From NCBI RefSeq assembly GCF_019209935.1, contig NZ_JAHUTN010000005.1:1-64000 (forward strand): 64,000 bases of DNA. Reading direction: 5' to 3'. This DNA comes from Corynebacterium sp. TAE3-ERU16 (lineage in GTDB: Bacteria; Actinomycetota; Actinomycetes; Mycobacteriales; Mycobacteriaceae). This document shows, one piece after another, positions 1 through 64,000 of this stretch. The position numbers were made by a program, and so were the translations under genes. The notes beneath the pieces were generated by a model that was not told where the DNA came from, made no database searches, and saw only the letters and a list, made by a program, of their open reading frames with translations. How positions within the stretch are numbered: position 1 is the first letter of the stretch; the number at the start of each line of letters is the position of its first letter.

Positions 1-92
1 TTCAGTCTGTGGCTCTTGGCGGGTGTGGGGCGTGGTCTGGCTTCGCGTTGTGTTTCTCTGCGTGCGCGGTGGGTGTGTTGTGGTGTGGTTGT

Positions 93-140
<48 letters not shown>

Positions 141-204
141 ACCTCCGGCTCCCCGGCAGATCGACTCCATGCCGACGGCAGGAGTCAGCTCCGTGGTCGG
201 GGAA

Positions 205-1155
205 TCACTCTCCCTGCGTCTGCGTGCGCAGGTCGCGGTGGGACGGCTCGTGCCAGTCGATGACGGCCCGGTCCTTGGTTTCCACGCCCTGGTCGGGATG
301 CTCCGGAACCTTCGCGACGATCAGCTTGCGCGCGCGTCCCGCCCGTAGCTGCCGTTCGATGCGCTCCGCCAGGCGCGTCAGGGCGTAGTTGATCATGATC
401 ATGATGACGGCGACCATGATGAGTGCGGGGAAGTAGTTGCGGTAGGCGGACGCCGACTGCAGACCGGAACGGACGATCTCGATGTAGCCGATCTGGTAAC
501 CGAGGGCCGCGTCCTTGAGGGCGATGACCATCTGCGAGATCAACGCCGGCAGCATCGCGGCGACCGACTGGGGAAGAAGGATCGACCAGGTCGCCTTTCG
601 GTGTGACAGCCCCAGCGCCCGGGCGGCCTCCATCTGCCCCTTGGGCAGTGACCTGATCCCGGAACGGAGGATCTCGGCGATCACCGAGCCGTTGTACATC
701 GTCAGACCGAAGACCACGGCGGAGAACGCCAGCTGGGAGGACGGCACGAGGTTGTAGAGCGCGAACATCTGGTAGGCGAAGATCATGAGGATCAGCACCG
801 GGATCGCGCGGAAGAACTCGACGATGATCCCGCAGAAAACCGAGATCAGCCGGTTGGGGGAGAGGCGCCCCAGGCCGAGGAGGGTACCGAGGACGAGCGC
901 GAGGATGATCGAGCAGAACGCCGATTTCAGTGTCCCCCACAGGCCGGGAAGGAGATAGGTCGTCCACGTGGTGGACTTCAGGAAGGGAGTCCACTTCTCT
1001 CCTTCGAGCTGGCTGTTGTCGTTGAGAACCTGGAGTATCCAGACCCCGATAGCCAGCGCTCCCAGGAGAGTGATGACCGTCAGGATCCGGTTCAGTCGCC
1101 GGCCCTTGGGGCCGGGAGCGTCGTAGAGAACCGTTGCGCGTACGCTGCTGCTCAT
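205..1155 (-). CDS. gluD: Glutamate ABC transporter permease GluD
   Basis: Inner-membrane permease subunit of the glutamate importer GluABCD. The 316-residue protein has a short cytoplasmic N-terminus ([18 protein letters not shown], near-identical to corynebacterial GluD), a first membrane helix at about residues 25-45, then the His/Glu/Gln-type permease core with the conserved EAA loop ([19 protein letters not shown]) that contacts the ATPase. A charged C-terminal tail of about 45 residues is typical of this orthologue. It follows gluC with no gap (gluC stop at 1156-1158, gluD start at 1155), so the two are probably translated together. Last gene of the gluABCD operon; no clear terminator follows except the odd homopolymer. 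Confidence 0.95.
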
Positions 1156-1839
1156 TTAGTTCTTCACCGCCAATGTCGTCGAGTAATGGCTGACCAGGAG
1201 ACCCATGGGCAGCGTGAGGATGAGGAACCCGAGGGCGAAGATCCCGAATATCAGGAATCCCTGCGCAGCGTGGTTCTCGATGGTGGCCTTCATCAGCAGC
1301 GACGCTTCGGCGACACCGATGACCGAGGCCACCGTCGTGTTCTTGGTCAGGGCGATCAGGGTGTTTCCCAGCGGAACGATCGCCGCCCGCAGGGCCTGGG
1401 GGAAGATCACCGATCCGAAGATCTGCGGGAAGGTCAGGCCCAGTGACCGGGCGGCCTCGGCCTGTCCGAAGTGGACGGTGTTGATTCCCGATCGCAGCGA
1501 CTCCGCGACGAAGGCGGAGGTGTAGAGGACGAATCCCAGGACCGCGAGCCGGAAGTTGTTCGACTCGATGAAGTGGGAGTTGTCCGGGGCGAGCGTCAGC
1601 CCGAGATTCCCGTACAACCCGATCGAACAGAACAGGACGATCAGCGTCAGTGGCGTGTTCCGTACCGTGTTGATGTAGAGAACGGACAGCCGGCGCATGA
1701 TCGAGACCGGGGAGACCCGCATCGCGGTGAGCACCGTACCGAGCAGAAAACTGCCGATGGCCGACAGGACCGTCAGTTGAATGGTGACCCAGAACGCGGG
1801 CCAGAGGGCCGGCGCGAGGTCGTTCCACATGGCGTTCAT
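1156..1839 (-). CDS. gluC: Glutamate ABC transporter permease GluC
   Basis: Second permease subunit of GluABCD, 227 residues from the chosen ATG at 1839. An upstream in-frame start at 1887 exists, but an AAGGAG motif sits 12 nt before 1839 and the protein then begins MNAMWNDLAPALWPAFW, matching the C. glutamicum GluC start. It has about five membrane helices and the EAA loop QAEAARSLGLTFPQIFGSV around residues 125-145. GluC and GluD form the heterodimeric channel fed by GluB and powered by GluA. A strong hairpin lies between gluB and gluC (1869-1898). Confidence 0.94.
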   Translation of the reverse strand: MNAMWNDLAPALWPAFWVTIQLTVLSAIGSFLLGTVLTAMRVSPVSIMRRLSVLYINTVRNTPLTLIVLFCSIGLYGNLGLTLAPDNSHFIESNNFRLAVLGFVLYTSAFVAESLRSGINTVHFGQAEAARSLGLTFPQIFGSVIFPQALRAAIVPLGNTLIALTKNTTVASVIGVAEASLLMKATIENHAAQGFLIFGIFALGFLILTLPMGLLVSHYSTTLAVKN

Positions 1840-1868
1840 AAGCGGAGCAGACTCCTTATCGGTGTCGA

Positions 1869-1898
1869 GGAGGGGGCCGGTGTGCACCGACCCCCTCC
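1869..1898 (-). promoter_or_regulatory. Intercistronic hairpin between gluB and gluC
   Basis: GGAGGGGG and CCCCCTCC flank CGGTGTGCACCG, itself self-complementary, so the 30 nt fold into one long stem with a single mismatch. There is no U-run on the minus strand, so it looks more like an RNA-stabilising or attenuating element than a full terminator. It could keep the solute-binding protein GluB in excess over the permeases. Confidence 0.6.
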
Positions 1899-1909
1899 CG
1901 GTGTTCGTT

Positions 1910-2797
1910 CTACTTTGCGGTCAGGAAGGAGAGGTCTCCGGGGGTTCCCTCTTCGACCACGGAGGCGTCGTCGCCGAGGTTCTTGTTCAGGAACTTGATG
2001 AACTCACCGGAGGAGTACATCTCGCTCAGCGCCTCGTTGACGGCGTCGGTCGCGGCTGCGTCGTCCTTCATCATTCCGATGCCGTAGTACTCGTCGGTGA
2101 AAGCCTCGCCGTCCGGCTTGACCATCTCGATGACGCTGAACTGGCCGTCGTACTGGGAGGCGTAGCCGTACAGGATCGTCGCGTCCGTACTCACTGCGTC
2201 GACCTTGCCCTGGCTGAGCGCCTCGACGCAGGATGCGTAGGTGTCGTATTCCTGCAGCTGGACGCCGGGCAGGGCGTCCTTGACCTTCTGCGCGGGGGTG
2301 GAGCCGGAGACGGAGCAGAGCTTTCCGCCACGATCGAGATCCTCGAGGGATGAGATCTTGTCGTCGTCCTTGCGCACCAGAAGCGCCTGGTGGGTGATCA
2401 GGTACGGGCCGGCGAAGTTCACTGCTTCGGCGCGGGACGCGTTGATCGAGTAGGTGGCGGCGATCATGTCGACCTCGCCGTTCTTGATCATGGTCTCACG
2501 CTGCGCGGAAGGGGTCTCCTTCCACGTGATCTCCGGGGTGTTCCAGTTGTTCTCCTCGGCGATGTGGTTGACGACGTAGGTCGCGACGTCGACGTCGAGT
2601 CCCGTGAAGGTTCCGTCGGGTGTACGCAGGCCGAGGCCCGGCTGATCGAACTTGGTTCCGACGTTGACCTTGCCCGACTCGATGGCCCCGAGCAGGCCGG
2701 CGCTGTCAGAGTCGTTGCTGTCGCCGCACGCCGCGAGGGAGAGAGCCATGGCGCCGGCGGCGGTTATGGCGAGGGTGTTTCTGATGAACTTGTTCAT
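1910..2797 (-). CDS. gluB: Glutamate-binding lipoprotein GluB
   Basis: Extracytoplasmic solute-binding protein of the glutamate importer, anchored as a lipoprotein. The 295-residue precursor has a short basic N-terminus, a hydrophobic stretch and the lipobox LAAC with Cys24 as lipidation site. The mature part shows the family-3 solute-binding fold: the FTGLDVDVATYV region, NGEVDMIAATYSI, the R-A-E-A-V-NFAGPY segment and GKVDAVSTDATIL. An AAGGA motif lies six nt before the ATG. It lies 98 bp downstream of gluA, with two hairpins in the gap, and upstream of gluC. Confidence 0.95.
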   Translation of the reverse strand: MNKFIRNTLAITAAGAMALSLAACGDSNDSDSAGLLGAIESGKVNVGTKFDQPGLGLRTPDGTFTGLDVDVATYVVNHIAEENNWNTPEITWKETPSAQRETMIKNGEVDMIAATYSINASRAEAVNFAGPYLITHQALLVRKDDDKISSLEDLDRGGKLCSVSGSTPAQKVKDALPGVQLQEYDTYASCVEALSQGKVDAVSTDATILYGYASQYDGQFSVIEMVKPDGEAFTDEYYGIGMMKDDAAATDAVNEALSEMYSSGEFIKFLNKNLGDDASVVEEGTPGDLSFLTAK

Positions 2798-2817
2798 GAG
2801 TGTCCTTAACTGTTCAT

Positions 2818-2859
2818 GGAGCGGGATTCCCGCTCCGGCCCAGGGGCGTCGGTGACGCC
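2818..2859 (-). promoter_or_regulatory. Tandem hairpins between gluA and gluB
   Basis: GGAGCGGGATTCCCGCTCC (2818-2836) is a stem of 8 bp with a 3-nt loop. GGCGTCGGTGACGCC (2845-2859) is a second stem of 6 bp with a 3-nt loop. Both lie in the 98-bp gluA-gluB gap. Possible roles are partial termination after gluA or 5' end protection of a processed gluBCD message. Confidence 0.55.
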
Positions 2860-2895
2860 GTGGGAAGAGTGTGGGTGGGGGAAAGCCCCGGGGTC

Positions 2896-3648
2896 TCAGT
2901 GGCCGAGGATCTTCCCGAGGAAGTCCTTGGCCCGGTCTGATTCGGGGCTGTCGAAGAAGGTTGCGGGATCGGTGTCCTCGACGATCGCCCCCGCATCCAT
3001 GAAGAGCACCCGGTCGGCGGCCTTGCGTGCGAAACCCATCTCGTGGGTGACGACGACCATCGTCATGCCACCGCTGGCGAGGTCGGTCATGACGTCGAGG
3101 ACCTCGTTGACCATCTCCGGATCGAGTGCCGAGGTCGGCTCATCGAAGAGCATGACCTTCGGATTCATCGCCAACGCCCGCGCGATGGCGACACGTTGCT
3201 GCTGGCCACCCGACAGCTGTGCCGGATACTTGTCGGCCTGTTCGGCGATGCCCACTCTCTCGAGCAGGCGCATCGCCTCGGCGTCCGCCTCCTCCCGCTT
3301 GATCCCGCGGACCTTCATCGGGGCAAGTGTCACGTTCCGTTTGATGGTCAGGTGGGGAAACAGGTTGAAGGACTGGAAACACATGCCGACGTCCGCACGC
3401 AGACGGGCGAGCTCCTTCCCCTCCTCGGGGAGGAGCTCGCCGTCGATGTAGATCTCGCCGGAGTCGATCGTCTCTAGGCGGTTGATCGTCCGGCACAGGG
3501 TGGATTTACCCGAACCGGACGGACCCAGCACGACGACGACCTGCCCTCTGGGGACGTCGAGGTTGATGTCCTTCAGCGCGTGGAAGTCATCGAAGTACTT
3601 TTCCACGTTCCGCATGCGGATCATGGTGTCGGTAGTGTTGTTCGCCAT
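2896..3648 (-). CDS. gluA: Glutamate ABC transporter ATPase GluA
   Basis: ATP-hydrolysing subunit of the glutamate importer, 250 residues. Visible motifs are Walker [10 protein letters not shown] (about 43-51), the Q-loop in [12 protein letters not shown], the signature [15 protein letters not shown], Walker [15 protein letters not shown] and the switch histidine in [10 protein letters not shown]. glutamicum GluA starts at the residue aligned with Met9 here ([11 protein letters not shown]), so 3624 is an alternative start; neither start has a good Shine-Dalgarno. First gene of the gluABCD operon, divergent from miaB across about 220 bp. The AT-richer stretch just upstream (3649-3685) probably holds its promoter. 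Confidence 0.94.
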
Positions 3649-3866
3649 AGATCAAGCTTAATGTAATACAGGCCACATATCCTCTCCGGGGGGTGGTCGC
3701 CATTTCGACGGACGCGGCGTTTTCAGCGCTTTTGGTGAATCGGGGGTATTCTTCTTCCCGCTGTCCAGCCCTGTTTCAGGCGTTCGCCGCCGGGATCATC
3801 CGTGGTTGCGTACGGGGTGTGCCGGGGATCGGTCTATGGGGGTACTAGGGGTTATGATTGGCCATT
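3649..3866. promoter_or_regulatory. Divergent promoter region gluA / miaB
   Basis: Intergenic stretch between two divergent genes. On the plus strand TATGAT at 3853-3858 is a near-consensus -10 element ending 8 nt before the GTG at 3867, so the miaB message is probably leaderless. On the minus strand an AT-rich segment around 3650-3680 precedes gluA and could hold its -10 element. No gene is seen here. Confidence 0.5.
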
Positions 3867-5408
3867 GTGTTGCAGCAGAATCTGACATCCCAGCCCAGTC
3901 GCACGTACGAGGTCCGTACCTTCGGCTGCCAGATGAACGTCCACGATTCGGAACGGTTGGCGGGACTCCTCGAGGAGGCCGGCTACGAACGGGCCCGGAC
4001 CGGCGCCGACCCGGACCTCGTCGTATTCAACACCTGCGCGGTCCGGGAGAACGCCGATCAGCGTCTCTACGGCAGCCTCGGTGCGCTGCGTGCGGTCAAG
4101 CGCACCAGGCCGGACATGCAGATCGCGGTCGGTGGTTGCCTGGCGCAGAAGGACAGACAGGTCGTGGTCGAGAAGGCTCCCTGGGTCGACGTCGTCTTCG
4201 GTACCCACAACATCGGCTCGCTCCCCGCGCTGCTGGACCGGGCGGCCCACAACCGGGAGGCGGCGGTCGAGATCGTCGACTCCCTGGAGCAGTTCCCCTC
4301 CGTGCTGCCGGCGAAACGGGAGTCCGCGTACGCGGGATGGGTCAGCGTCTCGGTCGGGTGCAACAACACCTGCACCTTCTGCATCGTCCCGTCACTCCGT
4401 GGCAGGGAAGCCGACCGCCGCCCGGGGGACATCCTCGCCGAGGTGCAGGCCCTGGTCGACCAGGGTGTCGTCGAGGTGACGCTCCTCGGTCAGAACGTCA
4501 ACGCCTACGGCGTACACTTCGCGGATCCGGAGCTCGAACGTGACCGCTCGGCGTTCTCGAAACTGCTGCGGGCCTGCGGTGACATCGAGGGGCTCGAGCG
4601 TGTGCGCTTCACCTCCCCGCACCCCGCGGAGTTCACCTCCGACGTGATCGACGCGATGGCGGAGACCCCCAACATCTGCCCGCAGTTGCACATGCCGCTC
4701 CAGTCCGGTTCCGACCGGGTACTGAAGGCCATGCGGCGGAGCTACCGGTCGAAGAAGTTCCTCGGAATCCTCGAGGAGGTTCGGTCCAAGATCCCGCACG
4801 CCGCGATCACGACCGACATCATCGTGGGATTCCCCGGCGAGACCGAGGAGGACTTCCAGGCGACCCTGGATGTGGTGGAGGCCAGCCGATTCAGCTCCGC
4901 GTTCACCTTCCAGTACAGCCCCCGTCCCGGAACCCCGGCCGCCGGTTACGATGACCAGATTCCGAAGGAGATCGTCCAGGAGCGCTTCGAGCGGCTCATG
5001 GCGCTCCAGGAGCGGATCTGCGCCGAGGAGAACGCCACTCTCGTCGGCACCGACGTGGAACTGCTGATCCAGACTGACGGAGGACGGAAGAACGACCGGA
5101 CCAACCGGATATCCGGGCGGGCGCGGGACGGTCGCCTCGTCCACCTGAACCCCGTCGCGGCACCGCGGAACCCGGCGGCCATCGACCGGGCGATCCGGCC
5201 CGGTGACATCGTCACCGCGACGGTGACGTCCTCGGCGCCGCACTACCTGATAGCGGACGACGGGGTGCTCACGCACCGCCGGACCACCGCCGGTGACATG
5301 TCCGAGGCGGGGAGGACCCCCACCACCGGGCCGACGGGCGTCGGCCTGGGGCTGCCCGCGTTCGGACGACCCGCCGCGTGGCCGTCCGACACGGGTTGCG
5401 GGTGCTGA
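3867..5408 (+). CDS. miaB: tRNA-2-methylthio-N6-(dimethylallyl)adenosine synthase MiaB
   Basis: Radical-SAM methylthiotransferase that converts i6A37 in tRNA, made by MiaA, to ms2i6A37. From the GTG at 3867 the protein has 513 residues. The N-terminal UPF0004 domain carries cluster-binding cysteines Cys21 (TFGCQMN), Cys57 (NTCAVRE) and Cys91 (GGCLAQ). The radical-SAM motif is GCNNTCTFC with Cys165, Cys169 and Cys172. A C-terminal TRAM-like region is followed by an extra Pro/Gly-rich tail ending in CGC. A TTG at 3858 gives three more residues, but a TATGAT -10 element overlaps that codon, which favours a leaderless start at 3867. miaA lies 3.7 kb downstream, as in other Actinobacteria. Confidence 0.93.
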
Positions 5409-5493
5409 AAACCGCTGTTCCGCACACGGGTGGCATAGTTGAATGTGTCCACCGCAGGAATCAGATCACCGAATTAAGGAGCACCCCGACGCC

Positions 5494-6273
5494 GTGAGTG
5501 ACAACAACCCCTCCCGGGAGCACTCCGTTGCCGGAGACCCGGAAGAATCCGCGGTCGAGAAACGTCGACGTCTGCGGGCCGAGAAGCTCGCCCCCTACAT
5601 GGACGATCTGCCGAACGCCGAGAAGCAGGCGGCCCAGACCCTGTATCTCGGGCCGCAGCAGGTGTTCCTCGGACTCGGGATGCTCGGATTCCTCATGTCT
5701 CTCTTCCTACCGCACTCCGGTCAGGTGCTCGGACTGGATGTGCTGTTCTTCTCCGACACCGCGAAGGCCTTCGTCACCACGTGGCCGGAACGCATCTACG
5801 TCTGGACCGGGGTGACCGGTGTCCTGCTGCTCACCGGTGCGACGATCCTCACCCGGTCGTCGTTGATCGCCTACCTGTCGTGGTTCTGCTCCGGTGCGTC
5901 CATGTTCTACTCGCTGTTCGCGATCTGGATGCGCCAGTCCCGGCCCCCGACGGAGCCCGGGGTCGGGCCGTCCTACGGACTGGTTCTCGGCGCGGTCAGC
6001 GTGACGGTGGTGGCGCTGAGTCTGACCCGCATCGTGCTCCGGCGTTCCAGCTTCCAGAGTGCGCTTGCGGAGGCACGGAGACAGACGCCGCAGGCCAGTG
6101 CGGTGCACAAGGTCCAGGAGGAACTGCTGGCGGCCCAGGTGGACCGCGACAGTCACGACGTCTACGCGGATGATCGACGCTCGCGTGCGGCGAAGCGGCG
6201 CCGGGCCAACCGGGACCGGGCGCGCCGTGAGGGCCGGGACCACCCCGAGGGGTCCGTCGAGGGAACCGTCTGA
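5494..6273 (+). CDS. Conserved membrane protein (Rv2732c-like)
   Basis: Protein of unknown function, 259 residues, in the place of M. tuberculosis Rv2732c immediately after miaB. The charged N-terminus (about 55 residues, ending PYMDDLPNAEKQAAQTLYLGP) is followed by four hydrophobic segments at about residues 65-85, 105-125, 130-150 and 160-185. A basic, hydrophilic tail rich in Arg follows. The GTG at 5494 is preferred over an in-frame ATG at 5443 because AAGGAG at 5476-5481 precedes it. It ends 6 bp from the stop of the convergent acetyltransferase-like gene. Confidence 0.75.
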   Translation: MSDNNPSREHSVAGDPEESAVEKRRRLRAEKLAPYMDDLPNAEKQAAQTLYLGPQQVFLGLGMLGFLMSLFLPHSGQVLGLDVLFFSDTAKAFVTTWPERIYVWTGVTGVLLLTGATILTRSSLIAYLSWFCSGASMFYSLFAIWMRQSRPPTEPGVGPSYGLVLGAVSVTVVALSLTRIVLRRSSFQSALAEARRQTPQASAVHKVQEELLAAQVDRDSHDVYADDRRSRAAKRRRANRDRARREGRDHPEGSVEGTV

Positions 6274-6279
6274 TCCGCC

Positions 6280-7425
6280 CTAGCTTTCGCGGGCTCCGAG
6301 GCGTTTCTGCCAGTAGACGTCACGGGCCCTCGGGTCCGCGCCGTATTCCGCGTTGAGCGCACGGATCCTCCTCGATCCGGTGGCCGTGGCCGTGTGGATG
6401 CGCCGGATCCCCCTGTCGCGGGCGGCGCCGAGCAGGGCGTTCTTCACCGCCCGGGCGAGGCCCCGGCCGCGGTGCTCGCGGTGGACCACGGTCATCATCT
6501 GTGCGGCGACATCGGGGGAGTCCGCGGGGTCCCGGGAGAACGCTGATGCCGCCACGGGCGTCCCGGATCTGTCGAACACCATCGCCCAGACGACCGTCCG
6601 CCCGGTGCAGCGGGTGTCGGCGTCCACCCGTTCCAGTCGGGCACCGTCCCAGCGTTGTGACTCGGAGACCAGATCCTCCAGCGGCAGATCGGCGGAGAAC
6701 ATCTCGAGCAGCCTGCACAGGCCGTCCGTGACACCCGGTTCCGCGTCCACCGGGTTCATTCCTTCGAGAATCCTGCCCGAATATCCGGCCGGGAGGTCGC
6801 ATGTTTGCGGCCGTGCAGGCACCGGCACCGCAGCCTGTTCCTCGACCAGTGCGGGAACGAATCCACGGGTGCGGTAGAGGGCATCCAGGGGATCCCCGGC
6901 GGTCGGATCCGCATCCGTCAACTGCCGTATCTGGATCACACTCCTGCCGAGGAACCCGCAGATCTCCCCGACCTCGGTGATGATCGCGTCGACCGCATCC
7001 CGCCCCTCGTCGCCCAGTCGTTCACCGGGAAGCGGCAGGTACGGGACGTCGAGGGTGATCTCCACACCGCACACCGACAGGTTCTCCCGGAGCGGAACCG
7101 AGATCACGGCCCACGCGTAGGCCACCGGCGCGGGATCGTCACCGGTGGAGGGAATGAGCGGGTACCCGAGATCGGAGATGTCGGCCGTCGCGATGGCGTG
7201 GGCTGTCACGGGGTCGTCATCGTCGACGACGGCGAGACCGATCACCCGGACGTCCGGGCCACCGGACAGGGTGTTCAGGACCGAGTCCACCGACACGGAC
7301 GCGTCCGTGGTTCCGGTGACCTGTTGCCCGTGGACGCCGAGCATCAGCGCCCAGTGGCGGAGGGACATCGACGCCGTATCCGGGGGCGAACCGAGCGGGG
7401 GAGTGGTGAATTGGACGGGGCGCAT
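6280..7425 (-). CDS. GNAT-family acetyltransferase-like protein
   Basis: 381-residue protein whose C-terminal half has the GNAT acetyl-CoA-binding pattern: MMTVVHREHRGRGLARAVKNALLG (V-x-x-x-x-RGxGLA) followed by the HTATATGSRRIRALNAEYG segment typical of the fold. The first half (about residues 1-190) contains a VVWA-type strand and a DPLDALYRTRGF segment and may be a second, degenerate GNAT repeat or a DUF4192-related module; this is uncertain. The frame stays open upstream to 7878, but that part is the antisense of the next gene. TAGACT ends 8 nt before the ATG with no Shine-Dalgarno, suggesting a leaderless start. Substrate unknown. Confidence 0.7.
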   Translation of the reverse strand: MRPVQFTTPPLGSPPDTASMSLRHWALMLGVHGQQVTGTTDASVSVDSVLNTLSGGPDVRVIGLAVVDDDDPVTAHAIATADISDLGYPLIPSTGDDPAPVAYAWAVISVPLRENLSVCGVEITLDVPYLPLPGERLGDEGRDAVDAIITEVGEICGFLGRSVIQIRQLTDADPTAGDPLDALYRTRGFVPALVEEQAAVPVPARPQTCDLPAGYSGRILEGMNPVDAEPGVTDGLCRLLEMFSADLPLEDLVSESQRWDGARLERVDADTRCTGRTVVWAMVFDRSGTPVAASAFSRDPADSPDVAAQMMTVVHREHRGRGLARAVKNALLGAARDRGIRRIHTATATGSRRIRALNAEYGADPRARDVYWQKRLGARES

Positions 7426-7471
7426 GGGAGGACAGTCTATCGTCCAACCATGCGCCCCTGCGTCGTGGCGT

Positions 7472-8794
7472 CTAGCGTTCCCCGATGGCGGCCCGGGCCG
7501 TTTCCGCCCATTCGGACCACTGGGCCGCCTGGGCCCGGAGTTTCTCCGCCTTCTTCGCGTTGCCACGGGCCTCCGCGGCCTCCGCCTGTGCGGTGAAGTC
7601 GCGCACCTTCTCCTCGAACTGCGCCGCACGGGCCTCAGCCGCCGGATCGGTGCGACGCCACTGATCGTCGGCGGCGTCGGCGACCCGCCGTTCGACGGCA
7701 CCGATCTTGTCCTCGAACTCCCGGATCCGTCCCCGGGGGACGAACCCGATCTCCTCCCACTTCTCCTGGAGCTCGCGCAGCTTCGCCCGGGCCCCCTCGA
7801 GATCCCGCTCCGGCTGGATCTGGGGCCCGTACTCGGCGAGCAGCGCCTCCTTCCGGGAGGCATTCTCCTCGAATTCACGGTCGCGTTCCTCGTTGAGGGC
7901 GTTGCGCGCCTCGAAGAAGTGGTCCTGCGCGGCCTTGAATGCGGCCCAGAGCTTGTCGTCGACGTCGCGGGGAGCGCGTCCGGCCGCCTTCCACTCGGTC
8001 ATGAGATCGCGGAAGGCACGGGCCGTCTCATTCCAGTCCGTCGAGTCCTTGAGTGCCTCCGCGCGCTCGACGAGGGCTTCCTTCGCCCGCCGTGCCGCGG
8101 CCCGGCCGCGGTCCAGCTCGGCGAAATGCGAACCCCGGCGCCGGTTGAAGGCGTCGCGGGCACGTGAGTACCGTTTCCAGAGGGCGTCATCGGTCTTCCG
8201 GTCGATTCCGCGGATCGACTTCCATTCGGTGAGGATGTCCCGGAGCCGGTCCCCGGCGGCCTTCCACTCCGTCGACTTCTCCCCGATGTCCTCCGCTTCG
8301 GCGGCGAGCTCCTCCTTGCGGGCGATGGCGTTCGCCCGGCGCTGCTCCTTCTCGGCCTTCACCTGCTCGCTGGCCTCCTCGGCCTCACGGATGATCTCCC
8401 CGAGCCGGCGATCGAGTCCATCGAGGTCTCCGACCACCGACGCGGTCGGCAGGCTCTCCCGGAGCTGAACCGCGGTTTCCCGGATGTTCTGGGCCTCATC
8501 GGGGTGAGCTTTGAGACGGGTCTCCAGGAGCTCCACCTCGGTGGCCAGATCGTCGAACCGGACGCCGTAGTGGGCCAGCCCCTCTTCCGGAGTGCCCGCC
8601 TGCCAGGAGCCGACCAGGCGTTCGCCGTCGCCGGTGGTGACGTACACGTTCCCACTCTCATCGACCCTGCCCCACTTGCTCGGGTCGCTCCGCGAGATCA
8701 GCGGTGCCGCCGGCTTCTGCGGGCGGACGGCAGGCATGGCGCCGGGCCGGGGGCCCGGTCGGGGACCGGGCTTGGGGGTGGAGTTCGTGCTCAT
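7472..8794 (-). CDS. DUF349 coiled-coil protein (Rv2731-like)
   Basis: 440-residue protein made largely of repeated three-helix DUF349 units: ETAVQLRESLPTASVVGDLDG, TEWKAAGDRLRDILTEWKSI, TDWNETARAFRDLMTEWKAAG and DLEGARAKLRELQEKWEEIG mark successive repeats of about 70 residues. A short proline-rich leader ([12 protein letters not shown]) precedes a beta-strand-rich stretch (VYVTTGDGERLVGSWQAG). Orthologue of M. tuberculosis Rv2731 by content and position near miaB/miaA. Function unknown; DUF349 is known from the E. coli ribosome-associated protein YfmF/YccF-like annotations only loosely, so none is claimed. ATG 8794 is chosen because AAGGAC lies nine nt upstream; the ORF opens 12 codons earlier. 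Confidence 0.82.
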   Translation of the reverse strand: MSTNSTPKPGPRPGPRPGAMPAVRPQKPAAPLISRSDPSKWGRVDESGNVYVTTGDGERLVGSWQAGTPEEGLAHYGVRFDDLATEVELLETRLKAHPDEAQNIRETAVQLRESLPTASVVGDLDGLDRRLGEIIREAEEASEQVKAEKEQRRANAIARKEELAAEAEDIGEKSTEWKAAGDRLRDILTEWKSIRGIDRKTDDALWKRYSRARDAFNRRRGSHFAELDRGRAAARRAKEALVERAEALKDSTDWNETARAFRDLMTEWKAAGRAPRDVDDKLWAAFKAAQDHFFEARNALNEERDREFEENASRKEALLAEYGPQIQPERDLEGARAKLRELQEKWEEIGFVPRGRIREFEDKIGAVERRVADAADDQWRRTDPAAEARAAQFEEKVRDFTAQAEAAEARGNAKKAEKLRAQAAQWSEWAETARAAIGER

Positions 8795-8956
8795 GGTCAG
8801 CGTCCTTAGGGAGTCATCGCCGCGCGACACGGCAGCCGTGAAAGGTGCGGAGTACCGGAAGTTAGGGTCTCTCCCATCGAGAATACAGCCCCGGGGTTAG
8901 CAGCGTGAAGATACGGCGGACGGGAGTCGGTGAAACCGGTGGTTTAGTCTGGTCCC

Positions 8957-9592
8957 GTGACTGAAACAGCAGCCTCCGACCGCGGAAACCGTACGGGCCC
9001 CGTGATCGTCGTGCCGGCGAGTCCGGCGCTCGTTCTGTCCGGCGACGCCGATCCCGCCGGTGTCCGGCTGCGGACCGCGACGGAACGGATTCTCTCCCGA
9101 CACGGAGATCTCCCCGTGCACCTCGTCGGATCCCGGGATCCCCGATGGTGGACCAGCCACAGGGGTACGTTCGCCGCGTGGGGTGATGCCACGGTGAACG
9201 TCGGGGAGGGGCGGTACCTCCCGGAGCTGGTCCAGCGTTTCCTGCTGGGGCCGGGGAACCGGGGGCGGGTCGTCGACGTCCGCGGTGCCCTCGGCCACCC
9301 CGACCCCGGAGTTCTCACGATGGTCGCGGTCGACGGGTCCGCGGGGCTGACCGATAGGGCACCGTTGGCGCTGATCGACGGGGCGGAAACCGTCGACGCC
9401 TGGTGCCGGGCGCTGCTGGCGGGAGACTCGCCAGAGGCGATGACCCCGGGTGAACTACGTGAGGGGGGAGTCATCGAACCGGATCTCTGGATGGAACTCG
9501 CCGATGTCCATCCGATCCGGGCGGAACTCGTCGCCGCGGATACGACCACCGGAGTCGGCCGCTACGTCGCGGAATGGGGGGCCGGCGCATGA
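8957..9592 (+). CDS. Class III extradiol dioxygenase subunit B-like protein (Rv2728c-like)
   Basis: 211-residue protein directly upstream of miaA, the place held by Rv2728c in M. tuberculosis and by 'class III extradiol dioxygenase subunit B-like' proteins in Streptomyces. Family-like segments are [11 protein letters not shown] at the N-terminus, [15 protein letters not shown] in the middle and [13 protein letters not shown] at the end. The histidines expected of an active extradiol enzyme are not evident, so catalysis is doubtful. Start GTG 8957: TAGTCT ends 6 nt upstream and there is no Shine-Dalgarno, implying a leaderless transcript. The stop overlaps the miaA start (ATGA at 9589-9592), so the two are translationally coupled. 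Confidence 0.75.
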
Positions 9593-10497
9593 AGATCCCG
9601 GTTCCGGTCGCCGTCGTGGGCCCCACCGCCTCGGGAAAGTCGGCGCTCGGGATAGCTCTCGCGCGCGCGCTCGACGGTGAGGTGGTCAACGTCGATTCGA
9701 TGCAGCTCTACCGGGGCATGGACATCGGTACCGCCAAGCTGTCGGTCCCGGAGCGGGAGGGCGTTCCGCACCACCAGATCGACGTTCTCGACGTCACCGA
9801 GACGGCCAGCGTCGCCCGCTACCAGAGGGAGGCGGTCTCCGACGTCGAGGAGATCCTCGGGCGGGGCAGGACCCCGGTTCTCGTCGGTGGATCGATGCTC
9901 TACGTTCAGGCGCTCGTCGACGACTGGAACTTCCCGCCCACCGACCCGGAGGTCCGCGCGAGGTACGCGACGCGGCTCGACGAGATCGGTGTCACCGCGC
10001 TCCATGCGGAACTCGCGGCGGTGGACCCCGCGGCCGCCGCTGTGATCGAGGCGAATGATCCGCGCCGGACGGTCCGGGCGCTCGAGGTCATTGAACTGAC
10101 GGGTCGACCGTTCGCCGCCTCGCAGCCACCGATCGATGCGCCGCCCCGGTGGGGGACCCGGATCCTGGGCCTGGCGACGGAACCCGACTGGCTGAATCCC
10201 AGGATCGAGCTCAGGACCCGCCGGATGTTCGACGAAGGCCTCGTCGACGAGGTTGAACGACTGCGGGAATCGGGGCTCGTCGCGGAGTCCACGGCCGGGC
10301 GTGCGATCGGATACGCACAGGTGTTCGCCCATCACCGCGGTGAGCTCACGGCCGTGGAGATGGTGGAACGGACGATCACCGGTACCAGGCGGTACGTGCG
10401 GCGGCAGCGGAGCTGGTTCCGGCGTGACCCGAGGACCGTCTGGCTGGACGCGGCGGGTGACACGGTGGCGCAGGCGCTCGAATCGCTAGACTCGTGA
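9589..10497 (+). CDS. miaA: tRNA dimethylallyltransferase MiaA
   Basis: Transfers the dimethylallyl group of DMAPP to N6 of A37 in tRNAs reading UNN codons, giving i6A, the substrate of MiaB. 302 residues. The P-loop [11 protein letters not shown] starts near residue 11; then [18 protein letters not shown] (the VDSMQxY motif), [12 protein letters not shown], the [17 protein letters not shown] segment, [16 protein letters not shown] and the [11 protein letters not shown] helix near the C-terminus. The start is fixed by the ATGA overlap with the upstream gene; the open frame begins five codons earlier. dapF starts 3 nt after its stop. Confidence 0.95.
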
Positions 10498-10500
10498 CCC

Positions 10501-11400
10501 ATGACGAACCAGCGACGACAGCTCTCCTTCGCGAAAGGCCACGGTACGGGCAACGACTTCATCATCCTGCCCGATCCCGAGGCTCGGACAGATCTTTCAC
10601 AGGGGCTCATCCGCGCACTCTGTGACCGGCACCGGGGTATCGGTGCAGACGGTGTCCTGCGGGTCGCACGTGCCGGGGATCTGGTCGACACCGGTGTCCT
10701 CGGCACCCTGCCCGGCGGGGTCGCCACGGGAGACTGGTTCATGGACTACCGCAACGCCGACGGCACGACGGCGGAGATGTGCGGGAACGGCGTGCGGGTG
10801 TTCGCACACTGGCTCCGGTCGAGCGGGACGGTCGACGGGGACACCGTGCGGGTGGGCACCAGAGCCGGACTCCGGCAGGTCCGGATCGGGAAATGCTCCG
10901 GCACCTCAGCGGAGATCACCGTGGAGATGGGCATGCCGGAGGTGACCGGTGTGAGTACCTGCACCGTCTCGGGCCAGCGCTTCGCCGGTATCGGGGTCGA
11001 CATGGGCAACCCGCATCTCGCCTGCGTGCTGCCTGGCCTGGACCCGGTGGAACTGGCGGCACTCCCCGTGGACCGCTCCTTCGAACTCGATCCGGAGTTC
11101 TTCCCGGCCGGGGCCAACGTGGAGATTCTCACCGAGCTCGCCGACGGTCGCGTCCACATGCGGGTCCACGAACGTGGTGCAGGCGAGACGCTCTCCTGCG
11201 GTACCGGTACGGTGGCGGCCGCGGTCGCGGCGCTCGCCGACGCCGGTGAGGTCACCGGGGAGGTGACCGTCGTCGTCCCCGGTGGGGAGATCACGGTCGT
11301 CGTCCGGGAGGACGGATCGACAATCACCGGTCCGTCGGCGATCGTCGCGGAGGGGGTCATCGACCGGGAGGCGCTCGACGTCGCCGAGGAGCGGGGCTAG
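10501..11400 (+). CDS. dapF: Diaminopimelate epimerase DapF
   Basis: Interconverts LL- and meso-diaminopimelate, the last step before DapB-derived meso-DAP is used for lysine and peptidoglycan. 299 residues. Both catalytic cysteines are present: Cys94 in EMCGNGVR and Cys233 in LSCGTGT; GHGTGNDF near the N-terminus and MGNPHLACVLP are substrate-binding segments. ATG 10501 lies 3 nt after miaA; TAGACT at 10487-10492, inside the end of miaA, ends 8 nt before it, so a leaderless internal promoter could serve dapF in addition to read-through. Convergent with the small membrane gene at 11458. Confidence 0.95.
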   Translation: MTNQRRQLSFAKGHGTGNDFIILPDPEARTDLSQGLIRALCDRHRGIGADGVLRVARAGDLVDTGVLGTLPGGVATGDWFMDYRNADGTTAEMCGNGVRVFAHWLRSSGTVDGDTVRVGTRAGLRQVRIGKCSGTSAEITVEMGMPEVTGVSTCTVSGQRFAGIGVDMGNPHLACVLPGLDPVELAALPVDRSFELDPEFFPAGANVEILTELADGRVHMRVHERGAGETLSCGTGTVAAAVAALADAGEVTGEVTVVVPGGEITVVVREDGSTITGPSAIVAEGVIDREALDVAEERG

Positions 11401-11457
11401 GGGCCGGGTTCCCGGACGCGGCCGGAGACGACTCACCGGGTTCCGCATTGTCCGGGG

Positions 11458-11865
11458 TCAGGCCTGCCCCGGTACCGTCACGAACTGCTCGAGACCCGGG
11501 ATCGGGTTACCGCCGCGGATGACGTAGAACTCCAGCCAGACCGTGAAGCACAGCATGAACAGTGAGATGAGCACGGCCGCGATCGACATGGCGAGCCTGC
11601 GGCCGTGCTGACCGCGGGGTAGCCGCAACGCCCGGCGTACCGCGAGAAGTCCCAGCAGGGCAGACAGGCTGAACAGGATCCACTGGAGTAACGGGTGCTC
11701 CTGGTAGAGCGGGAAACCGACACCCAGGAGACCAGCCACGCACAGGGCGAGGATCGCGATGCCGTTGCCGTCGGGAATGTGGGCGAGGGCGTCGGGGGTC
11801 GAACCACGGGCTGGCTCGGTTCCGGGGTCTCCGGTGGTGGGACGTGGATCAACGGGATGCGACAT
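11458..11865 (-). CDS. Small membrane protein of unknown function
   Basis: Not recognised. The 135-residue protein has a hydrophilic N-terminus of about 35 residues rich in Pro/Thr and three hydrophobic segments (AILALCVAGLLGVGFPL, LLQWILFSLSALLGLLAV, LAMSIAAVLISLFMLCFTVWL), separated by a basic RRALRLPRGQHGRR loop. It follows the gene at 11893 by 27 bp on the same strand and probably shares its transcript. An in-frame ATG at 11874 gives three extra residues; ATG 11865 is chosen because AGGAT precedes it at 7 nt. Confidence 0.6.
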   Translation of the reverse strand: MSHPVDPRPTTGDPGTEPARGSTPDALAHIPDGNGIAILALCVAGLLGVGFPLYQEHPLLQWILFSLSALLGLLAVRRALRLPRGQHGRRLAMSIAAVLISLFMLCFTVWLEFYVIRGGNPIPGLEQFVTVPGQA

Positions 11866-11892
11866 GGTGGTCATCCTAGGGGGGTTGCGCGG

Positions 11893-12432
11893 TCATTCGT
11901 AGTCGACGCCGAGTCTGAGGGCGGTACGTCGTGCCTGCGCCCAGGCATCCCTGAGCTCGAGTGCCCTCCGGTCGGTCACCCCCAGCAGTGTCTCCAGCTG
12001 GGGGATGCTCAGGTCACCGGTGAGTCGTTCGTCGAGACGCCCGAGGAATCGGCGGGCCGTCCCGTACTCGAAGTAGAAGGTCTCGATGTCGGGGTGGCTG
12101 CAGTCCGGATCCGCGAGTGCGGGACGTTTCTGCGAGCGGTCGGCCACCGAATCCGCGTCGGTCCCGTCGCGGAACCGCTCGAACTCCTCGAGGACATCAC
12201 TGATGTCCTCGGCGGACAATCGGATGGAGGTGGCCAGGGACTCCGCCTCCGCACCGTCCGGCCGGTGCCGGAGCACGAAGTAGGCCATCGACATGATCAG
12301 TGCCCCGAGGATGATGCCCTCGAGTTTCAGCCACGCCGTGAGGACAACGCAGAGCAGACCGGTGGCCACCAGCGGCCACGCGGAGACGGGACTGCCGCTG
12401 GTGCTCCGTTCCGGGAGTGCGTCATCGTCCAT
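11893..12432 (-). CDS. Two-TM protein of unknown function
   Basis: Not recognised; 179 residues. Two adjacent hydrophobic segments at about residues 17-35 and 38-58 (WPLVATGLLCVVLTAWL, IILGALIMSMAYFVL) are followed by a soluble, probably helical domain of about 115 residues (AEDISDVLEEFERF, RRFLGRLDERLTGDLSIPQLETLLG, ALELRDAWAQARRTALRLG). GAGGAT precedes the ATG by 11 nt. It sits in a minus-strand group of three unknown genes (11458, 11893, 12505) between dapF and hflX, a position also filled by hypothetical genes in other corynebacteria. Confidence 0.6.
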   Translation of the reverse strand: MDDDALPERSTSGSPVSAWPLVATGLLCVVLTAWLKLEGIILGALIMSMAYFVLRHRPDGAEAESLATSIRLSAEDISDVLEEFERFRDGTDADSVADRSQKRPALADPDCSHPDIETFYFEYGTARRFLGRLDERLTGDLSIPQLETLLGVTDRRALELRDAWAQARRTALRLGVDYE

Positions 12433-12504
12433 GGTCGGTCACATCCTCAGTGCTCGGGAGAGTGACGGTCGAATCGTCCGTCCGTGCTCGTCCGGGTGGC
12501 GGGA

Positions 12505-13251
12505 CTATCCGCATCCGCCGGATCCGCAGCCGCAGCCGCCGCCTCCGGATCCGCAACCGGCGGGCATCCTGACCGCGGCGGTGAGCATGACGGTACCTGC
12601 GACGACCGCCCCCTGGGCGGGCAGCTCCGGTGCATCCGGGAGACAGAGATCCATCGGGAACGGTGCCTCGATGTCACAGTGGATGAAGCGCTGGCCGGAA
12701 AGTGCCGTCGTCCGGTATTCGGCGGAACGGATCTCGGCGGTGAGCGTCGCCCCGGCGTCCGGGACACGTGATCCGTCCCCCGAGAGGACCACAGCGGCTC
12801 CGTGGCTAACCAGCATCCCGACCTCGCCCCCCTTCTCCGCCGTGAAGTCCCCGACTGATGGGTACACGGTGGTGTCCACGCCCAGGGCGGTGATCGCGAG
12901 TTGCTGCCACTGCTGGACATTCTCGTCGACGAGCAGGGGCCCCTGCGCGAGGTTCGTGGTGATGGAGGCGATCTGCTCGCCATCCCCGGTCACGACGTCA
13001 CAGAACGCCAGCACGTCGGTGATCATGTTGACGTGTCCGAGAGCTTCCGTGGTGGATTCGAATCCGGCCCAGGTGGCGAACGGCTCCACCGCCAGGATGT
13101 TGATGCAGGCTCCCGAAGGGTCGGCGAACTGTATCAACTGGCCTCCCCGGACCTCTCCCGTCACCGAGAGTTGTCCGGAGGCGATGGCGGCTTCGACGGC
13201 GTCCTGCCATCGGTCGTACCGGAGGCCGATGCTTGCGAGATCTTCACTCAT
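12505..13251 (-). CDS. Unknown protein with Cys-Gly-rich tail
   Basis: Function not recognised; 248 residues, soluble, no signal peptide. The main body (MSEDLASIGLRYDRWQDAVE ... AAVRMPAG) has alternating strands and helices. The last 17 residues hold five cysteines, four in CGSGGGGCGCGSGGCG, resembling metal-binding Gly-Cys tails. The frame is open up to 14010 but only on the antisense of hflX. The start ATG 13251 is well supported: TAGAAT, a near-perfect -10, ends 7 nt upstream with no Shine-Dalgarno, so the message is probably leaderless. It is divergent from hflX with about 145 bp between starts. Confidence 0.7.
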   Translation of the reverse strand: MSEDLASIGLRYDRWQDAVEAAIASGQLSVTGEVRGGQLIQFADPSGACINILAVEPFATWAGFESTTEALGHVNMITDVLAFCDVVTGDGEQIASITTNLAQGPLLVDENVQQWQQLAITALGVDTTVYPSVGDFTAEKGGEVGMLVSHGAAVVLSGDGSRVPDAGATLTAEIRSAEYRTTALSGQRFIHCDIEAPFPMDLCLPDAPELPAQGAVVAGTVMLTAAVRMPAGCGSGGGGCGCGSGGCG

Positions 13252-13395
13252 GACACCGATTCTAGGTGCTGCTGTCCCGATCGGTTGTGTCGGGGACCCA
13301 CACCCCGAGGAGACCGGTTGACGCGATAGCGGGTACGGCGCCGCGGAACGGTCCCGGTCACTGCGCACGGGGCGTTTGTGCCACAATGGACGACA

Positions 13396-14973
<1,578 letters not shown>

Positions 14974-15139
14974 TCCCCGGATCCCGGGGGAGTGGAACCA
15001 CGTAATCCCACGCCGGCCCGCCCGGGCAGGTAGAAACGATGTGGAGATGCCGGGAACGACGGGTCGACATGCGTCGCCACCCGAGAAGGACCTCTTTTCC
15101 GCGGCACAGTCAATCCGTCCAAGAGAAACGAGCCGGATC

Positions 15140-16705
15140 ATGCGCACGATAACCAGAGTCGTCACCTCGATAGTCGCCATCGGCGTCATCGCCGTCGGCG
15201 GCGTCATAACCTACAACAACCTCAGCAGCCGGGACGGGTCTCTCCATCGGCGTGTCGACGGCGACTTCACACTCGATGAAGAGGTGAATACCTACGCCGG
15301 TCAGACGGAGATCGACTACGCGCCCTACGACAGCATCCTCGCGGATCTGAGTCCGGAGCGACGCCACCAGATCTCCGTCGCCTTCGAGGGGCGTGATCTC
15401 GCCGGGCGGGCGCAGGCGCGGCGGGAACTCCGGGTGACGAACACCGAGGCACTGGCCTACTACGTGGCGAACATGCGGGAATCGAACAGTTACTACCGTT
15501 CGGTCCTGCAGCTCGACCCCGACGCGATCGAGGTCGCCGCGGAGTTGGACGCCCGCGGTGCCGGTCCGAGTCAGGACCAGCCTCTCCGCGGCGCCGTCGT
15601 CCTCGTCAAGGGGAACATCGCCGTCGCGGGACTGCCGAACGACGCCGGCTCGAGAGCACTGCACTCCGCGGTGGCCGAGACGGATTCGCCGCTCGTCGCG
15701 CAACTCCGGGAGGCCGGCGCGATCGTCGCGGGTAGAGCGAACCTCAGTGAGCTCGCCAACTTCCTCACGGTTGACAACCCCAACGGGTTCAGTGCGGTCG
15801 GAGGCCAGACCCTCGACGCGCGGGATCCGTTGAACCGGGACCCCAGCGGCAGTTCGACCGGGTCGGCCACCGCGATAGCCCTCGACTACGCTGACCTGAC
15901 CTTCGGCACCGAGACCCAGGGCTCCGTCATCGAGCCGGCGGTGGCCGCCGGGGTCTACGGAGCCAGGGCCGGCTGGGGCGAATGCGACATCAGCGGTATC
16001 GTGCCGATCGACGACCGTGTCGATTCCCCCGGGGTGTTCGGGCGCAGCGTTGCCGACCTCGTCACCGGATTCCGGTCAGCCTGCGGCATCGATCCGGCGA
16101 AGAAATCGGACAGGGAACTCACCGTCATCGGTTTGGGCCTCGATCCGATTCTGGTAGGGGCCCTCGGGCGCTCAGGGATCACCGTGGTCGAGCCGTCGCC
16201 GGAGCTCGAGCAGAGTATCGCGGAGCTGAAGGAGTTGCCGTTCATGGACGCTCTCGTGGCCGGTGTCGGCACCTCCATGGGGACCTATTTCGCCGCGAAC
16301 GCCTCGGGTCGCATCAAGAACCTCGACGATCTCGTCGAGTACTACCGGGAGCATCCGGAGGCCGCGCCCTACGGACTCAGCCTGATCGAGGCGGGACTGA
16401 CACCACCGATGAGTTTCGGGGAGTCGGACGAGATCCTCGAACGCGGGCGTGAGATCGTCGGAAAGATCAGACGGCAGACGGAGGAACAGGGAGCGGTGGC
16501 ACTGGTCGGCAGGTCCGAAGGACTGCCGGAGATCACCGCAGGCGGTTCCTCCCGCGCGACCGTGCCGCTGATTCCGGTGACACAGAACCTCGCGGTCGAT
16601 GTGTTCGGGAAGTACGCCGTCACCATCGACACCGCCGAGAGCGACACGGCTGCACTGCTCGAGATCGCGCGCAGGGTCGAGGCGGCGCGCCCCTTCGACG
16701 GATAG
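15140..16705 (+). CDS. Membrane-anchored amidase-signature hydrolase
   Basis: Amidase-signature-family hydrolase, 521 residues. Residues 1-30 (MRTITRVVTSIVAIGVIAVG) form a signal anchor or uncleaved signal peptide, so the enzyme probably works outside the membrane. The Ser-cisSer-Lys triad region is present: Lys in VVLVKGNIAVAG, the glycine/serine loop DPSGSSTGSATAIA and the nucleophile strand FGTETQGSVIEPA. The usual KDN is KGN here. Substrate unknown; related enzymes cleave peptide amides, fatty amides or linear nylon oligomers. The open frame runs upstream to 14825 but that part overlaps hflX; ATG 15140 begins the hydrophobic anchor. Shine-Dalgarno weak. Confidence 0.8.
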   Translation: MRTITRVVTSIVAIGVIAVGGVITYNNLSSRDGSLHRRVDGDFTLDEEVNTYAGQTEIDYAPYDSILADLSPERRHQISVAFEGRDLAGRAQARRELRVTNTEALAYYVANMRESNSYYRSVLQLDPDAIEVAAELDARGAGPSQDQPLRGAVVLVKGNIAVAGLPNDAGSRALHSAVAETDSPLVAQLREAGAIVAGRANLSELANFLTVDNPNGFSAVGGQTLDARDPLNRDPSGSSTGSATAIALDYADLTFGTETQGSVIEPAVAAGVYGARAGWGECDISGIVPIDDRVDSPGVFGRSVADLVTGFRSACGIDPAKKSDRELTVIGLGLDPILVGALGRSGITVVEPSPELEQSIAELKELPFMDALVAGVGTSMGTYFAANASGRIKNLDDLVEYYREHPEAAPYGLSLIEAGLTPPMSFGESDEILERGREIVGKIRRQTEEQGAVALVGRSEGLPEITAGGSSRATVPLIPVTQNLAVDVFGKYAVTIDTAESDTAALLEIARRVEAARPFDG

Positions 16706-16765
16706 CGGAGGACGAGGCGTGCATCGACCTGAAAGCACGCTTAACGATCCTCGATGCGGGGTGGA

Positions 16766-16803
16766 TTGCCCGCAACGCCCCGAGGGGCGGATAATGGCAC
16801 GCT
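16766..16803 (+). promoter_or_regulatory. Promoter of the uracil permease gene
   Basis: TTGCCC (16766-16771) and GATAAT (16790-16795) are spaced by 18 bp and match sigma-A -35/-10 elements. The -10 ends 8 nt before the GTG at 16804, so transcription would begin at or within a few nt of the start codon. Confidence 0.6.
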
Positions 16804-18081
16804 GTGAGTCAAATATTCGGATGGACCGTCCACGGTGACGGCAAGAAGATCAGTCCCGGTGCGGTCGTCAACCCTGAGGAAAGGCTGAGCTGGCCGCGAA
16901 CCATCGGAATCGGTATGCAACACGTCATAGCGATGTTCGGTGCCACTCTGCTGGTCCCGACGCTCACCGGGTTCCCCGTCAACACGACCCTGCTGTTCTC
17001 GGGCCTCGGAACGATGCTGTTCCTCGTGATCACGAGGAACAGGCTCCCCAGCTACCTCGGCAGTTCCTTCGCGTTCATCGCGCCCCTCATCGCGACCCAG
17101 GGGGAGGGGCTGGCTGTGCAGCTCGGTGGAGTGGTCGCCGCGGGTCTGGTTCTGGTGGGCGTCGGCGTGCTGGTCAAACTCGCGGGCAAGCGGGTCCTCG
17201 ACGCCGTGATGCCGCCGGCCGTGACCGGCGCCATCGTGGCACTCATCGGACTGAACCTCGCTCCCGTGGCCGCATCGGATTTCGCCGCGCAACCCGGTGT
17301 CGCCGCCGTGACGCTCGCGGTGATCCTGCTGTGTTCGGTGGCCGGTCGGGGGATGGTCGCCAGGCTCGGAATTCTCATCGGGGTCATCGTCGGCTGGGTG
17401 TTCGCCGCGGTCAGCGGGCAGCTCCGCGAGGGCGCCACTGAAGCTGTCGCCGCCGCCGACTGGATCGGTCTGCCCACGTTTCACGCACCGTCGTTCCAGG
17501 TGTCCGCGGTGCTCGTGACCCTTCCTGTTGTCATCGTGCTCATCGCGGAGAACGTCGGTCACGTCAAGGCGGTGTCCGCCATGACCGGTAGAGACCTCGA
17601 TGATGTCGCCGGTGACGCACTCATCGCGGACGGCCTGGCTACGACCCTCGCCGGCGGGTTCGGCGGTTCCGGGACGACGACTTACGCCGAGAACATCGGC
17701 GTCATGGCGGCGACCCGGGTCTACTCCACCGCAGCCTACTGGGTGGCCGCATCGACCGCGGTGGCACTGGCTTTCGTGCCGAAGTTCGGGGCGCTCATCA
17801 ACACCGTTCCCGGGGGTGTCATGGGTGGTGCGACCATCGTGCTCTACGGTCTCATCGGGATGTTGGGCGTGCGTATCTGGCAGGACAACCGGGTCGACTT
17901 CAACAACCCGGTCAATCTGATGGCGGCGGCGGTTGCGATGATCGCGGGGATCGGGAACCTGACACTGACCGTGTTCGGCCTGGAACTCCAGGGGATCGCC
18001 TGGGGCTCCGCGGGCATCATCATCGTGTATCCGATCCTTAATCGGCTCTACCGGCACATCGGCGAAGGACAGTTTCTCTGA
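16804..18081 (+). CDS. Uracil/xanthine permease, NCS2 family
   Basis: Nucleobase:cation symporter in the cytoplasmic membrane, 425 residues with about 12-14 hydrophobic segments. UraA-like features are GMQHVIAMFGATLLVP near the N-terminus (the QH motif), LPSYLGSSFAFIAPL, and the substrate-site segment VLIAENVGHVKAVSAMTGRDLDD with Glu in AENVGH, as in uracil-specific members. DALIADGLATTLAGGFGGSGTTTYAENIGV is the second conserved motif. A uracil preference is thus likely but not proved. GTG start with a promoter placing the transcript start next to it. A 40-bp palindrome downstream separates it from the convergent ptsH. Confidence 0.88.
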   Translation: MSQIFGWTVHGDGKKISPGAVVNPEERLSWPRTIGIGMQHVIAMFGATLLVPTLTGFPVNTTLLFSGLGTMLFLVITRNRLPSYLGSSFAFIAPLIATQGEGLAVQLGGVVAAGLVLVGVGVLVKLAGKRVLDAVMPPAVTGAIVALIGLNLAPVAASDFAAQPGVAAVTLAVILLCSVAGRGMVARLGILIGVIVGWVFAAVSGQLREGATEAVAAADWIGLPTFHAPSFQVSAVLVTLPVVIVLIAENVGHVKAVSAMTGRDLDDVAGDALIADGLATTLAGGFGGSGTTTYAENIGVMAATRVYSTAAYWVAASTAVALAFVPKFGALINTVPGGVMGGATIVLYGLIGMLGVRIWQDNRVDFNNPVNLMAAAVAMIAGIGNLTLTVFGLELQGIAWGSAGIIIVYPILNRLYRHIGEGQFL

Positions 18082-18120
18082 GCTGCCCCGGAGCTCGGTT
18101 CGTTCCGGTGGCGACGAATG

Positions 18121-18160
18121 AGGGAGCCCCGGAACCGCGATCGCGGTTCCGGGGCTCCCT
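18121..18160. terminator. Bidirectional terminator, perfect 40-bp palindrome
   Basis: Two exactly complementary 20-base arms with no spacer (left arm AGGGAGCCCCGGAACCGCGA) lie between the convergent uracil permease gene and ptsH. The central bases would form the loop in RNA. It can serve both strands; no clear U-run is present. Confidence 0.75.
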
Positions 18161-18203
18161 GCCGTCCGGTGCGCCGGCTACAGTGCCGGGCGGTACGGGA
18201 GGA

Positions 18204-18473
18204 TCAGGCGTCGAGGTCCTTCTCGATAAGTGCGGCGATCTTCTCGACGGCCTCCGCGTTCTCCGAGGTGACGGTGACCCGGTCGCCGGAGTTCGCCCCC
18301 ATCGCCATGATCATCATGGACGATGCGGCCTCTGTGGGGTCGTCGTCCGCGTCCTCGCCCTCGAGGGAGAGGAAGATGTCCTCGTCGTACTCGGCGGCTG
18401 CTTCAGCGACGATGGTTGCGGGGCGGGCGTGGAGGCCGACGGAGGAGCCGACGGTAACGGTCTTGGAAGCCAT
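18204..18473 (-). CDS. ptsH: Phosphocarrier protein HPr
   Basis: General PTS protein that accepts phosphate from enzyme I on a histidine and passes it to sugar-specific EIIA domains. 89 residues. His15 lies in GLHARPA; the AASSMMIMAMG segment corresponds to the Ser46 region, displaced by an acidic insert (EGEDADDDPTE) shared with corynebacterial HPr. The C-terminal helix is AEAVEKIAALIEKDLDA. AAAGGA precedes the ATG. In C. glutamicum ptsF lies between fruK and ptsH; here only a 311-bp non-coding gap does. Confidence 0.95.
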   Translation of the reverse strand: MASKTVTVGSSVGLHARPATIVAEAAAEYDEDIFLSLEGEDADDDPTEAASSMMIMAMGANSGDRVTVTSENAEAVEKIAALIEKDLDA

Positions 18474-18784
18474 GTGGCAGTCCTTTCTTTCCTCGTGCTG
18501 GGCACGGGCGAAGTGGTTCCTTTTAGCTGTCTACGAACCTCTGCCGCCCACTGGGACACCGGGATCAGTCCGGTCCGTCAGACGGTGAGGTACCGCCTCC
18601 AACTCTACGCACTAACCAGCGACAGTCGCCACACCGGGGACCCGGGAGTTGTCCGGGACACAGGCTCCTTCCCGTGGAACACCCGCTTCAGCGTCAGTTT
18701 CACGGTTCCGGAGATCGGCGGAGTCCGCCGATCACGCGGTCCTGCTGCACCGACGGTCCCGGACTTGGTGGTTCCTCCGGAGAA
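18474..18784. other. Non-coding gap between fruK and ptsH
   Basis: 311 bp with no supported gene on either strand. It holds the ptsH promoter region at its left end and a hairpin at its right end (18713-18733). No recognisable ptsF fragment is seen in the reading frames. Confidence 0.6.
18713..18733 (-). terminator. Hairpin downstream of fruK
   Basis: GATCGGCGGA and TCCGCCGATC flank a single G, giving a 10-bp inverted repeat about 50 bp after the fruK stop. It could end the fruK transcript; there is no U-run. Confidence 0.5.
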
Positions 18785-19756
18785 TCAGTGGTGTTTCCGG
18801 ACGAGAGCCGAATCGGGGACGACCATCCCCGGACGGGGTATCGATGTTCCGGGCAGGCTCGCCGCCGCCGCGCCCAGAGCGACCGCCTCAGCCAGCGCCA
18901 CCGCGGGGACCGCCCCGCGGGAGTCCGCCATGAGATAACCGGCGAGGGTGCAGTCTCCCGCGCCGACCGTGGAGATCGGGCGGATCGGATGCGCCGGTGT
19001 CGTCCAGGCACCTTCATCAGTGACGAGGGCGGCCCCGGCGGCACCCAGGGTAACGAGCACCCTCTGCACCCCGTACCGGAGAATCTGGCGGGCGGCGTCC
19101 ACGGCCGGGGAGAAGTCACCGTCAAGCGCGGCACGTTCCAGCGACGAGCCATCGATCCCGGTGATCTGCCCGAGCTCGAGACCGTTGGGTTTGATGAGCG
19201 TGGGGGCGGGGGCGCCTTCACGGATCCGGTCCACCAGCTCCAGGAGGGGGCCGTCCGACGTGTCCACCGCCACCGGGACATCGGGGAAGGTGTCGTGGAC
19301 GAGTCCGAGCAGGTTCTGGTACCAGCCGTGCGGGGCTCCGGGGGGCAGGGAACCACTCATCACGACCCACTCCGCCGCGCCCGCGGCGATGATGAGCGCC
19401 TCCTCGACCGCTGTCACCGCGCTGGGGGACAGCGGGTTACCGGGACCGTTGAGCTTCGTCGTCGTCCCGTCCGGTTCGGTCACCGTCGTGTTGGTCCGAA
19501 CCGAGACCCCTCCCGGGATGATCCGGTACGGGACCCCCGTTTCCGCCATCAGCCTGACGAAGGTCCCGTGGCTCGGTGCCGGAAACAACGCCAGGGTGTC
19601 GACCCCGGCGGAATGACAGGCGTGAGCGACGTTGATTCCTTTTCCGCCCGGAGACTGGGTGACCGAGGTCAGGCGTTGCACACCGCCCGGCCGGAGGGGG
19701 ACCGGGAGGCTCAGGCTCAGATCAATGCTCGGGTTCGGGGTCAGCGTGAGAATCAA
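18785..19756 (-). CDS. fruK: 1-phosphofructokinase FruK (PfkB family)
   Basis: PfkB-family kinase, 323 residues, predicted to phosphorylate fructose 1-phosphate to fructose 1,6-bisphosphate. It begins ILTLTPNPSIDLSL as typical FruK does. The substrate motif SPGGKGINVAHA, VVMSGSLPPGAP and the catalytic anion-hole motif TVGAGDCTLAGYL are all intact. TTG 19756 is taken as start because GAGG lies eight nt upstream and homology begins there, although the frame is open to 19936. In C. glutamicum the paralogue at this place (fruK2) is in a fruR-fruK-ptsF operon; here fruR and ptsF are missing, so its fructose 1-phosphate source is unclear. Confidence 0.87.
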   Translation of the reverse strand: MILTLTPNPSIDLSLSLPVPLRPGGVQRLTSVTQSPGGKGINVAHACHSAGVDTLALFPAPSHGTFVRLMAETGVPYRIIPGGVSVRTNTTVTEPDGTTTKLNGPGNPLSPSAVTAVEEALIIAAGAAEWVVMSGSLPPGAPHGWYQNLLGLVHDTFPDVPVAVDTSDGPLLELVDRIREGAPAPTLIKPNGLELGQITGIDGSSLERAALDGDFSPAVDAARQILRYGVQRVLVTLGAAGAALVTDEGAWTTPAHPIRPISTVGAGDCTLAGYLMADSRGAVPAVALAEAVALGAAAASLPGTSIPRPGMVVPDSALVRKHH

Positions 19757-20225
19757 GGGGAGGTCCTCAGATTCGATCGGTGGTGCGGAGAGACCCGCGG
19801 GGAATGCGTAGCGAGGGAAACCCCGTCTCGTACCGGTTGAGAGGGGTCCGATCATCCCGGGAGTGCTGTCCGGGGCCCCGGGGTCCCCGGCTTCGACTGG
19901 GGGACTGTGCCGGTATCTCTGTGTTGGCTGCGACAACGTTAGCAGGCGTCCGGTGGCCCCTCGGGCTGGGGATCGGTGTGGTTCAGTCCGTTGTGCCCCC
20001 TGCCACGGCCCACCCCGGGGGCGATGGCCCGGGCGGGCGCAGGTGGCGGTAGGTGAGGGAGCTGCGCGTGGGCCTCAAATTGTCCATGCCATCCACCCCT
20101 CCATGTTGTGTTTCTGTCCGATTTCTCCCGTTCTCGTGTGGGAAATGTGGGAACCCACAGCGGTGTGCGGTTGTGGGTGGTATCTTCGGAACCACTGAAG
20201 CAATAGTGAGGACAGGGACTGAATT
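19757..20225. promoter_or_regulatory. Divergent region fruK / ptsI
   Basis: 469 bp between divergent fruK and ptsI without a supported gene. TGTGGGAACCCACA at 20146-20159, an inverted repeat with 6-bp arms, lies 67 bp upstream of the ptsI start and is a candidate operator. The SugR repressor encoded nearby is known to control pts genes in C. glutamicum, but I cannot assign this site to it. AGGACAGGG before ptsI can act as a ribosome binding site. Confidence 0.4.
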
Positions 20226-21935
20226 ATGGAAAATGTGACACAGGACACTAAGGGTTCCGTACTTCACGGAACCGCGGTCGTACCCGGAATCCGCTACGCC
20301 AAGGCGGTGTGGATCAAGCCGCGTCCCAAGCTCCCGCAGGCCGGGGCACAGGTCGACGAGGCCCAGCGCGACGCCGAGTACGAGCGCTTCGTGGCCGCCG
20401 CCGACACAGTGGCTGAGCGGCTCTCCTCGCGGGGCGAGCGTGCGGTCGGGGCCGCGAGTGAAGTGCTCAACGCGACGGCGGGCCTGGTCCGCGACCGCGG
20501 CTGGCGCAAGGCGGTGAAGAAGAACACCGCCGCCGGGCACCCAGCGGACTACGCTGTGGTCGCCGCGACCACGAAGTTCATCTCGATGTTCGAGGCCGCC
20601 GGCGGAATCATGGCGGAGCGTGTCACCGACCTGCGGGACATCCGGGACCGGACAATCGCCGAGATCCGCGGGGAGGACGAGCCCGGACTTCCCGAGGTCG
20701 ACGGCGAGGTCGTGCTGTTCGCGGATGACCTTTCCCCCGCTGACACGGCCGCATTGGACACCACCCAGTTCACGGCTCTCGTCACCGAACTCGGTGGCCC
20801 GACGAGCCACACGGCCATCATCGCCCGTCAGCTGAATGTCCCGTGCATCGTCGCCGTCGGCGCCGATGTGAACAAGATCCCGGCCGGTGAGATGGTCCTG
20901 GTCGACGGCGGCGAGGGGAGCATCGAGATCGGTGCAGATCCCTCTGATGCGCAGCGCCAGGTAGCGGAATCCAAGGCTCTCGCCGAGAAGGTGGCGCTCT
21001 GGCGTGGCCCGGCGCAGACCAGTGACGGACACCGGGTCCAGCTGCTCGCCAACGTCCAGGACGGTAAGGCCGCTACGACCGCCGCGGGGACGCAAGCCGA
21101 GGGAATCGGCCTGTTCCGCACCGAGATGTGCTTCCTGTCCGCGACCTCCGAGCCCTCCGTCGAGGAGCAGGCCAAGGTCTACACCAAGGTTCTTGAGGCG
21201 TTCCCGGACTCCAAGGTCGTCGTGCGTTCCCTGGACGCCGGATCGGACAAGCCGGTCGCCTTCGCCACCCTCGCGGATGAGATGAATCCGGCACTCGGTG
21301 TGCGCGGGCTGCGTATCGCCCGGGCCAACGAGGGACTGCTGATCAGGCAGCTCGACGCCATCGCGAAGGCGGCCGAGGACCTGGGTCGCGGAGAAGACAC
21401 CCCGACCTGGGTCATGGCACCCATGGTCGCCACCGCACGGGAAGCCAAGTGGTTCGCAGGGCTCTGCGCCGAACGTGGCCTGACCGCCGGTGCGATGATC
21501 GAGGTTCCCGCCGCGGCCCTCATGGCCGACAAGATCATGCCGCACCTCGACTTCGTCTCGATCGGGACGAACGACCTCACCCAGTACGCCATGGCGGCCG
21601 ACCGGATGTCGCCGCAACTCGCCTACCTCACCGATCCGTGGCAGCCCGCGGTGCTCCGTCTCATCAAGATGACCTGTGATCAGGGGCGGAAGACCGGTAC
21701 CCCTGTCGGTGTCTGTGGTGAGGCAGCCGCTGATCCGCTGCTCGCCTGCGTGCTGACGGGTCTCGGGGTGAACTCCCTCTCTGCGGCATCGACGGCATTG
21801 GCCGCGGTCGGGGCGCAGCTGGCCGAGGTCGATCTCGACACCTGTGTCCGTGCCGCCGAAGCAGCGCTCGACGCGGAGGGTGCTATCGCCGCCCGGGAGG
21901 CGGTCCGGGAGATCATCCCGCTGCCCCAGGCGTAG
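20226..21935 (+). CDS. ptsI: PTS enzyme I
   Basis: Cytoplasmic phosphoenolpyruvate-protein phosphotransferase, 569 residues, first phosphate acceptor of the PTS. It takes phosphate from PEP on His195 (GGPTSHTAIIAR) and gives it to HPr His15. The C-terminal PEP-binding barrel shows GIGLFRTEMCFL, RSLDAGSDKP, NPALGVRGLRI, the SIGTNDLTQYAMAADR segment and the active-site cysteine in VGVCGEAA. A terminator hairpin follows at 21961-21996. Divergent from fruK; the opposite-facing PfkB-like gene and sugR lie downstream. Confidence 0.95.
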   Translation: MENVTQDTKGSVLHGTAVVPGIRYAKAVWIKPRPKLPQAGAQVDEAQRDAEYERFVAAADTVAERLSSRGERAVGAASEVLNATAGLVRDRGWRKAVKKNTAAGHPADYAVVAATTKFISMFEAAGGIMAERVTDLRDIRDRTIAEIRGEDEPGLPEVDGEVVLFADDLSPADTAALDTTQFTALVTELGGPTSHTAIIARQLNVPCIVAVGADVNKIPAGEMVLVDGGEGSIEIGADPSDAQRQVAESKALAEKVALWRGPAQTSDGHRVQLLANVQDGKAATTAAGTQAEGIGLFRTEMCFLSATSEPSVEEQAKVYTKVLEAFPDSKVVVRSLDAGSDKPVAFATLADEMNPALGVRGLRIARANEGLLIRQLDAIAKAAEDLGRGEDTPTWVMAPMVATAREAKWFAGLCAERGLTAGAMIEVPAAALMADKIMPHLDFVSIGTNDLTQYAMAADRMSPQLAYLTDPWQPAVLRLIKMTCDQGRKTGTPVGVCGEAAADPLLACVLTGLGVNSLSAASTALAAVGAQLAEVDLDTCVRAAEAALDAEGAIAAREAVREIIPLPQA

Positions 21936-21960
21936 GAGGTTATCCCACCCGCATGAGCGA

Positions 21961-22012
21961 ACGGGGCCCGGAACCAGCGAAGGTTCCGGGCCCCGTTTCC
22001 CTGTTTTTCACG
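21961..22012 (+). terminator. Rho-independent terminator after ptsI
   Basis: ACGGGGCCCGGAACC and GGTTCCGGGCCCCGT form a perfect 15-bp stem with the loop AGCGAA, followed on the plus strand by TTCCCTGTTTTT. It separates ptsI from the convergent gene at 22031 and may also work in the other direction. Confidence 0.85.
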
Positions 22013-22030
22013 GGTTCAGACGGGGAAGGA

Positions 22031-22999
22031 TCAGTATCGTAGATCGGTGCAACTGACGGCTTCGGGATGGACCAGATCCGGGGTGGGCAGTGCGCCGTCC
22101 CGGAGAGGGGCATCGGCGGTGGCGTAGGCGAGTGCACCGGACAACCGTTCCTCCCGACTTCCGGAACCGTCACCCATGAGGTGGCCGGCGAGGAGAACAT
22201 CCCTGAACCGGTCCGGACCCGATCCTGAACTCGACGTCGACCGGGCGACTATGCCCGATCCCTCGCTGAAGACCACCGCGGTATCCGGCGGACAACTGAC
22301 GAGGACCTCGGACACACCCGCCCCCAGCAGGTTGCGGATGGCGCGCATGACCGATGACGCGTCGCCGGATCTGAGGTCGGACTCGAGAGTTGATGCGTCC
22401 GTGTCGGGGAGGAGATCGGCGATGTCACCGGTTGTGAGTGCCAGCAGGGACGGAGTGATCGCGGAAAGCTGCCGGACCACCGCGCGTAGGGGGCCACCGG
22501 AGGTGGCGACCGCGACCCTGACATCCGGATGGTAGAGGGAGAGTGCCCTGATGACCTCGACGTACCAACCGTTGGGGGCGACATCGGGGAGCGGACCTCC
22601 CAGCACAACCCAGGTCGCGTCCTCGGCTTTCGTGACCGCCAGATCGCGGAGCTGTGCGAGTTGAACCGGGTCCAGTGGCATCGGGGGGTCGAGGAACTGC
22701 GTGGCCTCGCCGGTGCTGTCCGTGACGAGGAACCTCGTCTGGATCGGGCCGGCGACGGGTATGTAGTCGTGCGGGAGCCCCAAAAGACCGATCATCCGGA
22801 GGTACTGACTGATCTCGGGTGCCGGAAAGATGGCGAGTGTCCTGGTCCCCGCGAGGTACGCGAGCCGGGACACCGTGACCCCGCACCCCGCCGGGAAGGT
22901 TTCTACCTGCCCCAGACGGAGAACGGTCCCACCGGTGAGTGGGGTGTCGATCGCGCCGGACCGTTCGAGTACCGGGGTCGGGGTCACCGTGAGGATCAT
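22031..22999 (-). CDS. Degenerate PfkB-family (FruK1-like) protein
   Basis: 322 residues, clearly PfkB-related: it begins ILTVTPTPVLERSGAID like FruK, with VVLGGPLPDVAPNGWY matching the SGSLPPG strand and the closing DVLLAGHLMGDG helix. The key motifs are eroded. The GGKGxN substrate motif is FPAGCGVTV here, and the catalytic GAGD is replaced in SGSGPDRFRDVLLAG. Kinase activity is therefore doubtful; a ligand-sensing or regulatory role is possible. The position matches C. glutamicum fruK1 (cg2116) between sugR and ptsI. Its ATG overlaps the sugR stop (ATGA at 22999-22996), so it is coupled to sugR. The reading frame is intact. Confidence 0.8.
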   Translation of the reverse strand: MILTVTPTPVLERSGAIDTPLTGGTVLRLGQVETFPAGCGVTVSRLAYLAGTRTLAIFPAPEISQYLRMIGLLGLPHDYIPVAGPIQTRFLVTDSTGEATQFLDPPMPLDPVQLAQLRDLAVTKAEDATWVVLGGPLPDVAPNGWYVEVIRALSLYHPDVRVAVATSGGPLRAVVRQLSAITPSLLALTTGDIADLLPDTDASTLESDLRSGDASSVMRAIRNLLGAGVSEVLVSCPPDTAVVFSEGSGIVARSTSSSGSGPDRFRDVLLAGHLMGDGSGSREERLSGALAYATADAPLRDGALPTPDLVHPEAVSCTDLRY

Positions 23000-23775
23000 T
23001 GCGCTATCACGACCTCGATGTTGCGCTCACGGAGGGCATCGACGAAGGACTGGGGTGCCGCGGAGTCGGTGACCACGACGTCGATGTCGTCGACACTGGC
23101 GAAGCTGACCATGTAGTCGCAGCCCATCTTGGTGGCGTCGCAGAGTACGACGACCTTTCTCGCGTTGATGATCATCGACCGCTTGACGGCGGCTTCCTGA
23201 CTGTCCGCGGTGGACAATCCGTGGTCGAGAGTCAGGGCGTTGGTTCCGATGAACGCGACGTCCGCGCGCATGAGGGCCAGTGTCCGTAGTGCCGTGTCCC
23301 CCACGACCGCCTGCGTGATGGACCGGACGGAGCCACCCAGCAGCTGAACCTCATCCAATCCCGCCGAAGCCATCTTGAGGGCGATGGGCAGGCAGTTCGT
23401 CACGATGGACCAGCGGGGGCCCATCGGATGCGCCGCAATGAGATCGGCCAGTGCCGCGAGGGTTGTGCCGGCGTCCAGGAACATTCCGCCCTGCGGGTCC
23501 GGAAGATAGTCGACCGCCGCGCGGGCGATCGCGGATTTGGCCGATGAAGCGCTCTTCGCCCTCACGTCGACCGCCAGCTCCGCGGTCTGGAAGTTCTGAC
23601 TGGCGACCGCACCACCGTGAACCCTGTGTACGGTACCCTCGCTGTCGAGTACCGCGAGATCACGCCGGATGGTCTCGGCGGTCACCTCAAAACGCTCGGC
23701 GAGTTCGGTGACATTGACGCGGCCCTCCACGGCGGTCAGTGACGCGATCTGCCTGCGGCGTTCCTCTGCGTACAT
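22996..23775 (-). CDS. sugR: DeoR-family transcriptional repressor SugR
   Basis: Sugar-phosphate-responsive repressor of PTS genes (ptsG, ptsS, ptsI and glycolytic genes) in C. glutamicum. 259 residues; the start MYAEERRRQIASLTAVEGRV and most of the sequence read as a close match to C. glutamicum SugR. The N-terminal helix-turn-helix is VNVTELAERFEVTAETIRRDLAVL; the effector domain has LDAGTT, VTNCLP, GGSVR, GDTALRTLALMRADVAFIGTNAL and CDATKMG. GAGGAGG precedes ATG 23775; the frame extends 15 codons upstream. Cotranscribed with the degenerate PfkB-like gene. Confidence 0.94.
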   Translation of the reverse strand: MYAEERRRQIASLTAVEGRVNVTELAERFEVTAETIRRDLAVLDSEGTVHRVHGGAVASQNFQTAELAVDVRAKSASSAKSAIARAAVDYLPDPQGGMFLDAGTTLAALADLIAAHPMGPRWSIVTNCLPIALKMASAGLDEVQLLGGSVRSITQAVVGDTALRTLALMRADVAFIGTNALTLDHGLSTADSQEAAVKRSMIINARKVVVLCDATKMGCDYMVSFASVDDIDVVVTDSAAPQSFVDALRERNIEVVIAQ

Positions 23776-24199
23776 GGGTCCTCCTCGGTACACGGCAGGA
23801 ACCAGTCGTGGCGGGGACAACGGTCCACCTCCTGAAACAACGGCTTGATGAACCGTACGTCGTGGGGGAACCGTGGTTGCCCCAGGTGCGACGCAGGGAA
23901 AGGATCATCGACCGCCGGTGCCTCGGCCTGCTTTTCCAGTTAACTGTTCCAGTGTCCCACAAAAGCGAAACAAACGGGCGGAAAGGGGCGCCCACAGGAG
24001 ACTAAAACCACAAACCCACAGGCGCACTACAGGTCCCTGTCCAGAGGATTGCGCCGTCATCACGTTGATAAAGGCTGTTCAACGGGTATTAGTGGGGTTC
24101 CGCTGGAGGATCCGGTGTTCGGACGTGCGTTACCTGAGAAACAGACAGTGACCCCCCGATAGTGTGTGGATGCCGGGGTGTACAGCTCCGGTGGCGGCG
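23776..24199. promoter_or_regulatory. Non-coding region between lexA and sugR
   Basis: 424 bp without a supported gene; both flanking genes are on the minus strand. It must hold the lexA 3' end and the sugR promoter and leader. An inverted repeat, CGTTGA and TCAACG with a 10-nt spacer, lies at 24063-24084. A stretch around 23930-24030 is poorer in G+C than the surroundings and is the likeliest place for the sugR promoter. Confidence 0.4.
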
Positions 24200-24871
24200 T
24201 CAGAGTTTGCGTATCACGGAGACGACCTTTCCCATGATCTCGGCGTTCTCACCGTTGATCGGGGAAAAAGCGTCATTGCGGGGGAGCAGCCAGGCGCCGG
24301 ATGCGTCGCGGTGGAACTCCTTGACTGTGGCTTCACCGTCGATCATCGCCGCGACGAACTCACCCTGCTCGGCGACCGGCTGACTCCTGATGATGACCCA
24401 GTCTCCGTCGAGGATCGCGGCGTCGCGCATCGATTCGCCCACGACCTCCAGCATGAACAACTCACCGTCACCGACGAACTCCGTCGGGAGCGGGTAGTAC
24501 TCCTGGACATTCTGTTCGGCGAGAATCGGACTTCCCGCGGCGATCGCCCCCAGTGCCGGGATCATGCTCGTCTGGGCCTGATCGGCCTCATCCGGTTGCG
24601 CGGGCCTCTTCCCCCGACGAGGGGCCGGTTCAGGCATGTTCCTCACGTCCACCGCACGGGGCTTGTTCGGGTCCCGGCGCAGGAATCCCTTCTTCTCCAG
24701 TTCCTTCAACTGGTAGGCCACCGAGGAGGTGGACTGGAGGCCCGCGGCGTCACCGATCTCCCTGATGCTCGGCGGATAGCCCCGGAGGACAACCGCGTCC
24801 CGGATGACCTCCAGGATCCGGCGTTGTCTCGGGGACAGTTCGGAGGGATCGTGCTTGTTCGCGTTCGCCAT
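24200..24871 (-). CDS. lexA: SOS repressor LexA
   Basis: Represses SOS genes and inactivates itself by RecA-stimulated cleavage. 223 residues. The winged-helix N-terminus has SPRQRRILEVIRDAVVLRGYPPSIREIG and STSSVAYQLKELEKKGF. The cleavage site is Ala112-Gly113 in GAIAAGSP; the Ser-Lys dyad is Ser147 (VVGESMRD) and Lys184 (ATVKEF). CAGGAG six nt upstream fixes ATG 24871, although the frame runs on to 25150. It is divergent from a divS-like gene, as in C. glutamicum, with several LexA-type half-sites between them. Confidence 0.95.
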   Translation of the reverse strand: MANANKHDPSELSPRQRRILEVIRDAVVLRGYPPSIREIGDAAGLQSTSSVAYQLKELEKKGFLRRDPNKPRAVDVRNMPEPAPRRGKRPAQPDEADQAQTSMIPALGAIAAGSPILAEQNVQEYYPLPTEFVGDGELFMLEVVGESMRDAAILDGDWVIIRSQPVAEQGEFVAAMIDGEATVKEFHRDASGAWLLPRNDAFSPINGENAEIMGKVVSVIRKL

Positions 24872-25269
24872 CGGGGTCTCCTGAGCGTCGTCGTTTGTTC
24901 TGGGATGTGTGTTCTGGGGTGTGATCGTGACGGATGGTCGGGCGCAACCTGGCTCGGTGCCGTCGATTCCGGGCCGTGAGTCGTCGGGTGCTCGTCGGAT
25001 GCGTCCTGCCTGTGGTACGACCGTCGTTCGGGTGGGGACTGTCGGCGTTCGAAAAACCGGGTGGAGCGGCAGGGATGAAGCATTCCACCACATATATTCT
25101 TGTTCGATCCTAACACGGGTGTTCGAAGATTTCAGCCGCACTCTGGACAATGTCCGGCGGGAGTGTTATAAATCGAACATACGAACGAGTTCGAACATGT
25201 GGGCGATAGACGTGTTCGAGGAGTCCGGTGTCCGAGGTAGTCTTCAGCCACATGACGAAGGAACAGAAA
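24872..25269. promoter_or_regulatory. lexA/divS-like divergent control region with LexA half-sites
   Basis: 398 bp without a supported gene. TGTTCGA occurs at 25101-25107, 25120-25126 and 25213-25219, and TCGAACA at 25173-25179 and 25191-25197. The best full box is TCGAACATGTGGGCGA at 25191-25206, which fits the corynebacterial LexA consensus TCGAA(A/C)ANNTGTTCGA with two mismatches by hand. TCGAACATACGAACGA at 25173-25188 fits with three. This supports LexA control of lexA and its divergent neighbour. Confidence 0.65.
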
Positions 25270-25668
25270 ATGACGATCACGAACAACAACGTATCAGCAC
25301 TTCAGGATGGTTTCCGGCGCCATGCCGCGGTCGTTCCCGCGGCATCGGTGTGGAACGGTCACTGTCGGCCCGTGTCGCCGGGAGGCGGGGCCGGTGTTCG
25401 AAAGATGGGGGCCGTGTGTAGAACACCCGGGCCAATTTCACCCGGATCCGGTCATGCCCGCGTCGAAGATTCTGACTGGGCCACCGGGCGCCACGCACGC
25501 CGCGGCGCGGCACTGCGTACGTACGTCGCCGGGGCCCTCATCGGCGGCGCATTGTTCGCCGGTTTCTTCATCGCCGCGCCCGCAGACGACGCGCCTGTCG
25601 GCCAGGGGGAGAACTACACGACGAGTTCGGTGGCCCTGTCAGGTAGTCCGGGTGGGGTTCCTCGGTGA
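25270..25668 (+). CDS. Putative SOS-induced division inhibitor (DivS-like)
   Basis: 132-residue protein divergent from lexA, the place of divS in C. glutamicum and of chiZ (Rv2719c) in M. tuberculosis; both are SOS-induced and inhibit cell division. Sequence similarity is not obvious, so the call rests on position, LexA sites and topology. A basic N-terminal part of about 80 residues is followed by one membrane helix (TYVAGALIGGALFAGFFIA, about residues 84-103) and a short external tail. AAGGA, seven nt before ATG 25270, decides this start over upstream in-frame starts at 25252 and 25228. nrdR follows. Confidence 0.6.
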   Translation: MTITNNNVSALQDGFRRHAAVVPAASVWNGHCRPVSPGGGAGVRKMGAVCRTPGPISPGSGHARVEDSDWATGRHARRGAALRTYVAGALIGGALFAGFFIAAPADDAPVGQGENYTTSSVALSGSPGGVPR

Positions 25669-25738
25669 ACTCCCACCCGATTAGGATGGATTCCCCGAGG
25701 TCCGGTCCCGGACCGCCCGACCAGACGAGGATGAATCC

Positions 25739-26194
25739 GTGCACTGCCCCTTCTGTCACCAGTCAACCTCAAGGGTGATCGACTCCCGTACCGTCGACGG
25801 TGGCTCGGCGGTACGTCGTCGGAGAGAGTGCAGTAGCTGTCACGGACGCTTCACGACTGTGGAGAAGGCCGTGCTCATGGTGGTCAAACGCAATGGCGTC
25901 TCCGAGCCTTTCAGCCGGGAGAAGGTCATCACCGGAGTCCGACGGGCCTGTCAGGGCAGGGATGTCTCGGATGACGCGCTCAAGCGGCTCGCACAGCAGG
26001 TCGAGGAGACCGTTCGTCAGCACGGAAGCTCGCAGGTGCCCGCGAACACGATCGGTCTGGCCATTCTGAAGCCGTTGCGGGAACTCGATGAGGTCGCCTA
26101 TCTGCGCTTCGCCTCCGTCTACAAGTCCTTCGAATCAGCGGCTGACTTCGAGTCGGAGATACGCCTGATGCGACGTCGTTCCCGGGAACCATAG
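25739..26194 (+). CDS. nrdR: Ribonucleotide reductase repressor NrdR
   Basis: Zinc-ribbon/ATP-cone repressor of ribonucleotide reductase genes, 151 residues. Zinc ligands are Cys3, Cys6, Cys31 and Cys34 (HCPFCH ... ECSSCHGRF). The ATP-cone follows: [24 protein letters not shown] through [14 protein letters not shown] start with GAGGAT upstream; TAGGAT at 25682-25687 may be its -10 element. The divS-lexA-nrdR grouping is the corynebacterial order. No nrd structural gene or NrdR box was found in the window. Convergent with hrpA, 12 bp apart. Confidence 0.95.
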
Positions 26195-26206
26195 CCGGGC
26201 CCGGGT

Positions 26207-29200
26207 TCACCGGAGCGCGTCGACCGCTTTCTGGATCCGTTTCAGGCTCACGGGCCGGGGTGTTCCCAGACGCTGCGCGAAGAGGCTCACGCGGAGTTCC
26301 TCGATCATCCACCGGATCTCCTTCACCTCTCCGGTCTTGGAACGACCCGCGGGCAGCTTACGTAGCCTCTCCTCGAGGTAGTCCCGCGCGGCCCGCACCG
26401 TCTCCTGGTTGTCCGCGTCCCTGTCCGGATCGTGTTCCATGGAATCCAGCCGGATCACCATGGCCTCCAGATACCGCGGGAGGTGCCTGAGGTGGTTGAC
26501 GCCGTGAACCGAGACGGCGTGCTCCGGCAGCAGGAACTCCAGCTGACCGCGCATGTCCTCGATGGCATCGCCGGTCCACAGGGACAGCTCCTCCGCCACG
26601 CGGTGGTAGTCCACGAGACCGGGTGCCAGTGCCGTCACCGTCCGGCGTACCCGCGGAGGCACCTCCGGTTTGATGCGGGCGACGAGCTCGCGGAAGGCCT
26701 CCGGAGTGCGTACCGGACCCCCGGCCTCGATGAGAGCGTCCCGGATCGCGGCGATCCGGGCGTCATTGACCAGCCCCTCGCCACCGCCGTGCGGGTAGTT
26801 CTCGACCGCCACGCGCTGCTTGAGGGGGAGACCATTCAGCATCTGCTTCGTCGGGACCTCTATCTCGCGCATGAGGAGGGTGAGTGTCGCGGTCAGCATC
26901 GAGGAGTCGGCCGACTGTTTCGTCGGCATGACCCGTACGGCGACACCTTCCGGTGTCGCCACCAGCGCGGGATACGCCGTGACCTCCTGTCCGTCGACCC
27001 GGGTCAGAACCTCTGTCTCGATGTCCCCGATCTTCTCCCTGTCCCACTTCTTCGCCGTGGCCCGCTGAAGACCTCTGCTGACACGGTTGACGGAGGCGTT
27101 GATCTGTTCGACGTTGCGCTTCTTCAGGGCACCCAGGTTCCGGTCGCGGTCGACGACCGCTCCGCGCTTGTCCACGGCCGCGAAGCTGATCCGGAGATGG
27201 TCGGGGAGATTCCGCGGCCGGAAGTCCGTGTCATCGATGCCGGTCCCGCCGAGACCGCGCAGTGCGTCGGCGAGTTGACCGCAGATCGTCCCGGAGTACG
27301 GACGCAGCAGCGGAAGTGCGCGTTCGGCGAAGTCCGGGGCCGGTACCACCGATCGGCGCAGTGCCTTCGGCAGGGTCCGGATGAGCTCGGTCACCAGCTC
27401 CTGACGCAACCCGGGGACCAACCAGTCGAATCCCTCGTCGGACACTCCCGCGAGTAGGGGAATCGGGATCCGGACGGTGACCCCGTCGTCATCGGCGCCG
27501 GGCTCGAAGTGGTACGTCAGCGAGTAATCCAGGCTGCCCTGCCGCCAGAGGTCCGGGAACGCCTCCTCGTCGATGCCGTGCCTTCCCTCGTTGATGAGGG
27601 CATCGGGATCGAAGCTGAGGAGTTCCGGGTCGCTCCGGTGGGTCTTCTTCCACCAGGAATCGAAGGTCCGGCCGGTGGTGACGGTCTCCGGTATCCGGGA
27701 ATCGTAGAAATCGAAGAGCGTGTCCTCGTCGACGACGATGTCGCGGCGACGCGCCTTGTCCTCCAGCCCCGCGGCATCCTCGAGCATCGCGCGATTCTCG
27801 TGGAAGAAACTGTGGTGGGTCGTCCAGTCACCTTCGATGAGCGCGTGCCGGATGAACATGTCCCGGGCTGCCGTCGGATCAACCCGGTGGTACGGCACGG
27901 TCCGGTCCGCGATGATGGTGACCCCGTAGAGCGTCGATTTCTGGTGTGCCATCGCCGCCGTCCGCTTGGCCGACCAGAAGGGGTCCGAATAGGAGTGACG
28001 CAAAAGATGCGGCGCGATCCGCTCGACCGCCTCGGGCTCGATACTCGCCACATCACGCGCCCACAACCGCGAGGTCTCGACGAGCTCCGCGGCCATGACG
28101 AACTGCGGCGGTTTCCTGGCGAGGGCTGAACCCGGGAACACCATGAACTTGGTTCCGCGGGCGCCCTGGAACTCCCGGGAGTCGCCGATCTTCATCCCGA
28201 TGTGTGACAGGAGACCGGAGAGCAACGCGGTGTGGACGGAACGGGGATCGGTCTTCGTGGCGACGTCTTCGTTCGCCGACCAGCCGAGCTGTTTAGCCAC
28301 ACCCCGCAGCTGCCTGACCAGATCGAACCATTCACGGATCCGGACGTAGTGGAGGAACTCCTTCTTCATCCGTTTCCGGAACGCGTTTCCGCTCATCTCG
28401 TCACGGGTGTCGTGGAGGTACCCCCACAGCTTGAGGTAGCCGAGGAAGTCGGAGGTGGTGTCCTTGAACCGGGCGTGTGCCTGATCCGCCTGTGCCTGAT
28501 GGTCGAGGGGTCGTTCCCGGACGTCCTGGATCGTGAGTGCCGCGACGATGACGACGACCTCGTGCAGGCAGCCGAGCTTCTCCGCCTCGACGAGCATGCG
28601 GGCCATGCGTGGATCGACCGGAATGCGGGCGAGTTGCCGGCCCACCGGAGTGAGCTCGGGCGCACCGTTGTCCTCGCCCTCGGCGAGCGCTCCGAGCTCG
28701 TGGAGGAGGAGAAGTCCGTCGCGGACCGACCTGTCGTCGGGTGCCTGGATGAATGGGAAGTCGGCGATGTCACCGAGCCTCAGGGATGCCATCTGCAGGA
28801 TCACACTCGCCAGGTTCGTCCGGAGGATCTCCGGATCCGTGAACTCCGGTCGGGTGGTGAAGTCCTCCTCCGAGTAGAGGCGGATGGCGACGCCGTCCGC
28901 GACGCGTCCACAGCGGCCGGACCGTTGGTTGGCTGAGGCCTGCGAGATCGGTTCGATGGGAAGACGCTGGACCTTGGTCCGGACGGAGTACCGCGATATC
29001 CGGGCCAGACCGGTGTCGACGACATAGTGGATACCGGGGACGGTCAGCGAGGTCTCGGCGATGTTGGTGGCGAGGACGATCCTGCGGCCCCGGTGGCTCG
29101 AGAACACGCGATGCTGTTCGGCGTTGGAGAGCCGTCCGAACAGGGGGGTGACCTCCACACCACGCCACCGGCGCCCCTCGATGGCCTCCATCGCGTCCCG

Positions 29201-30130
29201 GATGTCACTCTCCCCGGCGAAGAAACAGAGGATGTCACCGGGGCCGATGGCCATGAGCTCCTCGATGGCCTCGAGGAGACCGTCGAGCGGATCCCGGTCG
29301 ACGGTCCTGCCGTCCACCTCGAACTCGAGGGGCCGGTAGCGGACCTCGACAGGGAAGGTGCGTCCCGACACCTCGATGATCGGGGCCGGGTTACCGTCGG
29401 AGTCGTGGAAGTGCTCCGCGAAAGCCTCGGGGTCGATGGTCGCGGAGGTGACGATGACCTTGAGATCCGGACGTCGGGGGAGCAGCTGTTTGAGATACCC
29501 GAGGAGGAAGTCGATGTTGAGGCTGCGCTCGTGGGCCTCGTCGATGATGATCGTGTCGTAGGCGTTGAGATCCCGGTCCCGTTGCATCTCGGCGAGAAGT
29601 ATGCCGTCCGTCATGAGCTTGACCGACGTCGATGCCGAGACGCGGTCGTCGAAACGGATGGCGTAGCCGACGGACTCACCGACGTGTTGGCCGAGCTCGT
29701 CGGCGATCCGCTCCGCCACGGTCCTCGCGGCCAGGCGCCGCGGCTGCGTGTGCCCGATGAGCCCACGACGTCCCCGCCCCAGCTCGAGGCAGATCTTCGG
29801 GATCTGGGTGGTCTTGCCGGACCCGGTCTCCCCGGCGATGATCACGACCTGATTGTCTCTGATCGTCTCCGCGATGTCCCCGCGCCGTGCGGTCACCGGA
29901 AGCTGTTCCGGGAAGGTGATCGCGGGAACCGCGGCCTGGCGGGTCGCCAGTTTAACCCGGGCGGTGTCGATGTCGTGCGCGATGGCCGTCAGCGCCTTGG
30001 GGGAGCGTGCCTTGCGGAGCCGTCGACGGAGGGCCCTTTCGTCGGCGATCGTCACGCCGTCGAGCCTGTCGATGAGGTCCTTCCTCGACGGGGGAGCGGA
30101 GTGGGGGCTGGAGTCAGTCTGTGTCATCAC
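26207..30130 (-). CDS. hrpA: ATP-dependent RNA helicase HrpA
   Basis: DEAH-box RNA helicase of 1307 residues, the usual size for HrpA. Motifs in order: I GETGSGKTTQIPK (about 95), Ia TQPRRLAA, II DEAHERS (about 196), III SATI, then VLATNIAETSLTVPGI, QRSGRCGRV, the ratchet (HA2) domain, an OB-fold and the long C-terminal DUF3418 region found in bacterial HrpA. In E. coli HrpA resolves collided ribosomes. The start could be the GTG at 30130 or the adjacent ATG at 30127; TAAGAT lies 9 nt upstream. Divergence from no neighbour: oxyR upstream is on the same strand, 57 bp away. Confidence 0.94.
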   Translation of the reverse strand: MMTQTDSSPHSAPPSRKDLIDRLDGVTIADERALRRRLRKARSPKALTAIAHDIDTARVKLATRQAAVPAITFPEQLPVTARRGDIAETIRDNQVVIIAGETGSGKTTQIPKICLELGRGRRGLIGHTQPRRLAARTVAERIADELGQHVGESVGYAIRFDDRVSASTSVKLMTDGILLAEMQRDRDLNAYDTIIIDEAHERSLNIDFLLGYLKQLLPRRPDLKVIVTSATIDPEAFAEHFHDSDGNPAPIIEVSGRTFPVEVRYRPLEFEVDGRTVDRDPLDGLLEAIEELMAIGPGDILCFFAGESDIRDAMEAIEGRRWRGVEVTPLFGRLSNAEQHRVFSSHRGRRIVLATNIAETSLTVPGIHYVVDTGLARISRYSVRTKVQRLPIEPISQASANQRSGRCGRVADGVAIRLYSEEDFTTRPEFTDPEILRTNLASVILQMASLRLGDIADFPFIQAPDDRSVRDGLLLLHELGALAEGEDNGAPELTPVGRQLARIPVDPRMARMLVEAEKLGCLHEVVVIVAALTIQDVRERPLDHQAQADQAHARFKDTTSDFLGYLKLWGYLHDTRDEMSGNAFRKRMKKEFLHYVRIREWFDLVRQLRGVAKQLGWSANEDVATKTDPRSVHTALLSGLLSHIGMKIGDSREFQGARGTKFMVFPGSALARKPPQFVMAAELVETSRLWARDVASIEPEAVERIAPHLLRHSYSDPFWSAKRTAAMAHQKSTLYGVTIIADRTVPYHRVDPTAARDMFIRHALIEGDWTTHHSFFHENRAMLEDAAGLEDKARRRDIVVDEDTLFDFYDSRIPETVTTGRTFDSWWKKTHRSDPELLSFDPDALINEGRHGIDEEAFPDLWRQGSLDYSLTYHFEPGADDDGVTVRIPIPLLAGVSDEGFDWLVPGLRQELVTELIRTLPKALRRSVVPAPDFAERALPLLRPYSGTICGQLADALRGLGGTGIDDTDFRPRNLPDHLRISFAAVDKRGAVVDRDRNLGALKKRNVEQINASVNRVSRGLQRATAKKWDREKIGDIETEVLTRVDGQEVTAYPALVATPEGVAVRVMPTKQSADSSMLTATLTLLMREIEVPTKQMLNGLPLKQRVAVENYPHGGGEGLVNDARIAAIRDALIEAGGPVRTPEAFRELVARIKPEVPPRVRRTVTALAPGLVDYHRVAEELSLWTGDAIEDMRGQLEFLLPEHAVSVHGVNHLRHLPRYLEAMVIRLDSMEHDPDRDADNQETVRAARDYLEERLRKLPAGRSKTGEVKEIRWMIEELRVSLFAQRLGTPRPVSLKRIQKAVDALR

Positions 30131-30186
30131 TAGGAGTTCATCTTAACCGGGTGGGGTCTGCGGGCGTCGCCGCCGCGGGGCAACCT

Positions 30187-31167
30187 TCAGTCGGCTTTCG
30201 TCGATCGGGGGAGTGAGGTGCCGTTGAGCCCGGACACGGTCTCCGCGTATGCGGCTCGGATGAGCTCACCGAGCTGCTGGAACTCCTCCCGACGTGCTGA
30301 AGATGCGCGGTAGGCGAGTCCTATCGTCCGTTGTGCGTCGACGCCCGGGGCGAAACGCGCGACGGCGAGACCCGGGCGGTCGCACTCCGAGGGGATCGCA
30401 CTGACCGGAACCAGCGTCGTACCCAGTCCACCGGCCACACACTGCATCACCGTCGCCAGGCTCGCGGCGCGGGTCGTCGCTTTCCCGGGTCCGGAGGGGG
30501 CGGGGGAGAAGTCCTGGCTCTGGCAGAGGTCGATGATCTGGTCCCGCAGGCAGTGGCCGTCGTCGAGGAGCAGAAGGTTGAGCTGCTCGAGCTCCGGGAG
30601 GGTGACGTCCTCCCGCCCGGCCATCGGCGAGGTGTCCGGCACGACGACCGCGAACTCCTCCTCGTAGAGGGGCATGGTGGTCAGTCCGGTGCCGGACACG
30701 GGAAGCGCCACGACGGCGCAGTCGATCTGGCCGTCCCGGAGCTGCTCCAGCAGGTGTCTGGTCTGGTCCTCGATGATGCACGGTTGGAGATCGGGCAGAT
30801 CCGAGGCCGTTCTGTGGAGCATGGTCGGCAGGATGTACGGGGCGACGGTCGGGATCATTCCCAGGGCCAGAGGTCCGGTGAGGCTCCCACAGGCCCCCCG
30901 GGCCATGGCGAGGAACGTCTCGGCGGCGTCGAGCGTCGCCTTGGCCGAGGGGAGCAGCTCCTCGCCGGTGGGAGTGACGATGACGCGTCTTGTGGAACGT
31001 TCTATCAGCTGCACCCCCAGACCGGTCTCGAGGGCCACCAGGGCCTGGGACAGACTCGGCTGGGAGATGGACAGCTTCGCCGCAGCCGTCCCGAAGTGGC
31101 GGTTCTCGGCGATGGTGACGAAGGTTCGCAGCTGGGCGAGTGTCGGACGGTACTCTTTATTGCTCAT
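30187..31167 (-). CDS. oxyR: Hydrogen peroxide regulator OxyR
   Basis: LysR-type regulator that senses H2O2 by a disulfide and controls peroxide-defence genes. 326 residues. The N-terminal helix-turn-helix is TLAQLRTFVTIAENRHFGTAAAKLSISQPSLSQAL (split across residues 9-43). The redox cysteines are present: Cys206 and Cys215 in LLDDGHCLRDQIIDLC, diagnostic of OxyR. It is divergent from ahpC-ahpD, its probable target. The frame remains open far upstream, but TATAGT ends 7 nt before ATG 31167 with no Shine-Dalgarno, so a leaderless message starting there is likely. Confidence 0.93.
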   Translation of the reverse strand: MSNKEYRPTLAQLRTFVTIAENRHFGTAAAKLSISQPSLSQALVALETGLGVQLIERSTRRVIVTPTGEELLPSAKATLDAAETFLAMARGACGSLTGPLALGMIPTVAPYILPTMLHRTASDLPDLQPCIIEDQTRHLLEQLRDGQIDCAVVALPVSGTGLTTMPLYEEEFAVVVPDTSPMAGREDVTLPELEQLNLLLLDDGHCLRDQIIDLCQSQDFSPAPSGPGKATTRAASLATVMQCVAGGLGTTLVPVSAIPSECDRPGLAVARFAPGVDAQRTIGLAYRASSARREEFQQLGELIRAAYAETVSGLNGTSLPRSTKAD

Positions 31168-31326
31168 GCCTATTACTATATAACACACCCTAAAGTTAAA
31201 CCTTTTGACGTCACCGTCGGTTGTAGGCATACTCGGAAGTGTCCGACGGCGGCGCCACGGGGCCGCGGTCCGGACACGACGAACGAACAGACAATCTCCA
31301 CAACGACCACCATCAGGAGGCACGAC
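31168..31326. promoter_or_regulatory. oxyR / ahpC divergent promoters
   Basis: For ahpC, TTGACG (31205-31210) and CATACT (31228-31233) with 17-bp spacing form a sigma-A-type promoter, leaving a leader of roughly 90 nt. For oxyR, TATAGT on the minus strand ends 7 nt before its ATG. The AT-rich stretch between them (about 31170-31205) is where OxyR would be expected to bind to both promoters. AGGAGG lies seven nt before ahpC. Confidence 0.65.
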
Positions 31327-31923
31327 ATGGCACTGCTCACCATCGGCGACAGGTTCCCGGAGTTCTCGCTCACCGCACTCAAGGGCGGTTCGCTCCACGA
31401 CGTGAAGGCCAACCAGCCCGACGACTACTTCGAGACGGTCACCAACGACTCCTACGAGGGCAAGTGGAAGGTGTTCTTCTTCTACCCGAAGGACTTCACC
31501 TTCGTCTGCCCCACCGAGATCGCCGCCTTCGGCAAGCTGGACGAGGAGTTCCAGGACCGCGACACCCAGATTCTCGGCGGCTCCGGCGACAACGAGTTCT
31601 CCCACTTCAACTGGCGGGCGACCCACCCCGAGCTGAAGACCGTTCCGTTCCCGATGTTCGCCGACATCCGCCACGACCTGATGCGCGCACTCGGTGTCGA
31701 GAACGCCGACGGTGTCGCCGACCGCGCGACCTTCATCGTCGATCCCGACGGCATCATCCAGTTCGTCTCGGTCACCCCGGACGCCGTCGGGCGTAACGTC
31801 GACGAGGTCCTCCGCGTCCTTGACGCACTCCAGTCCGAAGAGGTCTGCGCCTGCAACTGGCAGAAGAACGATCCCACGAAGAACATCGACAAGATGGAAG
31901 TCCTGAAGGAGGAACTCAAGTAA
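31327..31923 (+). CDS. ahpC: Alkyl hydroperoxide reductase AhpC (peroxiredoxin)
   Basis: Thiol peroxidase that reduces organic hydroperoxides, H2O2 and peroxynitrite. 198 residues. The peroxidatic cysteine is Cys61 (TFVCPTE); Cys174 and Cys176 (VCACNW) near the C-terminus match the three-cysteine arrangement of M. tuberculosis AhpC. It is reduced by AhpD, encoded next. The frame opens earlier, but ATG 31327 has AGGAGG seven nt upstream and begins the peroxiredoxin fold. Divergent from oxyR, so peroxide induction is likely. Confidence 0.96.
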   Translation: MALLTIGDRFPEFSLTALKGGSLHDVKANQPDDYFETVTNDSYEGKWKVFFFYPKDFTFVCPTEIAAFGKLDEEFQDRDTQILGGSGDNEFSHFNWRATHPELKTVPFPMFADIRHDLMRALGVENADGVADRATFIVDPDGIIQFVSVTPDAVGRNVDEVLRVLDALQSEEVCACNWQKNDPTKNIDKMEVLKEELK

Positions 31924-32448
31924 ATGTCGATCGATAACCTGAAGTCGGGACTCCCCGAGTACGCCAAGGACCTGAAGCTCAACCTGAGCAGCCTCGCCCG
32001 CAGCACCGAGCTCAGCGAGCAGCAGCTCTGGGGCACCTTCCTCGCCTGCGCCGCGGCCACCCGCAACGACACCGTCTTCTCCGAGATCTCCGAGGAAGCC
32101 TCGGGCCACCTCCCGGATGAGGCTGTGGAGGCCGCACTCGGTGCCGCGTCCATCATGGCGATGAACAACGTCGCCTACCGCGCCAAGGACTTCCTCGGCG
32201 ATGACTACACCCAGGTCAAGATGGGCCTGCGGATGAACATCATCGGCAAGCCCGGTGTCGACAAGGTCGATTTCGAGCTGTGGTCCCTGGCTGTCTCCAC
32301 GATCAACGGCTGCCCGGACTGCACCATGGCCCACGACAAGACCGTCCGCGGCGAGGGACTCACCAAGGAGCAGGTCTTCGAGGCGGTCAAGATCGCCGCG
32401 ACGATCTCCGGTGTCGCGCAGGCGGTTCAGATCGAGGCCGCACGCTGA
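31924..32448 (+). CDS. ahpD: Alkyl hydroperoxidase AhpD
   Basis: Disulfide reductase adaptor linking AhpC to lipoyl proteins (Lpd/SucB) in M. tuberculosis; weak peroxidase itself. 174 residues, all-helical. The CxxC active site is Cys130 and Cys133 ([12 protein letters not shown]), with Glu118 and His137 also conserved. It starts directly after the ahpC stop (TAA then ATG), with GGAGG inside the end of ahpC as ribosome binding site, so the pair is coupled. A terminator follows at 32489-32533. Confidence 0.96.
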
Positions 32449-32488
32449 CGTTCCGCCAGCTGATTCCGGTCGGCCGGAACCGCGCCTG

Positions 32489-32533
32489 AAACCCCTCTCT
32501 CCTCTCGGTCCCCGAGGGCGTGGGAGGGGTTTT
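32489..32533 (+). terminator. Rho-independent terminator after ahpCD
   Basis: AAACCCCTC (32489-32497) pairs with GAGGGGTTT (32525-32532 region), and CTCGG/CCGAG (32504-32516) forms an inner stem. A TTTT run follows. It closes the ahpC-ahpD operon ahead of the two-component genes. Confidence 0.75.
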
Positions 32534-32644
32534 GCCGTGTCCGCACTTCCGGGGCAGGTGGCCGGGGATCGGGTATTCCCCGCGCGGGGGTACCGGTCGA
32601 CAAAACGGGAGTATTCTGAAGCGAATCAACTACTGTTGTTTTGC

Positions 32645-33301
32645 ATGTCTATCAATGTTGTCGCAGTCGATGACCACGATGTCGCTCTGGTGGGTATCCG
32701 GAGTGTGCTGGAGGGGTCGGAGGTGTGCAACCTCGTCGGCGGGTTCTCCGACGTCGATGCTCTCGCGGAGTTCCTCGACGGGCCCGGGGCGCCGAAGGTG
32801 GACCTCGCCCTCCTGGACCTTCGGCTGGGGGATGACTCGGACCCGTACGTCAACGTCACCCGCCTTCGCGAACTCGGACTCAGGGTCCTGGTGTTCTCCG
32901 CGATGGAGAGCCCCTTCTACATGCGTCGGGCGTTGTTGGCCGATGTCAACGGCATGGTGCAGAAATCCGTGGACGTGTCCGAGCTCATCGGTGCGATCAG
33001 GACCGCCGCGGCCGGGAACACCTACGCCACCAGCGACTGGGCGTCGCTGATCGACTCGGATCCACTCGCTGAGGCGATCGACCTCACCGAACGGCAGCAG
33101 GAGATTCTCGTCCTCTACGCGAGTGGCATGACTGCGGATTCCGTGGCCCGGGCCACCGGTCTGAAAGATCCCACGGTCCAGGACCACCTGAACCGTATCC
33201 GGCGGAAATACGTCGACGCGGGACGCCGGGCGAACACGAAGGTCGAGCTCTACCGCCGCGCCCAGCAGGACGGCTACATTCGCGGACCACTGGACCACTG
33301 A
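32645..33301 (+). CDS. LuxR/NarL-type response regulator
   Basis: 218-residue DNA-binding response regulator. The receiver domain has the acidic pair Asp9-Asp10 (VAVDDHDVALVGIRSVL), phosphoacceptor Asp58 (LALLDLRLGDD), a Ser in VLVFSAMES for the usual Thr/Ser, and Lys107 (MVQKSV). A LuxR-like helix-turn-helix lies at about 150-195 (LTERQQEILVLYASGMTADSVARATGLKDPTVQDHL). The kinase gene follows after 8 bp, so the two are one operon and probably a cognate pair. TACTGT ends 8 nt before ATG 32645 without a Shine-Dalgarno. Signal and targets unknown; the neighbouring oxidative-stress operon is separated by a terminator. Confidence 0.85.
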   Translation: MSINVVAVDDHDVALVGIRSVLEGSEVCNLVGGFSDVDALAEFLDGPGAPKVDLALLDLRLGDDSDPYVNVTRLRELGLRVLVFSAMESPFYMRRALLADVNGMVQKSVDVSELIGAIRTAAAGNTYATSDWASLIDSDPLAEAIDLTERQQEILVLYASGMTADSVARATGLKDPTVQDHLNRIRRKYVDAGRRANTKVELYRRAQQDGYIRGPLDH

Positions 33302-33309
33302 CGCCGTCC

Positions 33310-35709
33310 ATGCAGCAACCGTCCTCCGACAGCACGACACGGATCTCCCGGAGTGCCGCTCCGCCGCCGGTCCGGTATCCGGACGACGAATCCTCTGCGG
33401 GGCGCGGGGCGCTCTTCTCCCCCGCGCCCGCTCGTGGCGGGGGCGGGATCCCCGAGGACCTGCTCGCCCGTCTCGCCCGCCACCGGGACGCGGAGGTGTC
33501 CGTCCTGCGGATAACCGCTCTGGTGACCGGTATCTCACTGCTGCTGCATCTGGTGTCCTCGTACACGACCCACTCCACGACCGCTTCCGGGGGTGGCGAC
33601 GGTGATCCGGTCGTCGCGGTGGCGTTCGCGACCCTGGTGGGCTGCGCCCTGCTCCAGCTGATGGCCTGCTTCTCCGCTCGGGCGGCCGTCTACCGGTTCG
33701 CCATGGCGTTCGGCGGAGGAACCTACCTGTTGATGCTGGCCGTCGACGTGACCCTGTTCTTCTCCCGGGGTGAATCACGGCTCGGGCCCGTGCACCTGGG
33801 GGACTACTGCGCGATTCCGGCGGTCATGGTGGCGGCGGCCATCGGCCCCCCGCTGGGACTCATCCTCGCCTTCGCCATGACCGCGGTGGCGGCGATCGCC
33901 AACAACCAGGCCATCACGCCCGTTTCCCAGCTGTTGTCCGTCGGACACGGGTTGATCGTTCCCCTGCCCTTCTTCATCGCCTTCACCATGGGGCTCAGCG
34001 CGGCCCGGCGTCTGGATGCCCGGATCAGCCGCGCGCACCGGGAGATCCTGTGCGAGATCCGTTCCCGGGAACTGCGGGAGACCGAGGCACGGTTCCTCGC
34101 CCACATCCACGACACGGTGCTCACACTCCTGCGTGCGGTCGCATCCGGTGGCATTCCCCCGGACAAGGATCTCATCCTGTCCCATCTGACCCCGTCCGAG
34201 GTACCGACCCCGGACACCGGGATACCGGTGGCCGATGCCGTACGGATGGTGCGTGAGGTTGTGGCTGACGCTGCACCGGGCACGAGGGTCATCGTGACCG
34301 GGAAACCGGCACCCGCCGGAGTGGGACCACCGGGGCAGGTGGTCACGGCCATCTGTGGTGCGATCGGCGAAGCCGCCCTGAACTCCATCCGTCACGCGCG
34401 GACCGATGACCGGCGCTGCGTGATCAGCTGGACGACAGGCAGGGGTGAACTCACCGGATTCCGGGTGCAGTTCACCGACGGCGGAATCGGTTTCGATCCC
34501 GCTTCCGTTCCGGAGAACCGCGCCGGCGTCAGGGTGTCCATCACCGGGCGTGTCGCCGCGACCCCCGGATGCTCGGTCGACGTCCGTTCCAGGCCGGGAT
34601 CGGGTACCCGGGTCACGCTCAGTTGGCGACGCCCGGCGGACCCGGGGAACCGGGAGGATGCCGCTCTACCGTCGCTGTACCGGTTGACCGGTATGTACAT
34701 CACCCACAGTCCGTGGTTCGCCCTCGCGGCAGTCACGGTACTCACCGGTGTCTCACTCGTCGATGAGGACTGCACCCACGGCCTGGCGTGGGGTATCGGG
34801 ATAGCCGCGCTGGCCGTGTCGGTGTTCGCGGTGACCTCCGGGACGACCGAGAGACTGGGACGCCGATCCACCGCGATCGTCGTCGTCTCCGTTGTGGTGA
34901 TGATCGTCGCGGGCGCACTGACCGGCACCATGTCGACCGACGCGTGGCCCGCCGGATGGTGGATGTACGCCACGCAGGTTTCACTACCGCTGTTGGCGAT
35001 CAGGTGTCGGGCCGTGGTGGCTCTGGCCACGACCTTCGTGTGCGCCGCGCTCGTCCGTGTCCTGGTGCTGGCCGGTGTCGACGTTCAGGGGGCGGACACG
35101 GGGATCCTCATGTTCGCGGCCACGACCATCACCGGGGCGTTGGTGCCGTTCCTCGTCCGGCGGGCGACCGCGGGATTCCCGGTCGCGGTCGAGGCGACCC
35201 GGATTCGGAGCGCGGGACTCTCCCGGGTCACCACCCGGTCCAGCTTTCTCGGGGAGAGCTGTGGATGGGTCGGTGACCTCGTTCGCGCCATCCTGGACGA
35301 TGCACGCCCGGAGGCCGCCAGGCGGAGGGACGCGAAGCTCCTCGAGCTACGGCTCCGGGACGCGATCAGATCTCCCCTGCTCGATCGTCCGCGGGTTAAC
35401 AGGGCCGTCTGGGAGGCGAGATCGAGAGGGGTACGGGTCGTGCTCCTCGACGAGCGGTCGGAATCGTCCGCTCTCCGGGGCGTCTCAGGTGGGGACCCTG
35501 ATCCGGAGTCCACCGCGCTCACTGGGGTTCGTTCGGCCGCGGCCGGGATCATCGACGCCGCCGTGGACGGACAGGTCACGGTCCGGCTGCTGCCGGAGGG
35601 GAGGTCGAATATCGCGACGGTGGTCTCGGAGGTCCGTGGCGAGGTCCACTACGTCACGTTCGACCACGCGGGGCGCGCCGTCACACGTCACATGCGGTCG
35701 GAGGACTAG
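33310..35709 (+). CDS. Sensor histidine kinase with second membrane block
   Basis: 799 residues, partner of the preceding regulator. Block 1: about five membrane helices at residues 70-240. Kinase core: His267 in FLAHIHDTVLTLL (HisKA_3-type His-Asp), N-box GEAALNSIRHAR with Asn358, G1 box FTDGGIGFD with Asp390, and G2 box SGTRVTLSW near 433. Unusually, a second membrane block of about five or six helices follows (about 465-625), then a cytoplasmic domain of about 170 residues (LLELRLRDAIRSPLLDRP, SRGVRVVLLDERSE, VRGEVHYVTFDHAGR) that I do not recognise. It could be a fused second, kinase-dead sensor. It overlaps the convergent helicase gene by 4 bp. Confidence 0.8.
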   Translation: MQQPSSDSTTRISRSAAPPPVRYPDDESSAGRGALFSPAPARGGGGIPEDLLARLARHRDAEVSVLRITALVTGISLLLHLVSSYTTHSTTASGGGDGDPVVAVAFATLVGCALLQLMACFSARAAVYRFAMAFGGGTYLLMLAVDVTLFFSRGESRLGPVHLGDYCAIPAVMVAAAIGPPLGLILAFAMTAVAAIANNQAITPVSQLLSVGHGLIVPLPFFIAFTMGLSAARRLDARISRAHREILCEIRSRELRETEARFLAHIHDTVLTLLRAVASGGIPPDKDLILSHLTPSEVPTPDTGIPVADAVRMVREVVADAAPGTRVIVTGKPAPAGVGPPGQVVTAICGAIGEAALNSIRHARTDDRRCVISWTTGRGELTGFRVQFTDGGIGFDPASVPENRAGVRVSITGRVAATPGCSVDVRSRPGSGTRVTLSWRRPADPGNREDAALPSLYRLTGMYITHSPWFALAAVTVLTGVSLVDEDCTHGLAWGIGIAALAVSVFAVTSGTTERLGRRSTAIVVVSVVVMIVAGALTGTMSTDAWPAGWWMYATQVSLPLLAIRCRAVVALATTFVCAALVRVLVLAGVDVQGADTGILMFAATTITGALVPFLVRRATAGFPVAVEATRIRSAGLSRVTTRSSFLGESCGWVGDLVRAILDDARPEAARRRDAKLLELRLRDAIRSPLLDRPRVNRAVWEARSRGVRVVLLDERSESSALRGVSGGDPDPESTALTGVRSAAAGIIDAAVDGQVTVRLLPEGRSNIATVVSEVRGEVHYVTFDHAGRAVTRHMRSED

Positions 35710-38246
35710 TTGTGCTCGAGAGTGAGCTCCGCGAAGCGGACCTCACCGGCGGTGTCCGAGGCATCCAGGTCGACGGTCGCGACGAATGCGAACGCGTTGT
35801 CGCCCTCGGGATCCTTGAGGATCTGCCGTACCTTCCACAGCCGGCCCTCCTGCGCCAACCGGAAGAACTCGGGTCCACGGGCCGCTGGACCGGTGTCCAT
35901 GTCCGCGTACTCCTCGAAGTAGGCGTCCATACCCGCCCCGAAGTCCGGCGGGGCATCGAGATACCCCGTGAACTCCGCGAGCTGATCCTCCTTCTCGAAG
36001 GCGAACAGCTCCACCAGCCGGAACATGGCGTTACGCACCATGATCGTGAAGGCCCGACGGTTCGCGGTGAGCGCGGTCGGGTCCTCGACACCGTATGCCA
36101 GCTCCCGCTCGAGGGTCTCCTTCGACACCGGGGCATCCGGGTCCGCCAGCTGCGCCCACTCGTCGACGAGTGACGAGTCGACCTGCCGGATCATCTCGCC
36201 GAGCCAGACGATGATGTCCTCCAGCTCCTCCGGTGTGTGCTCCGGTGGAACGGACTGCCGGAGCGTGCGCCACGCATCCGTCAGGTAACGCAGTACGACA
36301 CCTTCACTCCGGGCGAGACCGTAGGTGGCGATCACGTCGGAGAAGGTCATGCCGTGCTCGATCATGTCGCGGACCACCGACTTCGGCCGCAGCTCGAACT
36401 CCCTGACCCAGGGGTGGCCCTCCGCGTAGGACTCGTAGCCCGTCTCGAGCAGTTCCTCGAGGGGTTTGGGCCAGGTGATGTCCTCGACGATGGCCATCCG
36501 CTCCGTGTAGTCCACGCCCTCGGATTTCAGGGCCGCGATCTCCTCACCGCGTTCGGCGCGCTGCTGTGCCACCAGGAGCTGGCGGGGGTTGTCGAGGATC
36601 GCCTCGAAGACACTGATGATGTCGAGGACGTAGGTGTCGGATTCGGGGTCGAGCAGATCGAGTGCGGCCAGGGCGAACGGGGCCAGCGGCTGGTTGAGCG
36701 CGAAGTCCCGCTGGAGATCCTCGGTCAGGTGCCAGTGACGCCCGGTGGGATCCGGCCCGTCGGGTATCCGCTCGACGATTCCCGCGGAGACCAGGCCGCG
36801 GAACAGCTCGATCGCGGTCAGGATGTCCCTGTTCTGTTTCCGGCGGGTGTCGTGGTTGTCCCGCAGCAGGTGGCGCATGTGCGCGAATCCGTCGCCCGGG
36901 CGTGCGATGACGTTGAGCAGCATCGAGGTGGAGATCCGGAACTGACTGCTCAGCGCCTCCGGCTCCGCGGTGGTCAGACGCTGGTACGTCTTCTCCGTCC
37001 AGCTCACCTCCCCCGGACGGGCCGCCTTCTTGCGCAGTTTCTTGAGCTTCCTGGGGTCACTTCCGGCCCGTTCGCGGAGGCGGTAGTTCTCTATCTCGTG
37101 CTCCGGGGCCTCGACGACGACGTGGCCGACCGTGTCGTATCCGGCGCGTCCCGCGCGCCCGGCGATCTGGTGGAACTCCCGGGACTTGATCATCCGCTGG
37201 TTCGTCCCGTCGAACTTCGACAGTCCGGTGAGCAGGACGGTCCGGATCGGCACGTTGATTCCCACTCCCAGGGTGTCGGTCCCGCAGATAACCTTGAGGA
37301 GACCGGTCTGCGAGAGCTTCTCCACGAGACGCCGGTACTTCGGCAGCATGCCGGCGTGGTGGACGCCGATACCCTTGCGGAGCAGCTTCGACAGCGTGCG
37401 TCCGAACGTGGTGGTGAAGCGGAAGTCCCCGATCTCGGCCACGATCCGCTCCTTGGTCTCCTTGTCGATGATGGACATCGACGTCAGGGCCTGCGCACGC
37501 TCGATGGCCTCGCGCTGGGCGAAATGGACGACGTAGACGGGTGCCTTGTTCTCCTCGATGAGTGCCTCGATGGTCTCGTGGACCGGCGTGTACACATAGG
37601 AGAAGTCCAGTGGGACGGGGCGCTCGCTGCCCGACACCAGTTCGGTGTCCCGGCCGGTACGTCGGCTCAGGTCCTCCTCGAGCCAGGTGGTGTCGCCGAG
37701 TGTCGCGGACATCAGGAGGAACTGGGCGCGCGGAAGCTCGAGCAGCGGCACCTGCCACGCCCAGCCGCGGTCCGGCTCCGAGTAGTAGTGGAACTCGTCC
37801 ATGATCACCTGGTCGATGTCGGCGTCGGCGCCGTCGCGCAGCGCTATGTTGGCGACGATCTCCGCCGTCGCGCAGATGATCGGGGCGCCGCCGTTGACGG
37901 TGGCGTCGCCGGTCATCATGCCCACGGACTCGGGACCGAAGATGTCGCAGAGGGCGAAGAACTTCTCGCTCACCAGCGCCTTGATCGGCGCGGTGTAGAA
38001 AGTCCGTTGTCCGCGGGCGAGGGCGATGAAGTGCGCGGCTGTCGCCACCAGGGATTTGCCTGAGCCGGTGGGGGTGGCCAGGATGACGTTGTTGCCGGCC
38101 AGGATCCCGAGCGCCGCCTCCTCCTGCGCCGGATACAGCTGTATCCCCTTCTCCCCGGCCCATCCGGTGAAGGAATCCCAGACGCAGTCGTCGATGAGGG
38201 AGTCGGGGACATCGGTCAGGTCGGGGAGAATCTGGGTCAGGGTCAC
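35706..38246 (-). CDS. Ski2-like DEAD/DEAH helicase with DUF3516 C-terminus
   Basis: 846-residue superfamily-2 helicase, probably acting on RNA. Motifs: I ATPTGSGKSLVA (about 58), TAPIKALVSEKF, II MDEFHYY (about 148; DEFH variant), III LLMSATL, IV-VI region HHAGMLPKYRRLVE, CGTDTLGVGINVPIRTV and HQIAGRAGRAG. After about residue 400 comes the DUF3516 region typical of actinobacterial members. GTG 38246 has GGAG four nt upstream. Common in corynebacteria at this place near dtxR; no specific role is established to my knowledge. Confidence 0.88.
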   Translation of the reverse strand: MTLTQILPDLTDVPDSLIDDCVWDSFTGWAGEKGIQLYPAQEEAALGILAGNNVILATPTGSGKSLVATAAHFIALARGQRTFYTAPIKALVSEKFFALCDIFGPESVGMMTGDATVNGGAPIICATAEIVANIALRDGADADIDQVIMDEFHYYSEPDRGWAWQVPLLELPRAQFLLMSATLGDTTWLEEDLSRRTGRDTELVSGSERPVPLDFSYVYTPVHETIEALIEENKAPVYVVHFAQREAIERAQALTSMSIIDKETKERIVAEIGDFRFTTTFGRTLSKLLRKGIGVHHAGMLPKYRRLVEKLSQTGLLKVICGTDTLGVGINVPIRTVLLTGLSKFDGTNQRMIKSREFHQIAGRAGRAGYDTVGHVVVEAPEHEIENYRLRERAGSDPRKLKKLRKKAARPGEVSWTEKTYQRLTTAEPEALSSQFRISTSMLLNVIARPGDGFAHMRHLLRDNHDTRRKQNRDILTAIELFRGLVSAGIVERIPDGPDPTGRHWHLTEDLQRDFALNQPLAPFALAALDLLDPESDTYVLDIISVFEAILDNPRQLLVAQQRAERGEEIAALKSEGVDYTERMAIVEDITWPKPLEELLETGYESYAEGHPWVREFELRPKSVVRDMIEHGMTFSDVIATYGLARSEGVVLRYLTDAWRTLRQSVPPEHTPEELEDIIVWLGEMIRQVDSSLVDEWAQLADPDAPVSKETLERELAYGVEDPTALTANRRAFTIMVRNAMFRLVELFAFEKEDQLAEFTGYLDAPPDFGAGMDAYFEEYADMDTGPAARGPEFFRLAQEGRLWKVRQILKDPEGDNAFAFVATVDLDASDTAGEVRFAELTLEHN

Positions 38247-38296
38247 GTTCTCCAGCGTAACCGGCGGGCCCGGACCGACGCCATCTGCTGTACCGG

Positions 38297-39295
38297 TCAG
38301 GGATTCCGGTCGTCGGGGCCCGGTGCCGGATCGCCGTCGGCCCCGGGGGAGTCCGACTCTCCGTCCCCGGGATCTCCCGGGTTGTCGACGGAGGCGAGGA
38401 ACCTCTCGAACTCCTCGGCGAGGGCATCCGGGTCGGTGGCCTCCGTCTCACCGGGGAGGAGAGCTTCGGGATTGTCCTCCCGGTAGGACTCGAGTTCCTC
38501 GTCGTAGCTCTGCTCGAGGGACCGGACCATGGCCGCGATCTCGCCGGAATCGTCGACCTGGTCGCGGAGCAGGGTCATCATCTTCGCCGAGTCCCGTTCG
38601 AGGCTCCCCAGCGGGAGTGAAAGGGAGCCGGCGGTCTCGACCGCACGCAGGAGTTTCAGGGTCGCCTCGGGGTAGTTGGATGCGGCGATGTAGTGGGGGA
38701 CGTGAGCGGTGAATCCCGCGACCGAGCGCCCCCGGGAACCCAGCGTGTACTCGAGTTGAAGGGACGCGGAACCGGGTAACGTCATGTTGCTGTTCACCCG
38801 GAAGTGCCTGCGGGTTATCTCATCGGATGTGCCGTGTGCGGTGACGAGCAGTGGCCTGGTGTGCGGAACCGTCATCGGCGCCGAGTAGAGGCAGATCGTC
38901 CGGCTGACGTTGAACCGCTCGGAGAGATCGATGACGGCGTCGGTGAATGCGTTCCACCGCATGTCGGGCTCCGGTCCGGCGAGCAACAGGAACGGATGGC
39001 CCGCCGAATCCCGCATCGCGTAGAGACCGAGGGTGAGGTCATCCATGTCGACGACCTCGTGATCAGTGATCCGGACGGCGGGACGGCGCGACCGGTAGTC
39101 GATCAGTTCGTCGTTGTTGAACGCTGCGACGGGACTGTTCTCCAGGGAACTGAGGAGGTGGCTCGCCGAGGAATCCACGGCATGTCCCGCGTCCGCGTAG
39201 CCCTGGAGCGCGACCACGAGAGTGGTGCCGTTCTTGGGTTTCATCTCGGGCGCGGGGTACTCCAGCTCATACATGCGGCGACTGTTGTCCTGCAT
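38297..39295 (-). CDS. PAC2 family protein
   Basis: 332 residues. It resembles the actinobacterial PAC2 (proteasome-assembly-chaperone-like) proteins: VVALQGYADAGHAVDSSASHLL, DHEVVDMDDL, PFLLLAGPEPDMRWNAFTDAVIDL, GTSDEITRRHFRVNSN and FTAHVPHYIAASNYPEATLKLL, followed by a C-terminal acidic, proline-rich tail (about 290-332). Corynebacteria lack a 20S proteasome, so the role is unknown. GGAGG precedes ATG 39295; the frame is open further upstream without homology. On the same strand as the helicase, 50 bp upstream of it. Confidence 0.8.
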   Translation of the reverse strand: MQDNSRRMYELEYPAPEMKPKNGTTLVVALQGYADAGHAVDSSASHLLSSLENSPVAAFNNDELIDYRSRRPAVRITDHEVVDMDDLTLGLYAMRDSAGHPFLLLAGPEPDMRWNAFTDAVIDLSERFNVSRTICLYSAPMTVPHTRPLLVTAHGTSDEITRRHFRVNSNMTLPGSASLQLEYTLGSRGRSVAGFTAHVPHYIAASNYPEATLKLLRAVETAGSLSLPLGSLERDSAKMMTLLRDQVDDSGEIAAMVRSLEQSYDEELESYREDNPEALLPGETEATDPDALAEEFERFLASVDNPGDPGDGESDSPGADGDPAPGPDDRNP

Positions 39296-39641
39296 GTGCG
39301 TTCCTCCTTCGTACGTCTGTTGCGCTCGCTCTCCGGCTCCGGGGACCGCCCGGGGACACCCATATCCGTCAACAACAGCAGGAGGGTGAATATTCCGGGG
39401 GGAATTACCCCTATGTCGTTCGGCCCGGGCCGACGGGGGTCGGTGGTCGTCCCCGCGCCGGGAATCAGCGCCGGGAATCAGCCGGATGATGGAGGCTGAC
39501 CCACAAGGATACACCGTTCAGCTCAACATCTGCCACGATCATCACCATGACCGGTGGATGATCCGTCGACCGGATCCGTTGTGTGCGTCGGGGTCCGCCG
39601 CAGGGACCCCGGTTCCCGTGGCCTGGGCCACGGTGTGGGCC
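39296..39641. promoter_or_regulatory. Divergent region PAC2 gene / DUF4192 gene
   Basis: 346 bp between divergent starts. AT-richer sequence at about 39365-39415 and 39500-39560 may hold the promoters. Two adjacent copies of CGCCGGGAATCAG lie around 39457-39481. The plus-strand frame from 39486 into the DUF4192 gene is open and a start within it cannot be fully excluded. Confidence 0.35.
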
Positions 39642-40700
39642 ATGACGGAAACACTCTCCCTTCCCGCCGACCTGATCGCGAGTATTCCCGTATTCCTCGG
39701 CTTCTACCCGACCGAATCTCTGGTGATGGTGGCCCTCGACCCCGGGGACACGGGTGCGGGGCGATCCCGGATCGGGCCCGCCACCCGGGCGGACCTCTCC
39801 GACGGTGATGCGGTGGCGGGTACCCTCGGTGCCCTCGCCGATGTCGGTGTCACGGACGCATTCGCGTTCTTCGTCGGAGAAGGCCGGGCCGGGGAGATCC
39901 CCGACAGCGGCACCGTGACCGAGCTGCACCGGGGAGCGGCTGACCGGGGTATCCGCCTCCTCGGCGCCTGGTGGGTTCCACAGATCATCTCGGGGGCGCC
40001 CTACCGGATCCTCGCCGACTCCGCGGGAGGTGACCCGGGCTCGACGGGACACGGCGAAGTGGAGCGGTGGCGGTACGGTGTCATCCCGGACATCGCCACC
40101 GCGGCGGCGATGCGTGAGCTGGTGTCGTCCGGAGGGGTACTGCCCGAGCTCACCAGGCGGGAAGCCCTGGACTTCTTCGCGCGGAGCTCCTCCGTTCTCT
40201 CGGAGGACAGGGTCCGGCGCATCACTGAGAACGCTGAATCCCCGGGGCCGGAGGTCGTGGAACGACTGAACCCGGGTGCGGGTGAGAGCGTTCCCGGGGA
40301 GCGTCTGGACAGTTACGTGTCGTGCCTGGTCGGGGAGAGCCGTCGTCTGCTGGAGTCCGGGGGAAACCCGGCGTCCGACCCCGGTCTTCTCTCCGGTGCC
40401 GCCGGACTCGTGGCGCACGGACGGATCAGGGACCTCGTTCTGGGGTACGCCGTCGACACGGCGGATGCGGAGCCGTTGGCGGATCTGATGCTCGTCGTGG
40501 CCCGGACGTTCAGCGGGGAGATCCGGTGCAATGCCCTCTGCGTCTACGCGGTCGCGTTGCTCGCCCTAGGCCGGACCACCCGGGTCTGGCCCGCCCTGAG
40601 GAGCTCCTACGACGAGAACCCGGACCACCGGTTGACCGGGTTACTGCTCTCCGCGTACGGGCGCGGCCGCTTCGATCTCATACTCGAGTGCTGCCGGTGA
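39642..40700 (+). CDS. DUF4192 family protein
   Basis: 352-residue protein of the actinobacterial DUF4192 family, recognised by the N-terminal DLIASIPVFLGFYPTESLVMVAL, the VTDAFAFFVGEGR region, LLGAWWVPQI and the C-terminal ALCVYAVALLALGRTTRVWPALRSSYDENPDHRLTGLLLSAYGRGR (helical). The family has no established function. The frame opens at 39486; ATG 39642 is chosen because family similarity starts right after it (TETLSLPADLIAS). Convergent with dtxR (21 bp between stops). In C. glutamicum galE lies next to dtxR; it is absent here. Confidence 0.75.
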   Translation: MTETLSLPADLIASIPVFLGFYPTESLVMVALDPGDTGAGRSRIGPATRADLSDGDAVAGTLGALADVGVTDAFAFFVGEGRAGEIPDSGTVTELHRGAADRGIRLLGAWWVPQIISGAPYRILADSAGGDPGSTGHGEVERWRYGVIPDIATAAAMRELVSSGGVLPELTRREALDFFARSSSVLSEDRVRRITENAESPGPEVVERLNPGAGESVPGERLDSYVSCLVGESRRLLESGGNPASDPGLLSGAAGLVAHGRIRDLVLGYAVDTADAEPLADLMLVVARTFSGEIRCNALCVYAVALLALGRTTRVWPALRSSYDENPDHRLTGLLLSAYGRGRFDLILECCR

Positions 40701-40721
40701 ACCGCCGACGGTCCGGCGGAA

Positions 40722-41405
40722 TCAGCCCAGGCGTTCCAGGCGGACGGCGTGAGCGAGATCCTGGTCGACGGTGACGCTGTTGCCGTTCCGGGTGAGGGTG
40801 ACGGTCCCGTCGACGTTGCTGACCTCGACCTCTGCACCGATGGTCATACCGGCATCGATGAGGGCCTTCAGCTGCGCAACATCGACCTGGAGGATCTCGT
40901 TGTACTGCAGGACACGGCACCTCAGGTTCTCGTCATGGGGGAGATCGACGGCGCGTTCCCCGATCTTGACCTGATCCGCATCCCCGATCCCGAGCTCCGA
41001 GAGACCCGGAATCGGGTTCCCGAACGGGCTCGAACAGACATCGTCGAGCACCTCGACGAGACGTTGCTCAACCTCGACGCTCATGACGTGTTCCCAGCGG
41101 CATGCCTCGGCGTGCACCTTGAGGATGTCGAGCCCGATCTTGTCGGCGAGAAGACGCTCCGCGAGCCGGTGCTTCCGCATGACGGCGATGGCCGTCGACC
41201 GGCCGGCGTCCGTCATCTTGAGACTCCGGTCGGAGGCGACGTTGACCAGGCCATCGCGTTCCATGCGTGCCACCGTCTGGCTGACCGTGGGGCCGGATTG
41301 TTCGAGACGCTCCGCGATGCGGGCGCGCAGCGGGACGACGCCTTCCTCCTCCAACTCGTAGATGGTGCGGAGATACATCTCGGTGGTGTCGACCAGATCC
41401 TTCAC
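40722..41405 (-). CDS. dtxR: Iron-dependent repressor DtxR
   Basis: Fe2+-activated master regulator of iron uptake genes. 227 residues. The first 75 residues ([20 protein letters not shown] and the helix-turn-helix [22 protein letters not shown]) are nearly identical to C. diphtheriae DtxR. Metal ligands are visible: Met10, Cys102 and Glu105 in EACRWEHVM, His106 and the HRLAERLL region. The C-terminal SH3-like domain is present ([15 protein letters not shown]). GTG 41405 corresponds to the known [10 protein letters not shown] start; AAAGG lies upstream. It is next to sigB as in all corynebacteria. Probable targets in the window are the siderophore genes from 61735. Confidence 0.97.
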
Positions 41406-41795
41406 GGGGATAACGCCTTTCCTCAGTTTTTGTGCGCTCGAAAAAATATGGTTGTGTTCGCGTTCACTTCGTCGAGCACCGGTAATCCGGCGGGCCGGCC
41501 AACACCCGGAGTGACCCGGACGCCACTGCCGCCGCATAGGAAGCAACGGGAGAAGAGCGAATCTTGTTCCCGTGGAACTCCGGGTTCACCCCCGTTCCAC
41601 CCCGGGTGTACCGGGTTCACCGGAAGCTGGGACGGAAAAAGGTGGGGCTTTCCCGGTACAGAGCGGGGAAGCGGAGGGGGTTGAGGTCCTGACCGCCGGA
41701 CTGTAGCCGTTACCGAACAAGCGTACCGTTTCAACGGCTGAAGCGATTCAAACACGCGGAGAATCCTCGGTGGCGGGACACGACACCTCGGAAAA
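41406..41795. promoter_or_regulatory. Non-coding region between sigB and dtxR
   Basis: 390 bp without a supported gene. The part next to dtxR (41425-41465) is AT-rich, with CATATT on the minus strand, and probably holds the dtxR promoter. The rest contains several overlapping CCGGGT/ACCCGG-type short inverted sequences around 41575-41635 that may form the sigB 3' structure. No DtxR-box was recognised. Confidence 0.4.
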
Positions 41796-42785
41796 TCAGT
41801 TCGCGTAGGCGCGGAGCTTGTCCGCACGTTCACCGTCGCGGAGCTTGCTCATCACCTCGCGTTCGATCTGACGGACCCGCTCCCGGGACAACCCGAAGCG
41901 CCTACCGATCTGATCGAGGGTACGTGGCACACCGTCATCGAGTCCGTAGCGGAGACGGATCACCTCCTGCTCGCGGACCTCGAGGGACGCGAGCACGGCG
42001 CGCACGTCCGAGTGTCTGAGGGAGGCGACCACGGCGGCCTCCGCGTCTGTGGCGTCGGAGTCCTCGATGAAATCCCCGAGCGGGGCCTCCTCGTCGGCCC
42101 CCACCGGCATGTCCAGGCTCACCGGATCCCGGGACTGGCGCAGCAGCATCTCGATCTTCGATTCGTCGATTCCGCTCTCCTCGGCGAGCTCCTCGTTCGT
42201 GGCCTCACGACCGAGGCTCTGATACAGCTCCCGTTTGATCCGGGAGAGCTTGTTGACCTGTTCGACCAGATGAACGGGGAGACGGATGGTACGCGACTGG
42301 TCCGCCATGCCGCGTGTGATGGCCTGGCGGATCCACCAGGTCGCGTAGGTGGAGAACTTGAAACCCTTGGTGTAGTCGAACTTCTCCATCGCACGGATCA
42401 GTCCGAGGTTGCCCTCCTGGATGAGATCGAGCAGGGGCATTCCCCGGCCCGTGTAGCGCTTCGCCAGGCTGACCACCAGCCGCAGGTTCGCCTCCAGCAG
42501 ATGAGATCGGGCCTGCTTTCCCTGCTTCGACAGGACCTTCAGGTCCCGTTTCATCGCCCGGGTCAGCTTCTTGTCGGGATCCGCGAGGAGATGGTCGGCG
42601 TACAGACCGATCTCGATCGTCTGGGCCAGATGAACCTCGTCCTCGGCGGTGAGCAGTGCCGTCTTGCCGATACCGTTCAGGTAGACGCGGACCAGATCAG
42701 CTGACGGATTGTCATTGGTCTGGCCCCGGCGTGACCCCCGGTCCGGCTCCTCGACTTCGATGCCCTGCTGGGACGTGGTCGTCAT
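41796..42785 (-). CDS. sigB: RNA polymerase sigma factor SigB
   Basis: Group-2 (primary-like) sigma factor, 329 residues, used for general stress and transition to stationary phase in C. glutamicum. Region 1.2 begins [16 protein letters not shown]; region 2 is [35 protein letters not shown] (residues around 95-130) with the -10-recognising [13 protein letters not shown]; region 4.2 is [20 protein letters not shown]. It lacks the long N-terminus of SigA. AGGAGG five nt before the ATG. Adjacent to dtxR. Confidence 0.95.
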
Positions 42786-42900
42786 ACTGGCCTCCTGCTT
42801 TCATCGGGTTGTCAATCCGTTAAACGGGTGACGCTACGGGAAAGTTCCCGGGGAGGTACCGCCGTCCATCTCCGCAGGTCGACCGCGGAGACCGCCGGTT

Positions 42901-43341
42901 TCAGCAGTCGACGAGAACGGTGAATGGTCCCTCGTTGACGGAGGAGACCCGCATCATCGCCCCGAACCGGCCCTCGGCGACGCTGATCCCGCGGGCACGG
43001 AGGCCTTCCGCGATGGCGGCGATCACCGGTTCTGCCTCGGCACCGGGGGCGGCGTCGGACCAACTCGGCCGGCGCCCCTTCGCGGTGCGCCCCTGGAGCG
43101 TGAACTGGCTGACGAGGAGGACCGGAGCACCGACCGACTCCACGGATTCCTCGTCCGGCAGGATCCGCAGCTCGGCGATCTTCCGCACCATGGTCTCCAC
43201 CCGGGAAGGATCCTCGCCGTCGCCGCGGGCCACGCCGACGAGGGCGAGCAGTCCGCAGGTGTCCGGGCAGTTGATCTCACCCACCACCTCATCGTCGACG
43301 GTGACGCTGGCACGGGAAACTCGGGTCAGAACAGCTTTCAA
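42901..43341 (-). CDS. dtd: D-aminoacyl-tRNA deacylase
   Basis: Homodimeric proofreading enzyme that removes D-amino acids (and Gly from tRNA-Ala) from tRNA. 146 residues, typical. The two signature motifs are [11 protein letters not shown] (SQxTLxG) around residue 80 and [13 protein letters not shown] near the C-terminus (the cross-subunit Gly-cisPro motif, here GPF). TTG start at 43341 with AAGGAGG five nt upstream. It follows the methyltransferase gene by 16 bp on the same strand and is probably cotranscribed with it. Confidence 0.93.
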
Positions 43342-43357
43342 GGAATCCTCCTTCGAA

Positions 43358-44968
43358 CTACCGGGGCACCTCGTGTGCCCCGTCGTCGCTGACGGTGATG
43401 TCCGCGGGCAACACGATACCGTGACGGATGAGATCCACGACCGCGGCGGTGGCCTCGGGGAGAACCAGCGAGAGATCCAGTCCCCGTGCGGCGCAGTAGA
43501 GCTCCACCGTTTCCGCGAGGCTGAGTCCCTCCGGGTGGAGCCCGGAGAGGATCGCCAGCAGGTGCCCGTCTATGTCGTGGCTGAAACGTGGTCCCTCGGT
43601 CCGGCTGACGCGGAGGGCCGCCGGCCGGAAGCCCTGACACGCTTCTTCGTCGGTGGTGCGGACATCCTCCACGGCGACGCCGGGCCGTACCAGGAACCGG
43701 GCGTCCGCCACCTCGTAGGCTGTCCTGCCGCGGAGCCACGCGGAGCGGGTGAAGAACTCGGACACCTCTTCGTCCAGTCCTGAGGTGTCGTTGATCCGGA
43801 AGTCCTCCGCGGTGACCTCGGAGGGCAGGTCGTCGTCGATCCGCTGGAGGGCTACGAACCCGAACCCGATGCCGGTCACGCCGTTGTCCGCGAAGTGGTC
43901 CAGCCACTCGACCGTCCTGCGCGACCCCTCCGGAGACCGGGGATCGACGGAGCCGTCCCGCAGCCAGGTGCCGACGTACAGCTCCGGATCCGCGACGTCC
44001 CGCTGGAGGATCCACGCGGCCACACCGGTGTCCGGGATCCATGACGCCACGCGCTGGGTCCAGGAGCTTTCAGCGGTGTGCACCCACGAGGCCAGCAGAT
44101 GCGCGGTACCACCGGGTGTCAGGTGCTCCACAGCACCTGACACGACGAGCTGACTCGCGGCATCCAGGTCGAGACCGGAGTCCCGGTAGACGAATCCCCC
44201 ACCGGGGCTGACCACGAACGGCGGGTTCGCGATGATCCGGTCGAAACGCATCCCGGACACCGGTTCAAACCACGATCCGCGGCGCAGATCCACCATCGCC
44301 ACACCGCCGCCGCTGGCCTCGGTGCGGCTCACCCGTCGTCCCTCCCGGGTCACCGGGACCCCGGTGCCCGCGAGAGTCGCCTCCGCGAAGTCGAGGGCAC
44401 GATCGTGGATGTCGGTCGCGGTCATCCGCTGCGCGCAGTTCAGCTGCCCGAGCAACTGGATCCCGCACCCCGTTCCGAGGTCGAGAACGCTGTCCACCGG
44501 GGTGGTCGGTGTCGCCTGCAGGAGAGAGAGTGAGGCCGCACCGACACCCGGGACGTGGTCCGGGTCGGGGCTCCGGTCGCTCACCGCCGGATCCGGGTCA
44601 GCGAAGACCCACCGGTCGGAGCCATCGACGGACCGGGGGCGGACGTCGACCGATACCCGGACCCTGTCGGATCCGGGTTCATGCTCCAACACCCCGGCGT
44701 CATCGAGGAGCCCCACCGTCCTCGTGCCGAGAAGCTCGGCGAGTTCCCGGAGCCCGGTCGGCCGACGGAGCAGGAACACCCGGATGAGTTCGGTCCGACC
44801 GGGGTCGCCCGGTCCGTCCGTCGCCCGCAGCACCGCCGCGGACTCGCCCCGGAACAGGGCGGCGGACGCGGCCGCGCCCAGCTGGGTCGAAACCCCGCGC
44901 TCGGTGAAACCATGTTCCCCGAAGACCCGGACGAGGTGGGGTACAGCTGCGGAAAGGGCGTCGGGCAA
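43358..44968 (-). CDS. SAM-dependent methyltransferase (PrmC/RsmC-like)
   Basis: 536-residue two-part protein. The N-terminal 150 residues resemble the winged-helix-like leader of actinobacterial PrmC-like methyltransferases ([19 protein letters not shown]). The Rossmann core has motif [14 protein letters not shown] (about 171-183) and the NPPF catalytic motif in [14 protein letters not shown] (about 255), indicating methylation of an amide or exocyclic amine such as in a protein glutamine or rRNA base. The C-terminal ~200 residues are not assigned. TTG 44968 is preceded by GAGGAG at 6 nt. The substrate is unknown. Confidence 0.8.
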
Positions 44969-45021
44969 TGGAGACTCCTCGGAAGAACGGTGGGTTGCCT
45001 GGGCCGGGGCTGCTCCGGCGG

Positions 45022-45570
45022 TCAGTCGTGATCTATGACGGGTCCACCGGAGTCCGTGGACCCGGGGGATGTCGTTCCGTCTCCGTCGGAATCGATGATG
45101 GTGGGCCCCAGCTCGGGGGTTCTGTCGGTCTGCAGTATATGTCGGGCGTTCCGTTCGCGGATCACGGCCGGTTTGTAGACCTGTCTCACCCTGGGATCCC
45201 GGGGTTCACCGGCACCGTTTCCGATGACGACCGCTATCCACGGCAGCGGGACCGAGATGAGGAAGAGAATCGCCGAGATCCACGTGTTCTCCCACCAGAC
45301 CCAGGTCGCCGCACTCGCGAGGAGAAACGGGATTCGGGAACCCTGCAGGATCGCGTATTTCCTGCGTCTAGCGTTCAGGTTGTCCAGCGGGGTCTGGCGG
45401 GCGTCGGTGATGAGCTCGACCCGGCCGCGCCGGGGGAGCAGCCGGCGCAGTCCCCGGCGCCGCGCTGGCGCCGACGCCGGGGCGGCGACACTGTCCCGGG
45501 GAGATCGATCGGCGGACGTGTGACCACCGGAATCACCTCCGGGTTCGTCGTCGCTCCGATGCTGCACCAT
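45022..45570 (-). CDS. DUF3099 membrane protein
   Basis: 182 residues. DUF3099-type core: VELITDARQTPLDNLNARRRKYAILQGSR, two membrane helices (IPFLLASAATWVWWENTW, ISAILFLISVPLPWIAVVIG) and a cytoplasmic tail. The N-terminal 50 residues are charged and low in complexity, and the C-terminal tail is rich in Asp, Gly and Ser. The frame continues upstream but ATG 45570 is preferred: TATCGT ends 6 nt before it, suggesting a leaderless message. Divergent from the DUF3039 gene by 57 bp. Function unknown. Confidence 0.75.
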   Translation of the reverse strand: MVQHRSDDEPGGDSGGHTSADRSPRDSVAAPASAPARRRGLRRLLPRRGRVELITDARQTPLDNLNARRRKYAILQGSRIPFLLASAATWVWWENTWISAILFLISVPLPWIAVVIGNGAGEPRDPRVRQVYKPAVIRERNARHILQTDRTPELGPTIIDSDGDGTTSPGSTDSGGPVIDHD

Positions 45571-45627
45571 GATCCCACGATAACCCTGTTGTGCCCGGGG
45601 GGCCGCGATTGGGGCATGATGGGTTCC

Positions 45628-45867
45628 GTGAACACCACGACGAAAACCATTGAACGTCCCGATGTCCGGGAAGACACGACGACGTCCGACGACACCCCGA
45701 AGTTCTTCCACTACGTCAAGAAGAACAAGATCGTCGAGTCGGCCGTCTCCGGCCGCATGGTGGTTGCGCTGTGCGGAGAGACCTTTCCCGTGACGAAGCA
45801 GGCCAAGCCCGGATCGCCGGTATGCCCCGACTGTGAGCGTGTCTACCGGTCCCTGCGCAAGAAGTGA
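45628..45867 (+). CDS. DUF3039 small zinc-binding-like protein
   Basis: 79 residues. DUF3039 family: TIERPDVRED, DTPKFFHYVKKNKIVESAVSGRMVVALCGETFPV and SPVCPDCERVYRSL. The single Cys in VALCGE with the CPDC pair suggests a partial zinc ribbon. GTG 45628 matches the usual start of the family (MxTTxKTxERPDV), with CATGAT 7 nt upstream and no Shine-Dalgarno; ATGs at 45616 and 45619 are alternatives. Its stop overlaps the start of the helicase gene (GTGA at 45864-45867), so the two proteins are made together and may act together. Function unknown. Confidence 0.8.
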   Translation: MNTTTKTIERPDVREDTTTSDDTPKFFHYVKKNKIVESAVSGRMVVALCGETFPVTKQAKPGSPVCPDCERVYRSLRKK

Positions 45868-47573
45868 GCGGCGGCAGACTACGCGCCTGGCAGCGCGCGG
45901 CACTGGACAAGTACATGTCCGCCCAGCCGAAGGACTTCCTCGCCGTCGCGACCCCGGGCGCAGGCAAGACGACCTTCGCGCTGCGGCTCGCCACCGAACT
46001 CGTCGGGAACCGGACCGTCGACCGGGTCATCGTGGTCGTGCCGACCGAGCACCTCAAGGTGCAGTGGTCCCAGGCGGCCGCGCGGGTGGGGCTCTCGCTT
46101 GACCCCCACTTCACCAACACGGCCGGGGTGGTCAATCCCGAGTACCACGGCATCGTGGTCACCTACGCGCAGGTGGCGATGCACCCGTACAAGCACCGCG
46201 CCGTCGCGACCGCGCACAGGTCGCTGGTGATCCTCGACGAGATCCACCACGGCGGTGACGCGAAGAGCTGGGGCGACGGTATCCGCGAGGCCTATGACGA
46301 CGCCGAACGTCGACTGGCGCTGACCGGTACCCCGTTCCGTTCGGATGACGCGGCGATCCCGTTCGTCCGGTACACCGACGACGGGGAGGGCTACCTCAAG
46401 TCCCGGGCCGACCACACCTACGGGTACGCCGACGCGCTCGCCGACGGCGTGGTGCGTCCGGTCGTGTTCCTCGCTTACTCCGGGGAAGCCCGCTGGCGTA
46501 CCTCGGCGGGGGAGGAGTTCGCCGCCCGGCTCGGGGAACCACTCAACGCCGAGCAGACGGCCCGCGCCTGGAAGACTGCCCTCGACCCCAGGGGTGACTG
46601 GATCCCGGCGGTCCTCCGTGGTGCGCACACGCGGTTGATGCAGCTGCGTGAGCGGATGCCGGACGCCGGTGGCCTGGTCATCGCCACGGACAAGACCACG
46701 GCACGCGCCTACGCGAAGATCCTCGGGACCATGTCCTCGACCCCCGTCACGGTCGTGCTCTCCGACGAGGTCGGGGCGTCGCAGCGGATCGAGGACTTCT
46801 CCAACTCGGCCGACGAGTGGATGGTCGCGGTCCGGATGGTCTCGGAGGGCGTCGACGTGCCACGGCTCGCCGTCGGTGTCTACGCCACCTCAGCATCGAC
46901 CCCGCTGTTCTTCGCGCAGGCCATCGGCCGGTTCGTGCGTTCCCGGATGCCCGGGGAGACCGCGTCGGTGTTCCTGCCGTCGGTTCCCGTTCTCCTGGAT
47001 CTGGCTTCCCGGCTGGAGACCCAGCGGGACCACGTTCTCGGGAAACCGGACCGGGTGAAGGAGGGCTGGGACGACGAGCTTCTCGCCGAGGCGAACAGGG
47101 AGAAGAATGAGCCGGACGACACGAAGTCCTACGAGTCGATCGGCGCGGAGGCGGAACTCGATTCGTTGATCTACGACGGATCAACCTACGGAACCGGCAC
47201 GATCGCCGGTTCCGCCGAAGAAGCCGACTACCTCGGTCTCCCCGGGCTGCTCGATGCGGAGCAGATGCGTCAACTGCTGAAGCAGCGCCAGGCCGAACAG
47301 GTGGAGGCACGCGCCGAGGAACACCGCCACGAGCAGGAGAAGAGGTCCGTGCAACGGAACCGGTCGGCGGAGGAGACGAAGTCCACGGCGGCGGACGAGA
47401 TTCCCCGGCTCCGTAGGGAACTGAACACGCTGGTGTCCATCACCTCCGGGAGAACCGGGCGCCCACACGGAGCCATCCACAACGAGGTCCGGCAGAACTG
47501 CGGCGGCCCGCCGACCGCACTGTGCACGGCGGAGCAACTCCGTGACCGGATCGCCTACCTGCGAGACTGGTGA
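45864..47573 (+). CDS. DEAD/DEAH-box superfamily-2 helicase
   Basis: 569 residues. Motifs: RAWQRAALDKY (Q-motif-like), I ATPGAGKTTFALR (about 29-40), VVVPTEHLKVQW, VTYAQVA, II LVILDEIHHGG (about 127), III ALTGTPFRSDD, then VAVRMVSEGVDVPRLAVGVYAT and FFAQAIGRFVRSR (motif VI). After about residue 400 comes a charged, helical region (RQAEQVEARAEEHRHEQEKR) and a conserved C-terminal segment (IPRLRRELNTLVSITSGRTGRPHGAIHNEVRQNCGG). The family is widespread in Actinobacteria next to DUF3039; role unknown, probably DNA or RNA repair or remodelling. Confidence 0.85.
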   Translation: MSGGRLRAWQRAALDKYMSAQPKDFLAVATPGAGKTTFALRLATELVGNRTVDRVIVVVPTEHLKVQWSQAAARVGLSLDPHFTNTAGVVNPEYHGIVVTYAQVAMHPYKHRAVATAHRSLVILDEIHHGGDAKSWGDGIREAYDDAERRLALTGTPFRSDDAAIPFVRYTDDGEGYLKSRADHTYGYADALADGVVRPVVFLAYSGEARWRTSAGEEFAARLGEPLNAEQTARAWKTALDPRGDWIPAVLRGAHTRLMQLRERMPDAGGLVIATDKTTARAYAKILGTMSSTPVTVVLSDEVGASQRIEDFSNSADEWMVAVRMVSEGVDVPRLAVGVYATSASTPLFFAQAIGRFVRSRMPGETASVFLPSVPVLLDLASRLETQRDHVLGKPDRVKEGWDDELLAEANREKNEPDDTKSYESIGAEAELDSLIYDGSTYGTGTIAGSAEEADYLGLPGLLDAEQMRQLLKQRQAEQVEARAEEHRHEQEKRSVQRNRSAEETKSTAADEIPRLRRELNTLVSITSGRTGRPHGAIHNEVRQNCGGPPTALCTAEQLRDRIAYLRDW

Positions 47574-47660
47574 GAAGTCCGCGCCACCGGGGTCCGTGGA
47601 ACGGGCGTAGGCTCGGCACCTCGTGAGAACAATGTCCCCGACATCCGTACCAGGAGAACA

Positions 47661-49004
47661 GTGAGCACATCCCCCTCGCACAGACCGCCGGAGAAGTCCG
47701 GAGACGATTCACCCCGCGCGACCGGCGCATCAACGGTGCCCCCGCGGGCACGGCTCGTGAGCCCGGACCTGGCCCGGGGACTCATGCTCCTCGGGATCGC
47801 GATCGCGAACATCACCAGTACCTGGCTGGCCCCGGTCGGCGACGAACCCGATCTGGCTGCGGCGGCGGGCGGAATCGCGGACGGCAGCGTCTACGACCGT
47901 ATCGCCGTGGTGTTCGGGGCGTTGTTCATCCACGTCCGTGGTGTCGCGATGTTCTCGACGCTCCTCGGTTACGGTTTCGGGCTCCTCGCCCTCAGTCTGT
48001 GGCGTCGGGGTTTCCCGGTCAGCGGGGCCCGCGCGGTCCTCGTCCGGCGCTACGGCTTCCTCGCCGCGTTCGGTGCAGTGCACATGCTGGTGCTCTACTA
48101 CGGCGACATCATGACCTTCTACGGACTCACGGGAGTGATCCTCGCCTTCCTCCTCCCGCTCAGGGACCGGACGTTGCTGATCATCGCCGCCGTGCTCCAG
48201 GTGATCGCACTGTTGTTCATGATCCCGATGATCATGTTCAGCTCGGCTTTCGACATGCAGGGATCGTTGGAATTCGGCAGCTACGGTGAATACGTCGCAT
48301 TCGGTGGGATGACCATCATCGGGTCCCTGTTCATGTTCCCGGTCGAGTTCGCGGTGGTCGCACCCGTGATCATCGTCGGTTTCGTCGCCGCCAGGAAAGG
48401 CGTCCTCACACATCCCGAGAGCCACCTCCGGGTGTTGTGGACCGCTGTCGGGGTCGCGGGCGCCGTCATGGTTCTCGTCGGGCTCCCGTGGGGGCTGTCG
48501 ATGGCGGGTTGGGCTCCGGCCGGCTGGGCGCCACGACTGGAGTCGGTCAACATGATCGTCGGGATGTTCACCGGTCCCGGACTCGTCGCGGCGATCGCCC
48601 TGGGCAGCCTGCCTCTCCAGCGGAGGGTCGATGCCGCGCGCGCGGCGGGGGATGAGTACCGGCCGGGCTTCTTCACGAGCGCCCTGATCGCCCTCGGGCG
48701 GCGGTCCATGACCGGCTACATCCTCCAGTCGGTGCTGTGCGTGGTGTTCCTCTCCTCCTTCGGGCTTCATCTGGTCACCCCGGGGAGCGCTGCCGCCGGT
48801 ACCGCGGCGGGATTCATCGTCTGGCTCGTGACGGTGGTGATCGCCGTGGTGCTCGAGCGTCTCGGTCGTCCCGGCCCGCTGGAGTGGCTGCACCGCAGGC
48901 TCGCCTACGGGAGAGCCGGGCTCCCACGGCGCTGGAGCCCGCCGGTCTCCGGCCGCGCTCCGATCGTCGATGACCGGGGAGAGCCGGGCAGGTCTGAGAA
49001 CTGA
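47661..49004 (+). CDS. DUF418 membrane protein
   Basis: 447 residues with about ten hydrophobic segments. It begins with a polar leader of about 30 residues, then RLVSPDLARGLMLLGIAIANI, the typical start of DUF418/YeiB-like proteins, and ends with a DUF418 block (FFTSALIALGRRSMTGYILQSVLC; PGPLEWLHRRLAYGR). The latter W-L-H/R motif close to the C-terminus is also typical. Function unknown; transport of an unidentified compound is often assumed but not shown. GTG start with AGGAG four nt upstream. A bidirectional terminator follows (49044-49084). Confidence 0.82.
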   Translation: MSTSPSHRPPEKSGDDSPRATGASTVPPRARLVSPDLARGLMLLGIAIANITSTWLAPVGDEPDLAAAAGGIADGSVYDRIAVVFGALFIHVRGVAMFSTLLGYGFGLLALSLWRRGFPVSGARAVLVRRYGFLAAFGAVHMLVLYYGDIMTFYGLTGVILAFLLPLRDRTLLIIAAVLQVIALLFMIPMIMFSSAFDMQGSLEFGSYGEYVAFGGMTIIGSLFMFPVEFAVVAPVIIVGFVAARKGVLTHPESHLRVLWTAVGVAGAVMVLVGLPWGLSMAGWAPAGWAPRLESVNMIVGMFTGPGLVAAIALGSLPLQRRVDAARAAGDEYRPGFFTSALIALGRRSMTGYILQSVLCVVFLSSFGLHLVTPGSAAAGTAAGFIVWLVTVVIAVVLERLGRPGPLEWLHRRLAYGRAGLPRRWSPPVSGRAPIVDDRGEPGRSEN

Positions 49005-49043
49005 CCCCGGTGGATCCCGGGCAGGGGAGGAGGCCGACAACGA

Positions 49044-49084
49044 CGGCCCGGGTCCGCGATACCTGTGATCGCGGACCCGGGCCG
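49044..49084. terminator. Bidirectional terminator between DUF418 gene and sigA
   Basis: CGGCCCGGGTCCGCGAT (49044-49060) and ATCGCGGACCCGGGCCG (49068-49084) form a perfect 17-bp stem with a 7-nt loop between two convergent genes. Confidence 0.8.
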
Positions 49085-49114
49085 TGTCGACGGGTGCTCG
49101 GGCGGAGTGCCGGT

Positions 49115-50770
<1,656 letters not shown>

Positions 50771-51144
50771 GTGCGCCCTTTCGCCTTGAGATCGTGTTCT
50801 GTGTCCGGTGCCGGGTGGTCATCCGGGGCTGGGCTCCGTCGGGAGGTCGGCCCCGGAACGGCGGATCGCGGAACAATGAGTTCCACGGACGCCTGCGCCG
50901 GTCACATGGGTGAATCAGGTAACCTCACTGTGCCCCACCCGAGACAGCGGGCTGTACTACCACCGGTTGAGAGCCGGTTTTCTGATCGGGTGCGGTGGTT
51001 ACAGTGAGACGAAGTTAATTCACGGTCAACTCGCCAGTATAGATCAACTGCGGGGTGCACGTCGCCGACGGTACACCCGCGACAACGACGCCCACCGTCC
51101 GGAACCTGGTTCCGCGCCGTGGGGCGGCCCGTGCCGCACGAACG
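50771..51144. promoter_or_regulatory. sigA upstream region
   Basis: 374 bp between ppgK and sigA (both minus strand) with no supported gene. It should carry the sigA promoter and leader. The part at about 50920-51050 is richer in A+T and contains AGGTAACCT at 50926-50934 and GTTAATTCAC near 51016. I cannot place the promoter with confidence. Confidence 0.4.
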
Positions 51145-51900
51145 CTACGGGGTGAGGTCGCGGTCCACGGCCATCGCCGCGCCGACGATTCCGGCCCGGT
51201 TCCGCAGCTCCGCCGGAACGACCCGGGTCGAGCACTCCAGTTTCGGTACCCACTTGTGGGCCTTCCGCGAGATACCGCCACCCACGATGAAGAGCGACGG
51301 CCAGAACAACCGCTCGAATTCCCGGAGCACCGGCGTGACCCGCTCGCGGGCCCACTGGCCGTAGCCGAGGTCGTCCCGCTCCTTGACCGCGGAGGACGCG
51401 AGGTGTTCGGCCTCGACCCCGTCGATCAGCAGGTGGCCGAGCTCGGTGTTCGGGAACAGTTCCCCGTCCATCAGGAACGCACTGCCGATACCGGTCCCGA
51501 AGGTCAGCAGGATCACCGATCCCGTCCGGGCATCGGGATTGCCGAAGGAGACCTCGGCGAGACCCGCGGCGTCCGCGTCATTGAGGACACTGATGCGGCG
51601 GCGGCCGAGAGTTTCGTGGAAGAGTGCGTTGACATCGGTGTCGACCCAGGACGGGTCGATGTTGGCTGCGGTCAGGGCCCGCTGATCCCTGATGACGGAG
51701 GGGAGCGTGATCCCGACCGGGCCGTCCCAGTCAGCGAGACGAACGATCTCCTCCACTGTCGCGGCGACGGCCTCGGGCGTCGCGGGTTTGGGCGTGGGTA
51801 TCTTGATCCGGTCGTCGATGAACTCGCCGGTGTCCAGGTCCACCCGGGCACCCTTGATACCTGAGCCTCCGACGTCTATTCCAAAACCGATGTTCGTCAT
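51145..51900 (-). CDS. ppgK: Polyphosphate glucokinase
   Basis: Phosphorylates glucose with polyphosphate or ATP to glucose 6-phosphate; in C. glutamicum it supports PTS-independent glucose use. 251 residues, ROK-like fold: phosphate-1 GFGIDVGGSGIKGARVD (residues 4-20), VNALFHETLGRRRISVLNDADAAGLAEV with the catalytic Asp, phosphate-2 LLTFGTGIGSAFLMDG, and the C-terminal adenosine motif LFIVGGGISRK. TACAAT ends 6 nt before ATG 51900 with no Shine-Dalgarno, so the message is probably leaderless; the open frame extends much further upstream on the antisense of suhB. Confidence 0.94.
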   Translation of the reverse strand: MTNIGFGIDVGGSGIKGARVDLDTGEFIDDRIKIPTPKPATPEAVAATVEEIVRLADWDGPVGITLPSVIRDQRALTAANIDPSWVDTDVNALFHETLGRRRISVLNDADAAGLAEVSFGNPDARTGSVILLTFGTGIGSAFLMDGELFPNTELGHLLIDGVEAEHLASSAVKERDDLGYGQWARERVTPVLREFERLFWPSLFIVGGGISRKAHKWVPKLECSTRVVPAELRNRAGIVGAAMAVDRDLTP

Positions 51901-51984
51901 GGCGCCATTGTACAAAGCCGACCGGTCGTGCCCTTCCGGATTCTCCGCCGTGACGTCCGGCGGCCCCGGCGGCACAATGGAACC

Positions 51985-52866
51985 ATGACTGAAACCAACG
52001 CTTCCGCAGACGGACAGACACAACACAGCACGGACCCGGAGATTCTCCGGGACCTGGCCGTGGACTGGGCCCGGCAGGCCCACCGGCTCATCGTCGACGA
52101 ACTCTCCCGGATCGACGACCTCAGTGCGTCCGTCACGCTGAAATCCTCGGAGGTCGACCCCGTCACCGTGGTGGACCGGGCCGTCGAGGAGCTGGTGACG
52201 GGCCTCATCGCCGAAGAACGACCGGGGGACGGTCTCATCGGTGAAGAGGGCGCGCACCGGGAATCCTCGACCTCCGTCGACTGGGTGATCGACCCCATCG
52301 ACGGCACGGTCAACTTCCTCTACGGCGTGCCGATGTACGCGGTGTCGATCGCCGCGGCCGTCGACGGGACGCCCGTGGCCGGTGTCGTCCTGAATGCGGC
52401 GACCGGTGAGCTCTACTCCGCCGCAACCGGTCGCGGTTCCTTCGTCACCGCCGGTGACGGCCGGACCCGGCGGCTCCGGTGCAACGAGGTCAGGAATACG
52501 AACCTGGCTCTCGTCGCCACCGGTTTCTCCTACGATTCCGAACTCCGGGGCGATCAGGCGGAGATGCTCACCCGGATGCTTCCCCGGGTGAGGGACATCA
52601 GGCGGATGGGCAGCGCTGCACTCGATCTCTGCCAGCTCGCCGCCGGTCGGGTGGACGCCTACTACGAGCACGCGCTCAACGGATGGGATTTCGCGGCGGG
52701 ATCCGTGATCGCCCGTGAGGCGGGTGCCCGTGTCGAAGCCCCTGCGCTCGGGTCCAGGTCGGCGGACGGCGAACTGATCTGGGCGGCGGCGGGCACCCTG
52801 GCGGACGACTTCGGTGCCCTCCTCGGTCGGTGCGGAGTCACCGGGGTTCTGCGGCGTGCGGAGTGA
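51985..52866 (+). CDS. suhB: Inositol-1-monophosphatase family protein
   Basis: Mg2+-dependent phosphatase, 293 residues, likely dephosphorylating inositol 1-phosphate or a related sugar phosphate. Motif A is WVIDPIDGTVNFLYGVPMYAVS (about 110-131), the upstream Glu pair lies in GEEGAHRE and motif B is NGWDFAAGSVIAREAGAR near residue 230. Divergent from ppgK (84 bp), as in M. tuberculosis where ppgK and suhB flank sigA. CACAAT ends 6 nt before ATG 51985, again without Shine-Dalgarno. Suits a role in myo-inositol supply for mycothiol and phosphatidylinositol; inferred only. Confidence 0.87.
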   Translation: MTETNASADGQTQHSTDPEILRDLAVDWARQAHRLIVDELSRIDDLSASVTLKSSEVDPVTVVDRAVEELVTGLIAEERPGDGLIGEEGAHRESSTSVDWVIDPIDGTVNFLYGVPMYAVSIAAAVDGTPVAGVVLNAATGELYSAATGRGSFVTAGDGRTRRLRCNEVRNTNLALVATGFSYDSELRGDQAEMLTRMLPRVRDIRRMGSAALDLCQLAAGRVDAYYEHALNGWDFAAGSVIAREAGARVEAPALGSRSADGELIWAAAGTLADDFGALLGRCGVTGVLRRAE

Positions 52867-53066
52867 AACCGCGCACCCCTTCGGTGTCGGATAGAAGATC
52901 CGCTTCCGAACCCGTGAACTGCTGAAAACGTGTCGCGGGCGGCTGAATATGACAAGGGCGGATTTAGGGCTTAATATGCGCGTCGACATGCAATACGATG
53001 GCGGGTCAGGTCCCGCTGCCTGATCTGCCCCGCCCGACCCCATTGTGAGAAAAAGGAGCCGACATC

Positions 53067-53360
53067 ATGGCTACCGATTACGACGCCCCGAGGCTGCGGC
53101 CCGACGATGACATTGAGACTGATTCCCTCGAGGGGCTGAAGGCCTCCGAGAGCGCACAGACTGTTCTCGACGATGACGGAGAGATCGTCGAGCCCTTCGA
53201 ACTGCCCGCCATGGATCTCTCGGGCGAGGAACTCAGCATCCAGGTCGTTCCCCGCCGGGCGGACGAGTTCACCTGCGGCAGTTGTTTCCTCGTGCAGCGA
53301 CAGAACCGGCTCTCCCACGTCGAGGACAACGGCGACGAGATCTGCCTCGACTGCGCCTGA
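53067..53360 (+). CDS. DUF4193 zinc-ribbon-like protein
   Basis: 97-residue acidic protein of the DUF4193 family, conserved in Actinobacteria next to sigA, suhB and dut (M. tuberculosis Rv2699c). MATDYDAPR, the acidic middle and the zinc-ribbon-like TCGSCFLVQRQNRLSH ... EICLDCA with two CxxC pairs are visible. AAGGAG nine nt before the ATG. TACGAT at 52994-52999 is a likely -10 element. Function unknown; the conserved CxxC pairs suggest metal binding. A strong terminator follows. Confidence 0.88.
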   Translation: MATDYDAPRLRPDDDIETDSLEGLKASESAQTVLDDDGEIVEPFELPAMDLSGEELSIQVVPRRADEFTCGSCFLVQRQNRLSHVEDNGDEICLDCA

Positions 53361-53389
53361 TCCCCGACATCGGTCGGAGCGCCGCCCAC

Positions 53390-53429
53390 CGACAGAGGGC
53401 CCGGATGTGATCGTCCGGGCCCTCTGTCG
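53390..53429. terminator. Bidirectional terminator
   Basis: CGACAGAGGGCCCGGA (53390-53405) and TCCGGGCCCTCTGTCG (53414-53429) form a perfect 16-bp stem with an 8-nt loop between the convergent DUF4193 and DUF3093 genes. Confidence 0.8.
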
Positions 53430-53465
53430 TCCCGCGGACGGTGTGCGGTGTACCGGGGATCGGAG

Positions 53466-53972
53466 TCAGGCCGCGGGGTCGTGGCCGTTGTCTCCGGGCA
53501 GGAACGCGGCGATCAGCGCCTCCGGATCCCTGGATCCGATCAGCCAGTACGGAGTCGGATCCTCCGGATCATCGAGAACGAACATCGCCATCTCGGGGAC
53601 CCATCCGTGGGATACGACGAACGCCGCCGGATCGAGTTGTCTTCCCATCGCGTTTCTCTTCGCGGACGCCGGGACGGCCAGCGTCCGGGAGATCGCGTCG
53701 TCCGGCAGTACCGCGTCGCCGGCGTGCAGCCAACGAACGCCCTCTTCGTCCAGTTCGACCGAGATGACGGTCCCCGACAGCGAGAGCAGCACCCAGATCG
53801 CCGTGCCGGTCAGAATGATCCCGGGGGCCCACAGCCAGATCTCCGATCGGTTGTGGGCCAGCTGTCCGGTGAGGAGCGCGACGATCAGGGCACCGAAGAT
53901 CCACCACGACCACGGCACCCACTGCCGCTCGCGGTAGACGACCCTGGTGGCGTTCGATGCGGATTCACTCAC
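53466..53972 (-). CDS. DUF3093 membrane protein
   Basis: 168 residues, orthologous in place to M. tuberculosis Rv2698, next to dut. The N-terminus RVVYRERQWVPWSWWI leads into two hydrophobic helices (WIFGALIVALLTGQL, EIWLWAPGIILTGTAIWVLLSL). A beta-rich soluble domain follows (TVISVELDEEGVRWLHAGDAVLPDDAISR, FVVSHGWVPEMAMFVLDDPEDPTPYWLIGSRDPEALIAAF). TAGAAT ends 7 nt before GTG 53972, which decides this start over an ATG three codons upstream (53981), which lies inside the leaderless transcript's predicted upstream region. Divergent from dut, 84 bp apart. Function unknown. Confidence 0.8.
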   Translation of the reverse strand: MSESASNATRVVYRERQWVPWSWWIFGALIVALLTGQLAHNRSEIWLWAPGIILTGTAIWVLLSLSGTVISVELDEEGVRWLHAGDAVLPDDAISRTLAVPASAKRNAMGRQLDPAAFVVSHGWVPEMAMFVLDDPEDPTPYWLIGSRDPEALIAAFLPGDNGHDPAA

Positions 53973-54056
53973 GGGGGCCATTCTACTGCACCCGGGGGGC
54001 CGGCCGGGCCGGGTGTCGGCAGGGAGTGACCGTCGCTCGTTGCGTAGTGTGGGGGT

Positions 54057-54533
54057 GTGACTGATACGACTCCCTCCGCCCCGACCATCCGTTTCCTCAA
54101 ACTCGACCAGAGCGCCGTCAGCCCCCGACGTGCCCACCGGGGCGATGCGGGGGTGGATCTCGCCGCGTTGCGGCGGACCGTCATCGAACCAGGTGAACGG
54201 GCGTTGGTCGGTACCGGGCTGGCGCTGGCGCTTCCTCTCGGTTTCGTCGGCCTCATCCATCCCAGGAGCGGTCTGGCGTTGCGCCGTGGACTGTCGATCG
54301 TCAACACCCCCGGAACGATCGACGCCGACTACAGGGGTGAGATCAAGGTCTGTCTGATCAATCTCGATCCGCGTGAGGCGATCACGATCGAGCCAGGCGA
54401 CCGTATCGCGCAACTGTTGATCCAACGCGTGGAGCTCTGCGATTTCGTCGAGACGGGCACACTGGATGAAACGGTGCGGGGTGCATCCGGGTACGGTTCC
54501 ACCGGTGTCGGCGAAACCCCCGGAGACGACTAG
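54057..54533 (+). CDS. dut: Deoxyuridine 5'-triphosphate nucleotidohydrolase
   Basis: Hydrolyses dUTP to dUMP and pyrophosphate, keeping uracil out of DNA and supplying thymidylate synthesis. 158 residues, homotrimeric family. Motifs in order: [67 protein letters not shown] and V in the C-terminus [14 protein letters not shown] start; TAGTGT ends 6 nt before it with no Shine-Dalgarno, so the message is probably leaderless. Followed by the DUF3710 gene as in mycobacteria. Confidence 0.95.
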
Positions 54534-54736
54534 GGGGTTGCGGGTCATCCCGCCCGACGACGGACGCCTCCCCGGTGGCTGCATAATGGAGCCGGTACCG
54601 TTGGCCCGGGCGCGACCGCGACATTGTCCGGTTGAACAGACCGGAACACGACGAAAAAACAACTAGACCCGTGACCGAGCCGGCGTGCCATCGGCACCGG
54701 AACTCGGGCGACGCGGGGAAGGAGACTGAAAAGCAC

Positions 54737-55696
54737 ATGGCGCTATTCGGATTCGGAAAGAAGAAGGAACACCGGGACGACCCCTCGGACGGAGAGCTCC
54801 GGGATACGGCCGTGTCCCGGGGGGATTCCACCGGTGACGGCGGGGCCCCGGCGGAGCCGCCGTCCGACGCTCCGGAGCCTGCCGGCGCCGATCCCGACGG
54901 TCCGGACCCGCTCCACGACGCGGTCACCGGCGAGGTCGGACCGTTTGACGGCGACTCCGTCGACATCCGGCAGTTCGATTTCTCCGACTTCGCCGACGGT
55001 GTGCTCAACCTCGGTTCGCTCGGGGTCCCGCTGCCACGTGGTTCCGAGGTGCAGGTGGAGATGGGGCCGAACGGCCCGCGGATGCTGCACATCATCACGG
55101 CGTACGGCCGGATCACCCCGGTGGCCTTCGCGGCTCCGCGGTCCGCCGGTCAGTGGCGGGAGTCCACCAGGGAGATCGCCGAGGGGATGCGGAAGGACGG
55201 TCTCACGGTTCACATCGAGCACGGCCCCTGGGGCCGCGAGGTGGTCGGTGCCGCCGGAGAGGCGGCGATCCGGATCATCGGTGTCGACGGGCCCCGGTGG
55301 ATGCTCCGGATGACCCTCGCGGCACCCACCGGATTGGCCGACGAGTTGGCCCAGTTGGGTAGGGACGTCACCGCACGGACATTCGTCTACCGCGGTGACG
55401 GGCCGATGCCCGCCGGGCAGTCGCTTCCCGTCGCGCTTCCGGAGGCACTGGCCAAGCAGGTCACCCAGGCGATGCAGGAGCGCCTGAAGAAGGCACAGGA
55501 GACCGGAAAGATGGACACCCGCGATCTCCGGGCGCGCACCGCCACCCCGGCGGAGGCCGCGCAGCAGCAGGCCGCCGAGGCCGCAGCGTCCGAGGAACAG
55601 CCTGATGACGCCGCCGGTCAGCCAGCGGCGGATACGTACCCGGATCGAGGAGCTGAGGCATCCGCGATGCAGCAGATCCGGAAGTCGGGGCGCTAG
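54737..55696 (+). CDS. DUF3710 family protein
   Basis: 319 residues, orthologue in place of M. tuberculosis Rv2696c. It starts MALFGFGKKKEH; an acidic, proline-rich linker follows to residue 75, then the DUF3710 core (VDIRQFDFSDFADGVLNLGSLGVPLPRGSEVQVEMGP, IEHGPWGREVVGA, RWMLRMTLAAPTG, LPVALPEALAKQVTQAMQERLKKAQETGK) and an Ala/Glu/Gln-rich tail. AAGGAG precedes the ATG by 12 nt. Its stop overlaps by one base the GTG start of the DUF3159 gene. Function unknown. Confidence 0.85.
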   Translation: MALFGFGKKKEHRDDPSDGELRDTAVSRGDSTGDGGAPAEPPSDAPEPAGADPDGPDPLHDAVTGEVGPFDGDSVDIRQFDFSDFADGVLNLGSLGVPLPRGSEVQVEMGPNGPRMLHIITAYGRITPVAFAAPRSAGQWRESTREIAEGMRKDGLTVHIEHGPWGREVVGAAGEAAIRIIGVDGPRWMLRMTLAAPTGLADELAQLGRDVTARTFVYRGDGPMPAGQSLPVALPEALAKQVTQAMQERLKKAQETGKMDTRDLRARTATPAEAAQQQAAEAAASEEQPDDAAGQPAADTYPDRGAEASAMQQIRKSGR

Positions 55697-56406
55697 TGTC
55701 CGTCGACGGTGACCGCTTCGAGGGGCGGGACGTGGTGGGCGCGGCCGGGAAGGATGAAACTCCGGCTCCGACGCTGCTCGAGCAGATGGGTGGGCTCGGG
55801 GGGCTGGTGTCATCGACACTCCCGATTCTCGTCCTGATTCCGGTGAACAACCGGTTCGGGCTGACCTGGGCTCTCATCGCCTCGCTCATGGTCGCCACCA
55901 CGATCTTCACCTGGCGGCTCGCCCGGAGGGAGAATCTCCAGCCGGCGATCTCCGGTCTGCTCGGAGTGGCGATCGGTGCGGCGTTCGCGCTGTTCACCGG
56001 TGAGGCGAAGGCCTACTTCCTCTACGGCATCTGGATGTCCCTGCTCTTCGCCGTCGTATTCATCACCTCCGTGGTGGTGCGCTGGCCCATGGTCGGCGTC
56101 GCCTGGCGCGGTGTGAACGGGCACGACATGTCCTGGCGCAAGGTCCCCGGCGCGCGACGGGCCTACTCCTGGGCGACGATCGCCTGGTCCCTGGTGTTCC
56201 TCGCGAGATTCCTGGTGCAGAGGAATCTCTACGACGCGGATGCGACGAACGCGCTCGCTATCGCCCGCATCGCCATGGGGTGGCCGCTCACCGGCGTCGC
56301 GGCGCTCCTGACCGTGTGGGCGGTGCGGCACGCCTCGAGGGCCATCGAGGCCGATTCGCCGGATCCAGCGGATCCCGTGGAGTCCGCGCCATCCGAATCC
56401 GCCTGA
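55696..56406 (+). CDS. DUF3159 membrane protein
   Basis: 236 residues; DUF3159 family, orthologue in place of a gene of the M. tuberculosis dut cluster. LLEQMGGLGGLVSSTLPILVLIPVNN, a run of five or six membrane helices, and WRGVNGHDMSWRKVPGARRAYSWATIAWSLVFLARFLVQRNLY are typical. The GTG at 55696 shares its G with the TAG stop of the DUF3710 gene, so the two are translationally coupled. Function unknown. Confidence 0.85.
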   Translation: MSVDGDRFEGRDVVGAAGKDETPAPTLLEQMGGLGGLVSSTLPILVLIPVNNRFGLTWALIASLMVATTIFTWRLARRENLQPAISGLLGVAIGAAFALFTGEAKAYFLYGIWMSLLFAVVFITSVVVRWPMVGVAWRGVNGHDMSWRKVPGARRAYSWATIAWSLVFLARFLVQRNLYDADATNALAIARIAMGWPLTGVAALLTVWAVRHASRAIEADSPDPADPVESAPSESA

Positions 56407-56492
56407 CGTCGCCGCCCACGCGGCCGGGACGCGGACACGACCGACGCTCCCACCCCCAACCCCTGAACCTACCCGAACCGATTGGATCTCCA

Positions 56493-57806
56493 GTGACCGA
56501 AAACAACTCCCCCGACAGCTCCGCCGGAACGGAGCAGAGCTCCGTCAAGGTCGGTGACCGCGTCACCGTGGGTGTCGACCGTCCGGCCCACGGCGGTGAG
56601 GGGATCGCACAACTGCCGGACGGTCGCATCGTGTTCGTCCGTGGTGGCCTCCCCGGGGACGTCCTGCGGGTGGAGATCACCAAGGTGAAGAAGCGCTTCA
56701 CCGCGGCGCGGATCATCGATGTGGTCCAGTCGTCACCGCACCGTGTCGGACAGCGTTGTCCGGCTGCGGCACGGGGCGCGGGCTGCTGCGACTACGGTCA
56801 CGTCGACCCCGCATCCGAGGACGAACTCAAACGCGCGGTGCTGCTCGACCAACTGCGCCGGATCGGGCGTCTCGGGGACGACCTCCCCGCCATCGAGAGC
56901 ATTCCCCTCGAGCCCGTCACAGGTTGGCGGACGCGGGTCCGGCTCGGGGTGGACGCCACGGGACATGCGGGGACGAGAATCGCGGGCAGTCACGATCTGC
57001 TGTCGATCCCCTGCACGCAGGCTCTGCCGGGCATGCTCGACGGTATCGTCGGTCCCGGTTCCGGGCGGTTCACCCCCGGCGCCGAACTCATCGTCGCCGT
57101 CGACTCCACCGGTGCCCGGCACGTGGTCGAGTCGCGGCGGGCCGCCCGCGGACGCCGGACGGAGGCGATCCGGCGCACCCTGGAGGGAAGTGGCGTCTGC
57201 ACCGAGAAGGTCGGTGAACACACCTACCATCTCCCGGCCACCGCCTTCTGGCAGGCACACGAGAAAGCCCCGGAGACGTTCACCGCCACGGTCCGGTCCT
57301 GGCTCGCGGGCGCCCTGGACCACGCCGCCGATGCGGAGACGACCGCCCCCGCGGCACCCGTCGGATGGGATCTCTACGGCGGCGCCGGGCTGTTCGCGCC
57401 CGCGCTGCTCGATGTCCTGCGGGACAGTTCCGGTCGCGCCGATGCCTCGGTCATCTCCGTCGAGCAGTCGAGGATGGCCGCCGAATGCGGTCGTGCGGCG
57501 CTCGCGGATCTACCGGTGGAGTTCAGGACGGGGGAGGTCGCCGCAGAAGTACCGCAGCTTCCGGCGCCCCGCGCGGTGGTGCTCGATCCGCCACGGACCG
57601 GTGCGGGTACGGAAACCGTGTCGGTCATCGCCGCCGCGCATCCCGCTGCGGTGGTCCACGTGGGATGCGACCCCGCCACGTTCGCCCGGGACATCGCCGC
57701 CTGGTACTCGAGCGGTTTCCACCTGTCCAGGCTGGCTGTCGCCGGAGCCTTCCCCGGAACCCACCACCTGGAGGCCTTCGGTCTACTCGTCCCGGACGCC
57801 CGCTGA
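56493..57806 (+). CDS. TRAM-domain RNA (uracil-5-)methyltransferase, TrmA/RlmC/RlmD-like
   Basis: 437 residues. An N-terminal TRAM domain (VKVGDRVTVGVDRPAHGGEGIAQLPDGRIVFVRGGLPGDVLRVEITKVKKRFTAARI across residues 18-75, seen in segments) is followed by a Cys-rich stretch (RCPAAARGAGCCDYGH) that may hold a 4Fe-4S cluster as in RlmD. The Rossmann core carries GWDLYGGAGLF (motif I), LDPPRTGAG (motif IV) and the catalytic cysteine in VGCDPATFARD. It methylates U in rRNA or tRNA; the exact target is not predictable. GTG start at 56493. The gene order dut-DUF3710-DUF3159-this gene-dxs is corynebacterial. Confidence 0.85.
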   Translation: MTENNSPDSSAGTEQSSVKVGDRVTVGVDRPAHGGEGIAQLPDGRIVFVRGGLPGDVLRVEITKVKKRFTAARIIDVVQSSPHRVGQRCPAAARGAGCCDYGHVDPASEDELKRAVLLDQLRRIGRLGDDLPAIESIPLEPVTGWRTRVRLGVDATGHAGTRIAGSHDLLSIPCTQALPGMLDGIVGPGSGRFTPGAELIVAVDSTGARHVVESRRAARGRRTEAIRRTLEGSGVCTEKVGEHTYHLPATAFWQAHEKAPETFTATVRSWLAGALDHAADAETTAPAAPVGWDLYGGAGLFAPALLDVLRDSSGRADASVISVEQSRMAAECGRAALADLPVEFRTGEVAAEVPQLPAPRAVVLDPPRTGAGTETVSVIAAAHPAAVVHVGCDPATFARDIAAWYSSGFHLSRLAVAGAFPGTHHLEAFGLLVPDAR

Positions 57807-58044
57807 GGCGTCCGTTCGTCGCCCGCCGCAACCGATTCCCGGGCCCGGCATCCCTGTCCCCGATGGCAGCTGCCGATGGCCACGGGGTAGGATTGACGGA
57901 ACGATCGCCCCCGGGCTGTCCCGCCCATTCTGACGTTCACGGGCCGGACGGACTCAGCCACCACAGCGTGGGTCCGTGCCGGATCATGTCACGGGCACCG
58001 GCGGGGACACACCGTGTCCCCCGATCGGAGGAGGCGACCCGAGT
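57807..58044. promoter_or_regulatory. Upstream region of dxs
   Basis: Part of the 353-bp gap between the methyltransferase and dxs. TAGGAT at about 57887-57892 is a -10-like element, which would leave a long dxs leader of over 250 nt. A leader ORF follows at 58045. Confidence 0.35.
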
Positions 58045-58134
58045 GTGAACGAGTTGCCCGACGACCGCGCCGTTCCCAGCCGGACGGCACTCCCGAACAG
58101 GGGCTCCCGGCCACCCACCGGCCGAGCCCGATGA
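58045..58134 (+). CDS. Putative leader peptide ORF upstream of dxs
   Basis: GTG with a strong Shine-Dalgarno GGAGGAGG (58027-58034, 10-nt spacing) starts a 29-codon ORF ending in TGA at 58132-58134, 25 nt before the dxs ATG. The peptide is Arg/Pro-rich (MNELPDDRAVPSRTALPNRG...) with no known relative. It may be a leader peptide regulating or coupling translation of dxs, or chance. Confidence 0.35.
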   Translation: MNELPDDRAVPSRTALPNRGSRPPTGRAR

Positions 58135-58159
58135 AAGAAAAGGTGTCTGACTCACGCCA

Positions 58160-60142
58160 ATGGAGATCCTCAACCGCATCCACACTCCCGCTGACCTCCG
58201 TACTCTCAGTGATCTCGAGTTGGAGGGACTCGCGGAGGAGATTCGCGAGTTCCTCGTGGAGAAGGTCTCCGCAACGGGTGGGCACCTCGGGCCCAACCTC
58301 GGTGTCATCGAACTGACCATCGCGCTGCACCGGGTGTTCGACTCCCCGGCTGACCCGATGATCTTCGACACGAGCCACCAGTCCTACGTGCACAAGATCC
58401 TCACCGGGCGCGCGGACCGCTTCGATTCGCTGCGGCAGAAGGGTGGTCTGTCGGGCTACACCAGCCGGAGCGAGAGCGAGCACGACTGGACGGAGTCATC
58501 CCATGCCTCGGCGTCGCTGAGTTACGCTGATGGACTGGCCAAGGCCTTCGAGATCACGGGCCAGACCGATCGCACGGTTGTGGCCGTGGTCGGGGACGGG
58601 GCGCTTACCGGCGGCATGTGCTGGGAGGCCCTCAACAACATCGCGGCCGGCCACGATCGCCGCGTGGTGATCGTCGTCAACGACAACGGTCGCAGCTACT
58701 CGCCGACCATCGGTGGTCTCGCGGAGAATCTCGCCTCACTGCGGATGCAGCCCTTCTACGACCGCGTCATGGAACAGGGGAAAACCACCCTGAATTCGAT
58801 GGGGTGGGTCGGCCGACGCACGTTCGAGGCGCTCCGGGCGGTCAAGGAGGGCGTCAGGCACTCCGTCATCCCCAGCGAGATGTTCCCCGAACTGGGCATG
58901 AAGTACATCGGCCCGGTCGACGGCCACGATCTGGAGAGTCTGGAGAACGCGTTCCGCTACGCCCGGGAGCACCAGGGGCCGATCATCGTGCACTGCGTGA
59001 CCGAGAAGGGGCGTGGCTACGCCCCCGCGGAGAACAACGTGGCCGATCTGATGCACTCCACCGGAGTCATGGACCCCGCCACCGGCCGTGCCGTGGGGGT
59101 CTCGGCACCCGGTTGGACGGGGCTGTTCTCCGCCGATCTGGTCGAGATAGCCGCGGAGCGCGACGACATCGTAGCAATCACCGCCGCCATGGCCGGACCC
59201 ACGGGCCTGTCCCGGTTCGGGGAGGCGTATCCGGACCGCTTCTTCGACGTCGGTATAGCGGAGCAGCATGCGCTGACCTCGGCCGCCGGTCTCGCGCTGG
59301 GTGGCCTGCATCCGGTGGTGGCGGTGTATTCCACCTTCCTCAACCGGGCGTTCGACCAGCTGCTGATGGATGTGGCCCTCCTCGGACTTCCGGTCACGCT
59401 GGTGCTCGACCGCGCCGGTGTCACGGGGTCCGACGGCGCGAGCCACAACGGTGTGTGGGACATGGTGGTCACCGGGATCGTCCCCGGAATCAGGGTCGCG
59501 GCGCCCCGTGACGGTCGGCGTCTGTCCGAGCTGCTCCGCGAGGCCACGGACATCGATGACGGTCCAACCGTGGTGCGTTTCCCGAAGGGACCGCTGCCCG
59601 ACGAGCTCGCGGCGTCATTCACCCTCGGCGACGGGGTCGATGTTCTCGTCTACTCGGACTGCGTCCACCCCGGGGAGGACTCCGGTGGGGCCGACGGGGA
59701 GGACCCGGACGCGTCCGGGGCGCCCTCCGTTCTCATCGTCTCTGTCGGGGCGATGGCGCACACCGCGGTCGCAGCGGCGAAGGAACTGGGGGAGCGGGGA
59801 GTTGACGTGACCGTCATCGACCCCCGGTGGGTGATCCCCGTTGCTCCGTCGGTCCTCGCACTGGCCGCGGACCATGATCTCGTCGTCACACTCGAGGACG
59901 GGGTCATTCACGGGGGAATCGGATCTCTGATCTCCGAGGCGCTCGACGCCAGCGAGATCGACACCCCGCTCCGGCGCCTCGCCGTCCCGGAACGGTTCCT
60001 CGACCACGCCTCCCGAGGAGAGATTCTGCGGGAACTCGGACTGGATGCGGAAGGGGTCGCCACGCAGGTCGACTCCTGGCTCCTCACCATCGGCTTCGGC
60101 GAACCCCGGGTGGAACCGGACGGGCGGGGCGGCGACGCCTGA
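58160..60142 (+). CDS. dxs: 1-deoxy-D-xylulose-5-phosphate synthase
   Basis: Thiamine-diphosphate enzyme joining pyruvate and glyceraldehyde 3-phosphate in the first step of the MEP isoprenoid pathway, the only route in corynebacteria. 660 residues. Seen: [49 protein letters not shown], the ThDP motif [17 protein letters not shown] (about 140-156), [31 protein letters not shown] and [21 protein letters not shown] lies 17 nt before the ATG, far for a ribosome binding site, so coupling with the leader ORF is plausible. Convergent with rnd, 12 bp apart. Confidence 0.96.
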
Positions 60143-60154
60143 TCCGCGGATCGC

Positions 60155-61360
60155 TCAGATCAGCTCGCGGGCCAGAACCGGTACGGTCAGTTCGACCTGC
60201 CAGGGGCGGGCATCCAGTGACTCCAGGTGGTCCACCAGCTGTCCGGTCGACCGGATCCGTCCGGTCTCCACCGTGTGCCACACCACCGCCCGCAGGGTGG
60301 CGGGGGCGAGAATGCTCTCCAACGGCACCTCGACCTCACGGGATACCTCCGACAGCGCGTCCCGGACCCGGGACAGGGTTTCCCTGACCTCCGGGTAGGA
60401 GGCCAGGGACGATCTCCCCGGGACGTGGTCGGAATCGTGTCGTGGGGGTTCAGGCCAGGAGGAACGGGGGCTTCGACGTGCCCTGTCGATGACGGACATC
60501 CACCGTGTCCGCGCCCGTTCGTCGCGCCGCGGGAAACCACTGATGGTGGCGAGATCCCCGCTCGATCCGGGGAGTCTGCGCGCGATCTCGATCATGGTTC
60601 GCGTCTTTAGGATCCGGTGGACGGCACAGTCGCGCTGTCTCGCGATCCTGTCCCGCTCCAGCCACAGCTCCCGCACGACGGCCCGCTGCTCGGGTCGGTT
60701 CAGACCGTTGACCCCCTTGGCCTGCGCCCATGTCGCGGGTTTCGCGGGAGCGTTTCGTCCGTGGGTGTCCCGGATGTACCGGAACTCCTGGACAGCCCAG
60801 TCCAGTTTTCCGTCGGCGTCGAGTATCTCCGCCATGGCCTCGGCGAGTTCGTTGAGCAGCTCGACGTCCAGGGCCGCGTAATCCAGCCACTCCGCCGGTA
60901 GCGGTCTCGTCGACCAGTCCTCCTGCCCGTGGCCCTTGGACAGCGTGTAGCCGAGGACGTCCTCGACCATCGCGGCCAGGTTGACGCGGTCCATTCCCGC
61001 GAGTCGGCCGGCGAGTTCGGTGTCGAAGAGGTCGGCGGGGTACAGCCCGAGCCGGGCCAGACAGGGCAGATCACTGGGGGCCGCGTGGATGACCCAACCC
61101 GCGGAGTTGAGGACCGGGGCGAGTGCCTTCCGGAGCTCGGCGCGTCGCCCCTCCGGGTCGATGAGTACGGTTCCGGTGTCGCGGCGACGGAGCTGGACCA
61201 GGAAGGCCCGTTCGTCGTAGCGGTATCCGGAGGCGCGTTCGGTGTCGATGGCGATCGGGCCACGTCCCGCGGCCAACGCGTCCGCGGCGTCGCTGAGTGC
61301 TCCGGCGGAGTCGATCAGGGCCGGAGTTCCCCCGGTGGGCGAGATCAGCGGTACAGACAT
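60155..61360 (-). CDS. rnd: Ribonuclease D-like HRDC exonuclease
   Basis: 401 residues, 3'-5' exoribonuclease family related to RNase D. DEDD active-site segments are IAIDTERASGYRY (DxE), the FDTELAGRLAG region and YAALDVELLNEL (YxxxD); GYTLSKGHGQEDWSTRPL is typical. A HRDC domain follows (about 210-290; LWLERDRIARQRDCAVHRIL, EIARRLPGS) and a C-terminal helical domain. In C. glutamicum cg2081 is in the same place. ATG 61360 is chosen over TTG 61369; TACACT ends 8 nt upstream. Divergent from the siderophore importer genes. Confidence 0.88.
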   Translation of the reverse strand: MSVPLISPTGGTPALIDSAGALSDAADALAAGRGPIAIDTERASGYRYDERAFLVQLRRRDTGTVLIDPEGRRAELRKALAPVLNSAGWVIHAAPSDLPCLARLGLYPADLFDTELAGRLAGMDRVNLAAMVEDVLGYTLSKGHGQEDWSTRPLPAEWLDYAALDVELLNELAEAMAEILDADGKLDWAVQEFRYIRDTHGRNAPAKPATWAQAKGVNGLNRPEQRAVVRELWLERDRIARQRDCAVHRILKTRTMIEIARRLPGSSGDLATISGFPRRDERARTRWMSVIDRARRSPRSSWPEPPRHDSDHVPGRSSLASYPEVRETLSRVRDALSEVSREVEVPLESILAPATLRAVVWHTVETGRIRSTGQLVDHLESLDARPWQVELTVPVLARELI

Positions 61361-61734
61361 GACACCCAAGTGTAGTGGGTGAGATGTCGTTCATGGTCCG
61401 CACAGGAAATGGCACGGCTCAACCGACAACGTTCTATTCGTAGTTTAGGCTCAGTTAAGGAACGTGAACGTTCGGGGGTGGTTGTGGCAGGTGTGGTTTC
61501 CCTCGGTGGAGAGATAAGGGGAGCCTGGGCTATCCTGGCACGGCCGTCCACAAATGGAATGATGCCACGTCGGTCGTTCGGCTGTGTTCCGTGTGCCCGG
61601 CGACGGCTCTCCTCCGGTGTTCGGCGGGAACATGGGTCGCCCGTTGATGCCCGGCACCGGTTGATTCCGGTGCCGTCCAGTGGTGTGAGGAGGGCGGACC
61701 CGACAACGCGATCAGCTGAAGGAAAAGGAAGAAC
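61361..61734 (+). promoter_or_regulatory. Iron-importer control region with DtxR-box-like sites
   Basis: 374 bp without a gene. On the minus strand TTAACTGAGCCTAAACTAC (61440-61458) matches the DtxR consensus TTAGGTTAGSCTAACCTAA at 14 of 19 positions by hand. TAAGGGGAGCCTGGGCTAT (61515-61533, plus strand) matches at 12 of 19. The positions suit iron repression of the siderophore genes at 61735. AAGGAAAAGG sits just before that gene. The promoter itself cannot be fixed. Confidence 0.5.
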
Positions 61735-62739
61735 ATGACAATCAGGACCCGTGTCACCGCTGTCGCGGTGGCTGCAGCATTCGTACTCGCAGGCTGCTCG
61801 TCCGCCGGCGATGACGCAGACCAGAACGGTACCACCGGTTCCAGCAGCGCCGGCTCGGCTGCCGCTAAGGCGGACGACGGAAAGGTCGCGGCCCGGTACC
61901 CCGTCACGGTGAAGCACCGCCAGGGCGAGACCGAGATCACCGCTGAGCCGCAGAAGATCGTCGTCATGAACTACGCCGGCGTCGACTTCCTTGATGCACT
62001 CGGTTTCGGTGACCGGATCGTGGCGGTCGCCTCCGGCGGCGCGAATCCGGAAGTTCTCGAGGGGTACGAGGACAGGCAGACCATCGGCTCCTTCTTCGAA
62101 CCCGACTACGAGGCGATCGCATCACTCGAACCGGACCTCATTGTCGTCGGGACCCGTTCCGCCGGCACGTACGCGCAGATGTCCGAGATCGCCCCCACCA
62201 TCGACATGAGTGTTGAGTTCGGTGACTTCCTCGAGTCGAACGCCGAGTCCGCCGAGATCATCGGGTCAGCCTTCGGTGCCGGGGAGAAGGCGGAGAGAAA
62301 GGGAGAGGAGATCGAGGAGAAGGCGGCCGCCTACAGGGAGAAGATCTCCGCCACTGAGCCGACCGCCCTCGTCATCATGACCAACGGCGGTGAATTGTCG
62401 ACCTTCTCGGAGGATTCACGCTTCGGCCTGGTTTTCGACCTCGGCTTCGTTCCCGCCGCAAGTCTGGAGAACGCCGGTCCCCACGGTGATCCCGTGAGCT
62501 TCGAGTTCGTCGCGGACGCCGATCCCGACTACCTCTTCGTCATCGACCGCGACGCTGCGGTCGGACGTGACGGGAGCACCGCCGAGGCCACCCTGGACAA
62601 CGAACTGATCAACAACACGAAGGCCGCCAAGAACGGCAACATCGTCTACCTCGATCCGACCGATTGGTACCTGGTTCCCGGCGGGCTGCACACCGTGGAC
62701 CAGATGGTCGAGTCGGTCGGAAGCGCATACAGGGGATAG
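61735..62739 (+). CDS. Iron-siderophore ABC transporter binding lipoprotein
   Basis: Extracytoplasmic binding protein for ferric siderophores, 334 residues. The lipobox is VLAGC with Cys21 as lipidation site. The sequence belongs to the CeuA/YclQ/FatB group (petrobactin and other catecholates): AEPQKIVVMNYAGVDFLDALGFGDRIVAVAS, YEAIASLEPDLIVVGTRSAG and GNIVYLDPTDWYLVPGGLHTVDQMV. Followed by two FecCD permeases; the ATPase would lie beyond the window. DtxR-like sites upstream suggest iron repression. Confidence 0.88.
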   Translation: MTIRTRVTAVAVAAAFVLAGCSSAGDDADQNGTTGSSSAGSAAAKADDGKVAARYPVTVKHRQGETEITAEPQKIVVMNYAGVDFLDALGFGDRIVAVASGGANPEVLEGYEDRQTIGSFFEPDYEAIASLEPDLIVVGTRSAGTYAQMSEIAPTIDMSVEFGDFLESNAESAEIIGSAFGAGEKAERKGEEIEEKAAAYREKISATEPTALVIMTNGGELSTFSEDSRFGLVFDLGFVPAASLENAGPHGDPVSFEFVADADPDYLFVIDRDAAVGRDGSTAEATLDNELINNTKAAKNGNIVYLDPTDWYLVPGGLHTVDQMVESVGSAYRG

Positions 62740-62748
62740 CCGGCCGGG

Positions 62749-63690
62749 ATGAGATTCAACTCAACGACCCTGCTGCTTCCCGCGGTACTGACGCTGGCGG
62801 CACTGTCCGCCGTCAGTCTGCTGGTGGGCGTCGCCGACTCCGACTGGCGCATCATGGTGGTCTCGCGGATACCGCGGACCGTCGCCATCCTGCTCTCGGG
62901 CGCGACCATCGCCGTGGCCGGGCTGCTCATGCAGCTGCTGGCGCGCAACCGGTTCGTCGAACCGTCGACGGTCGGTACGACGGAGTCCGCGGCACTCGGC
63001 CTGCTCCTGGTCAGCCTCTTCTTCCCGGCCGCGCCCATCGGGTGGAAGATGGCGGCGGCGTCGTTGACCGCTCTCGCCGGAACCACCCTCTTCCTCGGGG
63101 CCATCCGGCGGATACCGAACCCCGGCCTGTTCACCGTCCCGCTGGTGGGCATCATGCTCGGCAGTGTCATCGGGGCGGTGGCCACCTTCATCGCCTACAA
63201 CTACGGGCTGCTCCAGTCCCTCGGCTCCTGGCAGTTGGGTAGCTACGCGGGCGTGCTCCGGGGCCGCTACGAACTGCTGTGGATCATCGGGATCCTGGTG
63301 ATCGTCAGCTACGTGGCAGCCGACCGATTCACGATCCTCGGTCTCGGCCACTCCTACGCCGTCAACGCCGGCATCAACGCCCGCGCCGTGGAGACGTTCG
63401 GCCTGGCCGTAGTCGCCGTCGTCTCCGCGGTGACGGTCACCGTCGTCGGTGCGATCCCGTTCCTCGGGCTCGTCGTCCCGAACCTGGTGAGTGCCGTGAT
63501 GGGGGACAACACCAGGCGTTCGCTTCCCTGGGTCGCCCTGATCGGCGCGATGATGTGCATGGTCTGCGACATCCTCGGCCGGATGATCCGTTTCCCCTAC
63601 GAGATGCCCGTAGGCACCGTCATGGGTGTCATCGGAGCCGCCATCTTCCTGGCGATCCTGTACCGGAGGAATGCCCGTGTCCGCTGCTGA
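62749..63690 (+). CDS. Iron-siderophore ABC permease (FecCD family, YclN-like)
   Basis: 313 residues, membrane permease with about nine hydrophobic helices. The FecCD signature RIPRTVAILLSGATIAVAGLLMQ near the N-terminus and GAIPFLGLVVPNLVSAVMGDNTRRSLPWVALIGAMM near the C-terminus are present (the loop contacting the ATPase). It starts 9 bp after the binding-protein stop. One of the paired permeases expected for the YclNOPQ-type importers. Confidence 0.9.
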   Translation: MRFNSTTLLLPAVLTLAALSAVSLLVGVADSDWRIMVVSRIPRTVAILLSGATIAVAGLLMQLLARNRFVEPSTVGTTESAALGLLLVSLFFPAAPIGWKMAAASLTALAGTTLFLGAIRRIPNPGLFTVPLVGIMLGSVIGAVATFIAYNYGLLQSLGSWQLGSYAGVLRGRYELLWIIGILVIVSYVAADRFTILGLGHSYAVNAGINARAVETFGLAVVAVVSAVTVTVVGAIPFLGLVVPNLVSAVMGDNTRRSLPWVALIGAMMCMVCDILGRMIRFPYEMPVGTVMGVIGAAIFLAILYRRNARVRC

Positions 63691-64000
63691 AACCACGAGC
63701 CCGAACACCCTCGCCGAGGCCCGACGCGCCCGCCGCCGCAGGGCCGACAGATTCCGCGCACTCCTCGTCACCGGACTGGTGCTCCTGTCCGTGCTGGGGG
63801 TCGTATTCTTCCTGACCTGGGATCTTCCCTCGGCCTGGAAGTTCGCGCTCAAACTGCGCTTCTCCACCGTCGCCGGTCTCGTGATCGTCGGCATCGCGAT
63901 CGGGGCATCGACGGTGGTGTTCCAGACGATCACCGCCAACAAGATCCTGACACCCGCGTTGATGGGCTTCGACAGTCTCTATCTGCTCGTCCAGACGATC
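63677..64000 (+). CDS. Iron-siderophore ABC permease, second subunit (YclO-like), truncated by window end
   Basis: N-terminal 108 residues of a second FecCD-family permease. A basic leader (RRARRRRADRFR) is followed by a membrane helix (LLVTGLVLLSVLGVVFFL), and STVAGLVIVGIAIGASTVVFQTITANKILTPALMGFDSLYLL matches the start of the FecCD core. GTG 63677 is chosen because GGAGG lies seven nt upstream; ATG 63671 is only one nt from that motif. The start overlaps the first permease by 14 bp, so translation is coupled. The rest lies outside the window. Confidence 0.85.
   Translation, partial: MSAAETTSPNTLAEARRARRRRADRFRALLVTGLVLLSVLGVVFFLTWDLPSAWKFALKLRFSTVAGLVIVGIAIGASTVVFQTITANKILTPALMGFDSLYLLVQTI

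Follow-up and report, generated by a model that had tools for sequence, protein, structure and literature searches.

The gene described here lies on the minus strand of a 64,000-nucleotide stretch of DNA from Corynebacterium sp. TAE3-ERU16, which we call the window. It runs from 13251 to 12505, with its start codon at 13251-13249 and its stop codon at 12507-12505, and encodes a protein of 248 amino acids; the plus-strand frame across the same interval is interrupted by two stops. A preliminary description of this DNA had drawn attention to a 248-residue protein ending in a dense array of cysteine and glycine, and so it proved: the open reading frame ends exactly in CGSGGGGCGCGSGGCG. That tail (residues 233-248, 12508-12555, minus strand), delineated from the reading frame, a structure model, conservation and codon substitutions, has cysteines at 233, 240, 242 and 247 and is predicted to be disordered. 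Ahead of it the model places an N-terminal module, a helix followed by beta strands (residues 1-64, 13060-13251, minus strand), and then two predicted OB-like barrels with weak similarity to MOP/TOBE domains (residues 65-231, 12559-13059, minus strand). By gene order the open reading frame is a probable orthologue of Corynebacterium glutamicum cg2127.

The neighbours are well kept. Divergent from the gene, on the plus strand at 13396-14973, is hflX, recognized by its Pfam domains GTP-bdg_N and GTP-bdg_M. This arrangement had been noted from the start, and it is general: across 80 named loci (the best 80 of 119 stretches encoding a relative, 79 titled Corynebacterium and one, the MAG L130, titled Mycobacteriaceae bacterium) hflX is present in 79, always upstream and divergent, at a distance in five. 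The next gene on the same strand, DN1 (11893-12432), encodes a conserved membrane-type protein of 179 amino acids found in 75 of the 80 loci; it matches no Pfam family, and it carries a strongly conserved ADRTLHRPAL-like stretch. The gap between the two genes is 72 nt in the window and has a median of 24 nt over 45 non-redundant loci (3-252 nt in 44 of them, 666 in one), and the two are possibly co-transcribed as one operon. Other companions in the named loci are miaA (75) and dapF (68). DN2, a small membrane-type open reading frame at 11458-11874 (minus strand), is shared by just three of the 80 loci, those of the closest relatives. By eye we also noticed an amidase-like open reading frame at 14825-16705 on the plus strand, between hflX and uraA; in another genome of the genus, G064, uraA comes straight after hflX and a query with the amidase found no match.

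A -10-like box, TAGAAT (13259-13264, minus strand), stands 7 nt before the ATG as part of a leaderless-type promoter. The same architecture recurs, with a TANNNT box 6-8 nt upstream of a start codon in 79 of the 80 named loci (4-9 nt allowed) against 16 of 80 in a control shifted 40 nt upstream, where both tests allowed several candidate starts per locus, so that some single assignments may be wrong. Leaderless expression of the gene, as originally proposed, is therefore likely. In C. glutamicum, 33% of mRNAs are reported as leaderless, with TAnnnT -10 boxes (PMC3890552), so this architecture is usual for the organism. A sigma-70 consensus scan, which also requires a TTGACA-like hexamer, missed the TAGAAT site. 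The conserved promoter is of the housekeeping type.

That the gene is real follows from its breadth and from the way it changes. Relatives (E <= 0.001) occur in 240 of 242 Corynebacterium genomes, bearing out the impression that the protein is conserved, and in every one of the 235 with completeness of 90% or more and contamination of 5% or less; completeness is 53% and 77% in the two genomes that gave no match. The gene belongs to the Corynebacterium core. When it is compared with its counterparts in three close relatives, substitutions at first, second and third codon positions number 7/7/71, 15/7/93 and 17/11/86 over the whole open reading frame and 0/0/7, 0/0/7 and 2/1/9 in the tail alone, where changes are thus again mainly at third positions. 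Relatives that bear species names include C. meridianum (94%), C. pygosceleis (92%) and C. marambiense (90%), which identify the genus.

Beyond the genus the trail ends. A draw of 301 genomes across the family gave matches in 30 genomes of the same genus and marginal, partial ones in three of the 271 others. In the draw searched with a 16-row profile (A1), all 16 genus genomes matched and the 185 others from the family did not; a second profile (A2) produced a single match, at E 0.149, among 15 genomes. Among these 271 and 185 other genomes of the family, profile searches included, there was no convincing relative. The three marginal matches were dropped; by eye their open reading frames read as C-N hydrolases of the nitrilase-like kind. 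Second matches also occur within Corynebacterium genomes; the two that we inspected, L059 and L158 from two genomes, are paralogues of the body, both without the tail and neither with a Pfam family.

The protein had been presented as one of an unknown family, and family-model searches left it so. Pfam, searched to an E of 1, has no family for it, its one NCBIfam match is meaningless (E 0.049, with 13.4 bits where the cut-off is 33), and nothing significant emerged from PHROGs or PDB sequences. Over 46 relatives, Pfam again gave nothing significant: five families appeared at E up to 0.1, none of them MOP or TOBE, including FliW in three rows (best E 0.014). The NCBIfam matches to the same relatives were also weak: GcvA in three rows (0.0023), FliW in five (0.0074), phage_HTJ in four (0.048) and three more families. 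With no significant model in Pfam or NCBIfam, the 248-residue protein belongs to no known family in these collections.

What, then, is conserved in the tail? We compared 121 distinct proteins, taken from the top-scoring hits and a divergent set as well as the 80 named loci (rather than from all 240 genomes), and, having dropped the paralogue L158, worked with 120 distinct orthologues. Every one of them carries a tail with four to seven cysteines (four in 90, five in 27, six in two and seven in one), so the Cys/Gly tail is not a matter of chance. CxC occurs in the tail of 117, and histidine is the last residue in 106. Spacing is another matter, with many classes; the commonest is 2-3-1 (30 of the 120), followed by 5-4-1 (11) and 5-1-4-1 (10). 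Tail length runs from 11 to 47 amino acids, with 71 distinct tails among the 120. In two orthologues, L005 and L178, a second Cys/Gly block follows a linker, that is, the tail has been duplicated. Another, L086, ends in CSSGHL, so even the terminal pattern is not fixed. When the orthologues are aligned, cysteine is found at the window protein's position 233 in 116 of 120, at 240 in 108, at 242 in 40 and at 247 in 119; cysteines of the body vary more (203 in 102, 84 in 43 and 99 in 29). Alignment had been suggested as the way to see whether the tail cysteines are conserved: a count of at least four stood in 120 of 120, and fixed spacing did not. Of the two grounds named in advance for refutation, cysteines that are not kept or a missing tail, neither applied.

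Retention within the tail was 0.942 for cysteine, 0.925 for glycine and 0.747 for other residues, in 45 non-overlapping pairs (mean body identity 0.83, each pair counted in both directions) with tails of the same length, a selection biased towards similar tails. The tail cysteines are therefore held about as tightly as the glycines, not more. Cysteine count is kept while spacing and length vary, and what we would infer most strongly from these sequences is that constraint on the tail acts on the number of thiols (at least four), as expected for a flexible thiolate site, rather than on their spacing or on length. Such free geometry with four or more thiols would be less expected of a classical zinc finger, or of low-complexity sequence at random, than of redox-active thiols or a flexible polythiolate site for metal.

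A common form of the ending can be followed by an exact pattern. Of 61 Corynebacterium genomes, 35 have CGCGGH followed by a stop, at 36 sites in all; the 30 sites we inspected (L159-L188) terminate orthologues of the 248-residue protein, as judged from the last 60 residues, and one further site (L191, genome G076) closes a 52-residue frame that is unrelated by eye. The window protein's own tail ends in CGSGGCG and does not match the exact pattern. Among 296 genomes drawn across the phylum the pattern turned up in one. That sole occurrence (L189, G598) is in a zinc-ribbon open reading frame of another actinobacterium, ending GGCGHGGCGCGGH. We read it as FmdB-like from its two CxxC pairs; its tail is nearly the same as that of many orthologues and its body is unrelated.

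An AlphaFold2 model, built with 46 sequences, predicts a confidently folded body (mean pLDDT 88.7, pTM 0.84) and a disordered tail, with residues 232-248 at pLDDT below 50. The N-terminal module has residues that are invariant in all 120 orthologues: W15, E33, G37, Q38, D44 and G47. For the rest of the body, Foldseek against the PDB gave no match at E <= 0.001, its best being a weak one to ModE (E 7.8e-3, TM 0.29). The best VIA-align match was also weak, with Z 6.0 and an rmsd of 3.8 over 114 residues. Rows 1-24 of the 50 matches listed, with Z from 6.0 to 3.7, are molybdate-binding proteins or ABC-ATPase chains and cover residues 64-232 at 7-15% identity and an rmsd of 3.8-5.1 Å, where a Z below 8 may reflect just a common arrangement; from row 25 (Z 3.6) the list is mostly of the N-terminal part against assorted proteins. 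We take the matched regions of these molybdate and ABC-ATPase structures to be MOP and TOBE domains. Residues 65-231 thus weakly resemble, in topology only, a pair of OB barrels of the MOP/TOBE type.

The link to physiology comes by way of C. glutamicum. In the 3,309,401-bp genome G064, which we take to be that of C. glutamicum ATCC 13032, the order is uraA-hflX-gene-DN1-dapF-miaA, with no further gene evident between them. Published numbering has cg2125 as uraA (PMC2230225) and cg2130 as MiaA (PMC4979012), and the gene should therefore be cg2127 if the identity assumed for the genome holds; by gene order, the orthology is probable. Of the C. glutamicum papers searched, just two name cg2127 in their main text, each in an expression table and as a hypothetical protein (PMC3489674, PMC4510997), and what those tables record is a rise with the activity of SigH, the thiol-stress factor. 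There cg2127 is 2.35-fold up in a microarray table for deletion of rshA, which encodes the anti-SigH factor (PMC3489674), and has M-values of 1.1 and 1.8 in one for sigH overexpression (PMC4510997). The latter table also contains mtr, mshC, trxB, trxC, sufB, a HesB-type protein, lipA, ilvD and ispG (PMC4510997). By the same numbering DN1 is cg2128, which is absent from both SigH tables (PMC3489674, PMC4510997).

Across the 80 named loci there is no conserved SigH-type promoter upstream of the gene. Sixteen of them have a simple SigH motif, at scattered positions, where mononucleotide shuffling leads one to expect 4.7 and five of the 16 are near-identical relatives. Upstream of the gene in G064 there is no SigH motif with a gap of 15-20 nt, just a GGAAA/GTT pair with a 14-nt gap. 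SigH may therefore act on cg2127 indirectly; the SigH paper itself lists 26 of its units without a motif.

How might such a protein work? The reading we prefer, to which we give a probability of roughly 45%, is that the tail binds metal with a redox response, a flexible thiolate site on a cytosolic core protein. With at least four cysteines conserved in the tail, the protein probably holds metal or senses oxidation. It would be a Corynebacterium core protein, probably located in the cytosol and produced constitutively from a leaderless mRNA, in which a small N-terminal beta module and two OB-like barrels carry a flexible C-terminal arm of four to seven cysteines, usually with histidine last. 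In a reducing cytosol the thiolate cluster of the arm would bind a soft or transition metal, most probably zinc or an Fe-S cluster. When thiols are being oxidized and SigH raises expression of the gene, those of the arm would themselves become oxidized or mycothiolated and the metal would be let go, and its release would either switch a binding activity of the body or serve to buffer or deliver metal. Cytosolic location, metal binding, redox switching and a partner for the body are what we infer here. There are points against this. Cysteines of metal sites are usually fixed in spacing and these vary, and they are kept no better than glycine (0.942 against 0.925). The SigH part has to contend with a conserved promoter of housekeeping type and with a neighbour, cg2128, in neither SigH table; the part concerning the body's fold has to contend with a weak structural match (no Foldseek hit at E <= 0.001, best Z 6.0). 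A fuller version, in which the protein is a genus-defining metal or Fe-S handler whose OB-barrel body bears a swinging polythiolate arm, is raised with SigH and, during thiol stress, acts as a buffer or donor of zinc or Fe-S clusters, is one we hold tentatively and consider doubtful as a whole.

Two other readings are close rivals of metal binding with a redox response, each of them unlikely in our estimation. One is that the tail is an arm for Fe-S cluster delivery or storage, a new kind of Fe-S carrier that cooperates with SUF. The 90 orthologues out of 120 with exactly four cysteines in the tail, and the 117 with CxC, would suit it, as would the company of sufB, the HesB-type protein, ilvD, ispG and lipA in the sigH-overexpression table (PMC4510997). 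Set against these are a variable cysteine spacing, a neighbourhood of hflX, DN1, dapF and miaA rather than suf, searches of Pfam and NCBIfam that hit neither A-type carriers nor any other Fe-S family, and the finding that most suf genes fell below the threshold of the rshA-deletion paper (PMC3489674). To carriers of A type there is some likeness. The C-terminal motif of IscA, SufA and HesB is CGCG-like, as is the end of the tail; the number and spacing of cysteines differ, and neither the window protein nor its 46 relatives match a HesB/IscA domain in Pfam or NCBIfam.

The other is that the cysteines form disulfides or mixed disulfides with mycothiol, in oligomerization or thiol protection, with no metal involved. 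The number of thiols is conserved and the geometry is not, and the tail is predicted to be disordered, both of which count for this reading. CxC pairs and a terminal histidine are more typical of metal ligands, and their frequency here speaks against it. Genes for mtr, mshC and trx share the SigH tables with cg2127 (PMC4510997, PMC3489674), a link that counts in its favour.

It had also been suggested that the tail could be modified. On this reading it would be a substrate for modification after translation, by thiazole/oxazole or other cysteine chemistry of the sort known from microcin B17 or from peptides made by MNIO enzymes. The composition of the tail, Gly/Cys/Ser/His, does resemble the core of microcin B17, and the end of the protein is rich in Gly, Cys and Ser with a histidine, as in the thiazole-oxazole peptides; here, unlike those, it is borne on a folded body of about 230 residues. 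The suggestion is weakened for the two enzyme classes searched. In the window's own 99.75% complete genome there was no match for YcaO (PF02624) or for MNIO (PF05114), in searches that were positive in five and two of 14 control genomes, respectively, and we rejected modification by enzymes of either class on that ground. The gene, besides, is part of the genus core and sits among housekeeping genes, and modification of the tail in general seems to us very improbable. Least likely of all, and largely contradicted, is that the tail is neutral low-complexity sequence arising by slippage in GC-rich DNA, which its variable length and spacing and its DNA (repetitive to the eye) might suggest, but which sits badly with a cysteine count never below four in 120 sequences, with third-position bias inside the tail and with the two paralogues examined (L059 and L158) lacking it.

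Among actinobacterial proteins, a useful comparison for metal binding with a redox response is the FmdB-type protein Ruc. Ruc (Mycobacterium tuberculosis Rv0991c) is a redox-regulated zinc-binding chaperone with four cysteines in an N-terminal zinc ribbon (PMC7448276). The two have in common four cysteines and a disordered C terminus (here a predicted one), and the FmdB-like L189 shares nearly the same Cys/Gly ending with many of our orthologues. They differ in where the cysteines lie: in Ruc in the zinc ribbon, in the 248-residue protein in the disordered tail of a body predicted to be beta-barrels. We found no sequence relation between them. Residues 1-64 of the window protein contain one cysteine, C49, with no cysteine column in this region common to at least 20 of the 120 orthologues, and Pfam's Zn_ribbon_8 matched neither the window protein nor its 46 relatives; the N-terminal four-cysteine ribbon of the FmdB/Ruc type is lacking. 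As for FmdB as a partner, or as a function replaced, Zn_ribbon_8 has matches in five of 41 genus genomes, above the cut-off in two, and in the window's own genome one below it (25.6 bits against 34.4) inside a 680-residue open frame. The body invites a different comparison, with ModE, ModG and the C-terminal domains of ABC ATPases. Like these MOP/TOBE proteins it is modelled, on a weak match, with paired OB-like barrels in residues 65-231; unlike them it has an extra N-terminal module and a cysteine tail, and no Pfam MOP/TOBE match.

Here, then, a genus that includes an industrial workhorse and several pathogens has a core gene whose product nevertheless matches no Pfam or NCBIfam model significantly. 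If the polythiolate arm is what we take it to be, selection would have acted on the number of its thiols and not on how they are spaced, and the arm would be a metallothionein-like module joined to an unrelated fold. And should the tail prove to be a module for metal or redox, the thiol and metal homeostasis of corynebacteria would gain a component specific to the genus.
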